Shown one piece after another: positions 1-64,000 of a stretch of 64,000 nucleotides of DNA. The DNA lies in assembly GCF_000364445.2 (NCBI RefSeq), contig NZ_CP043538.1, positions 2,673,612 to 2,737,611 of the forward strand, written 5' to 3'. The notes under the pieces were generated by a model. It ran no database searches and was not told the origin of the DNA. It saw only the letters and a list, made by a program, of their open reading frames with translations. Position numbers and translations under genes: made by a program. The stretch's first letter is position 1. Each line of letters begins with the position of its first letter. The DNA is from Methylobacterium mesophilicum SR1.6/6. GTDB lineage: Bacteria; Pseudomonadota; Alphaproteobacteria; Rhizobiales; Beijerinckiaceae.

Positions 1-103
1 ACAGCGTCGGGCACGCGGCACGGCGCCGCTTCGGCGGGACCGCGCCGCAGAGCGGCGGAGCACCGGCGGCGGAAGTGGCGGCCTGAGGCCTGGGTGCGCG
101 CGG

Positions 104-1450
104 TCAGGCTGACCCGGCAGCCCGCCGGAGGCTTAGCCCGCGCGCGCGGCCGCGGAACGCCTCCACCGACCAGGCGAGGGTGGCGAGTTCGGAGGCGATG
201 AGGCCCAGGAGTGCAGTGGCCGGCGGCAGCATCAGCAGGGCCGGCACCATGATGGCGAATCCGATGGCGGCGCTCGCCACCGCACCCGCCGTGATGGTCC
301 GGAAATCCGCGGACGCTTCCAGATAGGCGCGCGGGATCGCGTAGAGCAGCGAGACGGTCACCACGGCCCAGACGCCGAGCCCGATCCAGCCCATCGGCTC
401 GCCCGCGAACCGCCCCTTGAACAGGATCTCCTCGATCAGCGGCAGGGCCGACGCCATAACCGCCCCGTAGGCGAGGCAGGCGGAGCCGAGCAAAACCATA
501 TGGCGGACGACGAGGCGGCGCGCGGCCTGGACCTCGCCGTTGGCCAGCAGCCCGCTGATCTCGGGCAGGACCATGTTCATCAGCGCGCTCGTGGGAATGC
601 GCAGCGGGGCGTAGAGGACGAGCGTCGCGGCAATCGGCGCGTAGGCGGCGGGCCCGGCCAGGACGCCGAAGAGGAGCGTGAGGCCCTGGCCCTGCACGGT
701 GAGGCTGGTGACGCCCGCCAGGGACCACGCCAGCGTCCGCCAGATTGCCCGGTAGCGCGCCCGCGCCCGCGCGTGCAGCGAGAATCGCAGACGCTCGCGA
801 ACCGCCCCGTAAGCCACCGCGATGGCGATCGCGTGCGCCACGGCGATTGCCACAAAGGCCCGGTCGAGCAGCGCCGTGCCGGCACCGGTGAGGCCGCGCG
901 CCACGAACAGACCGCCGCAAACGGCGTAGACGAGGTCGCTCATGCCGGCGATCCGCGGACGCCCGCGAGCGAGGAGCACGATCCGGAGATAGCTGCGGAA
1001 GGCGTAGAGGCCCACGAACGCCCCGCCCGCCAGAGCGCCGAGGCCGATCACCGGCACTAAGGCCGCGCCGACTCCGAGGCCCAACAGGCCGGCGACGAGG
1101 ACCGCCCCGGAGCCGAACATGACGTCGTAGCCCAGAGCCGCCGGCCGACCGAGGCTCCGGGCCAGATGGAGCGTCGCGGGGACCGCCACCAGGGCGCGGA
1201 TGTAGGTGATCCCGACGGCGCCCACCGCGAAGACGATCGCGAACAAGCCGTAATCGTGCGCGTCGAGTTCGCGCACCAGCAGGATGTTGAGCACGAAGTG
1301 GAACAGGCTCTGGATCAGTTCGCCTGAGAGGATCACGGCAAACCGTCCCGAGGAACCGGCCCGGATGGCGCGCGACAGCCGCGTTCGACCGGCGCCACGC
1401 TGATCCGGTGTGCGGATAATCTCACCCGGAGGCGGCATCGATCCTGACAT
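104..1450 (-). CDS. Polysaccharide-type flippase, MOP superfamily membrane protein
   Basis: A hydrophobic protein of about 448 residues with roughly a dozen membrane segments. It looks like the MOP (MATE/Wzx-like) exporters that flip lipid-linked sugars or polysaccharide precursors across the inner membrane. The N-terminal pattern of an Arg-rich cytosolic stretch followed by a long first helix, and the segment LVRELDAHDYGLFAIVFA, fit the polysaccharide-biosynthesis branch of the superfamily. The start is uncertain. ATG codons lie at 1504, 1450 and 1438; 1450 has a GAGGAAAG about 14 bases upstream and 1438 has AGGA at close spacing. No glycosyltransferase neighbour is visible, so the substrate is unknown. 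The first 103 bases of the window hold nothing I can call. Confidence 0.75.
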   Translation of the reverse strand: MSGSMPPPGEIIRTPDQRGAGRTRLSRAIRAGSSGRFAVILSGELIQSLFHFVLNILLVRELDAHDYGLFAIVFAVGAVGITYIRALVAVPATLHLARSLGRPAALGYDVMFGSGAVLVAGLLGLGVGAALVPVIGLGALAGGAFVGLYAFRSYLRIVLLARGRPRIAGMSDLVYAVCGGLFVARGLTGAGTALLDRAFVAIAVAHAIAIAVAYGAVRERLRFSLHARARARYRAIWRTLAWSLAGVTSLTVQGQGLTLLFGVLAGPAAYAPIAATLVLYAPLRIPTSALMNMVLPEISGLLANGEVQAARRLVVRHMVLLGSACLAYGAVMASALPLIEEILFKGRFAGEPMGWIGLGVWAVVTVSLLYAIPRAYLEASADFRTITAGAVASAAIGFAIMVPALLMLPPATALLGLIASELATLAWSVEAFRGRARGLSLRRAAGSA

Positions 1451-1554
1451 GCGGCTTGGAAAAGCTTTCCTCAGACACCGGCGCCATCGGCGCCAAAGGC
1501 TCATCTAGGCGCGATCCCGGGCGGGGCACCCGCATCTCATCGGTCGGGCTCGGC

Positions 1555-2709
1555 TTAGCGGCCCTGTGTTTCCGTGCTGTCGCTGCGGCAGCCGCCCAGC
1601 GCTTCGCCGAGCGCCGCCAGGCAGCGCGCGACGTCATCGTCGTCGTTCCAGACATGCGGGCTGAGGCGCAAGGCGCCCGCGCGCTCGCTGGCGAATACGC
1701 CCCGCTCGCTCAGGCGATTGACGAGGCCGGCGGGCAACCCGCTGGGCCGCCGCAAACCGAGGATGTGGGGGGCTCTCAGGTGATGCGGCGCGACCGCAAG
1801 CCCCAGAGCCTCCGCTCCGGCCGCGAGCCGATCCGTCAGCGCGCGCAGCCGGACCGCGACGGACGCCGTATCCCAGCTGGCGACCAGCTCCAGCGCCGCC
1901 GCCGCCATGGCGAGGACGACCGGATCGTTCAGTTCGCCCCGATCGTAGCGGCGGGCCCCGACGGCCGGCGGCACGTTGCCCACATGCGCCTCGATCGCCG
2001 CGCCGTCCTGGCGGTGGGGCGCCGCGTACAGGCAGGCGAATCCGTAAGGCCCGAGCGCCCACTTGTAGGTCGGGAAAGCCAGGAAGTCGGGCCGCCAGCG
2101 CGCCACGTCCACCGGGACGGCACCCACGGCCTGGGTCGCATCGATCACGAGGTTGCCCCCCGCCGCGTGGACGGCGGGTGCAAGAGCGTCGAGGTCGATT
2201 CGGACGCCGTCGGTCCAGTGCAGCGGCGTCAGGGTGGCGAGCGCCAGCGGCGCTGCGCCCGGGCGGGCGAGCGCGGCCAGCACCGCCGCCGTCCAATCGC
2301 CGTCGTCGGGTCGCGCGACCTCCTCGACCGTCAGGCCGTTGACCGCGGCCAAACGATCAAAGGCGAAGCGCAGGGAGGGAAACTCCTCGGCCACCCGGAG
2401 GAGGCGACCGCCCGGACGCGGGTGGAGGTTCCGCGCGGCCGTCGCCATCGCGTGGCTCACCGAGCCGACGATCGCCACGTCGTCCACGGCTGCCCCGATG
2501 AGCCGGGCGGCCGCCGCACGGGCTCGCTCGGCCATCGCGGGAATCGCCGCGCGGGGATGATCCCAGGGGCGGCTCTTGAACAGCATGCCCGCCTCGCCGG
2601 CGGCCCGGACGGATCGCGGCAGCGGCGACCATGCCGCGGCGTCGAGGTAGCTGACATCGGCCGGCACCTCGAACAGGTGACGCTGGCCGGGAAGCGCGGC
2701 GGTCGACAT
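1555..2709 (-). CDS. Class V aminotransferase-fold PLP enzyme
   Basis: A 384-residue fold-type I PLP enzyme of the class V (cysteine desulfurase/isopenicillin epimerase/kynureninase-like) group. It has the PLP-ring Asp in VIDATQAVGAVPVD (D190) and the Schiff-base Lys in FPTYKWALGPYG (K216). The C-terminal small domain ends normally, with LRLSPHVWNDDDDV before a variable tail. No substrate-specific feature is recognised: it lacks an obvious desulfurase catalytic-Cys loop, so an epimerase, lyase or kynureninase-like role is possible. It stands alone between the flippase gene (same strand) and the moeA remnant (opposite strand). Confidence 0.85.
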   Translation of the reverse strand: MSTAALPGQRHLFEVPADVSYLDAAAWSPLPRSVRAAGEAGMLFKSRPWDHPRAAIPAMAERARAAAARLIGAAVDDVAIVGSVSHAMATAARNLHPRPGGRLLRVAEEFPSLRFAFDRLAAVNGLTVEEVARPDDGDWTAAVLAALARPGAAPLALATLTPLHWTDGVRIDLDALAPAVHAAGGNLVIDATQAVGAVPVDVARWRPDFLAFPTYKWALGPYGFACLYAAPHRQDGAAIEAHVGNVPPAVGARRYDRGELNDPVVLAMAAAALELVASWDTASVAVRLRALTDRLAAGAEALGLAVAPHHLRAPHILGLRRPSGLPAGLVNRLSERGVFASERAGALRLSPHVWNDDDDVARCLAALGEALGGCRSDSTETQGR

Positions 2710-2876
2710 GGCGACCGGAGACTAGAGGATCGGGCGGCCCGAGGCCACGACAGGGATGAGGCAGGTCGACGATGCGGATCGCTCGACCGCGCGTCGAGCG
2801 ATCCGGGACATCCCCGCGGGTTTGATCGCGCGGCCCCGATGCCGCAAGCGGGCGCGCCACACCCGCGAGGTCGCCC

Positions 2877-3274
2877 GTGCAGACCCGCCTGCTCAAGCCG
2901 GGCAAGCCCGTAGCGCTGGGGCAGGTCGCCGAGACGGCCTTCGCCGGATTGCCAGGCAACCCGCCCGCCGCCTACGTCACGGCGCCGGCGGTGCTGAAGC
3001 CGCTGGTGCTGCACCTGTCCGGGGGGCGCGCGACTTGGCGCCGGCCCTGATCGTGCGGAGCGGCTTCGCCACGCAGAAGCGCCCTGGCCAGCGCGAGTCC
3101 CTGCGGGTCTGCCTGCAGCCGTATGGGAATGGGATGCCGCACGCCGTCCCGGCGCCTGCCGGCGCACTGTCCGGCCTCGCGGCCAGTGTCGGGCTAGTCG
3201 AACTCGCCGAGGATCTGATCACGATCCGGCCGGGCGATGCGCTGCCATACACGCCGCAGGGCAATATGGGCTGA
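2877..3274 (+). pseudogene. moeA: Frameshifted C-terminal remnant of molybdopterin molybdotransferase
   Basis: Two adjacent frames together read like the last third of MoeA, the enzyme that inserts molybdate into molybdopterin. From GTG 2877 one frame gives LLKPGKPVALGQV, then FAGLPGNPPAAYVT, the MoeA GLPGNP signature, before a stop at 3048. The next frame, ending at 3274, gives QKRPGQRESLRVCL and LVELAEDLITIRPGDAL, which match MoeA C-terminal domain IV. The switch lies near the G-run at about 3021-3026. The N-terminal two thirds are absent: nothing MoeA-like is readable in 2710-2876. This is therefore a decayed gene fragment unless the assembly is wrong at the G-run. Confidence 0.75.
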
Positions 3275-3340
3275 GCTGTTGTTTGCGGCCATGAAACTGT
3301 AGAGCCTCGGGAGCCGTCATCATCAGCCGACCGAGACCCC

Positions 3341-4213
3341 GTGCCCATTCTCGCAGACCGCGCCTCCGCCAAGGTCAACCTGACGCTCCACATCCTCGGG
3401 CGTCGGGCGGATGACGGCTACCACGCGCTGGAGAGCCTCGTGGCCTTCGCGGGCACCGCCGACCGGCTGACCCTGGATCCCGACGCGCCGCTCGGCCTCA
3501 CCGTCAGCGGCCCCACGGCCGGACCGGCCGGCCCAACAGGCGACAACCTCGTCCTGCGCGCCGCACGCGGGCTCGCCGGGCGGGTGCCGGAGCTGCGGAC
3601 GGGCGCCTTCCACCTCGTCAAGCGCCTTCCAGTAGCGGCCGGCATCGGCGGCGGCTCCTCCGACGCCGCCACGGCCTTGCGCCTGCTCGCCCGCCTCAAC
3701 GGATTGCCCCTCGATCACGCCGCAGTCGTGGCGGCCGCGCGAGAGACGGGCGCCGACGTGCCGGTCTGCCTCGATCCGCGGGCCCGGATGATGCGCGGCG
3801 TCGGGGAGGAGATCGGACCAACGCTGGGCCTCGCGCCGCAACCGGCGGTGCTGATCAATCCTGGCGTTCCGGTACCCACCGCGCCGGTGTTCAAGGCCCT
3901 GGGCCTCAAGCCCGGTCAGAGCCTCGACGGAGCCACCCACCCCGACATCGCCCCGGATCTCGGCGGCGAGGCCCTCGTGGCCGCGATCGCCCCGGCCCGC
4001 AACGACCTGGAAGCGCCGGCCCTCACGGTAGCGCCCGTGATCGGCGCCGCGCTCGCGGCCCTGCGCGCACAGGGCTGCAGGCTGGCGCGGATGTCGGGCT
4101 CCGGCGCCACGGTCTTCGCCCTGTTCGCCGACCGGCGCGGAGCGGTGCGGGCGGCGACGGTGCTGCGGGCGGCGCATCCGGGCTGGTGGGTGGCGCCGAC
4201 CTTCCTGCGGTGA
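3341..4213 (+). CDS. ispE: 4-diphosphocytidyl-2-C-methyl-D-erythritol kinase
   Basis: A 290-residue GHMP kinase that phosphorylates CDP-methylerythritol in the MEP isoprenoid pathway, in the cytosol. The GHMP motif is at about 97-110 ([14 protein letters not shown]). The catalytic pair is K11 in SAKVNLTL and D139 in GADVPV, and the third motif is [13 protein letters not shown] near the C-terminus. Length is typical. The start is GTG 3341, which sits directly before the conserved A-x-A-K-V-N-L opening. It follows the moeA remnant and converges with the small unknown gene at 4233. Confidence 0.96.
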
Positions 4214-4232
4214 GGTGCCTGCGGCACGCATC

Positions 4233-4709
4233 TCAGCCCGGCTCGGCCGCGTAGACGGTGACGACGCCGCCAGCCTGTGGGATCATCACCCGCCAGCGGG
4301 CCGCCTGCGGCAGCCCGGCCACGTCGATCGCGCTGGCCGCACCGCTTTGGACATCGAAGGTCGCCAGCTGGCCGGCCTGATCACGGCCGCATAGGAAGGC
4401 GCTGCTTTCGGCGAAGTGAAGCGCGGCCGGAATCCGAACCCTGGGCCCGGACGCCGTGGCGGCGAGCGGGCCAGCGGGCGCCAGGAAGGCGCCACGCAGG
4501 ACCGTGACCTCCGCGTCCATGGCGAGATCGGACACCAGGGGCAGGTCGCCTCCCAACCCGTCGCGCCGGTTCAGCATCAGGGCCTCCCGCCGTCCCGCGC
4601 GCGACACGATGAGGGCAAGGTCCCGGTTGCTTTGGTCTTCCATCAGGTACACGGTCCCGGGGCCAAGCCGAGCGATACGGTGTGTCGTCCCCGGATCGCG
4701 ACGGCCCAT
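4233..4709 (-). CDS. Unknown protein coupled to the CLC channel gene
   Basis: A 158-residue protein of unrecognised family. It has no signal peptide or membrane segment and is rich in short beta-like stretches (VYLMED, DLALIVSR, AEVTVLRGAFLA, GGVVTVYAA). It begins two bases after the CLC channel stop on the same strand, with GGGAG seven bases before its ATG inside the end of the channel gene, so the two are probably translationally coupled. An accessory or regulatory role for the channel is only a guess from position. Codon use and GC content match its neighbours. Confidence 0.65.
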   Translation of the reverse strand: MGRRDPGTTHRIARLGPGTVYLMEDQSNRDLALIVSRAGRREALMLNRRDGLGGDLPLVSDLAMDAEVTVLRGAFLAPAGPLAATASGPRVRIPAALHFAESSAFLCGRDQAGQLATFDVQSGAASAIDVAGLPQAARWRVMIPQAGGVVTVYAAEPG

Positions 4710-4711
4710 GA

Positions 4712-6529
4712 TCAGGCTCCCGTTTCTGCGCGGCGCTCGAGCCGGCCCTTCCGGAAGAACGCGCGGCGCTCGGCTTCGGAGCGGACCACCGTGGCACGCA
4801 CCTGCAGCAGATCCTTGCGGGTCAGGAGCCCGACCAGCCGGCCGCTCACCGGATCGGTGACCGGCAGGCGCCCCTGCCCGGCTGACAGCATCATGTCGAG
4901 GGCGTGCGAGACCACGTCGCCGGGATGGACCACCGCAACGTCGGCATCCGAGACCCGCTCGCCGAGGGTGCCCTCTGCCTCTTCCCCTTCACGCTCCTCC
5001 ATCGCCCAGTCCAGGGCATCGCCGCGCGAGACCAGCCCTACGGGACGGCCGGCCCCATCGACCACGGGATAGGCATGGTGGGCGCCGGTCTCGATGGCGG
5101 CGAGCGCCTCGGCGAGCGGCAGGTCGGCTGCCAGGGTCTCGACCGTGCGCGTCATCACGGCCTCGACGCGGGCGAGATCGTAGGGATCGATCCCGTATTC
5201 GCGGGTCACGTGCTGGCCGCGCCGGGCGATCTTCTCGGTGAGGATCGAGCGCTTGAGGAGCAGGACGGTGACCGCGTAGGCCGCCATGGTGGCGGCCAGC
5301 AGCGGCGCCAGAGCGGCAACGTCGCCGGTGATCTCGACGGCGAAGACCACGCCGGTCAGGGGCGCTGGCAGCGTGCCGCCGAGCATCGCCGCCATGCCGA
5401 TCAGCGCCCAGAAGCCGTGCGCGCCGGGCAGAAGCAGCCCGATCAGCCACCCGACCGCACCACCGACGATAAGCAGCGGCGCGAGCACGCCGCCGGACGT
5501 GCCCGACGACAGGGCTGCGAGCCAGATCACGGCCTTCACCACCAGGATCATCACCACCGCGCTCGCCAGCATGTGCCCGGAGAGCAGATCGTGAATCACA
5601 TCGTAGCCGACGCCGAGCGCCCGCGGCTCGACCAGGCCGCCGAGCCCGACCACGGCGGCGCCGAGCGCCGGCCACCACATCCAGTGCAGCGGCAGCCGGC
5701 CGAACCCGTCCTCAAGGGCGTAGAGCGCGCGCGTCAGCACGCCCGAGATCAGGCCGCAGGCGATCCCGAGGGCGGCGCAGGCGGGCAACCCCCACCAGGG
5801 CAGCGCCGGGTTGTCGGCGAAGGGGAAGAGCGGACCGGCGCCGAACAGCACCGGCCGCCAGCAGGTCGCCGTCACGGCGCCGACAGTCACCGGGACGAGG
5901 CTGCGCGGCCGCCACTCGAACAGCAGAACCTCGACGGCGAGCAGCACGGCCGCCACCGGTGTCCCGAAGATCGCCGTCATGCCGGCGGCGGCGCCCGCCA
6001 CCAGCAGCGTCTTCCGCTCGGCGGCGCTCAGATGAAAGAACTGGGCGAACAGCGAGCCGACCGCACCGCCCGTGACGATAATCGGTCCCTCGGCGCCGAA
6101 CGGGCCGCCGGTCCCGATCGCCACGGCCGAGGAGAGCGGCTTGAGCACCGCCACCTTGGGCGACATCCGGCTGCCGCCGATGAGGATCGCCTCCATCGCC
6201 TCCGGGATGCCGTGGCCGCGGATCTTTTCCGAGCCGTAGCGCGCCATGGCCCCGACGACGAGGGCGCCGATCACGGGAATGGCCACCATCCCGGGGCCGG
6301 GCGTGGCGCCGGCAAGGGATGTCAGCGCCGTATCGAAGCGGCCGAACCAGACCAAGTTGGTGACGAGGCCGATCAGGGTGAGGAGGATCCAGGCGGTGCC
6401 GCTCGCGGCCGTGCCGGTGATGACCGCCATCCCGGCAAGGGTGAGGACGCGCCGGTCGGCACTGAAATCGCCAAGCGTCCGCCGCCGCGGCCCGTCTCCG
6501 CCGCGCGCCGTCTCGAGCCGGCCGTTCAT
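4712..6529 (-). CDS. CLC-family chloride channel or transporter with C-terminal CBS pair
   Basis: A 605-residue inner-membrane CLC protein. Selectivity-filter motifs are visible: GHGIPEA (105-111) in place of the usual GSGIP, GPFGAEGP (142-149) with the gating glutamate E147, and SGTSGGVLAPLL in the later filter loop. Two CBS domains occupy about residues 450-590 (VEAVMTRTVETL and LPVTDPVSGRLVGLL) and usually bind adenine nucleotides. The filter serine is replaced by histidine, so ion preference cannot be assumed. Start ATG 6529 has GGGGAGAC just upstream. The gene is divergent from the MarR gene and followed by a coupled unknown gene. Confidence 0.9.
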   Translation of the reverse strand: MNGRLETARGGDGPRRRTLGDFSADRRVLTLAGMAVITGTAASGTAWILLTLIGLVTNLVWFGRFDTALTSLAGATPGPGMVAIPVIGALVVGAMARYGSEKIRGHGIPEAMEAILIGGSRMSPKVAVLKPLSSAVAIGTGGPFGAEGPIIVTGGAVGSLFAQFFHLSAAERKTLLVAGAAAGMTAIFGTPVAAVLLAVEVLLFEWRPRSLVPVTVGAVTATCWRPVLFGAGPLFPFADNPALPWWGLPACAALGIACGLISGVLTRALYALEDGFGRLPLHWMWWPALGAAVVGLGGLVEPRALGVGYDVIHDLLSGHMLASAVVMILVVKAVIWLAALSSGTSGGVLAPLLIVGGAVGWLIGLLLPGAHGFWALIGMAAMLGGTLPAPLTGVVFAVEITGDVAALAPLLAATMAAYAVTVLLLKRSILTEKIARRGQHVTREYGIDPYDLARVEAVMTRTVETLAADLPLAEALAAIETGAHHAYPVVDGAGRPVGLVSRGDALDWAMEEREGEEAEGTLGERVSDADVAVVHPGDVVSHALDMMLSAGQGRLPVTDPVSGRLVGLLTRKDLLQVRATVVRSEAERRAFFRKGRLERRAETGA

Positions 6530-6578
6530 TCAAGTCTCCCCTGTGCAGAGTCTGTCATTTATGTCGGGTTACGATATA

Positions 6579-6622
6579 TTCCACAACGGCCGGCTGCGGT
6601 CGTGGCGCGGCACGTTGTGGAA
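6579..6622. promoter_or_regulatory. 10-bp inverted repeat between the CLC and MarR genes
   Basis: TTCCACAACG (6579-6588) is exactly mirrored by CGTTGTGGAA (6613-6622), with a 24-base spacer, in the 140-bp divergent intergenic region. It ends 47 bases before the MarR start and 49 bases after the CLC start. A pair of operator half-sites for the MarR protein, or a leader hairpin, would both fit. MarR operators are usually closer-spaced palindromes, so binding is unproven. Confidence 0.5.
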
Positions 6623-6669
6623 CGGTGCGTCGCGTTGGTACGTCCGCTGAACCCACCGCAGAGGCGATC

Positions 6670-7098
6670 ATGACGGTCGACATGCCGGAGACCGGCGCGC
6701 TCACCGCGGAGCAGTACGCAGCCCTTGCGGATTTCCGTTTCCGGCTCCGGCGCTTCCTGGCCTTCAGCGAAGCCGCGGCGGCCCGGGTCGGGCTGCCGCC
6801 GCAGCAGCATCAGGCGCTGCTGACCCTCGCCGGTCATGCCGGGCGCGCACCCGCCACAGTGGGGCTGCTGGCGGAACAATTGCTCATCGCCCCCCACAGC
6901 GCCGCCGAGCTGGTCGCCCGGATGGTCGAGGGCGGATTGCTGACCAAGGGGCGCGCGGTCGAGGATCGGCGGCGGAGCGAACTGGCGCTCACGCCCCGCG
7001 CCGAGGCGCTGCTGCGGACGCTGACGAACGCCCATCTGGAGGAGCTGCGCGGGCTGGCACCGGCCCTCACCGACGCGCTCGCGCCCGTGGGGCGTTGA
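6670..7098 (+). CDS. MarR-family transcriptional regulator
   Basis: A 142-residue winged-helix dimer-type regulator. The central HTH reads ATVGLLAEQLLIAPHSAAELVARMVEGGLL and is followed by the wing with the MarR DRR signature (VEDRRRSELALTPRAEALL). Start ATG 6670 is preceded by AGAGG at good spacing; an upstream in-frame start at 6625 would add a stretch without homology and would overlap the inverted repeat. Divergent from the CLC gene, it may regulate that gene, itself, or both. The effector is unknown. Confidence 0.88.
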   Translation: MTVDMPETGALTAEQYAALADFRFRLRRFLAFSEAAAARVGLPPQQHQALLTLAGHAGRAPATVGLLAEQLLIAPHSAAELVARMVEGGLLTKGRAVEDRRRSELALTPRAEALLRTLTNAHLEELRGLAPALTDALAPVGR

Positions 7099-7138
7099 CG
7101 CGACGGGCGCCGGCGAACGGGCTTCCCGGGAGACCGAA

Positions 7139-8008
7139 ATGACCGACATGGACGAGGCGAAGTCGCGCACCGTCAAGCTTCGGCGGTTCTACGCCGAACT
7201 CGTCACGGGCCGGGCCGCGCCGGAGATCACGGCCGCTTTCGCGGCGATCCCGCGGGAGATCTTCGCCGGGCCCGGACCCTGGTCGATCCCCTGCGCCACG
7301 ATCGTCCGATCCCCGGAGCAGCGTCCGCATTACGTCCGCACGCCCGACGCCGATCCGGCCTTCCTCTACCAGGACGTGCTCGTCGCCCTCGACCCGGAGC
7401 GGGGCGTCAACATCGGACAGCCCAGCCTCCACGCCCTATGCCTCGCCGCGCTGGGGCTGCGTCCTGGCGAAACCGTGATCCAGGTCGGCAGCGGCAGCGG
7501 CTACTACACCGCGCTGCTGGCCCATCTGGTCGGTCCGGGAGGTCGGGTTCACGCCTACGAGATCGATCCCGACCTCGCCGCCCGGACGGCCGCCAATCTC
7601 GCACCCTGGCCCTGGGCGCAGGTCGCGGCGCGCTCCGGGGTCACGGCGGGATTGCCGCCGGCCGACGCGATCTACGTCAATGCCGGGACGGCGCGGCCGG
7701 CCCGCGCGTGGCTCGATGCCCTGAGGCCGGATGGACGGCTGCTCTTCCCGCTCCAGGGCCCGCAGAGGCGGGGCGGCCTGCTGCTGGTCCGCCGGACGGC
7801 CAACGACGCGGCGTGGCCGGCTCGGTTCGTGTCCCTGGCGACGTTCATCGCGCTTCAGGATGCCGACGACGGCGATGCGGTCCGGCTCAACGCGGCTTTT
7901 GCCGGAGGCGGACTGTTCGCGGTGCGGTCGCTCCGCTTCACCGGCGCGCGCGACGCGAGCTGCTGGTACGATGGCGGAGACTGGTGGCTGTCAACGCTGG
8001 ACGCGTGA
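7139..8008 (+). CDS. Protein-L-isoaspartate O-methyltransferase-like protein
   Basis: A 289-residue SAM-dependent methyltransferase of the PCMT type. Motif I is VIQVGSGSGYYTALL (113-127), preceded by NIGQPSLHALCLAALGL (91-107), which corresponds to the PCMT substrate-loop and Q-P helix. A C-terminal extension of about 80 residues goes beyond the usual 210-residue Pcm, as in the longer alphaproteobacterial paralogues. Repair of isoaspartyl residues is the family activity, but the loop residues differ from classical Pcm (no GxTISQP), so the true substrate may differ. It lies 40 bases after the MarR gene on the same strand. Confidence 0.75.
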   Translation: MTDMDEAKSRTVKLRRFYAELVTGRAAPEITAAFAAIPREIFAGPGPWSIPCATIVRSPEQRPHYVRTPDADPAFLYQDVLVALDPERGVNIGQPSLHALCLAALGLRPGETVIQVGSGSGYYTALLAHLVGPGGRVHAYEIDPDLAARTAANLAPWPWAQVAARSGVTAGLPPADAIYVNAGTARPARAWLDALRPDGRLLFPLQGPQRRGGLLLVRRTANDAAWPARFVSLATFIALQDADDGDAVRLNAAFAGGGLFAVRSLRFTGARDASCWYDGGDWWLSTLDA

Positions 8009-8018
8009 GCACCGGTTC

Positions 8019-9038
8019 TCAGCGCGCCCGCGCGACGCAGAACTCCACGGCACCGAGGAGCGCCGCCTTCACGGCGCCGTCGGGGAAGATGTCGAGGGCT
8101 GCGCGCGCCTCGGCGCCGTAATGCTGGGCGCGGGCCACCGTCTCCTCGAGGGTGCCGTGCCGCTGGAGCAGGTCGAGGGCCGTCTCCAGATCGCCGTCGC
8201 GGATCTCGCCCTGCTGAAGGGTCCGCCGCCAGAAGCCGCGTTCGCCCTCGCTGGCCCGGCGATGGGCCAGAACGATCGGCAGGGTGATCTTGCCCTCGCG
8301 GAAATCGTCGCCGACATTCTTGCCGAGCTCCGCCGACGTTCCGCCGTAATCCAGCACGTCGTCGATCAGCTGGAAGGCGATGCCGAGATTCATCCCATAG
8401 GCGCGCGCCGCGGCCTGCTCGGCCTCCGGGCGCCCGGCCAGCACAGGCCCGACCTCGCAGGCGGCGGCGAACAGCTCGGCGGTCTTGCCGCGGATCACCG
8501 CGAGGTAGGCGGCCTCGTCGGTTTCCAGGTTCTTGGCGTTGGTGAGCTGCATCACCTCACCCTCGGCGATCACCGTGGCGGCGGCCGAGAGGATGTCGAG
8601 GGCCTTCAAGGAGCCGACCTCAACCATCATCCGGAAGGCCTGTCCGAGCAGGAAGTCGCCGACCAGCACCGAGGCCTCGTTGCCCCACTTGATCCGGGCC
8701 GCGACGCGACCGCGGCGCATGTCGCTCTCGTCGACCACGTCGTCGTGCAGGAGCGTGGCGGTGTGCATGAACTCGACGCTGGCGGCGAGCTTGACGTCCC
8801 CGTCGGTCCCGCCCGCGTAGCCGCACAGCTGGGCGCAGGCGAGGGTCAGGATCGGGCGCAGGCGCTTGCCGCCGGAGGCGATCAGGTGGTTGGCGACTTC
8901 GGGGATCATCGCCACGTCGGATCCCGTCCGCGACAGGATCGTGGTGTTGACCCGCGCCATGCCGTCAGCCACGAGCGCGACGAGGTCGTTCAGCCCCGCC
9001 TCCGCCTCGGGCTTCGGGTTCTCGATGGAGAGGGCCAT
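8019..9038 (-). CDS. ispB: Polyprenyl diphosphate synthase (octa/decaprenyl type)
   Basis: A 339-residue trans-prenyltransferase that extends FPP with IPP units to make the ubiquinone side chain. It has GGKRLRP (57-63), the first Asp-rich motif LLHDDVVDESD (D99, D100, D103) and the second, DDVLD (226-230). The residues before the first motif are small (H-T-A-T), which permits long chains. The ATG at 9038 gives the normal family N-terminus; the open frame runs on to 9425 but that part is unrelated. Family is certain; chain length (C40 or C50) is inferred. Confidence 0.93.
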   Translation of the reverse strand: MALSIENPKPEAEAGLNDLVALVADGMARVNTTILSRTGSDVAMIPEVANHLIASGGKRLRPILTLACAQLCGYAGGTDGDVKLAASVEFMHTATLLHDDVVDESDMRRGRVAARIKWGNEASVLVGDFLLGQAFRMMVEVGSLKALDILSAAATVIAEGEVMQLTNAKNLETDEAAYLAVIRGKTAELFAAACEVGPVLAGRPEAEQAAARAYGMNLGIAFQLIDDVLDYGGTSAELGKNVGDDFREGKITLPIVLAHRRASEGERGFWRRTLQQGEIRDGDLETALDLLQRHGTLEETVARAQHYGAEARAALDIFPDGAVKAALLGAVEFCVARAR

Positions 9039-9206
9039 ACCCAAGATCCGTAGCCTCCAGACCGGTTGCCCGTCGCCGGGTGGGCGATCCCTTCGCACGC
9101 GTCCCGCGGCGCCGCAACATCGTCCCCGGAGGGATATGGTGTACCGGCAACGCGGATCTCGCGCGACGAAACCGCCGATGTGCCTGTTGATGACGACAAG
9201 TGCGCG

Positions 9207-9431
9207 ATGATTGAGCTGATCCGGGCCAACGATATCGTACTGATCGGCTTCGCGCGCTCGGTCCTCGAAGCCGCCGAGATCCCGGTCCTCGTGGCGGACA
9301 GCCACATGAGCCTGATGGAGGGCTCCATCGGCGTGTTCGGCCAGCGCCTCCTGGTGCCGCGCGACCACGAGGCCCAGGCCCGTCGCCTGCTCGCCGATGC
9401 CGGGATCGGGCACGAACTGCGCCAACCGTGA
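9207..9431 (+). CDS. DUF2007-family small protein
   Basis: A 74-residue protein starting MIELIRANDIVLIGF and containing a central VLVADSHMSLMEGSIGV and a C-terminal RRLLADAG. This matches the DUF2007 (putative signal-transducing) family, of unknown biochemical role. The start at ATG 9207 gives the family length; a GTG at 9180 is an alternative. Its TGA overlaps the next gene's ATG by one base (TGATG), so translation is likely coupled to the methyltransferase gene. Divergent from ispB. Confidence 0.8.
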   Translation: MIELIRANDIVLIGFARSVLEAAEIPVLVADSHMSLMEGSIGVFGQRLLVPRDHEAQARRLLADAGIGHELRQP

Positions 9432-10174
9432 TGGCTGAGCCGGACGCCTTCCTGGGCGGATTGCTGCGCCTGCACCAGCCGCCGCGGGGAGCCCATCGGG
9501 CGGGGACGGACGCGGTCCTGCTCGCGCGGCTGCTCCCCGTGAGCGCGGGTGATCGGGTCTGCGACATCGGGGCCGGGACCGGCGCGGTCGGGCTCGCCTG
9601 CGCCGCGCTGGCGCGGGGGCTTCAGCCCACCCTGGTGGAGCGCGATCCGATGCTCGCCGAACTGGCCCGAGCGAATGCCGCGCTCAACGGTATCGACGCC
9701 CGTGTCATCGTGGCCGATGTGCTCGCGCCAGCGGCGGAACGCCGCGCCGCAGGTCTCTCGCCGGACGCACTCGACGTGGTGCTCACCAACCCGCCGTTCT
9801 TCGCGGCCGGCAGCCACCGCGCCTCGCCGCATCCGGGGCGGGCCGCGGCCCACACCTTCGCGGAGGGCAGCCTGGACCTGTGGATCCGCGCCTGCACGGG
9901 GATCCTCCGGCCGGGCGGCCGGCTCGGGCTCATCCACAGGGCCGACGCGCTGCCCGCTGCCCTCGACGCGCTCAAGGGGCGCTACGGCGCCGTGGCGATC
10001 CGTCCCGTCCATGCCCGCGGCGACACGCCGGCGATCCGCGTGCTGATCGCGGCGATCCGGGGCAGCCGCGCGGCGCCGCGCCTGCTTCCGGGCCTCGTGC
10101 TGCACGAACCCGACGGCGGCTTCACGCCGGAGGCCGACGCACTCCATCGCGGAGCACCCTGGCCGCTGGCCTGA
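9431..10174 (+). CDS. TrmN6-like N6-adenine methyltransferase
   Basis: A 247-residue methyltransferase resembling tRNA1(Val) A37 N6-methyltransferase. The SAM site is VCDIGAGTGAVGLA (43-56) and the N6-amino-methyltransferase motif is LTNPPFF (118-124), which stacks the target adenine. The N-terminal GGLLRLHQPPRGAHRAGTDAVLL is characteristic of the TrmN6 family. Either GTG 9428 or ATG 9431 could start it; ATG 9431 overlaps the upstream stop. The exact RNA substrate is inferred. Confidence 0.85.
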   Translation: MAEPDAFLGGLLRLHQPPRGAHRAGTDAVLLARLLPVSAGDRVCDIGAGTGAVGLACAALARGLQPTLVERDPMLAELARANAALNGIDARVIVADVLAPAAERRAAGLSPDALDVVLTNPPFFAAGSHRASPHPGRAAAHTFAEGSLDLWIRACTGILRPGGRLGLIHRADALPAALDALKGRYGAVAIRPVHARGDTPAIRVLIAAIRGSRAAPRLLPGLVLHEPDGGFTPEADALHRGAPWPLA

Positions 10175-10183
10175 TGGAACCCC

Positions 10184-10495
10184 TCACGCCGCGAGGGCGG
10201 TGGGCTGCGCGTCGCGGATGCCGAGGAAGCGCTCGACCTCGGGCAGGTCCGGGAAGGCGAGGAATTCCGGCCGCAACGGCTCGGGCAGACCCTCGAAGTT
10301 GAGCCCCGGGAACGCGTCGGGATGCGGATAGAGCTGCCAGGCCGCCCCGGGCTCGACCGGAGGGAACAGGATCGCCACCTTCTCGGATCCGAGGCGCACG
10401 ATCCGGGTCGGGCTGTAGGACAGCGTCTCGATGCTCCAGCTCTGGTGGGAGTCCCGGCGGGCCTTCATGGTGCGGCGGCTCGTCGCGCGATGCAT
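10184..10495 (-). CDS. Unknown 103-residue protein, second gene of SOS-boxed unit
   Basis: A protein of unrecognised family beginning MHRATSRRTMKARRDSHQSW, with an SGEK-less basic N-terminus and a proline-rich middle (LFPPVEPGAAWQLYPHPDAFPGLNFEGLPEPL). There is no membrane segment. A clear AGGAG lies about six bases before the ATG at 10495, supporting this start. It follows the phage-like gene by 38 bases on the same strand, so the two probably share the promoter with the SOS box. Function is unknown. Confidence 0.7.
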   Translation of the reverse strand: MHRATSRRTMKARRDSHQSWSIETLSYSPTRIVRLGSEKVAILFPPVEPGAAWQLYPHPDAFPGLNFEGLPEPLRPEFLAFPDLPEVERFLGIRDAQPTALAA

Positions 10496-10533
10496 GGCGG
10501 TCTCCTGCGGTTGGGGTGAAGGTGTGCTGAGGG

Positions 10534-11208
10534 TCAGGCGGCGCTGCGGCGCCCGGCCCGCTTCGGCCAGCCGAGGGCCACAAGGCGTGCCTTGGCGTAG
10601 TCGCGAACCTCGTCGCGGGTGCCGGCCGGCATCGTCGCCAGGATCGCCTGGGTGGCACCGTCCAGCATCAGGTCGGTGACGGCGTTGATCGTCTCGGCCT
10701 CGTCGATGCGGCGCTTGAGATCGCCCTCGGCCTCGGTGACCTCGTCGAAGGCGGCCGGCTCCTCGAAATCCTCGTCCACGGCCCGGACGGGGATCTGGTG
10801 CGCGCGGAACTCGTCGGCTTCCTCCTCGCTGTAGACGAGGCCGTGCAGCTCGATGAGCTTGAGGATCACGCGGTCCTTTCCGCGCTTCTCGGCCATGGCG
10901 TAGACGTAAGCCGCCTGCTTGCCCGAGACGCGGTAGTTCACGTTGACCAGCGCCTCGCCGAGCGACCACTCGACACGTTCGGTGCCGGGCTTCGTCCCCG
11001 GCAGCCGGCCGGTCACCAGGATCACGGCCTCGTCCCGCTCGGCGCGGATGATGGTCGGCGGCTCGAACACGATCCCGGCCTGCGCGGCGATGCGCTCCAG
11101 GGTCTTGTGATAGATCACGGCCGTGCCCTGCACGCGCCAGACGTTGCCCCCGAAGGGCTCGCCGTAGCGGACGAGGATGTCGGCGATCTGCTTGTCGGCG
11201 GTTCGCAT
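10534..11208 (-). CDS. Phage-like protein under a probable LexA operator
   Basis: A 224-residue soluble protein. The core VWRVQGTAVIYHKTLERIAAQ, the strand VEWSLGEA and the segment AMAEKRGKDRVILKLIEL followed by VYSEEEADEF resemble an uncharacterised family I associate with phages and prophages of Rhizobiales. The C-terminal half is acidic and helical. The start is ATG 11208: the open frame continues to 11340, but that would place the SOS box at 11272-11286 inside the gene. A role in DNA repair or single-strand annealing is speculation from the SOS box and a loose similarity of the A-EKR-KDR helix to recombination mediators. No other phage genes are adjacent. Confidence 0.75.
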   Translation of the reverse strand: MRTADKQIADILVRYGEPFGGNVWRVQGTAVIYHKTLERIAAQAGIVFEPPTIIRAERDEAVILVTGRLPGTKPGTERVEWSLGEALVNVNYRVSGKQAAYVYAMAEKRGKDRVILKLIELHGLVYSEEEADEFRAHQIPVRAVDEDFEEPAAFDEVTEAEGDLKRRIDEAETINAVTDLMLDGATQAILATMPAGTRDEVRDYAKARLVALGWPKRAGRRSAA

Positions 11209-11271
11209 GCGGGGCTCGTACCGGCGGGAGGAGGCCGCGCCGTCCACAGCTTTGTTGGACGACGCGCTTTT

Positions 11272-11286
11272 GTTCTCTTTTTGTTC
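11272..11286. promoter_or_regulatory. Alphaproteobacterial SOS (LexA) box
   Basis: GTTC at 11272-11275 and GTTC at 11283-11286 are separated by exactly seven bases (TCTTTTT), the direct-repeat LexA site known in Alphaproteobacteria. Read on the minus strand it is GAACAAAAAGAGAAC, 63 bases before the ATG at 11208 and just after a TTGCGC / CATATA promoter-like pair, which is where LexA would block transcription start. The local AT-rich patch stands out against the surrounding GC. Confidence 0.7.
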
Positions 11287-11383
11287 GTATCTATATGCGT
11301 AATCGGCCGGTCCTGCGCAAGGGGCGCGCTCGCTCCACATCCGACCGCGTCGCGCCGAGGCGGACGCCGTGGTCGGGCCGTCT

Positions 11384-12091
11384 TCAGCGGTTTTGCCATT
11401 CCATGACGTGGAAGTACGGGGCTCGAAAGTGCTGCCGAACCCGTTCGGGATCGCCGCCGGTTGGAAGCGGCTCGTCGAAGTGGATCAGGCGCAAGCCTGA
11501 GTTGAGCAGGGTTTTCATGTACGCGCTGAAGGGGCGGTGCCAATTCCGGATCGTGATTCCGCGCCAACTCACCCACTCGGAGCGCGCGAGCATGTAATTG
11601 TCGAGCACGAAAGAGCGGGATCCGTCGTCGCGCTCATGCCATTCACCCGCAGTGTTGAAGCTGTTGAGATTGGCGATCAGGAGAGAGCCGCCGGGCCGGA
11701 GCACGCGGGTCATCTCGGCGATGTCTGCTTCGAGACCGTCGATATCGATCAGCGTCAGATAACTCACGACGAGATCGAACGCGCCGTCCGCGAACGGAAG
11801 GGTTTCGGCCCTGGCGGCGAGGTAGGTGCCCGACGGATCGCGGGCGATCGCAGCGTCGCGCAGGGTGGGCGTCGGCTCGATACCGACCGACACGATACCT
11901 TCCGCCCGCAGCATCCGGCAGAACCGGCCTTCCCCGCATCCGATATCGAGAGCCCGGCCGAAAGATCGACTCCGAACCCGTTCAAGCATCGGCGTATCAA
12001 GTACGTATGTCCGGCCGTAATCGCCCTGCTCACCGATTTCCGAGATCCAGGCCGATGCGGATTTTTCCCATCCATTGTCTCGAGTCTGCAT
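11384..12091 (-). CDS. Class I SAM-dependent methyltransferase
   Basis: A 235-residue methyltransferase with motif I ALDIGCGEGRFCRML (47-61), the acidic motif II VGIEPTP, LPFADGAFDLVVSYLTLIDI, and RVLRPGGSLLIANL. This is the Methyltransf_11 type used on many small molecules such as quinone precursors or lipids; nothing in the sequence names the substrate. Start ATG 12091. Transcription runs toward the SOS-boxed pair, but 175 bases separate them. Confidence 0.85.
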   Translation of the reverse strand: MQTRDNGWEKSASAWISEIGEQGDYGRTYVLDTPMLERVRSRSFGRALDIGCGEGRFCRMLRAEGIVSVGIEPTPTLRDAAIARDPSGTYLAARAETLPFADGAFDLVVSYLTLIDIDGLEADIAEMTRVLRPGGSLLIANLNSFNTAGEWHERDDGSRSFVLDNYMLARSEWVSWRGITIRNWHRPFSAYMKTLLNSGLRLIHFDEPLPTGGDPERVRQHFRAPYFHVMEWQNR

Positions 12092-13160
12092 CGCTTTTGC
12101 TCCGCTCCGGCGAGTCGTGCGATACGGACCCTATGGGTGAGACGTGGACGCCCGAACAATACAGGGACGAGGCATGTGCGCCATCGTCCCCACCCGCCTT
12201 TCGGCGCCGGGGGCATGGCCCAGGAAGCAACACGCGGGACGCGGGACGCCGCGGGAACCCAGGTGTCGGCCAAAACGCGCGGGATCCGATCCCCGCGGCG
12301 CCCGCGGCAGCAACCGGGCATCGCCCCCGATCGCGGCCGTCTTTCTCGTCGCGGTGTCTTGCCGACGTCCCGGTCCTGCGCCTCGCTGCCGGCGGTCTCG
12401 GACGAGGTGCACGCACCTCCGGAACCCGCCCTTCAGCGCCGTGGCCTTCCAGCCGTCCCCCGCCTCGTAGTGGGCGGGTCCGCAGGGGGCTTCGGGCACG
12501 CCCAGAGGCGGGTCGGCGCGGGGGCATTTCCTCACCCCGCCGGGCCAAGGGCCGCCCGGTCTCACGCCCGCCTCCGAGACACGCCCCGTGCCGGTCCGCC
12601 GCCCGGGGCGATGGCGGCTGAGAGCCACCGACGCGGGCACCGCCCCGCCCGCGGACCCGCCCGGTCAGCCACCGGACGGGCCCCGCGAAGGACGCCACAG
12701 GATCGCTCCCGAAGCGCCACGGGCAGGTGCGGTCAGGAAGCACAAAATAGGAACATTGTCAAGATATGAGGCGCTTCGGGACGCGGAAGCTCGACCATCC
12801 GTGGGCGTCGATGGTCCCACGTCACTGTCGGGACGGCCATGAACGGCACCGCGGCTCCCCTCCCCCCTGTGCGGGGGGAGGGAGACGCGCGCATCCCGCT
12901 CCTTCTTCCTTAGAGAAGAGGATCGAGCGATCCGCCCGAATGTACTATGAAAATCATCCCGTGGGTCGCCCGTAGCCCGCAAGGGGGAGGAAGAGGCGCG
13001 CGCACGTCTTGGGGACTGGCGGCACGTCGGCGTCCGGTTTCATGTCCAGCCCATGCTCATCTTCGGCTGCAAAGGAAGGGCACGTTTCTGCGACCCCGAC
13101 GGCTGCGCCGAGACCCCGCATTGTTGCTGCACCGCACCCTAGGGTAGACCCACGGTCACG
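12092..13160. other. 1-kb stretch with no recognisable gene
   Basis: Every open frame here (for example 12030-12743 minus and 12007-12621 plus) translates into Arg/Pro/Gly-rich sequence without any domain, as expected from very GC-rich non-coding DNA. I looked for RNase P RNA, tmRNA, SRP RNA and B12 or glycine riboswitch signatures and found none. The only structure I can point to is the hairpin repeat at 12858-12882 with a related purine run near 12982. The last part presumably carries the ccmC promoter. Confidence 0.55.
12858..12882. repeat. Palindromic C-run/G-run hairpin (REP-like)
   Basis: CCCTCCCCCC (12858-12867) and GGGGGGAGGG (12873-12882) form a perfect 10-bp stem with a 5-base loop. 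It shares the 'ccctccccc...gggggagg' style of the repeat at 20881-20990, and a similar AAGGGGGAGGA lies at about 12981-12991, so this may be a decayed copy of the same element. Confidence 0.55.
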
Positions 13161-13979
13161 ATGTCCGAGACCGCAGCCGCGATGACGCCTTCCCTCTGGA
13201 CCCGCCTGTCGAATCCTAGCCACTTCATGCGGTGGTCGGGCGCGCTCGTGCCATGGCTTGCCGCGCTCTCCTTGGTCGCCCTCGGTGTCGGGCTGTACCT
13301 GACCTTCTTCGTGGTGCCGCCCGATTACCAGCAGGGCGAGACCGTGCGGATCATGTACATCCACGTCCCGGCCGCGTGGCTCGGCGTGTTCTTCTACGGC
13401 GCCATGAGCCTGTCGGCGATCGGCACGCTGGTCTGGCGCCATCCGCTCGCCGACGTCGCGCAGCGCGCCGCCGCCCCAATCGGCGCGGCCTTCACGCTGA
13501 TCTGCCTCGTGACCGGGTCCCTCTGGGGCAAGCCGATGTGGGGCACCTACTGGGTCTGGGACGCGCGCCTGACCTCCATGCTGATCCTGCTGCTGATCTA
13601 CTGCGGCATCATCGCCCTGTGGCGGACCCTGGAGGATCCGAACCGCGCCGCGCGGGCGGTGGCGATCCTGACCCTCGTCGGTGCGGTGAACCTGCCGATC
13701 ATCAAGTTCTCGGTGAACTGGTGGTCGACGCTCCACCAGCCCGCCTCGATCCTGCGCATGGGCGGCTCGACCATCGATCCCTCGATGCTCTACCCGCTGC
13801 TGCTGATGATCGGCGCGGCGACGCTCGGCGGGACGACGTTGCACCTCTACGCCATGCGCACCGAGATCATGCGCCGCCGGGTGCGGACGCTGACCATCCG
13901 CGAGGCCGAGCGCCTCGACCGCGCCCAGCCCCGCATCACCCCGACGCCGGCCGCGATGCCGGTCGGACAACCGGTCTAG
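13161..13979 (+). CDS. ccmC: Cytochrome c maturation heme-handling protein CcmC
   Basis: A 272-residue inner-membrane protein with six hydrophobic segments. The tryptophan-rich periplasmic motif is MWGTYWVWDARLTS (126-139), and the two flanking heme-ligand histidines appear as YIHVP (H69) and STLHQP (H192). CcmC passes heme to CcmE in System I cytochrome c biogenesis. ATG 13161 is used; M8 is an alternative. It is followed after 10 bases by ccmD, then ccmG. ccmA, ccmB and ccmE are not in this window. Confidence 0.96.
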   Translation: MSETAAAMTPSLWTRLSNPSHFMRWSGALVPWLAALSLVALGVGLYLTFFVVPPDYQQGETVRIMYIHVPAAWLGVFFYGAMSLSAIGTLVWRHPLADVAQRAAAPIGAAFTLICLVTGSLWGKPMWGTYWVWDARLTSMLILLLIYCGIIALWRTLEDPNRAARAVAILTLVGAVNLPIIKFSVNWWSTLHQPASILRMGGSTIDPSMLYPLLLMIGAATLGGTTLHLYAMRTEIMRRRVRTLTIREAERLDRAQPRITPTPAAMPVGQPV

Positions 13980-13989
13980 GAACGCGGCG

Positions 13990-14133
13990 ATGGATCTCGG
14001 CTCTCACGGCAGCTTCATCCTGGCCGCCTACGCCTTCACGGCTCTGGTCATGCTCGGCCTCGTCGGCAACGCGATCCGGGATCGGCGGGCGCAGGTCCGC
14101 GCGCTCAAGGGGTTCGGCGAGGAGCGGCGATGA
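13990..14133 (+). CDS. ccmD: Heme exporter small subunit CcmD
   Basis: A 47-residue protein, easy to miss because of its size, with one membrane helix (FILAAYAFTALVMLGLVGNA) and a basic cytoplasmic tail (RDRRAQVRALKGFGEERR), exactly the CcmD pattern. CcmD is needed to release holo-CcmE from the CcmABC complex. Its stop overlaps the ccmG start by four bases (ATGA), indicating coupled translation. Confidence 0.93.
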   Translation: MDLGSHGSFILAAYAFTALVMLGLVGNAIRDRRAQVRALKGFGEERR

Positions 14134-14744
14134 ACGCTCCCGTCGACGATGCGACCGGGCAGCCGCTGCCGGTCCGGCGCTCCCTCCTGCTGATCGTGCC
14201 GGCCCTCGCCTTCGCGGCCCTCGCAGCCGTGCTGTTCCTGCGTCTGCGCTCGGGCGCCGACCCGGCCGCCCTGCCCTCGGCGATGATCGGCAAGCCGGTG
14301 CCGAGCTTCACGCTTCCCGCCGTCCCGGGACTGACGGCAGCCGGCGCCCCCGTGCCGGGCCTGGCGAGCGCCGACATGAAGGGGCAGATCACGGTGCTCA
14401 ACGTGTTCGCCTCGTGGTGCGCGCCCTGTCAGGTGGAGCACCCGATGCTGATGCGGCTCGCCAAGGAGCCGGGGATCCGGCTGGTCGGCATCGACTACAA
14501 GGAGCCGAACCCCGAGGCCGGCCAGCGCTTCCTCGCCCGGCACGGGGTGCCGTTCAGCGCGGTGGGGGCGGATGCCAGCGGTCGGGCGGCAATCGATTTC
14601 GGCGTCTACGGCGTGCCCGAGACCTTTATCATCGGGCCTGACGGCGTGATTCGCGACAAGCTCGTCGGCATCCTCACGCCCGAGAACTTCGCGAGCGTGC
14701 TCGCCCGCATCCGGGCGGCCGGCAAGGTCGCGGCGGCGCAGTAG
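14130..14744 (+). CDS. ccmG: Thiol:disulfide oxidoreductase CcmG/DsbE
   Basis: A 204-residue membrane-anchored periplasmic thioredoxin. An N-terminal anchor at about 17-38 is followed by the thioredoxin fold with VLNVFASWCAPCQVEHP (active-site C97 and C100) and the cis-Pro loop GVPETFIIG. It reduces apocytochrome c cysteines before heme attachment. It overlaps ccmD by four bases and ends only three bases before the convergent yciB gene. Confidence 0.95.
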   Translation: MNAPVDDATGQPLPVRRSLLLIVPALAFAALAAVLFLRLRSGADPAALPSAMIGKPVPSFTLPAVPGLTAAGAPVPGLASADMKGQITVLNVFASWCAPCQVEHPMLMRLAKEPGIRLVGIDYKEPNPEAGQRFLARHGVPFSAVGADASGRAAIDFGVYGVPETFIIGPDGVIRDKLVGILTPENFASVLARIRAAGKVAAAQ

Positions 14745-14747
14745 CCT

Positions 14748-15356
14748 TTACGGCTGCGGCGCCTTGCGCTCGTACCGCGTCAGCAGCGGCGTCTGGGCAA
14801 GGGCGAACAGCACGGTGATCGGCATGATGCCAAACACCTTGAAGTTCACCCAGAAATCCTCCGTCTGGGTCCGCCACACCACCTCGTTGAGGGCGGCCAG
14901 GACGAAGAAGAACACGCCCCAGCGGAAGGTGAGCTTGCGCCAGCCCTCCTCGGTCAGGCTGAACATCGAGTCGAGCACCACCGACAGGAGCGAGCGCCCG
15001 AAGGCGAGGCCGCCGAGCAGCACGGTGCCGAACAGCGCGTTCACGATGGTCGGCTTGACCATGATGAAGGTCTTGTCCTGCAGCGCCAGGGTCAGGCCGC
15101 CGAACACCACCACCACCACGCCCGAGACGAGCGGCATGATCGGCAGGCGGCGGACCATCACGTAGTGGATCGTCAGGGCGACGACCGTCGCCGCGATGAA
15201 CACGCCCGTGGCGACAAACAGCTTCTGGTCGGGCGCCACGCCGAACCGCTCGGAATAGGCGTTGCCGAGGAAGAACAGGACCAGCGGGCCGAGTTCCAGC
15301 GCCAGCTTCACGAGTGGCGGCAGGTGCCGTTGCGGGGGGACGGATTCGATCTGCAT
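14748..15356 (-). CDS. yciB: Inner membrane protein YciB/IspZ (septation protein A family)
   Basis: A 202-residue protein with five or six hydrophobic segments. Family features are [13 protein letters not shown] near the N-terminus, [24 protein letters not shown], and [13 protein letters not shown] at the C-terminus. The family affects cell-envelope synthesis and division in enterobacteria. ATG 15356 (MQIESVPP) gives the usual length; the open frame to 15461 adds an unrelated 35 residues. Same strand as ftsY, which lies 126 bases upstream. Confidence 0.92.
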
Positions 15357-15482
15357 GCGCTGGCTCGGATGCGGCGCGCGCGATGGGCTGGCGGCGCCGG
15401 ACTGGTTTCGTCGCGGTGTGTGTAACGCGGGGCGCGCGATGTCCATGACATCGCGCACCAAAGATCGGCGGGCGGCCGCGTC

Positions 15483-16823
15483 CTAATCCTTCTCCAGCCC
15501 GGCGATCGCCCGCGCAAAATCCCGGGCCGCGAAGGGCTCCAGATCCTCCACGCCTTCGCCGACGCCGATGAAATGCACCGGCAGGCCGAACTTCGCCGCC
15601 AGCGCCACCAGGATGCCGCCCCGGGCCGTCCCGTCGAGCTTGGTCATCACCAGTCCCGAGACCGGCGCGGCCTGGGCGAACAGCTCCACTTGGCTGAGCG
15701 CGTTCTGGCCGACCGTGGCGTCGAGAACCAGGAGGGTCGCGTGCGGCGCCTCCGGATCCTGCTTGCGCAGCACGCGGACGATCTTCTCCAGCTCGGCCAT
15801 CAGGCCGGCCTTGTTCTGGAGGCGACCCGCGGTATCGATCAGCAGCACGTCGGTTCCGGCGGCGGCCGCCTGCTTCAACGCATCGAAGGCGAGGCCCGCC
15901 GCGTCAGCCCCCTGCGCGCCGCTCACCACCGGCGTGCCGGTGCGCGCGCCCCAGACCTTGAGCTGGTCGATCGCCGCCGCCCGGAACGTGTCGCCCGCCG
16001 CCAGCATCACGGTGCGCCCCTCCGCCCGCAGCTTCGAGGCCAGCTTGCCGAGCGTCGTGGTCTTGCCGGCGCCGTTCACTCCGACGGTGAGGATCACGTA
16101 CGGCTTCCTGTTCGCGTCGATGGTGAGCGGCACCGCCACCGGCTCGAGCGCCCGCTCGACCTCCGCGGCGAGGATCGCCCGGACCTCGTCGGGGGAGATG
16201 CCCTTCTCGTAGCGGCCCTTGCCGACGGCTTCCGAAACCCGCATCGCGGTCTCCAGGCCGAAATCGGCCTGGATCAGCGCGTCCTCCAGATCTTCCAGGG
16301 TGGTGGCGTCGAGCTTGCGCTTGGTGAACAGGCCGGTGACCCGGTCGGAGAGCGCCGTCGAGGTCCGCTTCATCCCGGAGGTGAGGCGGCTCCACCAGCC
16401 CTTGGCCTCGGGCTCGCGGTCCGGTCCCGCGCCCGCGTCGTGGGCGAGGGCCGCGGCGCTGTCGACCGGCTGGATGTCGGGCATCGGCTCGACTGCCGGC
16501 TCCCGGTTCGCATCGCCCGTGTCGACGGGGTCGGCCCCGTGGGCCGGATCATCGCCGGCCGTTCCGGCGGGCGGCCGCTCGGGCTCGCCCTCGATCGGGA
16601 GCAGGTCCGCGCCCTCCACGACGTCGGCGACCGGCTCGGGCGCTTCCTCGGGCGGCAACGGGATGTGCTCCACGTCCTCCGCGCCGGTGGCGAAATCGGG
16701 CTCGCCCTCGGAGGGCGAGGCCGCCTCCGCGGGCAGCTCGGCCTCGGGCTTGTCCGCGGCCGTGTCCTGACCTTTGCGCCCGAACAGGCGTCCGAACCAG
16801 CCGGGCTTCTCCTCGCTCGCCAT
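15483..16823 (-). CDS. ftsY: Signal recognition particle receptor FtsY
   Basis: A 446-residue SRP receptor GTPase for co-translational membrane targeting. An acidic, proline-rich A domain (about 1-140) begins MASEEKPGWFGRLFGRK, probably the membrane-binding motif, and is followed by the N domain and the G domain with GVNGAGKTTTLGK (248-260), DTFRAAAIDQL (278-288), DTAGRLQNK and TKLDGTARGG. ATG 16823 is chosen; the frame is open to 17567 but the extra part is shadow of the pseudouridine synthase gene. The acidic extension is long but within the alphaproteobacterial range. Confidence 0.96.
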   Translation of the reverse strand: MASEEKPGWFGRLFGRKGQDTAADKPEAELPAEAASPSEGEPDFATGAEDVEHIPLPPEEAPEPVADVVEGADLLPIEGEPERPPAGTAGDDPAHGADPVDTGDANREPAVEPMPDIQPVDSAAALAHDAGAGPDREPEAKGWWSRLTSGMKRTSTALSDRVTGLFTKRKLDATTLEDLEDALIQADFGLETAMRVSEAVGKGRYEKGISPDEVRAILAAEVERALEPVAVPLTIDANRKPYVILTVGVNGAGKTTTLGKLASKLRAEGRTVMLAAGDTFRAAAIDQLKVWGARTGTPVVSGAQGADAAGLAFDALKQAAAAGTDVLLIDTAGRLQNKAGLMAELEKIVRVLRKQDPEAPHATLLVLDATVGQNALSQVELFAQAAPVSGLVMTKLDGTARGGILVALAAKFGLPVHFIGVGEGVEDLEPFAARDFARAIAGLEKD

Positions 16824-16880
16824 GACTTCGCGTCCTCGCCCCACCTTGCCCCGCCGACACCGACCCTCTAGCCGATCCGG

Positions 16881-17555
16881 ATGCCCAACGCCTTCGACAT
16901 AGGCGCGCGCCTCCTCTACCGCGATGCCCTGCTGCTCGTCATCGACAAGCCGGCGGGTTTGCCGGTCCATCCCGGGCCGCGCGGTGGCGAGACGCTCACC
17001 GACCACCTGGACGCCCTCCGGTTCGGCCTGCCCCGCCGCCCCGAGGCAGCCCACCGTCTCGACCGCGACACGTCGGGCTGCCTCGCGCTCGGCCGGCATG
17101 CCAAGGCCCTGGCGCGGCTCGGCAAGCTGTTCTCCGGCAGCGCCGTCGACAAGACCTACTGGGCCATCGTGGAGGGCGGCCCCGTCGATGAGGCCGGCCG
17201 CATCGACCTGCCGCTCGCCCGACGCTCGGACGATCCGCGCTCCTGGTGGATGAAGGCGGATCCGGCCGGCGATCCGGCGCTGACCCATTGGCGGGTGCTC
17301 GGGCGCACCGGGGGACGGACTTGGCTGGAGCTGAAGCCGGTCACCGGCCGCACCCACCAGCTCCGGGTCCACTGTGCCGCCTCCGGCTGGCCGATCCTCG
17401 GGGATGCGGTCTACGGCGGCGCGCCCCGCGGGAGCGCGCTGCACCTGCACGCGCGAGGCCTGTCGATCCCGCTCTACCCGAAGCGGGAGGCCATCGCGGT
17501 GACGGCGCCGCCCCCGCCGCATATCGACGAGGCCGTGGCGGCCATGCGCGCGTGA
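16881..17555 (+). CDS. RluA-family RNA pseudouridine synthase
   Basis: A 224-residue pseudouridine synthase with the catalytic motif HRLDRDTSG (58-66, catalytic D61), KPAGLPVHPG near the N-terminus and GRTHQLRVHCA in the C-terminal half. It lacks an S4 domain and is short, like RluA or TruC. Which rRNA or tRNA position it modifies cannot be read from the sequence. Divergent from ftsY with 57 bases between, convergent with mtaB across a repeat. Confidence 0.9.
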   Translation: MPNAFDIGARLLYRDALLLVIDKPAGLPVHPGPRGGETLTDHLDALRFGLPRRPEAAHRLDRDTSGCLALGRHAKALARLGKLFSGSAVDKTYWAIVEGGPVDEAGRIDLPLARRSDDPRSWWMKADPAGDPALTHWRVLGRTGGRTWLELKPVTGRTHQLRVHCAASGWPILGDAVYGGAPRGSALHLHARGLSIPLYPKREAIAVTAPPPPHIDEAVAAMRA

Positions 17556-17560
17556 GCCTC

Positions 17561-17645
17561 GCGTCATCGCGCGCGCAGCGAGGCGACACAGGGCAGCGCG
17601 ACGTCAAATGACGTTGCGCCGCTGGATTGCTTCGCCCCGCGCGCA
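17561..17645. repeat. Degenerate palindromic repeat with hairpin between convergent genes
   Basis: Between the convergent pseudouridine synthase and mtaB genes. GCGTCATCGCGCGCGCAGCG opens it and GGATTGCTTCGCCCCGCGCG closes it, a decayed version of the GCGAGCGCAGCGAAGCAA family seen at 23409, 27341 and 57176. Its core, 17596-17619, is GCGCGACGTCA-AA-TGACGTTGCGC, an 11-bp stem with one G-U pair, which could work as a bidirectional terminator although no U-tract follows. Confidence 0.55.
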
Positions 17646-17734
17646 GAGACGCCGACGGGCGTGACCAAAGCTGCGCGTGGACCGGACCTGCCCTTTTGGG
17701 GCCGGCACGGAGTGCGACCCGCCGTGACCGAGCG

Positions 17735-18961
17735 CTAAGCGCTGATCAGCCGCGCCCCATCGTGCCCCGCGATGGCGATGCTGTGGAACGTCCCGGGCGC
17801 CTTGTCGGCCGGCAGCCGCACCGCGGTGAAATCCGCGCTTCGCCCGACGCCGCCGCGCTCCGCCAGGACCGTCAGGCGGCGTCCGACCTGCGCGTCGAGG
17901 TGCCGCCGCAGGGCGTCGGCGCCCGCCTCGCGCAACCGCGCCGCCCGCGCGCGGATCGCCTCCGGGTCCACCGGCGGCATGCGGGCGGCGGGCGTCTCCG
18001 GGCGCGGCGAGTACGGGAAGACGTGCAGATGCGTCAGCCCGCATTCCGACACGAGGTCGAGGGAGCGGGCGAATTGCGCCTCCGTCTCGGTTGGGAAGCC
18101 CGCGATGAGGTCGGCCCCGAACACCATGTCGGGCCGCAGCCGTCGCACCGTCTCGCAGAAACGGATGGCGTCGGCGCGGAGATGCCGCCGCTTCATGCGC
18201 TTGAGGATGAGGTCGTCGCCGGCCTGCAGGGACAGGTGGAGATGCGGCATCAGCCGCTCCTCCTCCGCGATGGCCCTCAGGAGCGCGTCGTCGGCCTCGA
18301 CGGAATCGATGGAGGACAAGCGCAGGCGTGCGAGGTCGGGCACCGACCGCAGGATTTCCCGAACCAAGCCCCCCAGGGACAGGGCAGGCGCCGGAAGGTC
18401 TCGGCCATAGGCCGTGAGGTCGACGCCCGTCAGCACCACCTCGCATCCCCCCTGCGCCACGACGCTCTCGACCTGCGCGATCACGTCGGACGCCGGCACC
18501 GAGCGCGAGGCGCCGCGCCCGAACGGGATGACACAGAAGGTGCAGCGGTGGTCGCAGCCGTTCTGCACGGGCACGAAGCTGCGGGTATGGCCGGTGATTG
18601 CGGTGGTCCGCGTCGGCTCGGCGTGGCGCGCCGCCATGACGGCGCCCGGTCCGGTCCCCGCCGCCGACCAGCCTTCGGGTCGGAGCTTCTCGGCGTTGCC
18701 GATGAGTCGCGCCACCTCGGGCATCGCCACGTAGGCCTCGGTCTCCACCTCGGCGCCGCAGCCGGTGACGACGATCTCGGCCCCCGGCCGCTCGCGCGCG
18801 ATCCGGCGGATCGCCTTGCGGGCCTGCCGCCCGGCCTCGGCGGTCACCGCACAGGTGTTGACGACGACGCGATCCCGCCCGTCCGCGCCGGCATGGACCC
18901 GCAGCGCCTCGGACTCGACGGTGTTGAGGCGGCACCCGAAGGTAAGGGTCTCGACTGCCAT
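17735..18961 (-). CDS. mtaB: tRNA t6A37 methylthiotransferase MtaB
   Basis: A 408-residue radical-SAM methylthiotransferase that converts t6A37 to ms2t6A in tRNA. The auxiliary cluster cysteines are C10 (TFGCRLNTVES), C37 (NTCAVTAEA) and C68 (VTGCGAEV); the radical-SAM cysteines are C136, C140 and C143 (CDHRCTFC). VFGADLIAGFPTET and the C-terminal TRAM-like region are present. The segment between C10 and C37 is slightly shorter than usual. Its ATG overlaps the dapF TGA (TGATG), so it is coupled to dapF. Confidence 0.95.
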   Translation of the reverse strand: MAVETLTFGCRLNTVESEALRVHAGADGRDRVVVNTCAVTAEAGRQARKAIRRIARERPGAEIVVTGCGAEVETEAYVAMPEVARLIGNAEKLRPEGWSAAGTGPGAVMAARHAEPTRTTAITGHTRSFVPVQNGCDHRCTFCVIPFGRGASRSVPASDVIAQVESVVAQGGCEVVLTGVDLTAYGRDLPAPALSLGGLVREILRSVPDLARLRLSSIDSVEADDALLRAIAEEERLMPHLHLSLQAGDDLILKRMKRRHLRADAIRFCETVRRLRPDMVFGADLIAGFPTETEAQFARSLDLVSECGLTHLHVFPYSPRPETPAARMPPVDPEAIRARAARLREAGADALRRHLDAQVGRRLTVLAERGGVGRSADFTAVRLPADKAPGTFHSIAIAGHDGARLISA

Positions 18962-19848
18962 CAGGCCGCGCCGGCGAACAGCTCCGGCGCCAGGGTCCCC
19001 TCGGCGACGAGCGCGACCGGGCCGGTCATCAGGACGTGATCGTCGGCCCGCCACTCGACGAAGAGCTCGCCGCCGGGCAGCGCGACGGTCGCCTGCCGGC
19101 CGATCATCTTGAGGCGCGCGGCGGCGACGACGGTGGCGCAGGCGGCGGTGCCGCAGGCGAGCGTGAGCCCGGCGCCGCGCTCCCAGACCCGCAGCTTGAT
19201 CGCCTCCCGGCCCGTCACCTGCGCGACCGAGATGTTGGCGCGCTCCGGGAACAGCGGATGGTTCTCCAGCATCGGGCCGATCCGGGCGAGGTCGAAGGTG
19301 TCCGGATCCGGCTCGACGAAGAACACCGCGTGCGGATTGCCCATGTTCACGACGCCCGGCGAGTGCAGGACCGGATCGTCGATCGGGCCGATCTGAAGCT
19401 CGACCCGGCGCGTGTCCGGGAACGGCTCGGACAGGGGGATCTCGTCCCAGGCGAGCCGGGGCCGGCCCATGTCGACCGTGAAGGCCCGCTCCGAGACCCG
19501 GCGCACGCCGAGGAGGCCGGCTGCGGTCTCCAGGGTGAGCCGGCCGCCCTCGGCGGGCCGGGCCATGGCCGGATCGTCGAGCATCGCGTAGGCGACGCAG
19601 CGGGTGCCGTTGCCGCAGGCGCCGGATTCCGAGCCGTCGGTGTTGTAGATCCGCATGAACGCGTCCGTGCCGGAGCTCACGGGATCGTGCAGGACCATCA
19701 GCTGGTCGAAGGCCGAGCCGGGATCCTGCGCAATCGCCCGCGCCTCCTCCGGCTGAACCGTTGCGGGGGAGCCGCGCAGGTCCAAGACCACGATCGCGTT
19801 GCCGGCGCCGTGCATCTTCAGGAAGCGTCTGTGGGCGAGTGCGCTCAT
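18961..19848 (-). CDS. dapF: Diaminopimelate epimerase
   Basis: A 295-residue two-domain racemase that converts LL- to meso-diaminopimelate for lysine and peptidoglycan. The two catalytic cysteines are C78 in GACGNGTRC and C232 in [10 protein letters not shown]. The N-terminal motif is [10 protein letters not shown], where many family members have HGLGNDF. Start ATG 19848 ([14 protein letters not shown]) is preferred over the one 12 bases upstream. It is first in the dapF-mtaB unit, the usual arrangement in Rhizobiales. Confidence 0.95.
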
Positions 19849-20045
19849 GCGGTCCCGCAATTCGAGAGGATCGGCCGGCTATATGGCAAAACCCTCCGCC
19901 CGGCGCGAGGGGAGACAGCGGCGTGGCAGATGCGCCGCACCCGCAGCTCTCATCCATGTTGGTCTCGCGGGCCGTCCCGTTCGCCATTAGGTTACGGGGC
20001 GAGAGCCCGCGCAATCACCCGCGGGCCTCGACCGGAGCGCCCACC

Positions 20046-20786
20046 GTGATCCGCCTTCGACCGCTCGTCACCCTCTCGGCCGCTCTCGCGCTCGCCTCCG
20101 GCGCGCCCGTCGCCGCGCAGCAGGCTGCCCCGCCGCCCTCCACGGCCCCCGCACCGGCGCAGACCGATCCGCTGCCGACCACGACGGCACCGAACCCGGC
20201 GCCCGATCCGGGCAAGAGCCCGGCGCCGGCGCCTGAGCAATCGGTGGCGCCACCGCCCGCCGGTCAGGCCGCAGTGGGCTCGCCCGCGCGGCCGACCCTC
20301 ATCGACAAGGCGGGCGAAGCCGGCGACGTCGACGAGGTCACGCTGCCCGCCAAGCCGGCCGCCATCCTCTCGGGCAAGACCAAGTGGGAGGAGGCCGTGT
20401 CGAACCTGAAGCAGGCCTTCGCGCGGATCGAGGGCGACCTCGCCAAGATCGGCGTCGCGCCCGCCGGCCGGCCGCTCGCGGTCTTCACCCGCACCGACGA
20501 TGACGGCTTCGAGTTCGAGGCGATGATCCCGGTCGCGTCCGCTCCGAGCCCAGCGCCGGCGGAGGGCGACGGCCTGCGCTTCGGCACGACGCCCTCCGGC
20601 AAGGCCCTGCGCTTCGCCCACAAGGGCTCCTACGAATCGATCGACGGCACCTACGAGACGCTGACCGCCTATCTCGATGCCAAGGACATCGTCGTGCAGG
20701 ACCGGTTCGTCGAGGAATACGCCACCGACCTCAAGGACAGCACCGACGACAATCTGGACGTGAACATCTACGCCTTGGTGAAATGA
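20046..20786 (+). CDS. Secreted GyrI-like (effector-binding fold) protein
   Basis: A 246-residue exported protein. A signal peptide (MIRLRPLVTLSAALALASG, cleaved near PVAA-QQ) is followed by a Pro/Ala-rich linker of about 60 residues and a C-terminal GyrI/AraC effector-binding-type domain (about 100-246) recognisable by RPLAVFTRTDDDGFEFEAMI and FAHKGSYESIDGTYETLTAYL. These domains bind hydrophobic ligands; the ligand here is unknown. Start GTG 20046 gives a clean signal peptide. Divergent from dapF. Confidence 0.82.
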   Translation: MIRLRPLVTLSAALALASGAPVAAQQAAPPPSTAPAPAQTDPLPTTTAPNPAPDPGKSPAPAPEQSVAPPPAGQAAVGSPARPTLIDKAGEAGDVDEVTLPAKPAAILSGKTKWEEAVSNLKQAFARIEGDLAKIGVAPAGRPLAVFTRTDDDGFEFEAMIPVASAPSPAPAEGDGLRFGTTPSGKALRFAHKGSYESIDGTYETLTAYLDAKDIVVQDRFVEEYATDLKDSTDDNLDVNIYALVK

Positions 20787-20880
20787 AGCAGGCGCTCTGA
20801 GCCGCGACCCGTTCAAGTTGCTTTAGCCGGATGCCGGGATCGCCATTGACGGCCCTCACTTACTGAGAATGCAGCGCAAG

Positions 20881-20990
20881 TCCCTCCCCCTCGCGGGGAG
20901 GGGTAGGGGTGGGGGTGGTGCAGAAGGCACCACCACGCTTGATCCTGCACCACCCCCACCTCCAACTCCTCCCCACAAGGGGGAGGAGAG
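20881..20990. repeat. G/C-run palindromic interspersed repeat
   Basis: A compound inverted repeat filling the 384-base gap before the oligopeptidase gene. GTGGGGGTGGTGCA (about 20908-20921) mirrors TGCACCACCCCCAC (20946-20959), and the outer parts TCCCCCTCGCGGGGAGG and CTCCCCACAAGGGGGAGGAG each fold on themselves. It is typical of REP/BIME-like elements in methylobacteria and rhizobia. No gene is visible elsewhere in 20787-21170. Confidence 0.75.
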
Positions 20991-21170
20991 CGTCTGTGCT
21001 CATGTGCGGGCATCCCCGAACACCCCAAAGATTTGCATCTGAAACCTCGGCTGGGAGTGCCCCGTCGTGGGGCCCTCGGGTCCCAGCCCTGCGCCGACCC
21101 GTCTTGCATCCCGGCGCCCGGCGGGACACATGCCCAGACCCGCATGCGACGGGATCCGACGGGAGACACG

Positions 21171-23306
21171 ATGACGGAGATCGGCCACGGCCTGCTCGCC
21201 CACCGCACCGGAGCGCCGGTCGCCGAGGCCCGGCCGCGCAGCTTCAGCGTCCACGGGCAGGAAATCACCGACCCATACGCCTGGCTGAAGGCCGAGAACT
21301 GGCAGACGGTCCTCAAGGATCCGGCAGCCCTACCGGACGACATCGCCGCCTACCTCAAGGCCGAGAACGCCTTCGCCGAAGAGGCGCTCGCCGGGACCGC
21401 GGAGCTGCGCCAGCGGCTCGTCGCCGAGATGCGCGGGCGGATCCAGGAGGACGAGAGCGGCGTCCCCGAACCGGACGGGCCCTTCGCGTATTACACGCGC
21501 CACCGGGAAGGCGGTCAGCACCCGCTGATCTGCCGCAGGCCTGCGACCTCGCCCGACGTGCCCGAATCCGTTCCGGACCCGGACGAGACCATCCTGATCG
21601 ACGGCGATCGCGAGGGTGAGGGCCTGCCGTTCTTCGAGATCGCCGCCGCGGTGCATTCCGACGACCACACGCGGCTCGCCTGGAGCGCCGACACCAAGGG
21701 CTCGGAACTCTACACGATCCGGGTCCGCGACATCGCCACCGGCCTCGACCGCGACGACCGGGTCGAGGCGACCTCCGGCGAGGCGGTCTGGGCAGCGGAC
21801 GGCGAGAGCTTCTGGTACGTGGCGGTCGACGCCAATCACCGCCCCGCCAAGGTGATGCGCCACCGCCTCGGCAACGCGCAGAGCGCGGACGAGACGGTCT
21901 ACACGGAGGCCGACGCAGGCTACTTCGTCCATATCGGCAAGACCCAGTCCGGGACCTTCCTCGACGTGACGGCGAGCGACCACGAGACCTCCGAGGTCCG
22001 GCTGCTCGACCGGCACGCGGAGGACGCCGCGCTGCGCCTGGTCCACCCCCGCGAGCCGCTGCTGATCTACGGGGTGGAGCACCGCGGCGACCGGCTCTTC
22101 ATCCGCACCAACGCGGACGGGGCCGAGGACTTCAAGATCGTCACCGCGCCCGTCGACGATCCCGGCCGGGCCAACTGGACCGACCTCGTGCCGCACCGGC
22201 CGGGGGTGATGGTCCGCCATCTCCACCTGCTGGCCGGCCACCTGATCCGCCTGGAGATCGAGAACGCGCGGCCGCGGATCGTCGTGCGCGACCTCGCCGA
22301 CGGGGCCGAGCACACGGTCGCTTTCGACGAGGAGGCTTACTCCCTCGGCCTGCGCGCCGGGCTCGCCTTCGACACGGCCGCGATCCGCTTCGTCTACGCC
22401 TCGATGACGACGCCGTCCGAGACCTGGGACTACGATTGCGCGACCCGCACCCGCGTCCTGCGCAAGCGGCAGGCGGTGCCGAGCGGGCACGATCCGGCCG
22501 CCTACGTGACCCGGCGGCTCTTCGCCACCGCGCCGGACGGCGAGCAGGTCCCGATCTCGCTGCTCCACCGGCGGGGCCTGACGCTCGACGGCAGCGCGCC
22601 GCTCCTTCTCTACGGCTACGGCTCCTACGGCACTCTGATGCCGGCCGGCTTCCGCACGAACCTCCTGAGCCTCGTGGACCGCGGGTTCGTCTACGCCATC
22701 GCGCATATCCGCGGCGGCACCGAGAAGGGCTGGCGCTGGTACCTCGACGGCAAGCGCGAGAAGAAGCCCAACACCTTCACGGACTTCATCGCCTGCGCCC
22801 ACGCGCTGATCGCGCAGGGCTACACGGCCGAGAAGCGCATCGTCGCTCACGGGGGCTCGGCGGGCGGCATGCTGATGGGGGCGGTGGCCAACTTGGCGCC
22901 GGACCTCTTCGCCGGCATCGTCGCCGACGTGCCCTTCGTCGACGTGCTCAACACCATGCTCGACGCGGAGCTGCCGCTGACCCCGCCGGAATGGCCCGAA
23001 TGGGGCAACCCGGCCGAGAGCGAGACCGCCTTCCGGACCATCCTGTCGTACTCGCCCTACGACAACGTCGCCGCCAAGGCGTATCCGGCGATCCTGGCGC
23101 TCGGCGGCCTCACCGATCCGCGGGTCACCTACTGGGAGCCGGCCAAGTGGGTTGCGCGGCTGCGCGCCACCATGACGGGCGGCGGGCCGGTCCTCCTGCG
23201 GATCAACATGGAGGCCGGCCACGGCGGCGCCGCCGGACGGTTCGACCGCCTGGAGGAGGTGGCGCTGATCTACGCCTTCGCGCTCGCGGTGGTGGGTAAG
23301 GCGTAG
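21171..23306 (+). CDS. Prolyl oligopeptidase-family serine peptidase (oligopeptidase B-like)
   Basis: A 711-residue S9A peptidase with an N-terminal seven-bladed beta-propeller and a C-terminal alpha/beta-hydrolase domain. The catalytic triad is S563 in HGGSAGG, D649 in GGLTDPRV and H684 in EAGHGG. The segment VADVPFVDVLNTMLD followed by PEWGNP is the oligopeptidase B signature, pointing to cleavage of short peptides after basic residues in the cytosol. ATG 21171 has GGGAG six bases upstream; there is no signal peptide. Confidence 0.92.
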   Translation: MTEIGHGLLAHRTGAPVAEARPRSFSVHGQEITDPYAWLKAENWQTVLKDPAALPDDIAAYLKAENAFAEEALAGTAELRQRLVAEMRGRIQEDESGVPEPDGPFAYYTRHREGGQHPLICRRPATSPDVPESVPDPDETILIDGDREGEGLPFFEIAAAVHSDDHTRLAWSADTKGSELYTIRVRDIATGLDRDDRVEATSGEAVWAADGESFWYVAVDANHRPAKVMRHRLGNAQSADETVYTEADAGYFVHIGKTQSGTFLDVTASDHETSEVRLLDRHAEDAALRLVHPREPLLIYGVEHRGDRLFIRTNADGAEDFKIVTAPVDDPGRANWTDLVPHRPGVMVRHLHLLAGHLIRLEIENARPRIVVRDLADGAEHTVAFDEEAYSLGLRAGLAFDTAAIRFVYASMTTPSETWDYDCATRTRVLRKRQAVPSGHDPAAYVTRRLFATAPDGEQVPISLLHRRGLTLDGSAPLLLYGYGSYGTLMPAGFRTNLLSLVDRGFVYAIAHIRGGTEKGWRWYLDGKREKKPNTFTDFIACAHALIAQGYTAEKRIVAHGGSAGGMLMGAVANLAPDLFAGIVADVPFVDVLNTMLDAELPLTPPEWPEWGNPAESETAFRTILSYSPYDNVAAKAYPAILALGGLTDPRVTYWEPAKWVARLRATMTGGGPVLLRINMEAGHGGAAGRFDRLEEVALIYAFALAVVGKA

Positions 23307-23408
23307 GCTCGGCGGCGCGACGGGCCGGGACTGGCCCGACGCGCAGGTCCATGCACTGACCTGCGAGTCCAAAGAGCGGGACTCCGGAGGGATCGCGCCG
23401 ACGCCGCA

Positions 23409-23500
23409 CCGTCCTTGCGAGCGGAGCGAAGCAATCCAGCTGCGCCACGCTGACACGCGTCGCGCTGCTCGGGCTCGCTTCGCTGCGCTCGCGATGACGG
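23409..23500. repeat. Imperfect copy of the GCGAGCGCAGCGAAGCAA palindrome
   Basis: CCGTCCTTGCGAGCGGAGCG begins the left arm and CGCTTCGCTGCGCTCGCGAT the right arm, closed by GACGG, with about 40 bases between. It lies between the oligopeptidase and the AsmA-like gene, whose stops converge here, so it may also terminate transcription. Same family as 27341-27433 and 57176-57267. Confidence 0.7.
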
Positions 23501-23570
23501 AGAGATCGCGTCGACCAGAGCGTCCACAAGGACCCCGCACAAGGGCTCATTGCAGCGAAGGCCAGCCCCG

Positions 23571-26500
23571 TCAGGGCCTCGCCGCGGGCGGCTGCGCACC
23601 CTCGCCGTCGATCGGAGCCCCGTCGCCCTGCGCCCGGGCCCGCCGTGCGGCGTCCTCCGCGGCCTTCTCGGCGGCCGCCTTCTCCGCCGCCGCCTTCTCC
23701 GCCGCAGCCTTCTCCGCCGCAGCCTTCTCGGCGGCGGCCTTGAGCGCCGCGGCGCGCGCCTTGTCCATCTCGATCCGGGCGCGGCGGCGCTGCCGCTCCA
23801 CCTGATCGGCTTCAGAGAGCTCGATCGATTCCAGCTCGCGCTGGAGCACGAAGGCGGCGAGCCCGTTCGACAGGGCGCCGACGTCGAGGACCCGCTCCGG
23901 CGCGGCGAGCGGCCCCGTGATCCCGAGCTGGATCGCGGGCGTGCCCGCGCTCCAGCCCCGCGGCACCGGACCGCCCGAGAGGGTCCCGCGTGCGTCGAGG
24001 CGACCGGCGCGCAGATCATAGCCCAGCGTCCCCGACCAGCGCGCGGACCCGAGGTCGATATCGAGGGGCCCGGCCCGCAGCACGCCGCCGACGAGGGTAG
24101 CGGCGGCCCGCGCGGGACCGCGCGCCTGCGCGCTGTCCTTGGCGAGTTCCTCGGCGACCACGGCCTGGAGGCGGCCCTCGCGCAGCGGGTCGTCCATCTC
24201 GGCGGCCCGTGCCAGGGCACGGCCGAGACCCGCGGGGTCGGCCTCGGGAATCGTGAGATCGGCGAGTGCCAGGGTGCCGCTGCCCGAGAGGTTCTCGGCA
24301 AGCCCCGGGCTCGTCTCGGCCGTCGTGGAGAAGCGCAGGTCCGCGGTGAGCCGGCCACCGATCGGGCCGCCGGCCAGGGCCGGAATCGCGACCGAGTCGA
24401 GGCGGCCAGCCCCGGAGATTGCCGCGGCGGCCCCGAGCCGCGCGAGCGTGACCGATCCGGCCACGCGCCCGCCGGCGAGGGCGCCGCTCAGGTTGCGCAG
24501 GGTCAGGCTCGCGTCGGCGACGCCGATGGCCACGCTGGCATCCGTCGCCACGAGGCCGTGTCCGAGATCCAGGCTGGCCACCCGGGTGTCGAGGGCGACG
24601 CTGGGCAGCGCGGACGGCGCCCCGAAGCGCCCGTTCCCCTCCGCGGGCAGCACGGTCGCGGCCGCGAGTTGCGGCAGCGACAGGCGGTCGAGGGAGAGAT
24701 GGCCGCTCACGGCGCCCCCCGGCGCCCGCTTGATTGCCCCGCTCAGCGCGTTGCCCGCCACGGTCCCGGTGAGGTCGGCGGTGACGTCGCCCCCGTCTCC
24801 CGCGAGCGTGACGGCAAGGTCGGCCGGCCACGCGCCCGGCTGGAGGCTCGCGGCTCCCGCGAGGGTCAGGAAGGGTGCGAGGTCGGCCGTTTCCAAGCGC
24901 AGGACGCCGCCCCTCGGCGCGGCATCGGTCCCGACGAGGAGGGGTGTCCCGGTCGCGACCTTGAGGCCCGCCGCCGTACCGTCGACCTTGACGGCGAGGG
25001 CCTCCCCCGCCGCCCGCTCGGCGCTCAGGCGCAGTTCGGCGGGTCGCCGAAGTCCCGGGATATCGGGCCGGCCGAACCACTGCCCCGCCCGGGGGCCGGC
25101 GAGCGCGGCGGTCCCGCCCACGATCCGAGTCCCGCGGCTGACCAGGGACAGGTCGAGGGTGCCGCCGCCCGCGTCGCCCTTGGCCTGCGTGCGCAGGGCC
25201 TCCGCGGCGCCGCCCTCTCGGTCGAGGGTCACCGCCAGATCGAGGGGCGCGTCGCGCAGGAAGGCGGGGAGCAGGCGGATCTCGCCGACCCAGACCCGCT
25301 CCAGCAGGCCCAGCAGCGGCGCCGCCACCGACGCCTTCAGACGGCCGGAGACGCGGCCGGTCCCGTCGGCGCCGATCCGGCCTGACAGCTTGGCGCTCGC
25401 GCCCGCGAGGTTGGTCACGTCCAGGCTGTCGACCACGAGGCTCCCGCCGTCCGACTGGATGCGCGCCGCGATGGTGCCCGTGCCGGACGTCGCCGCACCG
25501 AACCGCACGTCCTGCGCCTCCAGGGTCAGGGCGAGGTCGTGTTCGCCGAGACTGCCGAGCGTCGCACCGAGCGGGGGCAGATTGGCGATGTCGATGCCGC
25601 TGGCGCGGATCTGCGCCTCGAAGCGGCCGCGCACGCCGGCTTCCGCGGCCGTGTAGCGGGCGTTGCCGGTGATCCGCGCTGTCCCCAGGGTCAGGCGGAG
25701 GTTGCGCAGGAATAGGCTGTCGGCAGCCGCGGACAGATCGGCCGCGGCCTCGACGCGCCGACCGTCGAGGAGCGCGGGCAGTGGCCCCTCCAGGCCGAGG
25801 CGGCGGAGGTAGCGGCCGAGCGCCTCCGAGTCGGGCGCGCTCAGGCTGACGGGTCCCGTGAGGCGCAGGGGCGCCGTCTCAATCTGTCCGCTCGCGTTCA
25901 GGCTCGCGCCTGCCGGTCCGGTCGCGGAGAGGCGGCGCAGCAGGATTCCGCCCGCGCGCTCGACGGTGCCGGCGAGGGCGAGATCCGACCAGTCCTCGCC
26001 GCCGAGCACGGCGCTGCCCACCGTAAGATCGAGGTCGAGCATGGCCGGGAGACCGCCGGCCCAACGCGGCGGGCCGCGGGCGATCAGGGCCTGCCCCTCG
26101 GCCGAGGCCAGGAAGGCGTCGAGGTCGAGCCGGCGGGCCTCCAGGGCGAGGCCGGCGCGCCACTGGCGCAGGTCGAGGCGACCGGTGCCGCCGAGCCGCA
26201 ACGCCCGGCCGCCGGGATCGATGGCGAGGTCGATCCCCTCGAACCGCACCTGGGTTCCCCGCGCCTTGAAGCTTCCACCGATGGAGAACGGCAGATAGGC
26301 GCCCGCGGCCTGGGTCGGCGGACCGACCACGAGCCGGGCGGTGCCCTCCGCCTCGACCATGGAAGCCCGGCCGGCTTCGGCGGTGACGAGGCCGAAGCGC
26401 GCATCCGCCTCGAATCGGGGATGCGCGTCGCCGCCGCCGGAGATCTTCACGGGGAGGCGCCCGTCGGCCCCCGGCGTGCCGCTGACGGCCCGGAACGGGA

Positions 26501-27053
26501 TGCCGCCGCTCGACCCCTCGGCCCGCCAGGGACCCACGAGGGCGGGCGCCTGGAGGGTCAGGTCCTGAACGTAGAGCTGATCGGTCCGACCCGTGGCCGG
26601 CACCTGCGTGGTGACGAGGAACTGCTGGATGTGCAGGGCCTCGATCGCGAAGTCGCGGGCGCGCAGGGATTCGCCGAGATCGGCCGGCAGCTTCACGGCG
26701 TCCGGGCCCGCGACGGGGAGCTTGATCTCGGCCCGGCCGACCCGGGTTTCGGTGAAGCGGAACTCGCCTTTGAGGAGCGGGGCGAGCGCAACCTCGGCCT
26801 TGACGAAGCGGGCATCGAGGCTCGGGCGGTCGGGATCGGCTCCGAGGTGCAGACGGTCGACCCGCAGCCGCGGCGAGGGCAGGAGGCGAACCTCGATCCG
26901 CCCGTCCGTTCGGGCCGGGACGCCGAGCGACCGGGCGAGCGCCCGGTCGACGAGGGCGCGATGGGCTTGCCAATCGACGAAGGGCGGGACGGCGAGGGCC
27001 GCCACGAGAACCAGGATGACGGCGCCCGCCAGCGCGGTCAGAAGATCACGCAC
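23571..27053 (-). CDS. AsmA-like large envelope protein
   Basis: A protein of about 1160 residues with one N-terminal membrane helix (LLTALAGAVILVLVAALAVP) and a very long repetitive beta-rich region of the AsmA/YhdP/TamB type, with recurrent phrases such as LRVDRLHLGADPD, LSGRIGADGTGRVSG and ALADLTIPEADP. Such proteins bridge inner and outer membranes and are thought to carry phospholipids; that role is inferred. The C-terminus has an Ala-Glu-Lys repeat helix. GTG 27053 is chosen because it directly precedes the membrane helix; the open frame to 27119 adds only Arg/Gly-rich sequence. Confidence 0.85.
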   Translation of the reverse strand: MRDLLTALAGAVILVLVAALAVPPFVDWQAHRALVDRALARSLGVPARTDGRIEVRLLPSPRLRVDRLHLGADPDRPSLDARFVKAEVALAPLLKGEFRFTETRVGRAEIKLPVAGPDAVKLPADLGESLRARDFAIEALHIQQFLVTTQVPATGRTDQLYVQDLTLQAPALVGPWRAEGSSGGIPFRAVSGTPGADGRLPVKISGGGDAHPRFEADARFGLVTAEAGRASMVEAEGTARLVVGPPTQAAGAYLPFSIGGSFKARGTQVRFEGIDLAIDPGGRALRLGGTGRLDLRQWRAGLALEARRLDLDAFLASAEGQALIARGPPRWAGGLPAMLDLDLTVGSAVLGGEDWSDLALAGTVERAGGILLRRLSATGPAGASLNASGQIETAPLRLTGPVSLSAPDSEALGRYLRRLGLEGPLPALLDGRRVEAAADLSAAADSLFLRNLRLTLGTARITGNARYTAAEAGVRGRFEAQIRASGIDIANLPPLGATLGSLGEHDLALTLEAQDVRFGAATSGTGTIAARIQSDGGSLVVDSLDVTNLAGASAKLSGRIGADGTGRVSGRLKASVAAPLLGLLERVWVGEIRLLPAFLRDAPLDLAVTLDREGGAAEALRTQAKGDAGGGTLDLSLVSRGTRIVGGTAALAGPRAGQWFGRPDIPGLRRPAELRLSAERAAGEALAVKVDGTAAGLKVATGTPLLVGTDAAPRGGVLRLETADLAPFLTLAGAASLQPGAWPADLAVTLAGDGGDVTADLTGTVAGNALSGAIKRAPGGAVSGHLSLDRLSLPQLAAATVLPAEGNGRFGAPSALPSVALDTRVASLDLGHGLVATDASVAIGVADASLTLRNLSGALAGGRVAGSVTLARLGAAAAISGAGRLDSVAIPALAGGPIGGRLTADLRFSTTAETSPGLAENLSGSGTLALADLTIPEADPAGLGRALARAAEMDDPLREGRLQAVVAEELAKDSAQARGPARAAATLVGGVLRAGPLDIDLGSARWSGTLGYDLRAGRLDARGTLSGGPVPRGWSAGTPAIQLGITGPLAAPERVLDVGALSNGLAAFVLQRELESIELSEADQVERQRRRARIEMDKARAAALKAAAEKAAAEKAAAEKAAAEKAAAEKAAEDAARRARAQGDGAPIDGEGAQPPAARP
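23662..23736. repeat. Five 15-bp tandem repeats inside the AsmA-like gene
   Basis: Five near-identical 15-base units of the type GCCTTCTCCGCCGCC lie head to tail and encode about five AAAEK pentapeptides in a predicted charged helix near the C-terminus. Differences are at the third codon position only (CTCC/CTCG, GCC/GCA/GCG). Repeats of this sort change copy number easily, so strain length variation is likely. Confidence 0.85.
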
Positions 27054-27340
27054 CGTACCCGTTCCGCCCCATCCCGCGCGGGGGCGGCCCGACGCCGCTC
27101 CGCGTGCCCAAGCCGGCAAGCCGCCACGGCCATAGCACGATCAGGCGTGGAGGGCGCCAGCGGTCATCCGAGGTTTGGAGAGCGCCCGCGCGGCGCGGCC
27201 GCCGTTCCCGATGGGGTTGGGACGGGGTCGGTGGACATGCCCATGCCGAACGAGGCGCGGGTACCCTTTTTCAGGTCGGCCCCGGAGATCTCATCGCGGG
27301 GATGGTCTCACACCATTTCCGGTCGATCAGGTCGGTTCCG

Positions 27341-27433
27341 CCGTCTTTGCGAGCGCAGCGAAGCAATCGAGATCGCGCCACGCTCCCTGAGGTCCCGCAG
27401 CCCTGGGTTGCTTCGCTGCGCTCGCAAAGACGG
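27341..27433. repeat. Perfect 26-bp inverted repeat (REP/BIME type)
   Basis: Arms 27341-27366 and 27408-27433 are perfect reverse complements over 26 bases; the left arm begins CCGTCTTTGCGAGCG and ends CAGCGAAGCAA. Outer matches extend it: ATTTCCGGT near 27316 with ACCGGAAA near 27464, and GGTCGGT with ACCGACC. It sits just after the stop of the SDR gene on the minus strand and fills most of the 27054-27473 gap, in which I see no gene. Confidence 0.85.
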
Positions 27434-27473
27434 AGCGGGCTGCACCGACCGAAGCGTTCAACCGGAAACGGTA

Positions 27474-28322
27474 TCACCCCTCCGGATAGTCGGCCCCGAG
27501 GCTCGTCTCGCGCCACGCCTCGATCTCGGCGAGCCGCTGCTTCAGCCGGCTCGTGACCGCCTCGAAGCCCCAGGCGCCGAGCACAAGGTGACGCGGCGGG
27601 TTCTCGGTTTCGGTCACCCGGATCATGGCCTCGCCGGCCCGCACCGGATCGCCGGCCTGCGTGCCGCTCTTCTCCGCCGTGGCCTTAAGGCGCGCGCCGG
27701 CGGTCTCGGCGTAATCCGCGATGGCGCTGGGCGTCTGGACCAGGGAGCGCCCCGCCCAATCGGTGCGGAACGGGCCCGGCTCGATGCAGGTCACGCGGAT
27801 GCCGAGGGGCCCGGCCTCGGCGGCGAGCGAATCCGAGAATCCCTCCACCGCGTGCTTGGTGGCGGCGTAGTAGCCCGAGGCCGGGAAGCCCACGAAGCCC
27901 GCCACCGACGTGATGTTGAGGATATGGCCCGCGCGCTGCGCCCGCATGACCGGCAGCACCGCCCGCGTCAGAGCGAACAGCCCGAACACGTTGGCATCGA
28001 ACTGGGCGCGGATCTTATCCTCCTCGCCCTCCTCGATGGAGGATTGATAGCCGTAGCCGGCGTTGTTCACGAGCACGTCGATCCGGCCGAACGCGTCCGT
28101 GGCGGCGCGCACGCTCTCGGCGATCTGCCCCGTCGCGGTCACATCGAGGGCAAGGGCCAGCACCCGGTCCCCGGCTCCCTGTGCGAGGTCGGCGACCTTG
28201 CCGCGGTCGCGGGCCGTGACGACCGCGCGCCAGCCCCGCGCGATCACGAGCTTGGCGAGTTCTCGGCCGAAGCCGGTGGAGCAGCCGGTGATGAACCAGA
28301 CCGGGTTCGTGTTCTGCGTCAT
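27474..28322 (-). CDS. Short-chain dehydrogenase/reductase (classical SDR)
   Basis: A 282-residue oxidoreductase. The cofactor site is ITGCSTGFG (11-19), NNAG is at 86-89, and the catalytic residues are S139, Y152 and K156 (YYAATK). The substrate-binding C-terminal part is long and includes ARLKATAEKSGTQAGDP, common in SDRs annotated as retinol- or ketone-reductase-like. An Arg at 38 (VVTARDR) suggests NADP(H). It follows the di-heme cytochrome gene by 28 bases on the same strand and may share its transcript. Confidence 0.88.
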   Translation of the reverse strand: MTQNTNPVWFITGCSTGFGRELAKLVIARGWRAVVTARDRGKVADLAQGAGDRVLALALDVTATGQIAESVRAATDAFGRIDVLVNNAGYGYQSSIEEGEEDKIRAQFDANVFGLFALTRAVLPVMRAQRAGHILNITSVAGFVGFPASGYYAATKHAVEGFSDSLAAEAGPLGIRVTCIEPGPFRTDWAGRSLVQTPSAIADYAETAGARLKATAEKSGTQAGDPVRAGEAMIRVTETENPPRHLVLGAWGFEAVTSRLKQRLAEIEAWRETSLGADYPEG

Positions 28323-28350
28323 GATGGCGTCCGTGATCGTCGCGTCGGTC

Positions 28351-30312
28351 TCAGGGCGTCGCGGCCGGCTCCGTCAGACGATCGACCGAGAGCAGGTAGG
28401 CGACCAGCGCCGTCTGCTCCTCGCGCGAGACGCCCGTGCCGGCATCCGCCCAGAAGGCGTGCCCCTTGCCGGTAACGCGGGCGATCCGCGCCGTATCCGA
28501 GGCCGCGTTCGCGGCGACGACCTTGGCGCGCAGGTCCCGGTCCACGAGGGCGCGCAGGCTGTTGGCGGGGTCGGCCGGGACGCCCGCGTACAGCGTGCCC
28601 GGCACGCCGAGCTGGCGCTCCGCGTCGGGTCCGACCGACACGCCCGAATCGTGCAGGTAGGGGGCCGTCCAGGCGAGGCCGACGAGGTTCGGCACCTTGT
28701 AGCCGCCCTCGGTGCCCCCCTGCCCCCAGGCCAGCTGGACCTGGGCGCGCTTCTCGCCGTCGAGCGGCACCGGGACGATCACCGGGTTCGCCGGCACCGG
28801 GAACGGCGTGTCGGTGGCGAAGAGCGTCGGCGGCGACAGGCGTGCCTCCATCTTGGCTCCGGCCCGGGCCCGGGTCGGCTCGGTTCCGATCTCGGCCTCC
28901 GGGATGATCCGGTGGTTGGTGAGCGCCGGGCCGGAATGGCAGGTCCCGCAGCCGGCCTTCTCGAACACCGCGCGGCCGGCCTGCACCGTGCCGGCCCCCT
29001 GCCCGGAAGCCGGCGGGTGCAGCAGGTTCTGGAACGCCGACATGGCGTTGTTGGCGTGGTTGACCGGCTCGCCCGGGACCGAGGTGAACAGGCCGTTGTC
29101 GGTGACGTAGTTGGTCGCCGGGTAGGTCGGCAGCACCGCGTAGCTGTTGAGGCCCGGCGAATCCGGCGTCGGATCGACGCTGCGCAGCACCTCTGACGGC
29201 TTCGCCGCGCCGTCCGGCTTGTAGCGGAACGTCTGCGTCGCCGCCCCGCGCAGGACGATGCCGAGATACGTCTCCGGATCCATGCCGAACAGCCAGGGCG
29301 CGGCCGCCGCGAGCTGGGTGGTGTCGGAATTGGCCGCGTGGACGTTGTTGTTGAGCGACGACAGACCCGCGAACGGGCCGATCGCCTCGCGCCCGCTCCA
29401 GCTGTAGGGCTCGCCGTGGGCCGAGAAGCTGGACGGGATCGAGGTCGGGTTGGTGACGCGATCGGCCGACGAGTCGAAGCTGCCCGGCGGCCAGCTCGCC
29501 ACCTGGACCTTCGTGGCCGCCTCGACCGCCGCCGCGTCCGGCAGCGCTGGGCCGGACGTTGTCGAGCCGGTATGCTGCGGGTCGGCGGTCGGCCGCGCAT
29601 CGGCCTCCGGCACGCTGGCGTGCATGAAGTAGGCCGACGAATTCTTGGCCAGCGCCATCAGGAGCCCGGCATTGAGGTCGGTGTTCGGCGCCCCCTCCAC
29701 GACCTTGCCGGTGCCGGGATCGACCGCGGCGTGGCAGAGCGCGCAGGTGATGCCCATGCGCAGATGGCCCCGGTCGGAGAAGGTCTTGATCCCGATGATG
29801 AAGGCGCCACCCTTCGGCACGTCGAGGCCGGTCGGGACCAGCTCGCCCTTCCTGTAGACCCGGTCGCCGATCCGCACGTCGCGGGCCATGGCGACCTGGA
29901 GGTTGGTGGTGCCCTGGCCGCCGAGCTTGGCCACCGCCAGGGCGACCTCCGTGGGCGTCAGGCCGCCGTCCAGCATGCCCATCACGTCGGTGAGGAAGAC
30001 CTCGTTGCCGAAGGTCTCCTGGTAGAAGGCCTGTCGGCCGCGCTCGACCATGGCGGGATCGATCGCCACCGCGCCGCTCTCCGGTGCGAGTTGCTTACGG
30101 CCGCTCTCCGTGGCGTTGAGGCTGTCGGCCTCCGCGCGCGAGAGCCGGCGGCCCAGCACGTCGAAGGCTGTCTGGATCGGGTAGCGGTCCGGGTTGAGCA
30201 GGTCCGCCCGGTCGGGCATCGGCGCGTAGCTGAAGCGCCCGACCGCCAGGGTGACACCGGCCGCGGCGGTCGCGAGACCGGCGGCGATCAGGATGCGGCG
30301 TGGCCAACCCAT
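28351..30312 (-). CDS. Large di-heme c-type cytochrome
   Basis: A 653-residue exported protein with an N-terminal signal or anchor (RRILIAAGLATAAAGVTLAV). Two heme-binding motifs are CALCH (190-194) and CGTCH (455-459); the second lies in a region like the C-terminal half of di-heme peroxidases (VPNLVGLAWTAPYLHDSG). The first is embedded in a large N-terminal domain with no family I can name. An electron-transfer or oxidase role in the periplasm is likely; peroxidase activity cannot be assumed. The ccm genes at 13-15 kb would assemble it. Start ATG 30312. Confidence 0.8.
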   Translation of the reverse strand: MGWPRRILIAAGLATAAAGVTLAVGRFSYAPMPDRADLLNPDRYPIQTAFDVLGRRLSRAEADSLNATESGRKQLAPESGAVAIDPAMVERGRQAFYQETFGNEVFLTDVMGMLDGGLTPTEVALAVAKLGGQGTTNLQVAMARDVRIGDRVYRKGELVPTGLDVPKGGAFIIGIKTFSDRGHLRMGITCALCHAAVDPGTGKVVEGAPNTDLNAGLLMALAKNSSAYFMHASVPEADARPTADPQHTGSTTSGPALPDAAAVEAATKVQVASWPPGSFDSSADRVTNPTSIPSSFSAHGEPYSWSGREAIGPFAGLSSLNNNVHAANSDTTQLAAAAPWLFGMDPETYLGIVLRGAATQTFRYKPDGAAKPSEVLRSVDPTPDSPGLNSYAVLPTYPATNYVTDNGLFTSVPGEPVNHANNAMSAFQNLLHPPASGQGAGTVQAGRAVFEKAGCGTCHSGPALTNHRIIPEAEIGTEPTRARAGAKMEARLSPPTLFATDTPFPVPANPVIVPVPLDGEKRAQVQLAWGQGGTEGGYKVPNLVGLAWTAPYLHDSGVSVGPDAERQLGVPGTLYAGVPADPANSLRALVDRDLRAKVVAANAASDTARIARVTGKGHAFWADAGTGVSREEQTALVAYLLSVDRLTEPAATP

Positions 30313-30473
30313 GGAACGTGGTCTACCTCCCGACCGACCACCCCGCGGATCTGCGGAGCGGGCGGCCGGGCTCTCAACCGCCGCGCGGCGCCAGGGTTCA
30401 TCCCGGCGGCCGGGACCGGGTGTCGCGCGCGCCCGCTCGGGCCTGTTCGCGCGGCTCCCCGAGCCGGACCGGT

Positions 30474-31226
30474 TCAGATCTGCACCTGCCCGCCATCGAC
30501 GAAGAGCTCCACGCCGTTGACGAAGCTCGCGGCATCGGAGGCCAGGAACAGCACCGCCTGGGCGATCTCCTCCGGCTGGCCGACCCGGCCGGCGGGGATC
30601 AGGCTCGCCAAGTAATCCTTCGTCCCCGTCGCCTGATCGCCGCCCCCGAACAGCGCGTCGAGGCCGGCGGTCTCGGTGACGCCCGGGCTGACGGCGTTGA
30701 CGCGGATATGACGGTCCTTGAGATCGAGGATCCAGCTGCGGGCGAAGCTGCGCACGGCAGCCTTCGTCGCCGAGTAGACGCTCAGCGCCGGGGTGCCCGA
30801 GATGCTGGTGGTGGAGGCGTTGAGGACGATCGCGCCGCCGTCCTTCAGGAGCGGCAGCGCCTTCTGCACCGTGAACAGCACGCCCTTCACGTTGGTGTCG
30901 AAGGTGGCGTCGTAATGCGCCTCGGTGATGGCGCCGAGCGGGGTGAATTCGCCGCCGCCGGCATTGGCGAAGACCACGTCGATCTGCGCGTGCTTCTGTT
31001 GGACCGCGTCGTAGAGCCGGTCGATATCGGCGAGGCGCCCCATGTCGCCCTGGACGGCGGTGACCCGCCCGCCGATCTCCCGCACCGCCGCGTCCAGGGC
31101 CTCCTGCCTCCGGCCCGTGATGAAGACCGACGCGCCTTCATCGGCGAAGGCCTTCGCGGCGGCGAGCCCGATGCCGCTCGTACCGCCGGTCACCACCACC
31201 ACCTTGTTCTGAAACCGGTCGGTCAT
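30474..31226 (-). CDS. Short-chain dehydrogenase/reductase, FabG-like
   Basis: A 250-residue classical SDR: VVVTGGTSGIG (10-20), ANAG (87-90), S138, Y151 and K155 (YSATK), and the C-terminal SFVNGVELFVDGGQVQI typical of FabG-like enzymes. ATG 31226 has GGAG eight bases upstream; the open frame reaches 31277 but adds an unrelated tail. It is divergent from a LysR-family gene 110 bases away, the standard arrangement of a LysR target. Substrate unknown. Confidence 0.9.
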   Translation of the reverse strand: MTDRFQNKVVVVTGGTSGIGLAAAKAFADEGASVFITGRRQEALDAAVREIGGRVTAVQGDMGRLADIDRLYDAVQQKHAQIDVVFANAGGGEFTPLGAITEAHYDATFDTNVKGVLFTVQKALPLLKDGGAIVLNASTTSISGTPALSVYSATKAAVRSFARSWILDLKDRHIRVNAVSPGVTETAGLDALFGGGDQATGTKDYLASLIPAGRVGQPEEIAQAVLFLASDAASFVNGVELFVDGGQVQI

Positions 31227-31318
31227 CGTCGTTCTCCGAGAACCGGCGCCGCTGCGCCGTTGCTGGGAGAGATGCATCCAGAACGGTGATGCGAGTAGCC
31301 GCCAGATATGGCACTTAG

Positions 31319-31336
31319 CGTTCCATCAGAGGAACG
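31319..31336. promoter_or_regulatory. Inverted repeat abutting the LysR start codon
   Basis: CGTTCC (31319-31324), six bases, then GGAACG (31331-31336), ending at the base before the LysR ATG and including its GAGGA ribosome-binding site. It could be an autoregulatory operator or a hairpin that hides the ribosome site. The arms are short, so chance is possible. Confidence 0.35.
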
Positions 31337-32230
31337 ATGGCGCGCGCGGATCTGAACGACTACGCCTACTTCGCCGAGGTCGTGGCCCATGGCGGCTTCG
31401 CCGCGGCCGGACGCGCCCTGCGCGAGCCGAAATCGAAGCTCAGCCGCCGGATTGCGGCGCTGGAGACGCGCCTCGGCGTGCGACTGATCGAGCGATCGAG
31501 CCGGCGGTTCCGCGTGACCGAGGTTGGCCAGAGCTTCTACGAGCGCTGCCGGGCCATGATGCTGGAGGCCGAGCGCGCCGAAGCGCTCGTCGCCGAGGCG
31601 CAGTCCGAACCGCACGGGCGGATCCGCCTGAGCTGCCCGACGGGGCTGACCGAGGTCGTGTCGGCGAGCCTGCGCGTCTTTCTCATCCGGTACCCGAAGG
31701 TCCGGCTGCAGCTCATCGCCACCGACCGGGCGGTCGACCTGATCGAGGAGCGGATCGACGTAGCGCTGCGGGTGCGGCGGGACCTGACCAGCGACGCCTC
31801 GCTGACCATGCGCTCGCTCGGGCTCTCGCGATGGATCCTGGTGGCGAGCCCGCAGCTCGCCAGCCGGCTGGGTGCCGACATCGCCGGCCTCGCGGCCTTC
31901 CCCACGCTCGGCACGAGCGACGACCCGGGTGAGATCACGTGGCGGCTCGAGCGGGAGGACGGGACGCGATACGCGGTCCGCCACGAGCCGCGCATGACCT
32001 GCGGCGACTTCGCGGCTGTCTGCGAAGCGGCCGCGGCAGGGATCGGGATCGGTTTCCTGCCCGACCATGCCTGCGCCGAGCCCATCGCCTCAGGCAGGCT
32101 GGTGCATGTCCTCCCGGACTGGCGCAGCGCGCCCGGCATCGTCCATCTCGTGTTCACCACCCGGCGCGGGCTGCCGCCGGCCGTGCGCGCGCTGATCGAC
32201 CACTTGGCGGCGGTCTTTCCGAAGCTCTGA
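31337..32230 (+). CDS. LysR-family transcriptional regulator
   Basis: A 297-residue regulator. The N-terminal winged HTH (1-60) contains FAEVVAHGGFAAAGRALREP, then KLSRRIAALETRLGVRLIER and FRVTEVGQSFYERC. The C-terminal effector domain (about 90-295) has the usual two lobes. It resembles the AaeR/DmlR-like subgroup that uses a divergent enzyme gene as target, here the SDR gene. The inducer is not evident. Confidence 0.92.
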   Translation: MARADLNDYAYFAEVVAHGGFAAAGRALREPKSKLSRRIAALETRLGVRLIERSSRRFRVTEVGQSFYERCRAMMLEAERAEALVAEAQSEPHGRIRLSCPTGLTEVVSASLRVFLIRYPKVRLQLIATDRAVDLIEERIDVALRVRRDLTSDASLTMRSLGLSRWILVASPQLASRLGADIAGLAAFPTLGTSDDPGEITWRLEREDGTRYAVRHEPRMTCGDFAAVCEAAAAGIGIGFLPDHACAEPIASGRLVHVLPDWRSAPGIVHLVFTTRRGLPPAVRALIDHLAAVFPKL

Positions 32231-32254
32231 GCGCGCGGCTCGCCGCGGCCGCTC

Positions 32255-33196
32255 TCAATACCCGCGCGCGGCGTCGACGCCCTGTGGTGGCTGTCCGGTC
32301 CGGCGGTAGTCCCGCAGGTTCGCCGCCACCGTGGCGGCGGCCGACTCCATGTCGGTCGGGCCCGAGACGTGCGGCAGCACCGTGATGCCGGGATGGGACC
32401 ACAGCGGCGAGTCCGCCGGCAGCGGCTCCTGATCGAACACGTCGAGGACGGCGTGGGAGAGGTGCCCGGAATCGAGGGCCGCACAGAGATCCCCAGCCAC
32501 CACGATCGGCCCACGGGCGAAGTTGATCAGCGCCGCGCCGGGCTTCAGCGCCGACAGGCACCCGGCGTCGACGAGGCCCCGCGTCTCCGGCGTCAGCGGG
32601 ATCAGGCAGACGAGGATGTCGCAGCGGCCGAGCATCTCCGGAAGGCCGGTTGAACCGTGGAACGACTCGATGCCGGGCACGGCCTTCGGCGAGCGGCTCC
32701 AGCCGACCACGGTGAACCCGGCGCCGAGGAGCCGGTCCGCCGCCGCTGTCCCCAGCGCGCCCAGGCCGAGCAGGCCGACCGTCGTGTCCGCGGGCTTGCG
32801 GTAGGGGTGCGGCTTCCAGATCCGCGCACTTTGTTGGCGCGCATAGGCCGGCATGTCGCGCTGCAGGTAGTAGGTCCAGGCGAGCACCGCCTCGGCCATG
32901 GTCCGCGCCATCTCCCGGTCCACGAGCCGGACGATCGGCAGCGGCCGGTCGAAGGCGCCGACGAGCTTCTCGACGCCGGCCCACAGGCTCTGGACCCAGA
33001 CGAGACCCGGCAGCGCCGCGACCTCGGCCGGATCGGGATTGGCCACGACGGCGACCCGGGCCGCCGCACGGTCCGCTTCGCCCATCGCGCGGAACGGGAT
33101 GAGGCGTTCCTCGGGCATCGCGGCCGACAGGATGCCCAGGTATTCCGCTTCCTGACCCGGGCTCTTGCACCCCACGAGGGCGATTGGCTCTGCCAT
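32255..33196 (-). CDS. D-2-hydroxyacid dehydrogenase, glyoxylate/hydroxypyruvate reductase A-like
   Basis: A 313-residue NAD(P)-dependent dehydrogenase. The Rossmann motif is LLGLGALGTAAADRL (142-156), followed by GWSRSPK, where the basic residues suggest NADPH. Catalytic residues are in NFARGPIV (Arg), the conserved Glu in DVFDQEPLP and His in LPHVSGPT. Sequence style is closest to GhrA. It would reduce glyoxylate or hydroxypyruvate, useful in a serine-cycle methylotroph, though the window does not show the rest of that pathway. Converges with the LysR gene 24 bases away. Confidence 0.87.
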   Translation of the reverse strand: MAEPIALVGCKSPGQEAEYLGILSAAMPEERLIPFRAMGEADRAAARVAVVANPDPAEVAALPGLVWVQSLWAGVEKLVGAFDRPLPIVRLVDREMARTMAEAVLAWTYYLQRDMPAYARQQSARIWKPHPYRKPADTTVGLLGLGALGTAAADRLLGAGFTVVGWSRSPKAVPGIESFHGSTGLPEMLGRCDILVCLIPLTPETRGLVDAGCLSALKPGAALINFARGPIVVAGDLCAALDSGHLSHAVLDVFDQEPLPADSPLWSHPGITVLPHVSGPTDMESAAATVAANLRDYRRTGQPPQGVDAARGY

Positions 33197-33371
33197 CCGA
33201 TACTCCGCGCCGACCCGAACCCGTCATCCACCGGAGACGACGCAGGGGCTGTGCCTGAGCGCGCGCGGATCGTCGAGGGCATGTTGGAGGGGGTTGAAGG
33301 CTGCCGTGCGCGCCTGCCGGATCCCGATAGTCGCGCGCCTTCGGATTGGTGAAGACGGATCACCACCGCTT

Positions 33372-33490
33372 CCCCGTCATTCCGGACCGCGCAGCGGAGC
33401 CCGGAATCCAGATCCGCCACCGCACCCGGAACCTGCACTGACAGCGGTTCTGGATTCCGGGCTCGCCTTTGGCGATCCGGAATGACGGGG
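33372..33490. repeat. Interspersed palindrome with GTCATTCCGG ends
   Basis: CCCCGTCATTCCGG (33372-33385) is the exact reverse complement of CCGGAATGACGGGG (33477-33490). A second pair, CCCGGAATCCAGA with TCTGGATTCCGGG, is nested inside. This is a different family from the GCGAGCGCAGCGAAGCAA repeats. The rest of the 33197-33638 gap holds no gene that I can support. Confidence 0.75.
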
Positions 33491-33638
33491 TTGGATCTCA
33501 GGTCGGAGATCATGGAGACGGAGACGACTTTTCTAAGGTGTTCAACCCCGTGCGCGGAGTGGGAGGGAAGGCGCGGGCGGATGCCGGACTGCTCGTTCAA
33601 CATCCTCTCGAACTTCGGCCCGCCGCCCGAAGGCCGGA

Positions 33639-33929
33639 TCAGCGGGGCTCGATCAGCGCCGGGTAGACGAGACGGACGTTGCGGCGCTCGGCTGGAGCCT
33701 GGACTTCGGCCCGGCCGCGGATGCTGCCCGTCGTGCTCGGTGTCACCGGCTCAGCGGGGCGCAGACGCCAGCGGTCGGCGGCCGGCATCTGGATGCGGGG
33801 TTTGGGCCGCTCGAGGTGGCGGTCGGCGCCCTCCGTCGGGACTGTGGCGAGGCCGGCTACGATCATCGCGGCGAGCATCGCGAAACGGCACAGGGGCCGG
33901 AGGAGGAAGGGGGCAGGACGAGGAGGCAT
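33639..33929 (-). CDS. Small putative secreted protein, unknown
   Basis: A 96-residue protein. A basic start and hydrophobic core (FAMLAAMIVAGLATVPTEGA) look like a signal peptide, followed by a basic Pro-rich body with VTPSTTGSIRGRAEV. No family is recognised. ATG 33929 is preferred over 34004 because it brings the signal peptide to the N-terminus, but no strong ribosome site precedes it. GC-rich random frames can look similar, so this is a tentative gene. Divergent from the MFS gene. Confidence 0.45.
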   Translation of the reverse strand: MPPRPAPFLLRPLCRFAMLAAMIVAGLATVPTEGADRHLERPKPRIQMPAADRWRLRPAEPVTPSTTGSIRGRAEVQAPAERRNVRLVYPALIEPR

Positions 33930-34087
33930 GGGCAAGGCACCGCGTGGACGCCTCTGTTCTGCGCGCCGCCAATGAAGACGGGATCGAACCGAATCGATTC
34001 CCAAGTCGTTGCCAACACCTGCCTCCGGTCGCGGTAAATGCGGGCTGTTCAGGCAGGGTAAACAACAGACCGGGAGGGCGTGCGGGC

Positions 34088-35560
34088 ATGGCGAGCAAGG
34101 TCGAGGGAGGCTCCGGGACCCCGGAGCGGGCGGAAATCGGCCGTGTGATCGACACCGACATCTCCGCCCGCCTCGACCGCCTCCCCTGGGGCCGCTTCCA
34201 CGTCCTCGTCATCGTCGCGCTCGGCATCACCTGGGTGCTGGACGGGCTCGAAGTGACGCTCGCCGGTTCCCTCGTGGGCGCCCTGCGCCAGCCGCCGATG
34301 TCCTTCTCGGAGTTCGACGTCGGGCTCGCCGCCTCCTGCTATCTGGTGGGCGCCGTCACCGGCGCGATCGGCTTCGGCTGGCTCACCGACCGGATCGGCC
34401 GCAAGAAGCTGTTCTTCATCACGCTGGCCCTCTACCTGGTCGCCACGGCAGCCACCGGTCTGTCCTGGAACATCTGGAGCTTCTGTCTCTTCCGCTTCTT
34501 CACGGGCGCGGGGATCGGCGGCGAGTACACGGCCATCAACTCGACCATCCAGGAGCTGGTCCCGGCGCGGGTCCGCGGCTGGACCAACCTCGTCATCAAC
34601 GGGTCGTTCTGGATCGGCGCGGCGCTCGGCTCGTTCATGTCGATCGTTCTGCTGAAGCCCGAAGTGATCGACCCGGCCTGGGGCTGGCGCGTCGCCTTCT
34701 TCACGGGCGGCGCGATCGGCCTCGTGATCCTGCTGCTGCGCACCTGGATTCCCGAGAGCCCGCGCTGGCTCGCCACCCACGGCTACGCCGCGGAGGCCGA
34801 TCGGGTCGTCACCGGCATCGAGAAGCGCTTCACCGACGAGGGCGTCACCCTGCCTCCGGTGGACGAGAGTAAGCGCATGAAGGTCCGCACCCGCGACCAC
34901 ACCCCGCTGTCGGAGGTGTTCAAGGCGCTGTTCGTCACGAGCCGCAAGGAGACGATGGTCGGCCTTGCGCTGATGATCGCGCAGGCCTTCTTCTACAACG
35001 CGCTGTTCTTCACCTACGCGCTGGTGCTGGAACGCTTCTACGACGTGCCCGGCAACCATGTCGGCTGGTACCTGCTGCCCTTCGCGCTGGGATCCTTCCT
35101 CGGCCCGCTTCTCCTCGGGCGGCTGTTCGACACGATCGGCCGGCGCACCATGATCGCCTTCACGTACGGCATCTCGGCGCTGCTGCTCGCCGGCGTCGGC
35201 CTGCTGTTCCGACTCGACGTGCTCGGGGCGGTCGGCCAGACGGGAGCCTGGATGGTGGTGTTCTTCTTCGCCTCGGCGGCGGCGAGTTCGGCCTATCTCA
35301 CGGTCTCCGAGACCTTCCCGCTCGAGATCCGGGCGCTGGCGATCGCGGCCTTCTACGCGGTGGGTACGGGCATCGGCGGCGTGTCGGGCCCGCTCCTGTT
35401 CGGGACCCTGGTGGAGACCGGATCGCGCGACTGGGTGCTGTTCGGCTACGGGCTCGGCGCCGTGCTCATGCTGGTCGCCGCGGTCGTCGGCGGGATCTGG
35501 GGGACGGCCGCCGAAGGCAAGTCGCTGGAGGAGGTGTCGAAGCCGCTGGCCGCGGCGTGA
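34088..35560 (+). CDS. MFS transporter, metabolite:H+ symporter type
   Basis: A 490-residue transporter with twelve membrane segments. The MFS signatures are FGWLTDRIGRKKLFF after helix 2, FFTGAGIGGEYTAINSTIQE in helix 4-5, and LFDTIGRRTMIA in the second half. GGEYTAIN and a start with SARLDRLPWGRFH fit the sugar/metabolite-H+ symporter family (aromatic acid or sugar porters). ATG 34088 has GGGAGG ten bases upstream; the open frame extends 600 bases further up into repeat and non-coding DNA and is not used. Substrate unknown. Confidence 0.9.
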   Translation: MASKVEGGSGTPERAEIGRVIDTDISARLDRLPWGRFHVLVIVALGITWVLDGLEVTLAGSLVGALRQPPMSFSEFDVGLAASCYLVGAVTGAIGFGWLTDRIGRKKLFFITLALYLVATAATGLSWNIWSFCLFRFFTGAGIGGEYTAINSTIQELVPARVRGWTNLVINGSFWIGAALGSFMSIVLLKPEVIDPAWGWRVAFFTGGAIGLVILLLRTWIPESPRWLATHGYAAEADRVVTGIEKRFTDEGVTLPPVDESKRMKVRTRDHTPLSEVFKALFVTSRKETMVGLALMIAQAFFYNALFFTYALVLERFYDVPGNHVGWYLLPFALGSFLGPLLLGRLFDTIGRRTMIAFTYGISALLLAGVGLLFRLDVLGAVGQTGAWMVVFFFASAAASSAYLTVSETFPLEIRALAIAAFYAVGTGIGGVSGPLLFGTLVETGSRDWVLFGYGLGAVLMLVAAVVGGIWGTAAEGKSLEEVSKPLAAA

Positions 35561-35638
35561 GTGTCTGGTCCTTCAAGGGTGTTGCGCCGAGCCGTGCCTT
35601 CTCACGGCGCGGCTGCGCCCGAGGCCTTGCAGTCCACC

Positions 35639-36025
35639 TCAGACGAGCCGAATCGTCGCGCCGTACCGTGCGACGATGCTGTCGGCCGTCACGAGCTCGA
35701 GCCCCTCCACCATGGCCTGGGCGATGAGGAGACGGTCGAACGGGTCCCGGTGGATCGCAGGAAGGGTCGCGACGGTGGCCGCGTGAACTCCTGTCACAGC
35801 CAGCTCGACATATCCGTGGCTCAATAAACCATCGCGCAGGAGACGGACATCGACCCGGAAGTCAGCTCGCCCCAATCCGCTCTTGATCGCGATTTCCCAG
35901 AGACTGGCTGCACTGAACACCAGCGTGTTCATGGGTTCCTGGATCAGGGCGCGGGCGGCACCGGGGAGGCGATCCGATCCCGCGGCAGCCCAGAGCAGGA
36001 TATGGGTGTCGAGCAGATGGCTCAC
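35639..36025 (-). CDS. VapC-type PIN-domain toxin
   Basis: A 128-residue PIN-domain ribonuclease of a type II toxin-antitoxin system. All acidic metal ligands are present: D6 (LLDTHILLW), E44 (SLWEIAIKSG), D94 and D97 (HRDPFDRLLIAQA), and D115 (VTADSIVARYG). This is the short HDPFDR branch usually paired with Phd antitoxins. The GTG start at 36025 overlaps the antitoxin stop by four bases (GTGA), so the toxin is translated in coupling with it. Confidence 0.92.
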   Translation of the reverse strand: MSHLLDTHILLWAAAGSDRLPGAARALIQEPMNTLVFSAASLWEIAIKSGLGRADFRVDVRLLRDGLLSHGYVELAVTGVHAATVATLPAIHRDPFDRLLIAQAMVEGLELVTADSIVARYGATIRLV

Positions 36026-36264
36026 CGGCCCTCGAACAGCGCTTCGATCCCGGAACGGCCCATCTCGTCGAAGTCGTCCGGAACGCGCACGCGGTCTGCC
36101 AGGAAGCCGATCCGCTGCTTTCCGGGGGCGTGCGGCCCCTCGAACGGGACGACCCGGACCAAAGGCTTGCCATCCCGGGCGATGATGAACGCGTCGCCCG
36201 AGGCGGCCTGATCGACGAGCCGGGACAGGTCGGTCTCCGCCTCGTCCAGAGTGATCGTGCGCAT
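36022..36264 (-). CDS. Phd/YefM-family antitoxin
   Basis: An 80-residue antitoxin. The N-terminal DNA-binding domain is Phd-like (ITLDEAETDLSRLVDQAASGDAFIIARDGKPLVRVVP), and the C-terminal tail (VRVPDDFDEMGRSGIEALFEGR) would wrap the toxin. Such antitoxins repress their own promoter together with the toxin, so the operator should lie just before 36264. First gene of the two-gene unit, downstream of glk on the same strand. Confidence 0.92.
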   Translation of the reverse strand: MRTITLDEAETDLSRLVDQAASGDAFIIARDGKPLVRVVPFEGPHAPGKQRIGFLADRVRVPDDFDEMGRSGIEALFEGR

Positions 36265-36331
36265 CGAACCCGTCCGTGGGCGCTGCGCGTCTGGCAGTTC
36301 GAGCTGCGGCGCGCGGCCGGATGATAGTCGC

Positions 36332-37339
36332 TCAGCTCTCCTTCCGCCACACCTGCCCGTGGTAGACGAACTTCGCGCCCTGGTTCGCCAGGGCCGCGAG
36401 GCCCCGGAAGGCGGGATCGTGGACGGTGATGACGCTCGTCGGGATCTTGCGCATCATGTCGGCGAAGGGGGCCTTGCGCTCGAAGGCGTCGCGAAACCCG
36501 CTCTCCTGCAGGACCTTGAGGATCCGGGGCGCGATGCCGCCGCCGATGTAGACGCCGCTCGTGGCCAGAAAGGTCAGGGCGAGGTCGCCGCAGACGCGGC
36601 CGAGCAGGCGGCCGAACAGCTCCAGCGTCTCGGCGGCATGGGGATCGGAGGCGTTGAGCCCGGCCTCCGTCACCGCCGCCGGATCGATCTTCTCGTGCGG
36701 CCTCCCGGTGCGGACATGCGCCACCGCCGCGTGCAGCCGCGACAGCCCCGGCCCGGACAGCACCGCCTCCACGGTGATCCGATCCTCGACCCGCTCCAGC
36801 GCGTGCCAGACCTTCTCCTCGAACGCGTCGGCCGGCCCGAAATCGGTGTGCCCGGCCTCCGTGGACACGATCGCGAGATGCGCGGAATAGGGCACCAGCG
36901 CCGCCGCGCCGAAGCCCGTCCCCGGCCCGAGCACAACCCGGGCGCCGCCCGGCACCGGCGGACACGGCCCCACCGGCGAGAGGTCGTGCGGCTCGATGTC
37001 GGCGGCTCCGGCCGCGACCGGCACGTAATCGTTCACCACCACCGCCGAGGCGAGCCCGAAATCCTCGGCGATGCGCTGACCGGCGATCTTCCAGTGGGCG
37101 TTCGTCAGCTGGATCTCAGGCCCGTCGACCCGCCCGGCAATGGCCAGGATCGCCGAACGCGGTGCCGGGGACCGGTCCTCGCTCTTGGCAAGGGAGGCCT
37201 TGATGGCGCTCGACGGGTCGGCATGGTCGGCCGTGGCCTCGTGCGAGAGAAGCCGCGGCTGGTCGCCGCTCTTCTCGATCAGGCCGAAGCGCGCATTGGT
37301 GCCGCCGATGTCGCCGACCAGGACCGGGAATTCGAACAT
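36332..37339 (-). CDS. glk: Glucokinase
   Basis: A 335-residue ROK-unrelated, proteobacterial-type glucokinase. It starts MFEFPVLVGDIGGTNARFGLI (ATP phosphate-binding loop at about 9-15) and has LTNAHWKIAG (sugar site), GPGTGFGAAALVP and STEAGHTDFGP. It phosphorylates glucose with ATP in the cytosol. The upstream neighbour on the same strand is trehalose-phosphatase (77-base gap). Length is normal. Confidence 0.94.
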   Translation of the reverse strand: MFEFPVLVGDIGGTNARFGLIEKSGDQPRLLSHEATADHADPSSAIKASLAKSEDRSPAPRSAILAIAGRVDGPEIQLTNAHWKIAGQRIAEDFGLASAVVVNDYVPVAAGAADIEPHDLSPVGPCPPVPGGARVVLGPGTGFGAAALVPYSAHLAIVSTEAGHTDFGPADAFEEKVWHALERVEDRITVEAVLSGPGLSRLHAAVAHVRTGRPHEKIDPAAVTEAGLNASDPHAAETLELFGRLLGRVCGDLALTFLATSGVYIGGGIAPRILKVLQESGFRDAFERKAPFADMMRKIPTSVITVHDPAFRGLAALANQGAKFVYHGQVWRKES

Positions 37340-37416
37340 CGAAAGGTGTCCCTGCTAGCTGGTCCGGTGCAGGCAGGACGCGTGCCCATCCCTGCGGTTG
37401 CGATGATAGGGCATCC

Positions 37417-38160
37417 TCAGGCTGGCGGCAGCGCCTCGGGATCGATGGCGCCGCCCTCGGCCCAGGCGCGCAGCAGCGCGCGGACGGCGGCCGGGTCGGG
37501 CAGGCGCCGGCTCGCGGCGGTCTCGCCGTCGCCCACGCGGACGGCGACGCCGCCATCCTCCGTCACCGACGCGAAGGCGATCTCGTCGGTCCGGTCGTCC
37601 CCGAGGAAGACGGGGATCCGTCCGGCATAGGGGGCCTGCTCCATGAAGGCCCGGATGGCGTGGGCCTTGGTGGCCTGCGCCGGAACGATCTCGCCGACCG
37701 CCTTGCCGAGCTGCAGGCGGTACGCTCCTCCGAGGGTCTCGGCCGCCGCCTTCACCAGCGCCTCGGCCCGACCGGCATCGTCCGGGCTCGCGAGCCGCCA
37801 GTGGACCGCCACCGAGGCGCCCTTGTCCTCGATCAGCACGTTCGCCAGCGCGGCGCTCTCCGCGTGGAGGCGCTCCACCTGTCGCCGCAGATCCGGGTGA
37901 TCCTCTGCCCGTCCGCCGCTGATCGCGCCGGCGATCCGACGCTCGACGCCGTGGAGGCCCGCCGCATCGAGGCGGGCCGGCGCCAGGAAACCGTCGATCA
38001 CCGAGACGGGCCGGCCCGTCACGATCGCCAGCGCGCCGTCGAGGCGGCCGCGGAGCCGCTCCAAGGTTTCCACGAGCCCGGGCTCAACCTGCACGGCGTC
38101 CGGCCGCGGCGCGATCTCGGCGAGGGTGCCGTCGAAGTCGAGGAAGAGGGCGATGTCCAT
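37417..38160 (-). CDS. otsB: Trehalose-6-phosphate phosphatase
   Basis: A 247-residue HAD phosphatase that dephosphorylates trehalose-6-phosphate. Motif I is LDFDGTLAEI (7-16, nucleophile D8), motif II is VTGRPVS, and the C-terminal acidic motif is FLGDDRTDEIAF. LHGVERRI is a family marker. The partner synthase otsA is not in the window. ATG 38160; same strand as glk downstream. Confidence 0.93.
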   Translation of the reverse strand: MDIALFLDFDGTLAEIAPRPDAVQVEPGLVETLERLRGRLDGALAIVTGRPVSVIDGFLAPARLDAAGLHGVERRIAGAISGGRAEDHPDLRRQVERLHAESAALANVLIEDKGASVAVHWRLASPDDAGRAEALVKAAAETLGGAYRLQLGKAVGEIVPAQATKAHAIRAFMEQAPYAGRIPVFLGDDRTDEIAFASVTEDGGVAVRVGDGETAASRRLPDPAAVRALLRAWAEGGAIDPEALPPA

Positions 38161-38275
38161 CGCGGGCAGTTCCGTGGCTTGAGCGTCGGCGCGGGGCTAG
38201 CACGGGGCGGCGCGCCGACAAACCGGGCGCGCACCGCCCTATATCGCCGCGCGAGCGATTTGCGCGAGGTTCGAT

Positions 38276-38782
38276 ATGACGTGGACGGCGACACGGCCCG
38301 ATCCGGATCCGGCCGGGCCCGGCGAGGAGAGCGTCTGGGCCTATCCGCGCCCGCCGCGCCTGGAGCCGGTGACGGTGCGGCTGCGCGTGATGCTCGGCGG
38401 CGTCATCGCCGAGACGGAAGCCGGCTTCCGCGTCCTCGAGACCTCCCATCCGCCGACCTACTATCTCCCGCCGGACGCCGTCGCGGCCGGCGCCCTGGCG
38501 AGCCCGCGGCGCGGCGGCGTCTGCGAGTGGAAGGGGCAGGCCGTGCTGTTCGACGTGCAGGGCGGGGACCGCCGCGCACCCGGAGCCGCCTGGACCTACC
38601 CCGATCCGACACCGGCATTCCGCGACCTAGCGGGCTACATCGCCTTCTATGCCGGCCCGATGGATGCCTGCTTCGTCGGCGAGGCCCGGGTCACGCCCCA
38701 GCCCGGAAGCTTCTACGGCGGCTGGATCACGCCGGGCATCGTCGGTCCGTTCAAGGGCGGTCCGGGCACGATGGGCTGGTAA
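38276..38782 (+). CDS. DUF427-domain protein
   Basis: A 168-residue protein with one DUF427 beta-tent domain: VRVMLGGVIAETEAG-like start, HPPTYYLPPDAV, CEWKGQAVLFDV, YPDPTPAFRDLAGYIAFYAG and the terminal GPFKGGPGTMGW. Biochemical role unknown in the family. ATG 38276 has GAGG six bases upstream. Divergent from otsB. Confidence 0.9.
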   Translation: MTWTATRPDPDPAGPGEESVWAYPRPPRLEPVTVRLRVMLGGVIAETEAGFRVLETSHPPTYYLPPDAVAAGALASPRRGGVCEWKGQAVLFDVQGGDRRAPGAAWTYPDPTPAFRDLAGYIAFYAGPMDACFVGEARVTPQPGSFYGGWITPGIVGPFKGGPGTMGW

Positions 38783-38862
38783 TGCCCGATGGGTGATTTT
38801 TGCCCCGCCACACCCTAACCATCGGGCGACGGCCGACCGAGCGTGGGCGCGAGCGAGACAGG

Positions 38863-40086
38863 ATGAGCGCATTGACCGACATCGATCCGACAGGCGCGGG
38901 TTTCAGCGCGGAGCGGCTCGCCCGGATCGAGCCCTGGATGGACCGGCTCGTGGCGGAGGGACGCCTCGCCGGCCTCTCGGTGTCGGTGGCGCGGCGGGGT
39001 CGGGTGGCGTTCGCGCGCGCCTGCGGTCAGGCGGACCTTGCCCGCGAGACGCCGTTCACCCTCGACACGGTGACGCGGATCTACTCGATGACCAAGCCGC
39101 TCACCTCGGTGGCGGTGATGCAGCTCTACGAACAGGGTCTGTTCCAACTCGACGACCCGGTCTCGCGGGTGCTGCCCGAATTCGCCGAGATGCGCGTCGC
39201 CGTCGGCGGCAACCGAGCGAAGCTCGAGACCGAGCCGGCACGCCGGCCGATCACCGTCCGCGACCTCCTCACCCACACGGCCGGCCTGACCTACGGCTTC
39301 ATGGAGGCGACGCTGGTCGACGCGCAGTACCGGGCGCAGGGCATCGACTTCCTGGCGCGCGAGGGCACGCTCGCCGAGATGACCGGCCGCGTGGCCAGGA
39401 TGCCGCTGCTCGCGCAGCCCGGCAGCGCCTGGAATTACAGCGTCGCCACCGACGTCCTGGGCCAGTACGTGGCGGTGCTGAGCGGCCGGCCCTTCGCCGA
39501 CTACCTTCGCGAGAACGTCATCGCCCCGCTCGGCATGGCCGACACGGACTTCCACGTCCGCCCCGAGCTGATGACGCGCTTCTGTGCGACCTACATCTAC
39601 GATCGCGAGCGCCGGCTGAGCCTCTTCGACGATTCAGTGGAGACGGCCTTCGCCCAGCCCCCCGCCATCGCCTCCGGTGGCGGCGGCCTCGTCTCCACGG
39701 CGGCCGACTACCAGCGCTTCTGCCGGATGATCCTCAACCGCGGGACGCTCGACGGGACACGGCTCCTCGGCCGGAAGACGGTCGATCTGATGCTGGCCAA
39801 CCACTTGTCCGGCGACCTCGCCGCGATGGGCACGCCGCGCTTCGCCGAGACGTCCTACACGGGGATCGGCTTCGGCCTCGGCTTCTCGGTGATGCTCGAC
39901 CCGGCGCGGGCCCAGATCCTGGGCACACCGGGCGAGGTCGCCTGGGGCGGCCTGGCCTCGACGGCGTTCTGGATCGACCCCGCCGAGGACCTGTCGGTGG
40001 TGCTGATGACACAGCTCGTGCCGTCCTCGGCGCTGCCGATCCGGCGCGAGCTGCGCGTCCTGACCTACGCGGCGCTGACGGACTGA
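38863..40086 (+). CDS. Class C beta-lactamase-fold serine hydrolase
   Basis: A 407-residue serine hydrolase. The nucleophile motif is SMTK (S75, K78) and the second motif is YSV at Y192 (NYSVATDVLG), as in family VIII esterases, where Tyr-x-Asn is lost. WGGLASTAFWIDP near the end replaces the KTG-type motif. There is no signal peptide, so it is probably a cytosolic esterase or peptidase rather than an antibiotic resistance enzyme. The start ATG 38863 precedes the family's usual N-terminus. Confidence 0.88.
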   Translation: MSALTDIDPTGAGFSAERLARIEPWMDRLVAEGRLAGLSVSVARRGRVAFARACGQADLARETPFTLDTVTRIYSMTKPLTSVAVMQLYEQGLFQLDDPVSRVLPEFAEMRVAVGGNRAKLETEPARRPITVRDLLTHTAGLTYGFMEATLVDAQYRAQGIDFLAREGTLAEMTGRVARMPLLAQPGSAWNYSVATDVLGQYVAVLSGRPFADYLRENVIAPLGMADTDFHVRPELMTRFCATYIYDRERRLSLFDDSVETAFAQPPAIASGGGGLVSTAADYQRFCRMILNRGTLDGTRLLGRKTVDLMLANHLSGDLAAMGTPRFAETSYTGIGFGLGFSVMLDPARAQILGTPGEVAWGGLASTAFWIDPAEDLSVVLMTQLVPSSALPIRRELRVLTYAALTD

Positions 40087-40093
40087 GCCCCGC

Positions 40094-40720
40094 TCACTCC
40101 TGGGCCGGCGGCGCGGCGGCCGGCTTCGGGGCCGGCTTGGCGCCGGCCTTCGCGGTCGGCCTCGCGCCGGCTGTGGCGGCGGCCGGCCCGGCGAATTCCG
40201 GATCGCTGTGCGGACCGCTCGGGCCATTGGTCGGACCGGCGAGCTGTCCCGGAGCGAGATCGGTCACCTTGTTCCAAGTCTGCGACTTGCACAGGAACGC
40301 GATCAGGCAGCCGCGGACGGTGAGTTCGCCGGGCTTGTCCGTCCAGATGGTGACGTCGTACGACTTGCCGTCCTCGGAGTTGTAGATCTTGCCCTCGTAA
40401 TGGGCGTCGGCGTTCGGCTTCAGCCCCATGATGAGCTGGTGGCCGAGCGACGGACGGGTCTGCTTCTTCGGATCGGGATTCTTGAAATCGATCCGCGGCT
40501 CGCCCTTCTCGTTGAGCGGGACCTTCAGCCAGACCACGTATCCGCACAGGCGGTCACCGGCGGTCCCGCACTTCTCGAGGCGAACGCGCGCGCGGCCATC
40601 CTCCGTGAGGTAGGTGCCGCTGGGGTCGGTCGGGGTCGCGGCGTGCGCCGGACCCGCCAGAGCCGCGGCCGCCAGGACCGCGAGGGGCGCGACCCGGCGG
40701 CCGATCGAAGAAAACCTCAT
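40094..40720 (-). CDS. Exported DUF2147-family protein
   Basis: A 208-residue protein with a clear signal peptide (RRVAPLAVLAAAALAGPAHA, cleaved at AHA-AT). The DUF2147 lipocalin-like body includes DPSGTYLTEDGRARVRLEKC, LCGYVVWLK, and GKIYNSEDGKSYD with the GC-C-Q pattern LTVRGCLIAFLCKSQTW. The C-terminus is a low-complexity Ala/Pro/Lys tail of about 45 residues, probably disordered. Periplasmic; role unknown. Confidence 0.88.
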   Translation of the reverse strand: MRFSSIGRRVAPLAVLAAAALAGPAHAATPTDPSGTYLTEDGRARVRLEKCGTAGDRLCGYVVWLKVPLNEKGEPRIDFKNPDPKKQTRPSLGHQLIMGLKPNADAHYEGKIYNSEDGKSYDVTIWTDKPGELTVRGCLIAFLCKSQTWNKVTDLAPGQLAGPTNGPSGPHSDPEFAGPAAATAGARPTAKAGAKPAPKPAAAPPAQE

Positions 40721-40753
40721 TCCCGAACTCCTTGCCTCGCGCGCCGTGATGGA

Positions 40754-40797
40754 GACTCGACCGCCTTCGCGAAAACCGTTCGCGTGCGGTCGGAGTC
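40754..40797. promoter_or_regulatory. Long inverted repeat in the DUF2147 gene leader
   Basis: GACTCGACCGC (40754-40764) and GCGGTCGGAGTC (40786-40797) are reverse complements with a single-base bulge, and the inner TTCGCGAA is itself palindromic. It lies 34 bases upstream of the DUF2147 ATG, so it is either an operator or a leader hairpin in the mRNA. Confidence 0.5.
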
Positions 40798-40824
40798 ATT
40801 TGCCCGCGTCCTCGCGCCCGCGCC

Positions 40825-40851
40825 GGGCGGGCATGCGCTTCATGCCCGCCC
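40825..40851 (-). terminator. Hairpin downstream of the GNAT gene
   Basis: GGGCGGGCAT (40825-40834) and ATGCCCGCCC (40842-40851) form a perfect 10-bp, GC-rich stem with a 7-base loop, 86 bases after the acetyltransferase stop on the minus strand. No U-tract follows, so termination efficiency is uncertain. Confidence 0.5.
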
Positions 40852-40936
40852 TCTCCCGCGCGAAGTTGTCCGCATCATGACAACGCAGCTTAGGGCTGAA
40901 GCGGCGCGGCGGGTCCGGCCGGGCGTCCGGGACCCG

Positions 40937-41467
40937 TCAGGTCCGCGTCGGCGGGGCGCCCCGACCGGGCCCGAGGGGGCGCTGCATCAGCTTCACGTCG
41001 AGCCAGCGTCCGTGCTTGTAGCCGACTGCCGCCAGGGTGCCGACCGGCGTGAAGCCGAGGCTCGCGTGCAGCGCGACGGAGGCGGGAGAGCCGCTCTCGG
41101 CGATCACGGCGACCATCGTCCGGCAATCGATGCGCTCGCAGGCGGTGATCAGCGCCGCCAGCAGGCCGCGGCCGACCCCACCGCCCCGGAAGGTGCGCGC
41201 GACATAGATCGAATCCTCGACGGTGGATCGATAGGCGGCGCGCTGATGGTAGGGGCCGGCATAGGCGTAGCCGGCGACTGTGCCGTCCCGCTCGGCGACG
41301 AGATAGGGAAAACCGCCGTCGCGCAGGAGGGCGAAGCGTCGGGCCATCTCGTCCACGCCCGGGGGCTCTGTCTCGAAGCTGACCGTGGTGGTGGCGACGG
41401 CCTCGCCGTAAATCGCCGTGATGGCCGGGAGGTCGGCCGCATTCGCTGGGCGTATCGCGTCTGTCAC
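40937..41467 (-). CDS. GNAT N-acetyltransferase, phosphinothricin-acetyltransferase-like
   Basis: A 176-residue GNAT protein. ITAIYGEAVATTTVSFETEPP and YAYAGPYHQRAAYRSTVEDSIYV are hallmarks of the Pat/MddA group, and the acetyl-CoA loop is RGGGVGRGLLAALI. Members acetylate phosphinothricin, methionine sulfoximine or related amino acids. GTG 41467 (VTDAIRPA) gives the family start; the open frame upstream is unrelated. Confidence 0.88.
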   Translation of the reverse strand: MTDAIRPANAADLPAITAIYGEAVATTTVSFETEPPGVDEMARRFALLRDGGFPYLVAERDGTVAGYAYAGPYHQRAAYRSTVEDSIYVARTFRGGGVGRGLLAALITACERIDCRTMVAVIAESGSPASVALHASLGFTPVGTLAAVGYKHGRWLDVKLMQRPLGPGRGAPPTRT

Positions 41468-41689
41468 GGCGCCAGGATATGCGAGACCGCTCTGGTCCGG
41501 CAATGCGCGGGGCGCATTGCGGCGCATTGCGGCGGGCGAGGACGGGCGCCGCGAGGAAGGGCCGGTTTGCCGGCGAGCCTGACGCGGCGAAGCCGGATCC
41601 TGGCTGGGGATCCGGCTTCGGTATCATGAAGGTCGGCGCCGGGCTCGACGCTGCGACCGGCCTTCAGCCGAGAGGGAATGCGGGTCCGA

Positions 41690-41890
41690 TCAGCCCTGCT
41701 TCGCCTTCTTGTTGGCGTTGTGGTGGCCGACGGCGCAGCCCGCGGCGGCGCCCATCTTGCCGTGGCCGGCCATGTGCCCGGCGACGCCGCCGACGACCGC
41801 GCCCTTGAGGCATCCCTTCGCTTCGGCCGGCGCGCCGGCCAGCAGGGCGCCGATGGTCAGCGCGGAGACGAGTGCAATCCGATGGGTCAT
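41690..41890 (-). CDS. Small secreted glycine-zipper protein
   Basis: A 66-residue protein with a signal peptide (MTHRIALVSALTIGALLAG, cleaved near AEA-KG) and a mature part of GAVVGGVAGHMAGHGKMGAA then a Lys-rich end (HHNANKKAKQG), with two cysteines. The small-residue GxxxG spacing resembles glycine-zipper proteins of the outer membrane. AGGAG lies 9-10 bases before the ATG. Function unknown. Downstream of the LuxR-type gene on the same strand. Confidence 0.75.
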   Translation of the reverse strand: MTHRIALVSALTIGALLAGAPAEAKGCLKGAVVGGVAGHMAGHGKMGAAAGCAVGHHNANKKAKQG

Positions 41891-41973
41891 CGCGGGTTTC
41901 TCCTGTTGTCCCTGTCGAAACGGCTCCGCGCCCGGACCCGTTCCGCAATCGCCGGTCACGACGGGTTGTCCGG

Positions 41974-43077
41974 TCAGCGCGCGAGCCCCGTCACCAGCCG
42001 GACCAGATCGGATTGGCGGGTCGCTCCGGTCTTGGCGAAGATCGCTTTGAGCTGTGAGCGGGCGGTCGCGGCGGTGATCGCGTAGCGGGAGGCCGCCTCG
42101 GCGAGCGACATGCCTCCGGACAGGGCCTGGGCCAGCCGCGCCTCCGCGGGCGTGAGCCGGTAGGCGACCTGAAGAAGCGCCGCGGCCGGTACGGTGGCGG
42201 CCCCCGGAACCCGCGCCAGGAGCAGCGTGCATCCGCCCGCGAACAATCCGCGGCTCGGCCCGACCAGCGGGACGACATGGAGCACCATCGGCGGCGCGTC
42301 CCGGCGTTCCACCGCCACGGCGGAGAACGGCGGCCGGCCGTACGGGCGTGCCAGAGCCTCCAGGTGACGCGCCGCTTCTGGATCCTCCGCAACCAGTCGC
42401 CCGCCGGCGAGCTTCAGATCCGTGCCGAGCAACGCACCGAACGCCTCGTTCCAGCGGAGCGCGCGGCCCTCGGAGTCGAGCACGAGTGCGGCCCGCTCGA
42501 TGACCTCGAAGGCCTGCGTCAGCCCGGCCAGACGGGCCTTCTCGACGATCGCGGTGAGCAGGCCGGCACGCCGCAGAAGCGGCGACAGGGTCGCCAACCG
42601 TTCCTGCTCGTGCGGCTCGTAGGGGCCCTGCGCCACCGTCCGCTGGAGCGACAGGCACCACAGCCGACCCTTCACCTCGAAGCCGATCCCCGCGAACCAG
42701 CGCAGGCCGCGGGATGCGAGCAGATCCTGATAGAAGGGCAGCCGCGCGATCTCCTCCGGCGTGGTGAAGTCCTGATCGACCGCGATGCCGCGCGTGCGCA
42801 TGAACGGCAGGCCGCGCAGGCGATAATCCTCGCGGTACCAGCCCTCGCCGAAGTAGCGTTGCGCGGCATCGTCCAGGGACGGCGTGTGGATCGCGTCGAG
42901 CCCCATCCGATCCGAGCGGAGGAGCAGGGCTCCCTCGCTGCCGGAGGCACGCGAGGCCCGCTCGATCAGGTCCGGCCAGCGCGCGGCGTCGAACACCGCC
43001 TCTTCGAGATCCTGCTGGAACCCGGCCTCAAGATCGTCGCGCAAGCGCGCGACAGGATCGCGGATCAGGCTGGGCAT
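41974..43077 (-). CDS. LuxR-type (GerE HTH) transcriptional regulator
   Basis: A 367-residue regulator with the HTH at the C-terminus (about 300-362): YRLTPAEARLAQALSGGMS, then AASRYAITAATARSQLKAIFAKTG, ending with the LVRLV of the GerE fold. The N-terminal 290 residues include a PAS-like stretch (AFEVIERAALVLDSEGRALRW) but no acyl-homoserine-lactone signature, so it is an orphan regulator with an unknown signal. ATG 43077. Confidence 0.87.
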   Translation of the reverse strand: MPSLIRDPVARLRDDLEAGFQQDLEEAVFDAARWPDLIERASRASGSEGALLLRSDRMGLDAIHTPSLDDAAQRYFGEGWYREDYRLRGLPFMRTRGIAVDQDFTTPEEIARLPFYQDLLASRGLRWFAGIGFEVKGRLWCLSLQRTVAQGPYEPHEQERLATLSPLLRRAGLLTAIVEKARLAGLTQAFEVIERAALVLDSEGRALRWNEAFGALLGTDLKLAGGRLVAEDPEAARHLEALARPYGRPPFSAVAVERRDAPPMVLHVVPLVGPSRGLFAGGCTLLLARVPGAATVPAAALLQVAYRLTPAEARLAQALSGGMSLAEAASRYAITAATARSQLKAIFAKTGATRQSDLVRLVTGLAR

Positions 43078-43158
43078 CGGACCTGCTTCCGAGCCGCCGG
43101 ATCCTGCCGATCAGCATGAGGCCGCCCAGATCCCATCCCAAATACGCGCCACCGATCG

Positions 43159-43185
43159 GCACGAATGTAGATCGTATATTCGTGC
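43159..43185. promoter_or_regulatory. 8-bp inverted repeat upstream of the LuxR-type gene
   Basis: GCACGAAT (43159-43166) and ATTCGTGC (43178-43185), spaced by 11 bases, lie 82 bases upstream of the regulator's start in an AT-richer patch (GTAGATCGTAT). The symmetry suits a dimeric regulator, possibly the product of this same gene. Confidence 0.45.
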
Positions 43186-43335
43186 TCGCGCAATCGTCCG
43201 CTGATCTCCGAAGATCTGGTCAGCCAGAGGCCCTCGCCACCGTGTGCCCGCTCCGGAGGCCGGACCGACTGATCGAGCCGGCCCGCATCGCTCGCCCCAG
43301 CATCGCCGCGGGGCACGCGTGACACCAGGATCGCC

Positions 43336-44664
43336 TCAGGGCGCCGCGTGCAGACCGCCCATGACGGGGGCCGCCGGTACCTCCTCGGCGATCGGTTCCT
43401 GGATCAGGGTCCAGTAGCCGAGGGCGGCCACCAGGGCGATCGCGGCGCCGGTGATGAAGGCCATGGAGAAATGGCCGGTCCCGCCGACGATGAAGCCGGT
43501 GACGGTCGGAGCCAGGGCGCCGCCGATATAGCCGCCGAAATTCTGCATCGCCCCGAGCGAGGCGGTGCAGCTCGCGGGCGCCGCCACGGAGGCCATCGCC
43601 CAGGCGGACGACGAGCTCATGTAGACGAGGAAGAGCGAGGCCGAGATGCAGGCGATGGCGAGCGTGTCGCTCGGCGTCAGGGCGGCCACCACGGTGAAGG
43701 CCGCGGTCGCCACCAGGGATGCGACCATCGGGATCTTGCGGCTGCGGATCGGGTCGACGCCGCGCCGGACCAGCACGTCCACCACACGGCCGCCGAGGAT
43801 CCCGCCCAAGACCCCGAAGGCGAACGGGATCGAGCCGACCAGGCCGGTCTTCTGCAGGGTGAAGTGCCGCTCGATCTCAAGGTAGCTCGGCAGCCACGCG
43901 GTGTAGAGCCACGTCATGTAGATGCAGCCGAAATAGCCGACGATCATGCCCCAGCTGGTGCGGAACCCGAACAGCCGGCGCCAGGCGCTCCAGGTGACCG
44001 CGCTGCTCGCGTTCGGCGCATCGCCCTCCTCCAGGAAGGCGCGCTCCCCGGGCGTCAGGTCGGACTCCCGCGGGTTGCGGAACACGAGGTAGACGATGGC
44101 GGCGAGCCCGAGCCCCGCGATACCCATGATCACGAACATCGCCCGCCAGCCGAAGCTCACCATCAGGAAGGTGAGCAGCGGCAGGGCCAGGAAGGTGCCG
44201 AGCGACGAGGCGCAGTTCCAGATCCCCGTGGCGGTGCCGCGCTGGCGGATGTTGAACCAGTCGCGGGAGACCCGGGCGCAGGTCGGGAAATGCGGCGCCT
44301 CGCCGACACCGAGCACGATCCGCGCGCTCACGAACTGCCAGAACGACGTCACGGCGCCGCCGAGCATCTGGCCCAGGGACCAGCAGGTGAGGCCGAGGGT
44401 GAGCGTCAGGCGCGGGCCGAGCCGGTCGGCCAGGGCGCCCGCGGGGAGCTGCGCGAAGGCGTAGGCCCACAGGAACGCCGAGAGCAGCAGCCCCATGTCG
44501 GGGATGGAGAGGCCGAGATCCTCGCGGATCAGCGGGTTGGCCACCGCCAGGGTGGCGCGGTCGACGTAGTTGACGACGCCCGCCGTCACGAGGAGCGCGA
44601 GCGAGATCATCTGGATACGCCGGAGGCGCGGCGTCGCGGCCGTGACCATCGTATCCTCGGCCAT
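43336..44664 (-). CDS. MFS transporter, anion:cation symporter (glucarate/phthalate) type
   Basis: A 442-residue transporter with twelve helices. VNYVDRATLAVANPLIREDLGL after helix 1, LPAGALADRLGPR between helices 2 and 3, and GEAPHFPTCARVSRDWFNIRQRGTA-type wording in helix 4-5 are marks of the ACS family (organic anions such as hexuronates or aromatic acids). ATG 44664 has GGGAGG five bases upstream; the frame stays open to 44868 without meaning. Divergent from the DHH gene. Confidence 0.92.
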   Translation of the reverse strand: MAEDTMVTAATPRLRRIQMISLALLVTAGVVNYVDRATLAVANPLIREDLGLSIPDMGLLLSAFLWAYAFAQLPAGALADRLGPRLTLTLGLTCWSLGQMLGGAVTSFWQFVSARIVLGVGEAPHFPTCARVSRDWFNIRQRGTATGIWNCASSLGTFLALPLLTFLMVSFGWRAMFVIMGIAGLGLAAIVYLVFRNPRESDLTPGERAFLEEGDAPNASSAVTWSAWRRLFGFRTSWGMIVGYFGCIYMTWLYTAWLPSYLEIERHFTLQKTGLVGSIPFAFGVLGGILGGRVVDVLVRRGVDPIRSRKIPMVASLVATAAFTVVAALTPSDTLAIACISASLFLVYMSSSSAWAMASVAAPASCTASLGAMQNFGGYIGGALAPTVTGFIVGGTGHFSMAFITGAAIALVAALGYWTLIQEPIAEEVPAAPVMGGLHAAP

Positions 44665-44848
44665 CGTGTCCTCCCCAAGCTGACGGGCCCCTTCGGGGTC
44701 TCCAGGGTCCCACCGGTCGCGCGCGACTCGTGAGGGCCCGGTCCCATTCTGCACCGAACCGGATCGGGGGGAAGAGTCCGTCGCCCCTCGCCTCGCGGCG
44801 CGGGGCGTCGTAGACCGCCCGTCACCCTCACCGTTCGAGACAGCACCG

Positions 44849-46000
44849 TTGCGCCTGACCCAGATCACCCACCACGACCTCGACGGCTACGGGGCCTCCA
44901 CGGTGGCGGCCGCCTGCGCGCCGGTCGACCGCGTCGTGCACGTGCCCCGCTACAGCGATGTCGGCCCGGTCTTCGAGGACGAGATCAAGCGCCTCGGCCG
45001 CGCCGCCGAGAGCGAGATCCTCCTGATGACCGACCTCGGGCTGGAGGAGCAGACGATCGCGGGACTGAAGAAGTTCGCCGCCCTGAACCGCCGCCGCGAG
45101 GAGGGCCGGAAGCACCGCCTCGTCGTTCTCGACCATCATGCCTCGTCGCTGGACCAGCTGCGGCGCCTTGGCCTGGAGCCGGCCGCCGATCCGGCGCGCC
45201 CGGGCCTCCACCGGATCGACCTGAACGACCCCGAGATCGCGATCCTCATCGAGGAGGACATCTGCGCGACGCGGATGACCTACGAACACCGGGCGCTCTT
45301 CGCCGCGCAGGAGCCCGCGACGGATCTCGCGAGCTTCCTCACGGCGGTGGACGCCCTCGACCTCTGGCGGAAGGAGAGCCCGGCCTTCCGCGGCGGCCTC
45401 GCGCTGGACGAGCTGTTCTGGGACGTGGTCTCCAGCTACGTGCCGGTCGGTCATCCCTGGCACGACCGCTTCGTGTCCGACATTCTGCTCGCGGCCGCCG
45501 CTGCCCTGCGGGATGGCGCGGACCCGGCCGATCTGGAGCGGCGCGCCACGGCGATCCGCACGGGCGTGGTCGACGCCCTGCTTCGAGACGCTCCCGACGA
45601 CGATCCGGCGCTCACCACGCGCATGCGGCTCGCCCGGGCGCTCGCCCGATCGGACGCCCTCTTCCGCCCGCTCAAGGACGGCACGCTCCTGTCCTTCGCC
45701 CTCGACGCGGGGACCTTCCAGCGGGTCTCCGACCTGATCATGGATGCGGGGCGGGCCAAGCGCGTGGTCAACGTACAGCGGATGGGCACGCTGTCGTTCC
45801 GCTCGAATGACAGCACGGCGCTCGACGGCGCCCGGCTGTTCCGCGGCGGCGGCCACAGGGACGCGGCGGGCGGCCGACTTCAGAGCGGCTCGGCCTTCTC
45901 GATGGCGGACGCGATCGCCCAGGTGGAACCGGTGCTCAATCCCGAGAAGCCCGCCGGGTCGGACAGCCCGTTCGCGGCGCTGAAGAACTGGAAGGGGTAA
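44849..46000 (+). CDS. DHH-family phosphoesterase
   Basis: A 383-residue phosphoesterase. It carries HHDLDGYGA (8-16, DHH motif I), TDLGLEE, VVLDHHASSLDQL (DHH motif III) and the DHHA1-type FRGGGHRDAAGG near the C-terminus. Family members are nanoRNases, pAp phosphatases or cyclic-dinucleotide hydrolases; which one this is cannot be told. The start is TTG 44849, directly before MRLTQITHHDLDG; no strong alternative exists. Confidence 0.88.
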   Translation: MRLTQITHHDLDGYGASTVAAACAPVDRVVHVPRYSDVGPVFEDEIKRLGRAAESEILLMTDLGLEEQTIAGLKKFAALNRRREEGRKHRLVVLDHHASSLDQLRRLGLEPAADPARPGLHRIDLNDPEIAILIEEDICATRMTYEHRALFAAQEPATDLASFLTAVDALDLWRKESPAFRGGLALDELFWDVVSSYVPVGHPWHDRFVSDILLAAAAALRDGADPADLERRATAIRTGVVDALLRDAPDDDPALTTRMRLARALARSDALFRPLKDGTLLSFALDAGTFQRVSDLIMDAGRAKRVVNVQRMGTLSFRSNDSTALDGARLFRGGGHRDAAGGRLQSGSAFSMADAIAQVEPVLNPEKPAGSDSPFAALKNWKG

Positions 46001-46099
46001 GCGGTCGCCGCCCCGGTCGCGCCGTCGTCGCGAGGCCTGATTCGCCTCGCTCTCTTCGCGCAGACGGGGATACCTTGTGCCCTGGACCGGAGAACCGGT

Positions 46100-46957
46100 T
46101 CAGAGCCTGAAATCCTCGCCGAGATACAGGCGCCGCGCCTCGGGGTTCGCCACGATCTCCTCGGGCGTGCCCTCGGTGAGGATTCGGCCGGAATGGGCGA
46201 TGTAGGCCCGGTCGATGAGGCCGAGCGTCTCGCGGACATTGTGGTCGGTGATCAGCACGCCGATGCCGCGCTGCTTGAGGTGCTTCACCAAGTCCTGGAT
46301 GTCGCCCACCGCGATCGGATCGATGCCCGCGAAGGGTTCGTCCAGCAGCATGAAGGTCGGCGAGGAAGCGAGCGCCCGGGCGATCTCGCAGCGGCGCCGC
46401 TCGCCGCCCGAGAGCGCGATCGAGGGCGACTTGCGCAGGCGGGCGATATCGAACTCCTCCAGCAGGGCGTCGAGCTTGCGCGCCCGCTCCTTGCGGTCGG
46501 GCTCCGCCACCTCCAGCACGGCGCGGATGTTGTCCTCCACGGTCAGCCCGCGGAAGATCGAGGCCTCCTGCGGAAGGTATCCGATCCCGAGCCGGGCCCG
46601 CTGGTACATGGGCAGATGCGTGATCGGCAGGCCGTCCAGGGTGATATCGCCGCGGTCGGCCGCCACCAGCCCGGTGATCATGTAGAAGATCGTGGTCTTG
46701 CCGGCGCCGTTCGGTCCGAGCAGGCCGACCGCCTCGCCGGTGCGGACCGTGAGCCCCGCCTCGTGGACCACCGTGCGGGCGCCGTAGCTCTTGCGCAGGC
46801 CGCGCACGCTCAGGATGCCGGGGCCGCCTGCGTCGGCGGCGGACCAGCCATCCGCCCCGATGACGGGATCGTCCTGCTGTCGCGCGTGCCGGCCGAACAG
46901 GCGGCCGAGCCATGTCGCGCGGCCCGCGGATGGTTGCGGACCAGCCTGGAATGCCAC
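46100..46957 (-). CDS. lptB: Lipopolysaccharide export ATPase LptB
   Basis: A 285-residue ABC ATPase powering the LptB2FGC transporter. Walker A is GPNGAGKTT (81-89), the signature LSGGERRRCEIARAL, Walker B FMLLDEPFAGID, and the switch His is in ITDHNVRE. QEASIFRGLTVEDNI is the LptB Q-loop. An N-terminal extension of about 50 residues (ATWLGRLFGRHARQQDD) precedes the usual fold, as in some Rhizobiales. GTG 46957 starts 8 bases after the lptA stop; a shorter internal start is possible. Confidence 0.92.
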   Translation of the reverse strand: MAFQAGPQPSAGRATWLGRLFGRHARQQDDPVIGADGWSAADAGGPGILSVRGLRKSYGARTVVHEAGLTVRTGEAVGLLGPNGAGKTTIFYMITGLVAADRGDITLDGLPITHLPMYQRARLGIGYLPQEASIFRGLTVEDNIRAVLEVAEPDRKERARKLDALLEEFDIARLRKSPSIALSGGERRRCEIARALASSPTFMLLDEPFAGIDPIAVGDIQDLVKHLKQRGIGVLITDHNVRETLGLIDRAYIAHSGRILTEGTPEEIVANPEARRLYLGEDFRL

Positions 46958-46965
46958 GGCGCCGC

Positions 46966-47640
46966 TCAATTGACCTGTGTCCGCGGCTTCGCCGACGGAC
47001 CCGCCGGCGGCTGCGTGCAGCCCTTGCCCTTGCCGTCCTTGGCCTCGGCCTTCTCGCCCGGCACGAACAGGGCCGAGACGCGCCCGCCCGGCACCGGGTC
47101 CATGTTGGCGCGGCCGGTGTTCATGTCGTAGACCAGCCGCTGCCCGCGGGTGACGTTCTGGCACTGGCTGAGCACGACGTTGCCGGTCAGAACGATCCGC
47201 TTCGCGTCCTGGTCGAATTCCGCATGGTCGCCCGTGGCGACCTGATCCTTCTGCACCACCGTCACCGGGCCGGCGCAATCGACCTTCTGGATGCCGTTCT
47301 CCGCCGGATTGCGCGGCGGGGCCGCCTCGGACGCCTCCGCGATCTCGCCCTTGGCGGCCTTGCCGGGCGTGTCCTTGCCGCGCTTGTAGGTGACCGTCAT
47401 GGTCGAGCACCGGATCGTGCTGTCGCCCTGAACGGCCACCACGTTGCCGGCGAAGACCGCCCGGTTCTCCCTGTCGAACACGTCGAGCCGGTCGGCGTCG
47501 ATCTTGATCGGGTCCTTGCCGCCGCCGCCGATATTGCCGAAGGGCGAGTCCTTGCGCGCCGCCGACTTTTCGGCGAGCGCCGGGCCGCCGAGCATCAGCC
47601 CCGCCGCCAGGACGGCGCAGAGGATTCGGGCAGCGCTCAT
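46966..47640 (-). CDS. lptA: LPS transport periplasmic protein LptA
   Basis: A 224-residue protein with a signal peptide (MSAARILCAVLAAGLMLGG, cleaved after ALA) and the OstA-like beta-jellyroll repeats: PIKIDADRLDVFDRENRAVFAGNV and AEFDQDAKRIVLTGNVVLSQ. It bridges LPS between inner and outer membrane. It overlaps lptC by four bases and ends 8 bases before lptB, giving a tight lptC-lptA-lptB unit. Confidence 0.93.
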   Translation of the reverse strand: MSAARILCAVLAAGLMLGGPALAEKSAARKDSPFGNIGGGGKDPIKIDADRLDVFDRENRAVFAGNVVAVQGDSTIRCSTMTVTYKRGKDTPGKAAKGEIAEASEAAPPRNPAENGIQKVDCAGPVTVVQKDQVATGDHAEFDQDAKRIVLTGNVVLSQCQNVTRGQRLVYDMNTGRANMDPVPGGRVSALFVPGEKAEAKDGKGKGCTQPPAGPSAKPRTQVN

Positions 47641-48395
47641 CGGGTGCCGTCCGCCGGCTGCGCGTCCGAGGTCTGGATGCGCAAGGGCACCTTCTCGGGC
47701 GGCCTGTTCTCGGACGGCCTGTCGCCCGGTTTGGCCACCTCATCGTCGTTCACGATGACCACGTGGACGTTGCCGACGAAGGAGATCCGCTTGCCGCTCT
47801 CCACCACGTCGAGGGTGTCGGCGTTCACCGTAGCCCGCGGGCTCGACACGACGACGGGTTCCTGCGAGCTGATCGCGCCGGTCTTGAACGTCACGGCGGC
47901 GGAGCGCAGCCGCGCCTCCTCGCCCTTGTCGGTCCAGATCCGGATGTCGTCCTTGAGGTCGAGGGCCTCGCGGGCCGTGTCGAACAGGCCGGAGGCGGCC
48001 GAGAGCCGGGCCACGCCACCCTGGTCGTCGGTGGCGATGTGGCCGCGCATCTGCTGGAGCTCGATCTGGCTCGGCTTGCGCACGTCCTGCAGAGCGGCGT
48101 CGGCCGTCACCTCGTAGCCGCGCGTGCCCTGCCGGAAGCCGGCGAGCCGCGGATTCTCCATCCGCACCTTGGAGCCGGCGAGGGTCACGGGCCCGACGGA
48201 GACACCCGGAAGATTGGCCGCGAAGGGGTTGAACAGGTAGGCGAGCAGCGCCACCACCGAGCCGCCGGCGGCGACCGGGATCAGGCGACGCATCGCGCGC
48301 ACGCGGCCGCTGTGGCGGTAGGCCTGGGCATGTGCCCGCGTCCGCGCCGCCGCGACCGCCTGTCCGTTGCCGGCTTGAGCCTCGACCGGATTCAT
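47637..48395 (-). CDS. lptC: LPS export system protein LptC
   Basis: A 252-residue protein with a single membrane anchor (RLIPVAAGGSVVALLAYLF, about 56-75) and a periplasmic OstA-like domain (NPRLAGFRQGTRGYEVTADAALQD, LDLKDDIRIWTDKG, RISFVGNVHVVI). It transfers LPS from LptFG to LptA. ATG 48395 gives the typical cytosolic start MNPVEAQAGN. It heads the lptCAB unit. Confidence 0.9.
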   Translation of the reverse strand: MNPVEAQAGNGQAVAAARTRAHAQAYRHSGRVRAMRRLIPVAAGGSVVALLAYLFNPFAANLPGVSVGPVTLAGSKVRMENPRLAGFRQGTRGYEVTADAALQDVRKPSQIELQQMRGHIATDDQGGVARLSAASGLFDTAREALDLKDDIRIWTDKGEEARLRSAAVTFKTGAISSQEPVVVSSPRATVNADTLDVVESGKRISFVGNVHVVIVNDDEVAKPGDRPSENRPPEKVPLRIQTSDAQPADGTR

Positions 48396-48505
48396 GCAGC
48401 GTCCGTGAGGCGCGCCCGATGCGCGCGAAAGGGTTCGGCTGAGACGCGTGCGGCCCCCACCGCGCCCGCGCCATCGAGCGGGCATGCGCCCGACCGGTGG
48501 CGAAG

Positions 48506-48534
48506 TTATGGCTTGACCATTTCCGAATGATCAA
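48506..48534 (-). promoter_or_regulatory. Candidate promoter for lptCAB
   Basis: On the minus strand TTGATC (48529-48534) and CCATAA (48506-48511) are 17 bases apart, a housekeeping-type -35/-10 pair about 110 bases before the lptC start. The match to the -10 is weak, so this is only a candidate. Confidence 0.3.
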
Positions 48535-48576
48535 CCGAACCCGCAATCATCGGGAACGGATGTGTGTGGAGACACA

Positions 48577-48601
48577 CGCGGCGGGCAGCATTCCCGCCGC
48601 G
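48577..48601 (-). terminator. GC-rich hairpin downstream of htpG
   Basis: CGCGGCGGG (48577-48585) and CCCGCCGCG (48593-48601) form a perfect 9-bp stem with a 7-base loop, starting 16 bases after the htpG stop on the minus strand. A second short hairpin (TGTGTG with CACACA) follows at about 48561-48578. No U-run, so possibly factor-assisted. Confidence 0.55.
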
Positions 48602-48616
48602 TATGTCCCCCTTCTT

Positions 48617-50449
48617 CTAGGCGCCGCGGGCCGCAGCCAGAGCCGCCGCCACCGTCCGGGCAAAGGCGGCCGGATCGCGGGGGCTGTCACCATCCTGGAT
48701 CCGGGCGAGATCGAGCAGCGTGCCGGCCGCCTGCGGTAGCTCGGCTTCTGGAGCCGAAGCCAAGGCGCGAATCAGCGGGTGGCGCGGGTTGATCTCCAGG
48801 ACCGGCTGACCGGCGCCGGGACGTCCGGCCCGGCGCATCAGCCGCTGCATCTGCAGATCGGGACCGCCGGTGCCGGCCGAGAGGACGACCGCCGAATCGA
48901 CCAGCCGGTCCGTGGTGCGCACGTCCGAGACTTCAGCGCCGAGCGCCGTCTTCACGGCAGCCACGAAGGCGTCGATCCCCTCCGGGGCCGCCGGCTGCTC
49001 GCCGTCCGAGGCGAATTTCGAGAGGTCGAGCCCGCCCTTGGTGATCGAGCGGAGCGGCTTCTCCTCGAAGGTGCCGAGCTGGTCCGGCCAGAAGGCGTCG
49101 ACGTGATCGGAGAGGAGCAGCACCTCCAGGCCCCGCGCCTTGAATCCCTCGAGCTGGGGCGACGACTTCAGCGCCTCGGCATCGTCGGCGACGAGGTAGT
49201 AGATCGCCTCCTGCCCGTCCTTCATCCGGGACACGTAGTCGGGCAGCGAGGTCCAGCCCTCCGCCGCCGAGGAGCGGAAGCGCAGGAGCGGCGCGATCTC
49301 GCCCCGGCGCTCGAAATCCTCGTAGATGCCCTCCTTGAGGACGGCGCCGAAATTCTCCCAGAACGGCTGATAGCCCTCCGCGTCCTTGGCCCGGGTGGCG
49401 AGTTCTGAGACGACGCGGCCGGTCACCGCCCGACGGATCCGCGCGAGCGCCGGCGTCGACTGCAGCATCTCGCGGGAGACGTTGAGGGGCAGGTCCTCGG
49501 TATCGACCACGCCCTGGACGAAGCGCAGCCACGGCGGCAGCAGCTCCGCCTCGTCGGTGATGAACATCCGCCGCACGTGCAGCCGGACCTTGCTCTGCCG
49601 GTCGTTGTCGAGGGCCTGGAAGGGCTTCGCGCCGGGAGTGAACAGCAGCGCGGAGAACTCGAGCTGTCCCTCGGCGCGCCAGTGCAGCGTCGCCCAGGGC
49701 TTGTCGAAGTTCATGCCGACGGAGCGGTAGAATTCCTCATATTGCTCCTCGGTGACTTCGGACTTGGGCTTGCGCCAGAGGGCGGTGGCCTGGTTGGCCG
49801 ATTCGTCCTTGCCGTCGCGCACGACGGCGATCGGCACGGTGATGAAGTCCGCCCATTTCCGCACGAGGTGGTCGAGCCGGTAGGGCTCCAGGTACTCGTC
49901 GGCGTCTTCCTTGAGGTGCAGCACGATGTCGGTGCCGGGCTCGGACCGCGTCGCGGGCTCCAGCGTGTAGCTGCCCTGCCCCTCCGAGGCCCAGGTCCAG
50001 GCCTCTTCGCTGCCGGCACGGCGCGACGTGACGGTCACCCGGTCGGCGACCATGAAGGCCGAGTAGAAGCCGACGCCGAACTGGCCGATCAGGCTCGGCC
50101 GATCCTCGGCCTTGGCGGATTCGAGCGTCTGCGAGAAGGCCCGGGTGCCGGACCGCGCGATGGTGCCGAGGTTGGTGGCGAGATCCTCCTTGGTCATGCC
50201 GATGCCGGCATCCGAGACGGTCAGGGTCCGCGCCTCCTTGTCGGGGGCGATGCGGACCTTGGCGTCCGGCGGCAGGGCGCTCGCCGCCGAGGTGAGGGCC
50301 TCGAACCGCCGCCGGTCCATGGCGTCGGCGGCGTTGGCGACGAGTTCGCGCAGGAAAATCTCGCGGTCGGAGTAGAGCGCGTGCACGACGAGGTCGAGGA
50401 GGCGTCCGACCTCCGCCCCGAATTCGTGCCGCTCGATCGTCTCGCTCAC
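48617..50449 (-). CDS. htpG: Hsp90-family molecular chaperone HtpG
   Basis: A 610-residue chaperone. The GHKL ATPase residues are E35 and N39 ([21 protein letters not shown] where E. coli has NASDAI) and D80 in [12 protein letters not shown], followed by [13 protein letters not shown]. The middle domain has [18 protein letters not shown] with the catalytic Arg, and the C-terminal dimerisation part is complete. Length is close to the E. coli 624. Stands alone between lptC and kup on the same strand. Confidence 0.96.
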
Positions 50450-50582
50450 GGGTGGTGTCTCCGCTGTGGGGAAAATGGCGGAGGCGATATGCTGGCGAAC
50501 GACGCCGTTTGCAATGCGTAGGCCGGGCGGCTGCGGGCAGGCAGGTGCCGCTTCGCGGCGTGTTCCTGTGTGCCTCGAGAAG

Positions 50583-52571
50583 TCAGATCTCGATCTCGGT
50601 TCCCACCTCGACGATCTGCCGGGTCGGCAGGCCGAAATGAGCGCCGGTGCGCTCGGCGTTGCGCTTCATGAAGGCGAACAGGCCCTCGCGCCACGTCGCC
50701 ATGCCGGGATTGCTCGGCGACGGGATCACCACCTCGTGGCCGACGAAGTAGGTCATGTCCTCCAGGTATTCCGGCGGCAGCAGGCCACTGGCCACGGCGC
50801 ATTGCAGGCCTTCGGGAATCGAGGCGGTCTGCATGAAGCCGTAGCGCAGGACGACGCGCTCCATGCCGGGCGTGTACTTGGAGATCGCCTTGCGGATGCC
50901 CTGGGCCACCAGCGTGACCTGCGCCCGCTCGCTCGCGGGGATCACGGGCTCCTCCTCGTACAGCACGGTGATCAGCAGGATCCGCTCGTGGAGACAGCGG
51001 CTGCGCTCCAGCAGGCGGCCGAGCGCCATCGGGATTCCCTCGGTGGCGGCCGTCAGGAACGCCGCGGTGCCGGGCAGCGTGACCGGCGGGTGCGTGGCGA
51101 GGCGCGTCAGGAACGTGGCCTCCGACATGCGCATGGTCTGGCGGACGGATTCCAGGACGTGGTTGCCCTTCATCCAGGTCAGCATCAGGAAAGCCACGGC
51201 GGCGGCGAGCAGCAGCGGAAACCAGCCGCCCTCGAACAGCTTCACACTGTTGGCGGCGAAGAACACGCTGTCGATGGCGAGGAAGAAGCCGTTCACCGCG
51301 ACGACCAGGATCGGATTATAGCCCCACCGGAGCGCGATCAGCGCGGCGAGCAGAGTGGTGATGCCCATCAGCGCCGAGACCGCGATGCCGTAGGCGCCCG
51401 CCAGCGCGTCCGACGAACCGAAGACCACGACGGCCGTCAGCGTCGCGGCAGCAAGCAGCCAGTTGACAGCGGGCACGTAGATCTGGCCGCGCTCGTCCCG
51501 GTCGGTGTGGACCACCCGCATCATCGGCATGAAGCCGAGCTGGATCGACTGCTGGGTCAGCGAATAGACGCCCGAAATCACCGCCTGCGAGGCGATCACC
51601 GTCGCCATCGTGGCCAGCGCCACCAGCGGGTAATGCGCCCAATCGGGGGCGAGCAGATAGAACGGGTTCTCGATGGCGCCCGGGTCGGCGATGACAAGAG
51701 CCCCCTGGCCGCAATAGTGGATGAGCAGCGCCGGCAGCACGAGGACGAACCACGCGATGCGGATTGCCGGGGCGCCGAAATGGCCGAGATCGGCGTACAT
51801 CGCCTCGCCGCCCGTCACCGCCAGGAACGCCGCCCCCAGCATCAGGAAACTCACATGCCAGCCGGCATGGACCAGGAAGTCCACCGCCCGCCAGGGATTG
51901 GCGGCTCCCAGGATTTCCGGCGTGCGCAGGATGCTCGGGATAGCGAGCAGAACCAGCACCACGAACCAGACCAGCATGATGGGGCCGAAGACGCGGCCGA
52001 TGGCGGCCACGCCCTTGTGCTGCACCAGGAACAGCCCGATCAGGATCACCAGCGTGATCGGCACCACGTAGGGGCCGAGCGCCGGTGCATCGACCTTCAG
52101 GCCCTCGATCGCCGACAGAACCGAGATCGCCGGCGTGATCGCCCCGTCGCCGTAGAGCAGCGCCGCGCCCACAAGGCCCACCACCAGCAGCAGCGCCTTC
52201 CACGTGCCCGGACGCGCCTGCCGCGCCCCGAGCAGCGCCAGCATGGCCACGATGCCGCCCTCGCCGCGGTTGTCGGCGCGCAGGATCAGCACGGCGTATT
52301 TCAGCGACACGATCAGGATCAGAGACCACAGGATCAGCGACACCGCGCCCGTGGCCGCCGCCGGCACCGAGGCGCCCCCGCTGGTCGCCGCCTTCACCGC
52401 CTCCTTGAACGCGTAGAGCGGGCTCGTGCCGATGTCGCCGTACACCACACCCAGCGCGCCGAGCATCAGCGCCGCACCGGGACCCTGCCTGACCGCGCCG
52501 GGCTTGCGGGGCACCCGCGCTGCCGGAAGGGCGACCGCCGGGGCAGCCGCGGAATGCAGGGCTTGGCTCAC
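50583..52571 (-). CDS. kup: Low-affinity potassium uptake protein Kup
   Basis: A 662-residue K+ transporter with twelve membrane segments. The family opening [19 protein letters not shown] (38-56), [14 protein letters not shown] and GGWFPL are visible, and the cytosolic C-terminal region has [15 protein letters not shown]. It imports K+ with protons. ATG 52571; a conventional length. It lies 160 bases downstream of nadC on the same strand. Confidence 0.95.
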
Positions 52572-52732
52572 GGGCAGGTCTCGTCAATGGCGTCGCATTT
52601 GGCGAAACCATAGCAAGTCGGTTGTGCGGCGATAGACTCGCATCAACTCCGACGCGACCACGCCGAAGACTTGTCACCCGAACGTGATGACAGGGGAATG
52701 TCAGCTCCGAGGGCGGGAGCCGCGGCAACCGC

Positions 52733-53605
52733 TCAGGCGGCGTCGAGGCCCAGGTCGATGATCGCCGCCGAGTGGGTGATCCAGCCGCAGGAGATCAGGT
52801 CGACGCCCGAGGCCGCGACCGCCCCCACCGTCTCCCGGGTGATCCGGCCTGAAGCCTCCGAGAGGGCGCGGCCGTCGATCATCGCCACCGCGCGAGAGAG
52901 CTGCTCGGGACTCATGTTGTCGAGGAGCACGGCGTCCACGCCGACCGACAGGGCCTCCTCCAGTTGCTCCAGGCTGTCGACCTCGCACTCGATCTTCACG
53001 AGGTGGCCAGCGCGCGAGCGGGCACGCTGAATGGCCGGCACGATCCCGCCGGCGACCGCCACATGGTTGTCCTTGATGAGCACCGCGTCGTCGAGGCCGA
53101 AGCGGTGATTCGAGCCGCCGCCCGCGCGCACCGCGTGCTTCTCCAGGGCGCGCAGACCCGGGGTGGTCTTGCGGGTGCAGACGATCGACGCCTTGCCGTG
53201 CGGACGCGCCGCCGCGACGAGGCCGTGGGTGGCGGTGGCGACGCCCGACATCCGGCAGAGCAGGTTGAGGGCGACGCGCTCGGCGGTGAGGATCGCCCGG
53301 GCCGGCCCATCGAGGCGCAGCACCACGTCACCCGGCGCAACGTGGGCGCCGTCGCCGCGCTCGACTGTCACGGTCACGGCCGGATCCACCAGCGCGAACG
53401 CGATGGCCGCGGCGTCGGTGCCGGAGATGACGCCGTCCTGCCGGGAGGCGATCACGCCGCGCATCCGCTCGCCCGGGGGCACGATGGCGTCGGTTGTGAT
53501 GTCGCCCGCCCGGCCGAGATCCTCCAGCAGGGCGGCACGGACTACCGGCTCCACGAGGAGCCGCGGCAAGGGGAGGATCTCTTCGGGGAGAACCGATCGG
53601 GTCAT
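52733..53605 (-). CDS. nadC: Nicotinate-nucleotide diphosphorylase (carboxylating)
   Basis: A 290-residue quinolinate phosphoribosyltransferase, third step of de novo NAD synthesis. VCTRKTTPGLRALEKHAV, RAGGGSNHRFGLDDAVLIKDNH and the C-terminal ISCGWITHS are family motifs. Its ATG overlaps the nadB stop by four bases. The nadABC gene order matches aspartate to nicotinate mononucleotide flux. Confidence 0.95.
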   Translation of the reverse strand: MTRSVLPEEILPLPRLLVEPVVRAALLEDLGRAGDITTDAIVPPGERMRGVIASRQDGVISGTDAAAIAFALVDPAVTVTVERGDGAHVAPGDVVLRLDGPARAILTAERVALNLLCRMSGVATATHGLVAAARPHGKASIVCTRKTTPGLRALEKHAVRAGGGSNHRFGLDDAVLIKDNHVAVAGGIVPAIQRARSRAGHLVKIECEVDSLEQLEEALSVGVDAVLLDNMSPEQLSRAVAMIDGRALSEASGRITRETVGAVAASGVDLISCGWITHSAAIIDLGLDAA

Positions 53606-55125
53606 GGCGTCAGCGCCTCCTCGGCGGACGGGATGGCATGAGGCGCGGCAACCAGCTCGGCCAGCGTGGTCTCGGTGTGGGCCGCCGGGGCGATATGGGG
53701 AAAGTCGCTGCGCCAGTGCGCGCCGCGGCTCTCCCGGCGGGCAAGCGCGCCGCGGGCGATGAGCAAGGCCACCAGGGCGGCGTCGCAGGATTCCGCCAGC
53801 GGCTCCAGGGCAGCGACGGCACTGGCGAGACCCGCGTCGTACCGCACGACCCCGACCTTGCTCTCCATCATGTCACGGAGTGCCGGCAGATGGCTGCCCG
53901 CACGCATGCTCACGGCCTCCGGCACGATGGCGGCGGGCGGCGGCGCATCGAGCCCGTCGGCGATGAATCGCGCGTAGGCGAGCCCCTCCAGCAGGGAATT
54001 GCTGGCGAGGCGGTTGGCGCCGTGAAGCCCCGTGGAGGAGACCTCACCGCAGGCATACAGGCCCGGCACCGAGGTCGCGCCGTACGCGTCCACCTTCACG
54101 CCGCCCATGTGGTAGTGCGCCGCCGGGCGGACCGGGATCGGCTGGACGGCCGGGTCGATGCCGGCGGCGGCGCAGAGCCCCGCCACCGTCGGGAACCGGT
54201 CGGGCATCGCGGTGCCCAGACCCCCGCGGGCGTCGAGGTAGACGGTCCGCCCCCGCTGCAGCGCCTGGAAGATGCCACGGGCGACCACGTCGCGCGGCGC
54301 GAGGTCTCCGCCCGCGATGCCGGCCATCACGGGCGCGCCGGCCTCGTCGATGAGGCGGGCGCCCTCGCCGCGCAGGGCCTCGGTGGCGAGCGGCATCGGG
54401 TCGGCGCCGACCGCGATGGCGGTCGGGTGGAACTGCACGAACTCCATGTCGCGCATCACAGCCCCAGCCCGGGCGGCCAGCGCCAGCCCGCGGCCGACCG
54501 CGCCCGGCGGGTTCGTGGTTGCCCCGTAGAGGGCGCCGACGCCGCCGGTGGCGAGCACCACCGCGCGGCCCGGGATGCGGAACAGGGCGCCGTCGCGCTC
54601 GGCGACGATGCCGGCCACCGCCCCGTTCGTGTCCCGCAACAGGTCGCAGGCCCGCGCCGTCACGATCTCGATCGAAGGCGCTTCGAGAACGGCCCGGACC
54701 AGCCCTTCGAGGACGCGTGCCCCGGTGGCGTCGCCGCCGGAGCGGACGATGCGGCGGCGGCCATGGGCCGCCTCGAGCCCGAGGGCCAGTGCGCCGTCCT
54801 CGGCACGGTCGAACGGGACGCCGATCCGCACCAGCCAGTCGATCAGCGCCGGCCCTTCCTGCGCGACCCGGAGCGCGACGTCGGGCTCGGTCAGCCCGGC
54901 GCCGGCCGCCTCGGTGTCGGCCGCGTGGAGCGCAGCCGCGTCGTCGACACCGACCGCGGCGGCGATGCCGCCCTGGGCCCATCCGGTGGCGGTGCCGAGG
55001 CCGAGGGGTGACGCGGTGACCAGCATCACGGGACGGGGTGCGAGGCGCAGCGCGACGCTGAGCCCTGCGACACCGCCGCCGACCACGACGACGCGGTCGG
55101 CCATGGTGGGTGAGACGGCGTTCAT
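53602..55125 (-). CDS. nadB: L-aspartate oxidase
   Basis: A 507-residue flavoenzyme that makes iminoaspartate. FAD binding: [15 protein letters not shown] (12-26), [11 protein letters not shown], and active-site motifs [16 protein letters not shown] and [23 protein letters not shown] 55125 (MNAVSPT) overlaps the nadA stop by four bases; a second ATG at codon 8 is possible. It overlaps nadC by four bases too. Confidence 0.95.
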
Positions 55126-56138
55126 CGCGTGCGCACCTGGAGCATGCGCTCCACCGCGGCCCGGGCGCGATCGGCCAGCGCCGGATCGACCGTGACCTCG
55201 TGGGTCATCGTCTCCAGCGACCGCCGGATGTTGCGCAGGCTCATCCGCTTCATGTGCGGGCACATGTTGCAGGGCTTGATGAACTCGATGTCCGGGTTCT
55301 GCGCCGCGATGTTGTCGGCCATGGAGCACTCGGTGACGAGCACCACCTGCTTCGGCCGCTTCTCGACGACGAAGTCCATCATCATCGCGGTGGAGCCCGA
55401 GAAGTCCGATTCGGCCACCACGTCCGGCGGGCATTCCGGGTGCGCGATCACCGTGACGCCGGGATAGCTGTCGCGGACATCGCGGATGTCGGCGGGCGTA
55501 AAGCGCTCGTGCACCTCGCAGTGGCCGGCCCAGGTGAGGATCTCGACCTCCGGGATCTCGGCCTGGACGTTCTGCGCAAGGAACTCATCGGGAATCATCA
55601 GAACGCGCGGGGCGTTCAGCGACTTCACCACTGCGACGGCGTTGCCGGAGGTGCAGCACAGGTCTGACTCGGCCTTAACGGCCGCCGAGGTGTTCACGTA
55701 GGTCACGATCGGCACGCCCGGGTACTTGGCGCGCAGGCCGCGCACGTCCGCGGCGGTGATCGAGTCGGCCAGGGAGCAGCCGGCGCCCATGTCGGGAATC
55801 AGCACGGTCTTGGCCGGGTTCAGGAGCTTGGCCGTCTCGGCCATGAAGTGGACGCCCGCCAGCACGATCACGTCGGCATCGACGGTTACCGCCTCACGAG
55901 CGAGGGCGAGGCTGTCGCCGACGATGTCCGCCACCGTGTGGAAGATCTCCGGTGCCTGGTAGTTGTGCGCCAGAATCACGGCGTTGCGCTCCCGCTTCAG
56001 GCGCAGGATCGCCTCGATGTCCGGAGCGAGCGCCGGCCACTCGATCGCCGGAACGTGCCGGCTGACGCGGGCGTAGAGATCCGGCAGGGGCAGGCCCGGG
56101 ATCGTCGTGCGGGAGACGGGTGCAACGGTCGCCGCCAT
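55122..56138 (-). CDS. nadA: Quinolinate synthase
   Basis: A 338-residue [4Fe-4S] enzyme that condenses iminoaspartate with DHAP to quinolinate. Cluster cysteines are C121 (GAGCSLAD), C207 (GHCEVH) and the CNMC pair (C290/C293). [11 protein letters not shown] and [11 protein letters not shown] are substrate-site motifs. ATG 56138 is chosen because GGAGG lies five bases upstream; two earlier in-frame ATGs overlap the first operator. First gene of nadABC, under the palindromes at 56151-56228. Confidence 0.95.
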
Positions 56139-56150
56139 GGCGTCCTCCAT

Positions 56151-56169
56151 TATGCTCAGTTTGAGCATT
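56151..56169. promoter_or_regulatory. Operator-like palindrome 1 upstream of nadA
   Basis: TATGCTCAGTTTGAGCATT contains ATGCTCA and TGAGCAT as exact mirror halves around three bases. It begins 13 bases upstream of the nadA ATG. The half-site TATGCTC/GAGCATA recurs at 56210-56228 and resembles, from memory, the operator of NadQ, the NAD-biosynthesis repressor predicted in Rhizobiales. Confidence 0.65.
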
Positions 56170-56209
56170 GTGCCGCCTAACTTATGGGGGCCGAGGACGC
56201 CTGTCTAGA

Positions 56210-56228
56210 TATGCTAGCTGTGAGCATA
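56210..56228. promoter_or_regulatory. Operator-like palindrome 2 upstream of nadA
   Basis: TATGCTAGCTGTGAGCATA, same 19-base layout as palindrome 1, with TATGCT and AGCATA mirror ends. The centres of the two sites are 59 bases apart, and the second lies in the region where the nadA promoter is expected, 72-90 bases before the start. Confidence 0.6.
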
Positions 56229-56276
56229 AATCTTTTGCGGCGCGGTGTTATGCTGCGCCGCCGAAGACCCGTGCGA

Positions 56277-57107
56277 TCAGCAGAAGGTCGCCGGGTCGGG
56301 TCCGATCCGGCCGTCGGGCCGATCGAGGGTTGCGATCCTCTCCATCTCGTCGGCGCCGAGTTCGAAGTCGAACAACGCGATGTTCTCGAGGATGCGTTCC
56401 GGTCGGGCGGTTTTGGGGATCGCCACGCAGCCGATCTGCATCTGCCACCGCAAAACCACCTGCGCGGGCGTCTTCCCGCGGGCCTTCGCGATCGCGAGAA
56501 TAATCGGGTCGTTCAGCTCCTTGCCCTGGCCCAGCGGGCTCCACGACTCGGTCACGATGCCGTGACGGGCATCGTCGGCCCGCGGGGCCTTGCGCTGGAA
56601 ATGCGGGTGCAGCTCGATCTGATTCACGGCCGGTGCGACGCCGGTCTCGCCGACCAACGTGGCAATGTGCTCGGCCGCGAAGTTCGAGACGCCGATCGAC
56701 TTGGCCCGCCCCTCCTCGCGGAGCTGGATCAACGCCTTCCAGGTCTCGACGAACAGGCGCCGCTGCGGGCACGGCCAGTGGATCAGGTAGAGGTCGACAT
56801 ACGGGAGGCCCAGGCGCTGCAGGCTCTCGTCGAAGGCGCGCCGCGCCTCGTCGCGCCCCTGGCGATCGTTCCAGAGCTTCGTGGTGAGGAAGATCTCCTC
56901 CCGCGCGACGCCCGCATCGCGGACGCCGCGGCCGACACCGGCCTCGTTGCCGTAGACGGCGGCGGTATCGATCAGGCGATAGCCGGCCTGGAGCGCCCGA
57001 CCGACGAGGTCAGGCGCCTGGGCATCCGAGAGCTGCCAGCAGCCGTAGCCGATCTGCGGGATGCGGCGTCCGTCATTGAGGGCGAGGGTCGGGACGGTTG
57101 CGGCCAT
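56277..57107 (-). CDS. Aldo/keto reductase (2,5-diketo-gluconate reductase-like)
   Basis: A 276-residue NADPH-dependent reductase with the AKR tetrad D47, Y52, K77 and H110 (LIDTAAVYGNE, LTTKLWND, LYLIHWPCP). GVSNFAAEHIATL and the C-terminal AIPKTARPERILENI bind NADPH. It would reduce small aldehydes or keto-sugars. ATG 57107 with GGAG nine bases upstream; the open frame continues to 58079 antisense to paoA and is not used. Confidence 0.92.
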   Translation of the reverse strand: MAATVPTLALNDGRRIPQIGYGCWQLSDAQAPDLVGRALQAGYRLIDTAAVYGNEAGVGRGVRDAGVAREEIFLTTKLWNDRQGRDEARRAFDESLQRLGLPYVDLYLIHWPCPQRRLFVETWKALIQLREEGRAKSIGVSNFAAEHIATLVGETGVAPAVNQIELHPHFQRKAPRADDARHGIVTESWSPLGQGKELNDPIILAIAKARGKTPAQVVLRWQMQIGCVAIPKTARPERILENIALFDFELGADEMERIATLDRPDGRIGPDPATFC

Positions 57108-57175
57108 GCGGCGAGGCTCCGAGGGCTGGCACAAGACCCATCTATATCGTTGCGCTGTGCCGCGGACGAAAGCGC

Positions 57176-57267
57176 CCGTCTTTGCGAGCGCAGCGAAGCA
57201 ATCCAGCGGCGCCACGTTCTGCGAAGTCGCGCGGCCCTGGGTTGCTTCGCTGCGTTCGCAAAGACGG
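57176..57267. repeat. Near-perfect 26-bp inverted repeat, second copy
   Basis: Arms 57176-57201 and 57242-57267 match the 27341 element, with one change in the right arm (GCGTTCG for GCGCTCG). The spacer also carries the ATCCAGCGGCGCCACG / GCGCGGCCCTGGG type sequence seen in that copy. It sits between the divergent aldo/keto reductase and paoA genes; no gene is visible in the rest of 57108-57404. Confidence 0.8.
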
Positions 57268-57404
57268 CGGGCGACGCCGTGCCTGACCCGGCCGCGCTGA
57301 ACGGGCGCAGTCTGGATCGGATCTAATCCTTGCAGCCGGACGTTGGCGCACCGGATTCCAGGCTGCGCCGCGTCCCATGCGCCGCGCACGAGCGGGATAG
57401 CAGC

Positions 57405-58055
57405 ATGACAGACGCGACACCGAAGACGCCGTTCGCCTTGACGCGGCGCGCCGTGGTGGAGGGTTGCGCCGCGGCCGGCGTGCTCGGCGCCTTCGGGTTC
57501 CGGCCAGCACCCGCGGCGGCGGCACCGGGCGATCCCGCGCCGCAGACAATGCCGGTGCGTCTCACCATCAATGGGCAGCCGCACGATCTCAACCTCGATA
57601 CCCGCACCACGCTCCTCGACGCGCTGCGCGAGCATCTGGCGCTGACGGGCACCAAGAAGGGCTGCGATCACGGGCAGTGCGGCGCCTGCACGGTGCTGGT
57701 CGACGGGAGGCGGATCAATTCCTGCCTGACGCTGGCGGCGATGCACGAGGGCGACCAGGTCACGACGATCGAGGGACTCGCGGACGGCGAGAAGCTCCAC
57801 CCGATGCAGGCCGCCTTCCTGGAGCATGACGGCTTCCAGTGCGGCTACTGCACGCCGGGCCAGATCTGCTCGTCGGTCGGCATGCTGATCGAGGCCAAGG
57901 CCGGCTGGCCGAGCCACGTCACCGAGGATCTGGCCTCGACCCCGACGCTGAGCGACGCCGAGATCCGCGAGCGGATGAGCGGCAACATCTGCCGCTGCAG
58001 CGCCTACCCGAACATCGTCGCGGCGATCCGCGACACCGCCGCCAGCAACCTCTGA
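57405..58055 (+). CDS. paoA: Aldehyde oxidoreductase [2Fe-2S] subunit, PaoA-like
   Basis: A 216-residue iron-sulfur subunit of a periplasmic molybdenum enzyme. A Tat signal ([19 protein letters not shown] at 14-15) precedes a plant-type [2Fe-2S] domain (C87, C92, C95, C107; [10 protein letters not shown]) and a helical second cluster (C146, C149, C196, C198; QCGYCTPGQ and ICRCSA). The Tat signal implies export of the folded heterotrimer. First of three same-strand genes. Confidence 0.9.
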
Positions 58056-58065
58056 GGAGGCGGAC

Positions 58066-59040
58066 ATGAAGGCTTTCACCTACGAGCGTCCCGCCACCGT
58101 GCAGGACGCCGCCAGGCTCGCGGCCGAGCGGGCGAACGCGAAGTTCATCGCCGGCGGCACCAACCTCCTCGACCTGATGAAGCTGCAGATCGAGACCCCG
58201 GCGACACTCGTCGACGTCAACCGGCTGCCGCTGGACAAGGTCGAGGCCACGCAGGATGGCGGCCTGCGCATCGGAGCCCTGGTGCGCAATTCCGACCTCG
58301 CCGCCGACCCACGGGTCCGGAAGGACTACGCCGTTCTGGCGAAGGCCCTGCTCGCCGGCGCCTCGGGGCAGCTGCGCAACAAGGCGACCACCGCCGGCAA
58401 CCTGCTCCAGCGGACCCGCTGTTACTACTTCTACGACACGGCCATGCCCTGCAATAAGCGCGAGCCGGGCTCGGGCTGCTCGGCGATCGGCGGCTTCAAT
58501 CGCATCATGGCGGTGGTCGGCGCGAGCGAGGCGTGCATCGCCACCAACCCCTCCGACATGAACGTCGCCATGCGGGCCCTCGACGCCACCGTCGAGACCA
58601 TGGATCCGGATGGACAGGCGCGCCGCATCCCGATCGCCGACTTCCACCGGCTCCCCGGCGACACGCCGCAGATCGAGACCGACCTGCGCAAGGGCGAGAT
58701 CATCACGGCGGTCACGCTGCCCAAGCCGGTGGCCGGCACGCACATCTACCGCAAGGTCCGCGACCGGGCTTCCTACGCCTTCGCCACCGTGTCGGTGGCC
58801 GCCGTGATCGCGGGCGCCGAGGGCGGCAAGCCTCAGGCAGCCCGCCTCGCCTTCGGCGGGTTGGCACACAAGCCCTGGCGTGTGGCCGAGGCCGAGACCG
58901 CCCTTGTGCAGACCGGTTCTGCCGACGCCGCCGCCGACGCGGTGCTCAACGGCGCCCGCGGCTACGGCAGCAACGACTTCAAGATCCCGCTGACCCGGCG
59001 GACCCTGCGCGCCGTCGTGGCGCAGGCTACCCGCGCGTAA
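58066..59040 (+). CDS. paoB: Aldehyde oxidoreductase FAD-binding subunit, PaoB-like
   Basis: A 324-residue FAD subunit. [14 protein letters not shown] is the FAD loop, and [10 protein letters not shown] with [16 protein letters not shown] supplies four cysteines (C119, C129, C138, C157) that in the E. coli PaoB bind an extra [4Fe-4S] cluster. Ten bases after paoA, with AGGAGG just before its ATG. Electrons would pass from the Mo site through this subunit. Confidence 0.9.
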
Positions 59041-59061
59041 GAACGCCGAAGGACCGTCCCC

Positions 59062-61284
59062 ATGGAGATGAACCAGCCGATCGGCCGGACGCCCCTCGAC
59101 GACCGTCCCGACGGCCTCGTCGGCAAGCCTCTCGACCGGGTCGAGGGCAAGCTCAAGGTCACGGGCCACGCGCCCTACGCGTACGAGACGCGCGCGCTCA
59201 AGAACCCCGCCTACGGCTTCATCGTCCCGGCCACGATCGCGGCCGGGACGATCCGGGCGATCGACGCCGAGGCCGCCCGCCGGGCGCCGGGCACGATCCT
59301 GGTCCTGACCCACGAGAACGTGCCCGAGCAGGGTGAGAAGAAGGAGCAGGTCTGGCCGCAGCTCCAGGGCCGGGAGGTGAAGTTCTACGGGCAGCCCGTC
59401 GCCTTCGTGGTGGCCGAGACCTTCGAGCAGGCCCGCGCCGCCGCCATGCTGGTCAAGGTCCAGTACGATGCAGGCAAGCCCAAGGGGCTGCTCAAGGACA
59501 ACGTCGCGGCGGCCTACGAGCCGAAGCCTGTCAACTCGCCCCCGGATTCCAAGCTCGGGGACTTCGACGCCGCGTTCGCGGACGCGCCGGTGAAGCTCGA
59601 CGTCGAGTACGTCACGCCGCCGCAGATCCACGCGCAGATGGAGCCGCACGCCACCATCGCCGCCTGGGAGGGTGATGGACCGGTGCTCTATACGGCCAAC
59701 CAGATGCCGAACCGCGGCCAGAAGTCCCTCGGCTCGGTGCTGAAGCTGGCACCCGAGAAGGTCCGCATCGTCAGCCCCTATATCGGCGGCGGCTTCGGCG
59801 CGAAGCTGCAGGTCCAGCCGGAAGCGACCCTGGCGGTGCTGGCCGCGAAGCTGATCCAGCGTCCCGTGAAGGTGGCGCTGACCCGCCAGCAGGAATTCCA
59901 CGTCGCGACGCACCGCACCGACACGATCCAGCGGATCCGCCTCGGCGCCGACAAGGACGGGCGCCTCTCGGCGATTGCGCACGAATCCTGGTCGGACACC
60001 GCCGAGGGCGACGGGTTTTTCGAGACCTCGGCCAACGTCACCCGGTCGCTCTACGCGGCGCAGAACCGCGTGACGCGCCACCGGCTCGTGAACCTCAACA
60101 TGCCGATCGCCTCGGCGATGCGCGCCCCCGGCGAAGCCGTGGGGCAGCTCGCCTTCGAGTGCGCCATGGACGAGCTCGCCGAGCAGCTGAAGATCGACCC
60201 GATCGAGCTGCGGGTGCGCAACGAGCCGGCCGAGGATCCCGAGAAGAAAGTGCCGTTCTCCACGCGCCAGCTCGTGCCCTGCATGCGCGAGGGTGCGCGC
60301 CTGTTCGGCTGGGACAAGCGGCAGGCGGCGGGCAGCCGCCGTGAGGGCAACTGGCTCGTCGGCATGGGCATGTCGGCGGCCGCGCGCCTCAACCCGCTGA
60401 TGCCGTCCGCCGCGAAGGTCCGCCTCGGGCCGGACGGCGTGCTGGTCGTCCGCATGGCCATGACCGATCCCGGGACCGGCACCTACACCATCCTGACGCA
60501 GATCGCCGGCGAGATGCTGGGGCTGCCGGCGGAGCGGGTGCGGGTCGAGATGGGCGACACCGACTTCCCCTTCGCCTCGGGCTCGGGCGGCTCGTTCGGC
60601 GCCGCCTCGTCGGGCTCGGCGCTCTATGTCGCCTGCGACAATCTCCGGCAGGCGCTGCTCAAGGCCGGCGATCTCAACCCGGACGGCGCCACGTTCCGCG
60701 ACGGCGCGGTCACCTCGGGCAACCGCACGGAGGCGCTGACCGACCTCGCCGGATCGGGGCTGGAGGCCTCGGGCGAGATCAAGCCGGGGGAGATGAAGCA
60801 GAAATTCTCGCAATACTCCTATGGCGCGCACTTCGCCGAGGTCGGCGTCGATGTCGATACCGGCGAGATCCGTCTGCGGCGGATGCTCGGCGTGTTCACC
60901 GGCGGGCGCATCCTCAACGCCAAGACGGCGCGCAGCCAGGCGATCGGCGGCATGACCTTCGGGGTCGGTGCAGCGCTGATGGAGGATGCGGTGATCGATC
61001 CGCGCTACAGCTACTTCGTCAACCACGACATGGCCGAGTACCACGTGCCGGTCCACGCCGACATTCCGAAGATCGACGCGGTGTTCCTGCCGGAACTCGA
61101 CGACAAGGCGAACCCGCTGAAGAGCAAGGGGCTGGGCGAGCTCGGCATCTGCGGCGCCGGGGCCTCGCTGGCCAACGCGATCTACAACGCCACCGGGATC
61201 CGCGTGCGCGAATACCCGCTGACGCTCGACAAGATGCTGAAGGGTTTCGAGGAGCAGGAGGGGCAGGCGCAGCGGCGGACATGA
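59062..61284 (+). CDS. paoC: Aldehyde oxidoreductase molybdopterin subunit, PaoC-like
   Basis: A 740-residue catalytic subunit of the xanthine oxidase family. The active-site base is E693 in GLGELGICGAGAS; cofactor loops include SPYIGGGFGAKL, MRAPGEAVGQLAFE and SGGSFGAASSGSA. The E. coli homologue oxidises aromatic aldehydes with a molybdopterin cytosine dinucleotide cofactor. The cofactor-loading chaperone paoD is not next to it: the following gene is an acyl-CoA ligase. Confidence 0.92.
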   Translation: MEMNQPIGRTPLDDRPDGLVGKPLDRVEGKLKVTGHAPYAYETRALKNPAYGFIVPATIAAGTIRAIDAEAARRAPGTILVLTHENVPEQGEKKEQVWPQLQGREVKFYGQPVAFVVAETFEQARAAAMLVKVQYDAGKPKGLLKDNVAAAYEPKPVNSPPDSKLGDFDAAFADAPVKLDVEYVTPPQIHAQMEPHATIAAWEGDGPVLYTANQMPNRGQKSLGSVLKLAPEKVRIVSPYIGGGFGAKLQVQPEATLAVLAAKLIQRPVKVALTRQQEFHVATHRTDTIQRIRLGADKDGRLSAIAHESWSDTAEGDGFFETSANVTRSLYAAQNRVTRHRLVNLNMPIASAMRAPGEAVGQLAFECAMDELAEQLKIDPIELRVRNEPAEDPEKKVPFSTRQLVPCMREGARLFGWDKRQAAGSRREGNWLVGMGMSAAARLNPLMPSAAKVRLGPDGVLVVRMAMTDPGTGTYTILTQIAGEMLGLPAERVRVEMGDTDFPFASGSGGSFGAASSGSALYVACDNLRQALLKAGDLNPDGATFRDGAVTSGNRTEALTDLAGSGLEASGEIKPGEMKQKFSQYSYGAHFAEVGVDVDTGEIRLRRMLGVFTGGRILNAKTARSQAIGGMTFGVGAALMEDAVIDPRYSYFVNHDMAEYHVPVHADIPKIDAVFLPELDDKANPLKSKGLGELGICGAGASLANAIYNATGIRVREYPLTLDKMLKGFEEQEGQAQRRT

Positions 61285-61458
61285 TGTCCGGAGCCGCTTC
61301 GTGGCGCTCTTCGTGCCGGGTCCGGATCAGGTTCCGCTGACGCGCCACCTGTCCGGGGACGGGGGCAGCTCCATTTGAAGCGCCATGTTTTCCCGCGCGC
61401 GCGAAGCGAAAGCGGAATGCGACCCAGGATCCAGCACGGGACTCGCTGCGAAGCGGCT

Positions 61459-61524
61459 CCCCAAAGCCCCCAGTTGACGCAAGCAAGTTCAGGCAGGACA
61501 CCGGGCTAAAAGCTTGCTTTGGGG
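61459..61524. promoter_or_regulatory. Inverted repeat covering the acyl-CoA ligase ribosome site
   Basis: CCCCAAAGC (61459-61467) is mirrored by GCTTTGGGG (61516-61524), which contains the start of the GGGGGAAG ribosome-binding site of the next gene. AAGCAAG (61481-61487) can instead pair with CTTGCTT (61513-61519), so two exclusive foldings are possible. A TTGACG at 61474-61479 could be a -35 box, in which case the left arm is outside the mRNA and this is an operator instead. Confidence 0.4.
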
Positions 61525-61534
61525 GAAGCGCCCG

Positions 61535-63076
61535 GTGTCCGACAGCCTGCCCAGTGACCGCCATCCGCCGGCCCGCTTCAATGCCGCGCGGTACTGCCTC
61601 GCCGAGAACGCACGGCTTCGTCCCGACAAGACCGCGCTCATCATGGTCGGCGACGACACGGCGGATCGCCTCACCTTCGGCGACGTCGAGCGGGCGGTCC
61701 GGGGGATCGCGGCCGGCCTGCTCGGCCTCGGCCTGAAGCCCGGCGACCGGGTGATGATCCGGATGGGCAACGAGGCCGACTACGTCCTCGTCTATTTCGG
61801 TGCCCTGGCGGCCGGCTTGGTGGCACTGCCCTCCTCGCCGCAACTCACCGAAGGCGAGGCGGCGTTCCTGATGGAGAATTCCGGCGCCGCCGCGGTGGTG
61901 ATCGGCAGCGGCTGCACCGTCTCACCGGAGGCGCTCGGCGGCCGCCTGCTCCTCGATGCCGCCGCCATCGCCGCCTTCAAGGCCGGCCCTCCCCTTCCCG
62001 ACTACGCCGATACCGCCGCCGACGATCCGGCGATGTTGATCTACACCTCCGGCACGACCAGTCGGCCGAAGGGCGTGCTCCACGCCCACCGCGCCGCCTA
62101 CGGCCGCCGGCCGATGCTCGACCATTGGCTCGGGCTCAGCGAATCCGACGTGATGCTGCATGCCGGCACCATGAACTGGACCTACACGCTGGGCGTCGGC
62201 CTGAGCGACCCCTGGTCGGTGGGCGCCACCGCGGTGCTCTACAACGGGCCGCGCGACCCGGCCGTCTGGCCGCAGCTCATTGCCCAGTATGGCGCGACGC
62301 TGTTCGCCGCGGTCCCGACTCTCTACCGGCAGATCCTGAAATACGGCGACTTCGGTGCGCACGACCTGTCGAGCCTGCGCCATGGCTGCACGGCGGGGGA
62401 GCCGCTCCCGGTCGAGCTTCTGGACGCCTGGACGACGGCCACCGGAAAGCCCCTCTACGAGGCGCTCGGGATGAGCGAGATCTCGACCTACATCTCGAGC
62501 GGCCCGACCATTCCGGTCCGCCCCGGCTCGCCCGGCAAGCCGCAGCCCGGGCGCCGGGTGGCGATCCTGCCCGTGGAGGGTGAACCGGTGCCGCTGCCGG
62601 TCGGCGAGCCCGGCCTGCTCGCCGTCCACCGCTCCGAGCCGGCGCTGATGCTCGGCTACTGGAACCGCCCCGAGGAAGAGGCCGAGGTGCTGCGCGGCGA
62701 CTGGTTCGTGGGCGGCGACCTCGCCCGGCTCGATGAGGACGGCTACCTCTGGTTCGAGGGCCGCAACAACGACCTGATGAAGGCGATGGGCTACCGGGTC
62801 TCGCCCAACGAGGTGGAGGTCGTGCTGTCCGCCCATCCCTCCGTGGCGGAGGTGGGCGTCGCCGAATTATCGGTGCGGGCGGACGTGTCGGTGATCTGCG
62901 GCTTCGTGGTGCTCCAGCCCGACGCCGAGCCCGACGCGGAGGCGCTGCTCGCGTGGTGCGCCGAGCGGCTCGCCGCCTACAAGCGCCCCCGGGAGATCCG
63001 CTTCCTGGACGCGCTGCCGCGCACGCCGAACGGCAAGGTGCAGAGGAAGCGGCTCGCCGAGGCGGTGGCGGGGTAG
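61535..63076 (+). CDS. Acyl-CoA ligase (AMP-binding, benzoate-CoA-ligase-like)
   Basis: A 513-residue adenylate-forming enzyme: YTSGTTSRPKG (170-180), the core GCTAGEPLP and ALGMSEISTY, GDLARLDEDGYLWFEGRNND (hinge) and the C-terminal TPNGKVQRKRL with the adenylation Lys. It would activate a carboxylic acid with CoA, and the style fits medium-chain or benzoate-type ligases. GTG 61535 follows GGGGGAAG by seven bases, better than the TTG at 61514. A partner of paoABC in aldehyde-to-acyl-CoA conversion is conceivable but unproven. Confidence 0.88.
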   Translation: MSDSLPSDRHPPARFNAARYCLAENARLRPDKTALIMVGDDTADRLTFGDVERAVRGIAAGLLGLGLKPGDRVMIRMGNEADYVLVYFGALAAGLVALPSSPQLTEGEAAFLMENSGAAAVVIGSGCTVSPEALGGRLLLDAAAIAAFKAGPPLPDYADTAADDPAMLIYTSGTTSRPKGVLHAHRAAYGRRPMLDHWLGLSESDVMLHAGTMNWTYTLGVGLSDPWSVGATAVLYNGPRDPAVWPQLIAQYGATLFAAVPTLYRQILKYGDFGAHDLSSLRHGCTAGEPLPVELLDAWTTATGKPLYEALGMSEISTYISSGPTIPVRPGSPGKPQPGRRVAILPVEGEPVPLPVGEPGLLAVHRSEPALMLGYWNRPEEEAEVLRGDWFVGGDLARLDEDGYLWFEGRNNDLMKAMGYRVSPNEVEVVLSAHPSVAEVGVAELSVRADVSVICGFVVLQPDAEPDAEALLAWCAERLAAYKRPREIRFLDALPRTPNGKVQRKRLAEAVAG

Positions 63077-63088
63077 GTCGCCCCTGCC

Positions 63089-64000
63089 CTACAGCAGCGT
63101 CCCGCGCAGGATCAGCAGCGCCACCGAGAAGTAGATCACGAGCCCGGTCACATCGACCAGGGTCGCCACGAAAGGCGCCGAGGCGGTGGCCGGGTCGAAG
63201 CCGATCCGCTGGAGCAGGAACGGCAGCATCGAGCCCGACAGCGACCCGAACGTCACGATCCCGACGAGCGCCGCGCCCACCGTGGCGGCGACCAGAGGCC
63301 AGTGTTCGCCGTAATCGTAGAGCCCGAGTTTCTGCCACGCGACGATTCGGATCACCGCGATCACCCCGAGGATCGCGCCGAGGACGATACCGGTCGGCAG
63401 TTCCCGCAGCGCCACCCGCCACCAGTCGCGCAGGCGGATCTGGTGCAGCGCCAGCGCCCGGATCAGCAGCGAGGTCGCCTGTGAACCCGAATTGCCGCCC
63501 GAGCTCATGATCAACGGGATGAACAGCGTCAGGACGATCGCCTTCTCCAGCTCCCCCTCGAAGCCCTGCATGGCCGAGGCCGTGAGCATCTCCGACAGGA
63601 ACAGCGCGCAGAGCCAGCCGGCCCGCTTCCGGATCATCGTGAAGAAGCCGATATCCATGTAGGGCTCCGGCAGGGCCTCCATGCCGCCGAAGCGCTGCAC
63701 GTCCTGCGTCTGCTTCTCGATCATCGCGTCGATCATGTCGTCGACGGTGACGATGCCGATGACATGCCCCACGGCGTCGACCACCGGCAGGGCCAGGAGG
63801 TCGTATTTGGAGATCAGCCGGGCCGCCTCCTCGCGGCTCGCCGTCGGCGAGACGGCGAGCGGCCGACGCCCCGGTGCAACGCTGAGCACGTTGTCGCCCG
63901 GATCCCCCGAGATCAGGCGCCGCAGGGGCACCGCCTTGGTGAGCGCGCGGGTGCGCGGGTCGAGTACGAAGATCGCGTAGATCGTCTCGCGGGTCTTCTC
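63089..64000 (-). CDS. mgtE: Magnesium transporter MgtE, C-terminal part (5' end outside window)
   Basis: The visible 303 residues run from inside the CBS pair (EKTRETIYAIFVLDPRTRAL, KYDLLALPVVDAVGHVIGIVTVDDMIDAM) to the five-helix membrane domain (MSSGGNSGSQATSLLIRAL, where NSGSQ lines the Mg2+ pore). The frame is open past base 64000, so the N-terminal domain and start are missing. MgtE is a gated Mg2+ channel controlled by cytosolic Mg2+. Converges with the ligase gene 12 bases away. Confidence 0.92.
   Translation of the reverse strand, partial: EKTRETIYAIFVLDPRTRALTKAVPLRRLISGDPGDNVLSVAPGRRPLAVSPTASREEAARLISKYDLLALPVVDAVGHVIGIVTVDDMIDAMIEKQTQDVQRFGGMEALPEPYMDIGFFTMIRKRAGWLCALFLSEMLTASAMQGFEGELEKAIVLTLFIPLIMSSGGNSGSQATSLLIRALALHQIRLRDWWRVALRELPTGIVLGAILGVIAVIRIVAWQKLGLYDYGEHWPLVAATVGAALVGIVTFGSLSGSMLPFLLQRIGFDPATASAPFVATLVDVTGLVIYFSVALLILRGTLL

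Follow-up and report, generated by a model that had tools for sequence, protein, structure and literature searches.

The window, the whole 64 kb stretch of DNA that was analysed, is part of the 6.56 Mb single-contig genome of Methylobacterium mesophilicum SR1.6/6. On its minus strand a promoter-like element, a LexA-type repeat and two genes, here called P1 and P2, follow one another in this order:

11315..11320, minus strand: putative -35-like element TTGCGC; a TTGCG-type element at the same distance recurs across the window's clade
11292..11297, minus strand: putative -10-like element CATATA; CGCATATA recurs in the majority of rows for the window's clade
11272..11286, minus strand: predicted LexA operator (SOS box), over the expected transcription start and conserved ahead of P1
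10534..11208, minus strand: P1, a predicted Rad52-fold single-strand annealing protein (SSAP) of 224 aa, starting with the ATG at 11208
10774..11208, minus strand: N-terminal part of P1, residues 1-145, annealing-protein-like by predicted fold
10573..10746, minus strand: C-terminal helical domain of P1, residues 155-212
10184..10495, minus strand: P2, 103 aa, with an exact or one-base-changed SOS box less than 1 kb upstream at 26 of 27 loci of the genus

The putative promoter has the form TTGCGC-N17-CATATA (11320-11292) and the box starts 5 bp downstream of the -10-like CATATA. The box reads GTTCTCTTTTTGTTC on the forward strand and GAACAAAAAGAGAAC in the gene sense (11286-11272). The initial annotation had described a perfect GTTC-N7-GTTC repeat at 11272-11286, just past a promoter-like sequence and 63 bp before P1, and a second gene 38 bp after P1. 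Both statements are borne out by the sequence, the second gene being P2 at 10495-10184. Longer P1 frames of 268 and 261 aa given by the ORF tool are unsupported; because the alignment of most relatives begins at residue 1, the ATG at 11208 was taken as the start of P1.

Eight neighbour proteins from both sides of the locus were tested, comprising a CLC channel, a PCMT-like methyltransferase, a polyprenyl synthase, a DUF2007 protein, two methyltransferases, a cytochrome c assembly protein and an SRP54-type GTPase. No phage gene was found among these eight. The surroundings of P1-P2 seen in the window are kept in 20 of 80 relatives (the best 80 of 97), all of which are Methylobacterium. The ordinary chromosomal neighbours and the synteny speak against a prophage relic, in agreement with the earlier proposal of a domesticated unit.

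A GTTC-N7-GTTC repeat was observed once in the 64 kb window where 1.01 are expected, so the box alone proved nothing. It stands above chance because it is kept upstream of P1 in relatives. Conservation ahead of orthologues, on which the initial annotation had staked its claim of SOS control, was examined in 80 bacterial-contig relatives (the best 80 of 97, picked by likeness to P1, with related species that are not independent and with chromosomal and plasmid contigs not told apart). At 67 of the 80 an exact box is located no more than 350 bp upstream of P1, and at ten others a one-base-changed box, AAAC-N7-GAAC, lies within 160 bp; two have no box upstream of P1 and one was too short to test. 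The claim thus withstood this check. All boxes upstream of P1 in relatives read GAAC..GAAC in the gene sense. When the upstream sequences were shuffled 500 times a mean of 0.67 of the 80 loci had a box, with a maximum of 4, and box density was 3.32 per kb upstream of P1 compared to 0.06 per kb across the remainder of these loci. The shuffling and the density contrast rule out a chance box. Genome-wide there are 138 copies of GTTC-N7-GTTC compared to 66 of the reversed control pattern, and the stricter form GAACAWAHNNNGAAC occurs 12 times, the site in the window included, compared to once for its reversed control. Among the phage relatives, 79 have 300 bp or more of upstream sequence, and none of these has a box there. 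Since phage genes often sit within longer operons, this is a weak control.

The putative promoter layouts vary between clades and the predicted operator is kept. In the window's clade a few bases separate CATATA from the operator that follows it. Two boxes, near -88 and -282, are present in most Microvirga loci, and in most of these two-box loci a -10-like TATAGA runs into the operator. A gene of ca. 230 aa that is divergent from P1 (L100:4030-4722, with Microvirga and Aurantimonadaceae relatives) starts beside the second box near -282; beyond it lie an SMC-like gene and a metallophosphoesterase-looking gene, the latter without a family match. Methylorubrum suomiense (L078) has a second copy of P1, without an SOS box.

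Boxes of the same type precede lexA, two imuA-like genes and ruvB in the window genome. The box of lexA itself is GAACACTTGCGGAAC, the imuA-like genes score below the NCBIfam cut-off, and ruvB stands behind a DUF6894 gene at its GAACAWAHNNNGAAC site. Genes of the dnaE, radA, dnaB and topB types are also found beside GAACAWAHNNNGAAC sites, and no exact box was found for recA within the stretch examined. P1-P2 thus has an operator that overlaps the predicted promoter region, is conserved and is common to lexA and SOS genes, which by sequence makes it a probable member of the LexA regulon; LexA presumably binds at this site and DNA damage presumably induces the genes. The available text of PMC6473078 describes GTTC and GAAC consensus groups for alphaproteobacterial LexA. 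The likeness to the alphaproteobacterial regulon of lexA, imuA and ruvB lies in the same GTTC/GAAC direct-repeat operator, lexA of this genome included, whereas P1 differs in being a phage annealing-type gene, as predicted, under that operator. In the titles and abstract starts listed from the open-licence literature no annealing-type gene was found in an alphaproteobacterial or Methylobacterium SOS regulon.

Residues 1-145 of P1 are predicted to fold into a helix, a beta-hairpin, a helix, a three-stranded sheet and a long helix, the last of which contains the conserved AMAEKR-KDRVILKL motif. A fold search with the predicted structure ranked RAD52 closest. The fold definition of the Rad52/22-Erf-Sak3 superfamily in the available part of PMC11783212 asks for a beta-hairpin and a three-stranded sheet crossed by a helix, and the predicted P1 structure has these elements in the order helix, hairpin, helix, three-stranded sheet and crossing helix. 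By this model P1 may bind single-stranded DNA and anneal it. The fold searches thus agree with the earlier guess of a Rad52/ERF/RecT-type annealing protein, but no sequence profile tested does. P1 has no Pfam match at E≤10 and no PHROG family match, and comparisons of the P1 family, which comprises 1762 proteins at E≤0.001, with Sak, Erf and Red-beta by hhalign were negative. No PHROG SSAP is among the matches listed for the family (25 of 48 families). What separates P1 from the Rad52/22-Erf-Sak3 proteins is that the Pfam models PF04098, PF04404, PF03837 and PF06378 match none of 44 P1-family members at E≤0.5 and that the bacterial P1 copies have a LexA operator. The NCBI name on P1 relatives is 'trna delta-isopentenylpyrophosphate transferase'. 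A tRNA dimethylallyltransferase was rejected, given the lack of a Pfam match at that threshold and an NCBIfam result of MoaA alone (E 0.025, 13.7 bits vs a cut-off of 231); as judged by these profiles, the name is unsupported for P1 relatives.

Relatives of P1 are present in IMG/VR contigs and in named phages. A tree was calculated from the first 170 residues of 60 of 194 proteins (150-330 aa, <88% mutual identity). It places 18 bacterial copies together with 12 phage-contig copies in one weakly supported group (84/80) and otherwise consists of phage diversity, so the earlier description of P1 as phage-like holds. The tree needs five phage/bacterial label changes; a single origin is therefore not shown, and one transfer or a few may have taken place. 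The closest named relatives are from Methylobacterium, with 96-97% protein identity. Of 298 genomes sampled from the family, 33 had a P1 match, as did five of 397 sampled from the order (three of them within the genus) and two of 385 sampled from the class, which are the window genome and one weak match. The dN/dS ratio was 0.05-0.17 in 11 bacterial P1 pairs, which indicates that P1 is under purifying selection in bacteria; two phage pairs gave 0.20 and 0.30. The cyanobacterial Pseudanabaena phage Pam5 (L111) has a relative that is ca. 60% identical over residues 5-140 to the alphaproteobacterial protein, a likeness that points to wide transfer among phages.

The neighbours of the phage relatives were scanned at 31 phage loci, covering 112 of 151 ORFs beside P1 and omitting mostly the shortest. 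Among the matches listed they include genes for SSB, NinB and a YqaJ/RecE exonuclease, which usually accompany the gene of an annealing protein; a further SSAP is not found among those listed (25 of 28 Pfam and 25 of 110 PHROG families). The YqaJ exonuclease gene lies near or adjoins the P1 relative in some phages and in a plasmid.

In bacteria, a RecD2-like gene follows P1 after ca. 20-220 bp on the same strand in 37 of the 80 loci (best 80 of 97), as counted by tblastn likeness to two model-tested RecD2 genes with extrapolated starts. RecD2 is a 5'-3' helicase. At the three loci tested (L051, L064 and L100) the RecD2 model TIGR01448 was matched far above the cut-off. Two Aurantimonadaceae loci (L092, L094) have recD2 upstream on the opposite strand, with a gene that diverges from P1 in between. 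Upstream of P1 lie recF and recQ in 13 loci of Methylorubrum and near relatives, and ssb in L046, L051, L052 and L055. P2 comes after P1 in 20 loci of the window's clade, and P2 and gyrA do so in L056-L059 and L073. Sixteen loci (best 80 of 97) lack both recD2 and P2 beside P1. The recD2 gene of the window genome lies at 3.9 Mb, with no exact box within the stretch examined. The ssb gene of Methylobacterium oxalidis (L051:4132-4838), which stands ahead of P1 and recD2, has its own exact SOS box.

Searches for P2 in 59 Methylobacterium genomes and in the protein collection gave matches in 27 of the genomes and 40 proteins in the collection. Those named by organism are from Methylobacterium, except for one from a metagenome-assembled genome labelled Parafilimonas terrae. 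Within 1 kb upstream of P2 an exact box is present in 19 of the 27 loci and the AAAC variant in seven; the one P2 locus without a box is a weak match for which 311 bp upstream were examined. P2 follows P1 in 19 of the 27 loci. In seven loci P2 stands behind a box of its own, with P1 absent from the ca. 1.5 kb on each side, and in six of these a DUF6894-like gene lies between the box and P2. In L060, L065, L074, L075 and L077 P2 is located 2.6-3.1 kb past P1, after recD2. Because P2 stands behind a box with or without P1, it appears to be an SOS gene independently of P1. The gene pair proposed in the initial annotation is present, but a fixed P1-P2 unit was rejected: P2 adjoins P1 in part of Methylobacterium only, recD2 takes its place in the 37 loci mentioned above, and P2 also occurs apart with its own box. 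P2 is modelled (pLDDT 73) as a small beta protein, with no convincing structural match.

Small DUF6894 proteins are encoded directly behind SOS boxes before ruvB (at 3928187 in the window genome, locus L209) and before P2 (L065:8245-8508), with a Pfam match in both settings. Further DUF6894-like genes before P2 in other Methylobacterium were assigned by likeness, and a similar small frame, putatively DUF6894-like, lies opposite an imuA-like gene (L203:1094-1336). This placement suggests that the DUF6894 proteins may form a family of SOS accessories.

What is known of annealing proteins comes mostly from phages and eukaryotes. We consider, with a probability of about 0.74, that P1 is a phage-derived Rad52-type SSAP kept as an SOS regulon gene in Methylobacteriaceae and some Aurantimonadaceae. 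This reading is based on operator conservation, regulon context, phage kinship, purifying selection and partners, as compared between genomes, and on a predicted fold. P1 probably helps mend broken DNA under host damage control. LexA bound over the transcription start would hold P1-P2 off until RecA-coated single strands cause LexA to cleave itself, upon which the operon would be expressed. P1 would then oligomerise on single-stranded DNA arising from resection or helicase unwinding, and would anneal complementary strands or protect ends, beside or instead of RecA. In the many other relatives with P1 just ahead of recD2 the two are probably produced together, and P1 may work jointly with RecD2 and SSB. 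P2 would be a small accessory SOS protein.

A phage annealing-like gene near the YqaJ exonuclease gene, as found in some phages and a plasmid, resembles the Lambda Red and RecET systems, as does the adjoining helicase gene recD2 in many hosts. The difference is that the host neighbour of P1 is a helicase rather than an exonuclease and that the putative host promoter has a LexA box. A more tentative proposal, with the odds somewhat against it, is an SOS-induced, RecA-independent host annealing pathway in which a domesticated phage SSAP of an undescribed family would act with RecD2 replacing the phage exonuclease, and with P2 and DUF6894 as SOS accessories.

P1 could instead be a LexA-controlled Rad52-fold protein that protects ends or single-stranded DNA without annealing, shielding ends and loading or blocking repair proteins. 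The model for such a role is DdrA of Deinococcus radiodurans, a radiation-induced Rad52-family protein that protects 3' ends and for which annealing activity was not detected according to the available text of PMC515370. DdrA belongs to the RDRM regulon, for which the accessible part of PMC1978522 proposes DdrO as the regulator. As a host Rad52-family protein in a damage-induced repair regulon, DdrA appears to be a close analogue of P1, for which these properties are predicted, and P1 falls in the same predicted fold class. The two differ in that, as far as these sources go, an RDRM motif is placed ahead of DdrA whereas a LexA box precedes P1; moreover, no Pfam Rad52-group model matches P1. 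The two proteins are likened here by predicted fold class. We regard a purely protective role as unlikely, though a serious alternative, since the YqaJ/RecE, SSB and NinB genes beside the phage relatives are typical neighbours of an annealing-protein gene and, among the matches listed, a further SSAP is not found near these relatives.

It is less probable still that P1 is an SOS-controlled gene that acts mainly against or with mobile DNA, in phage recombination or in the integration of incoming DNA, and not on the cell's own breaks. The phage origin of P1 would fit such a role, as would the targeting of phage recombinases by antiviral systems described in the available part of PMC11846896, but the genes recognised around P1 in relatives are recD2, recQ, recF, ssb and gyrA-like genes. 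Finally, a leftover phage gene with a chance LexA-like box, as the phage-type protein and the expectation of one box per 64 kb might suggest, is very improbable and largely refuted by the synteny common within groups of relatives, the low dN/dS and the eight non-phage neighbours, and is further opposed by the exact box in 67 of 80 loci (best 80 of 97) and in none of the 79 testable phage relatives.

If P1 is indeed a phage-derived annealing protein kept under SOS control, the tRNA isopentenyltransferase name that many relatives have at NCBI would be corrected. With 1762 proteins the P1 family is a large one, and the Pfam scans used here did not recognise it, so naming it would aid phage annotation. 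P1 would also be a natural recombineering candidate for Methylobacterium. RecD2 would gain a candidate partner, and an inducible annealing route would be added to the SOS response of these plant- and soil-associated bacteria.
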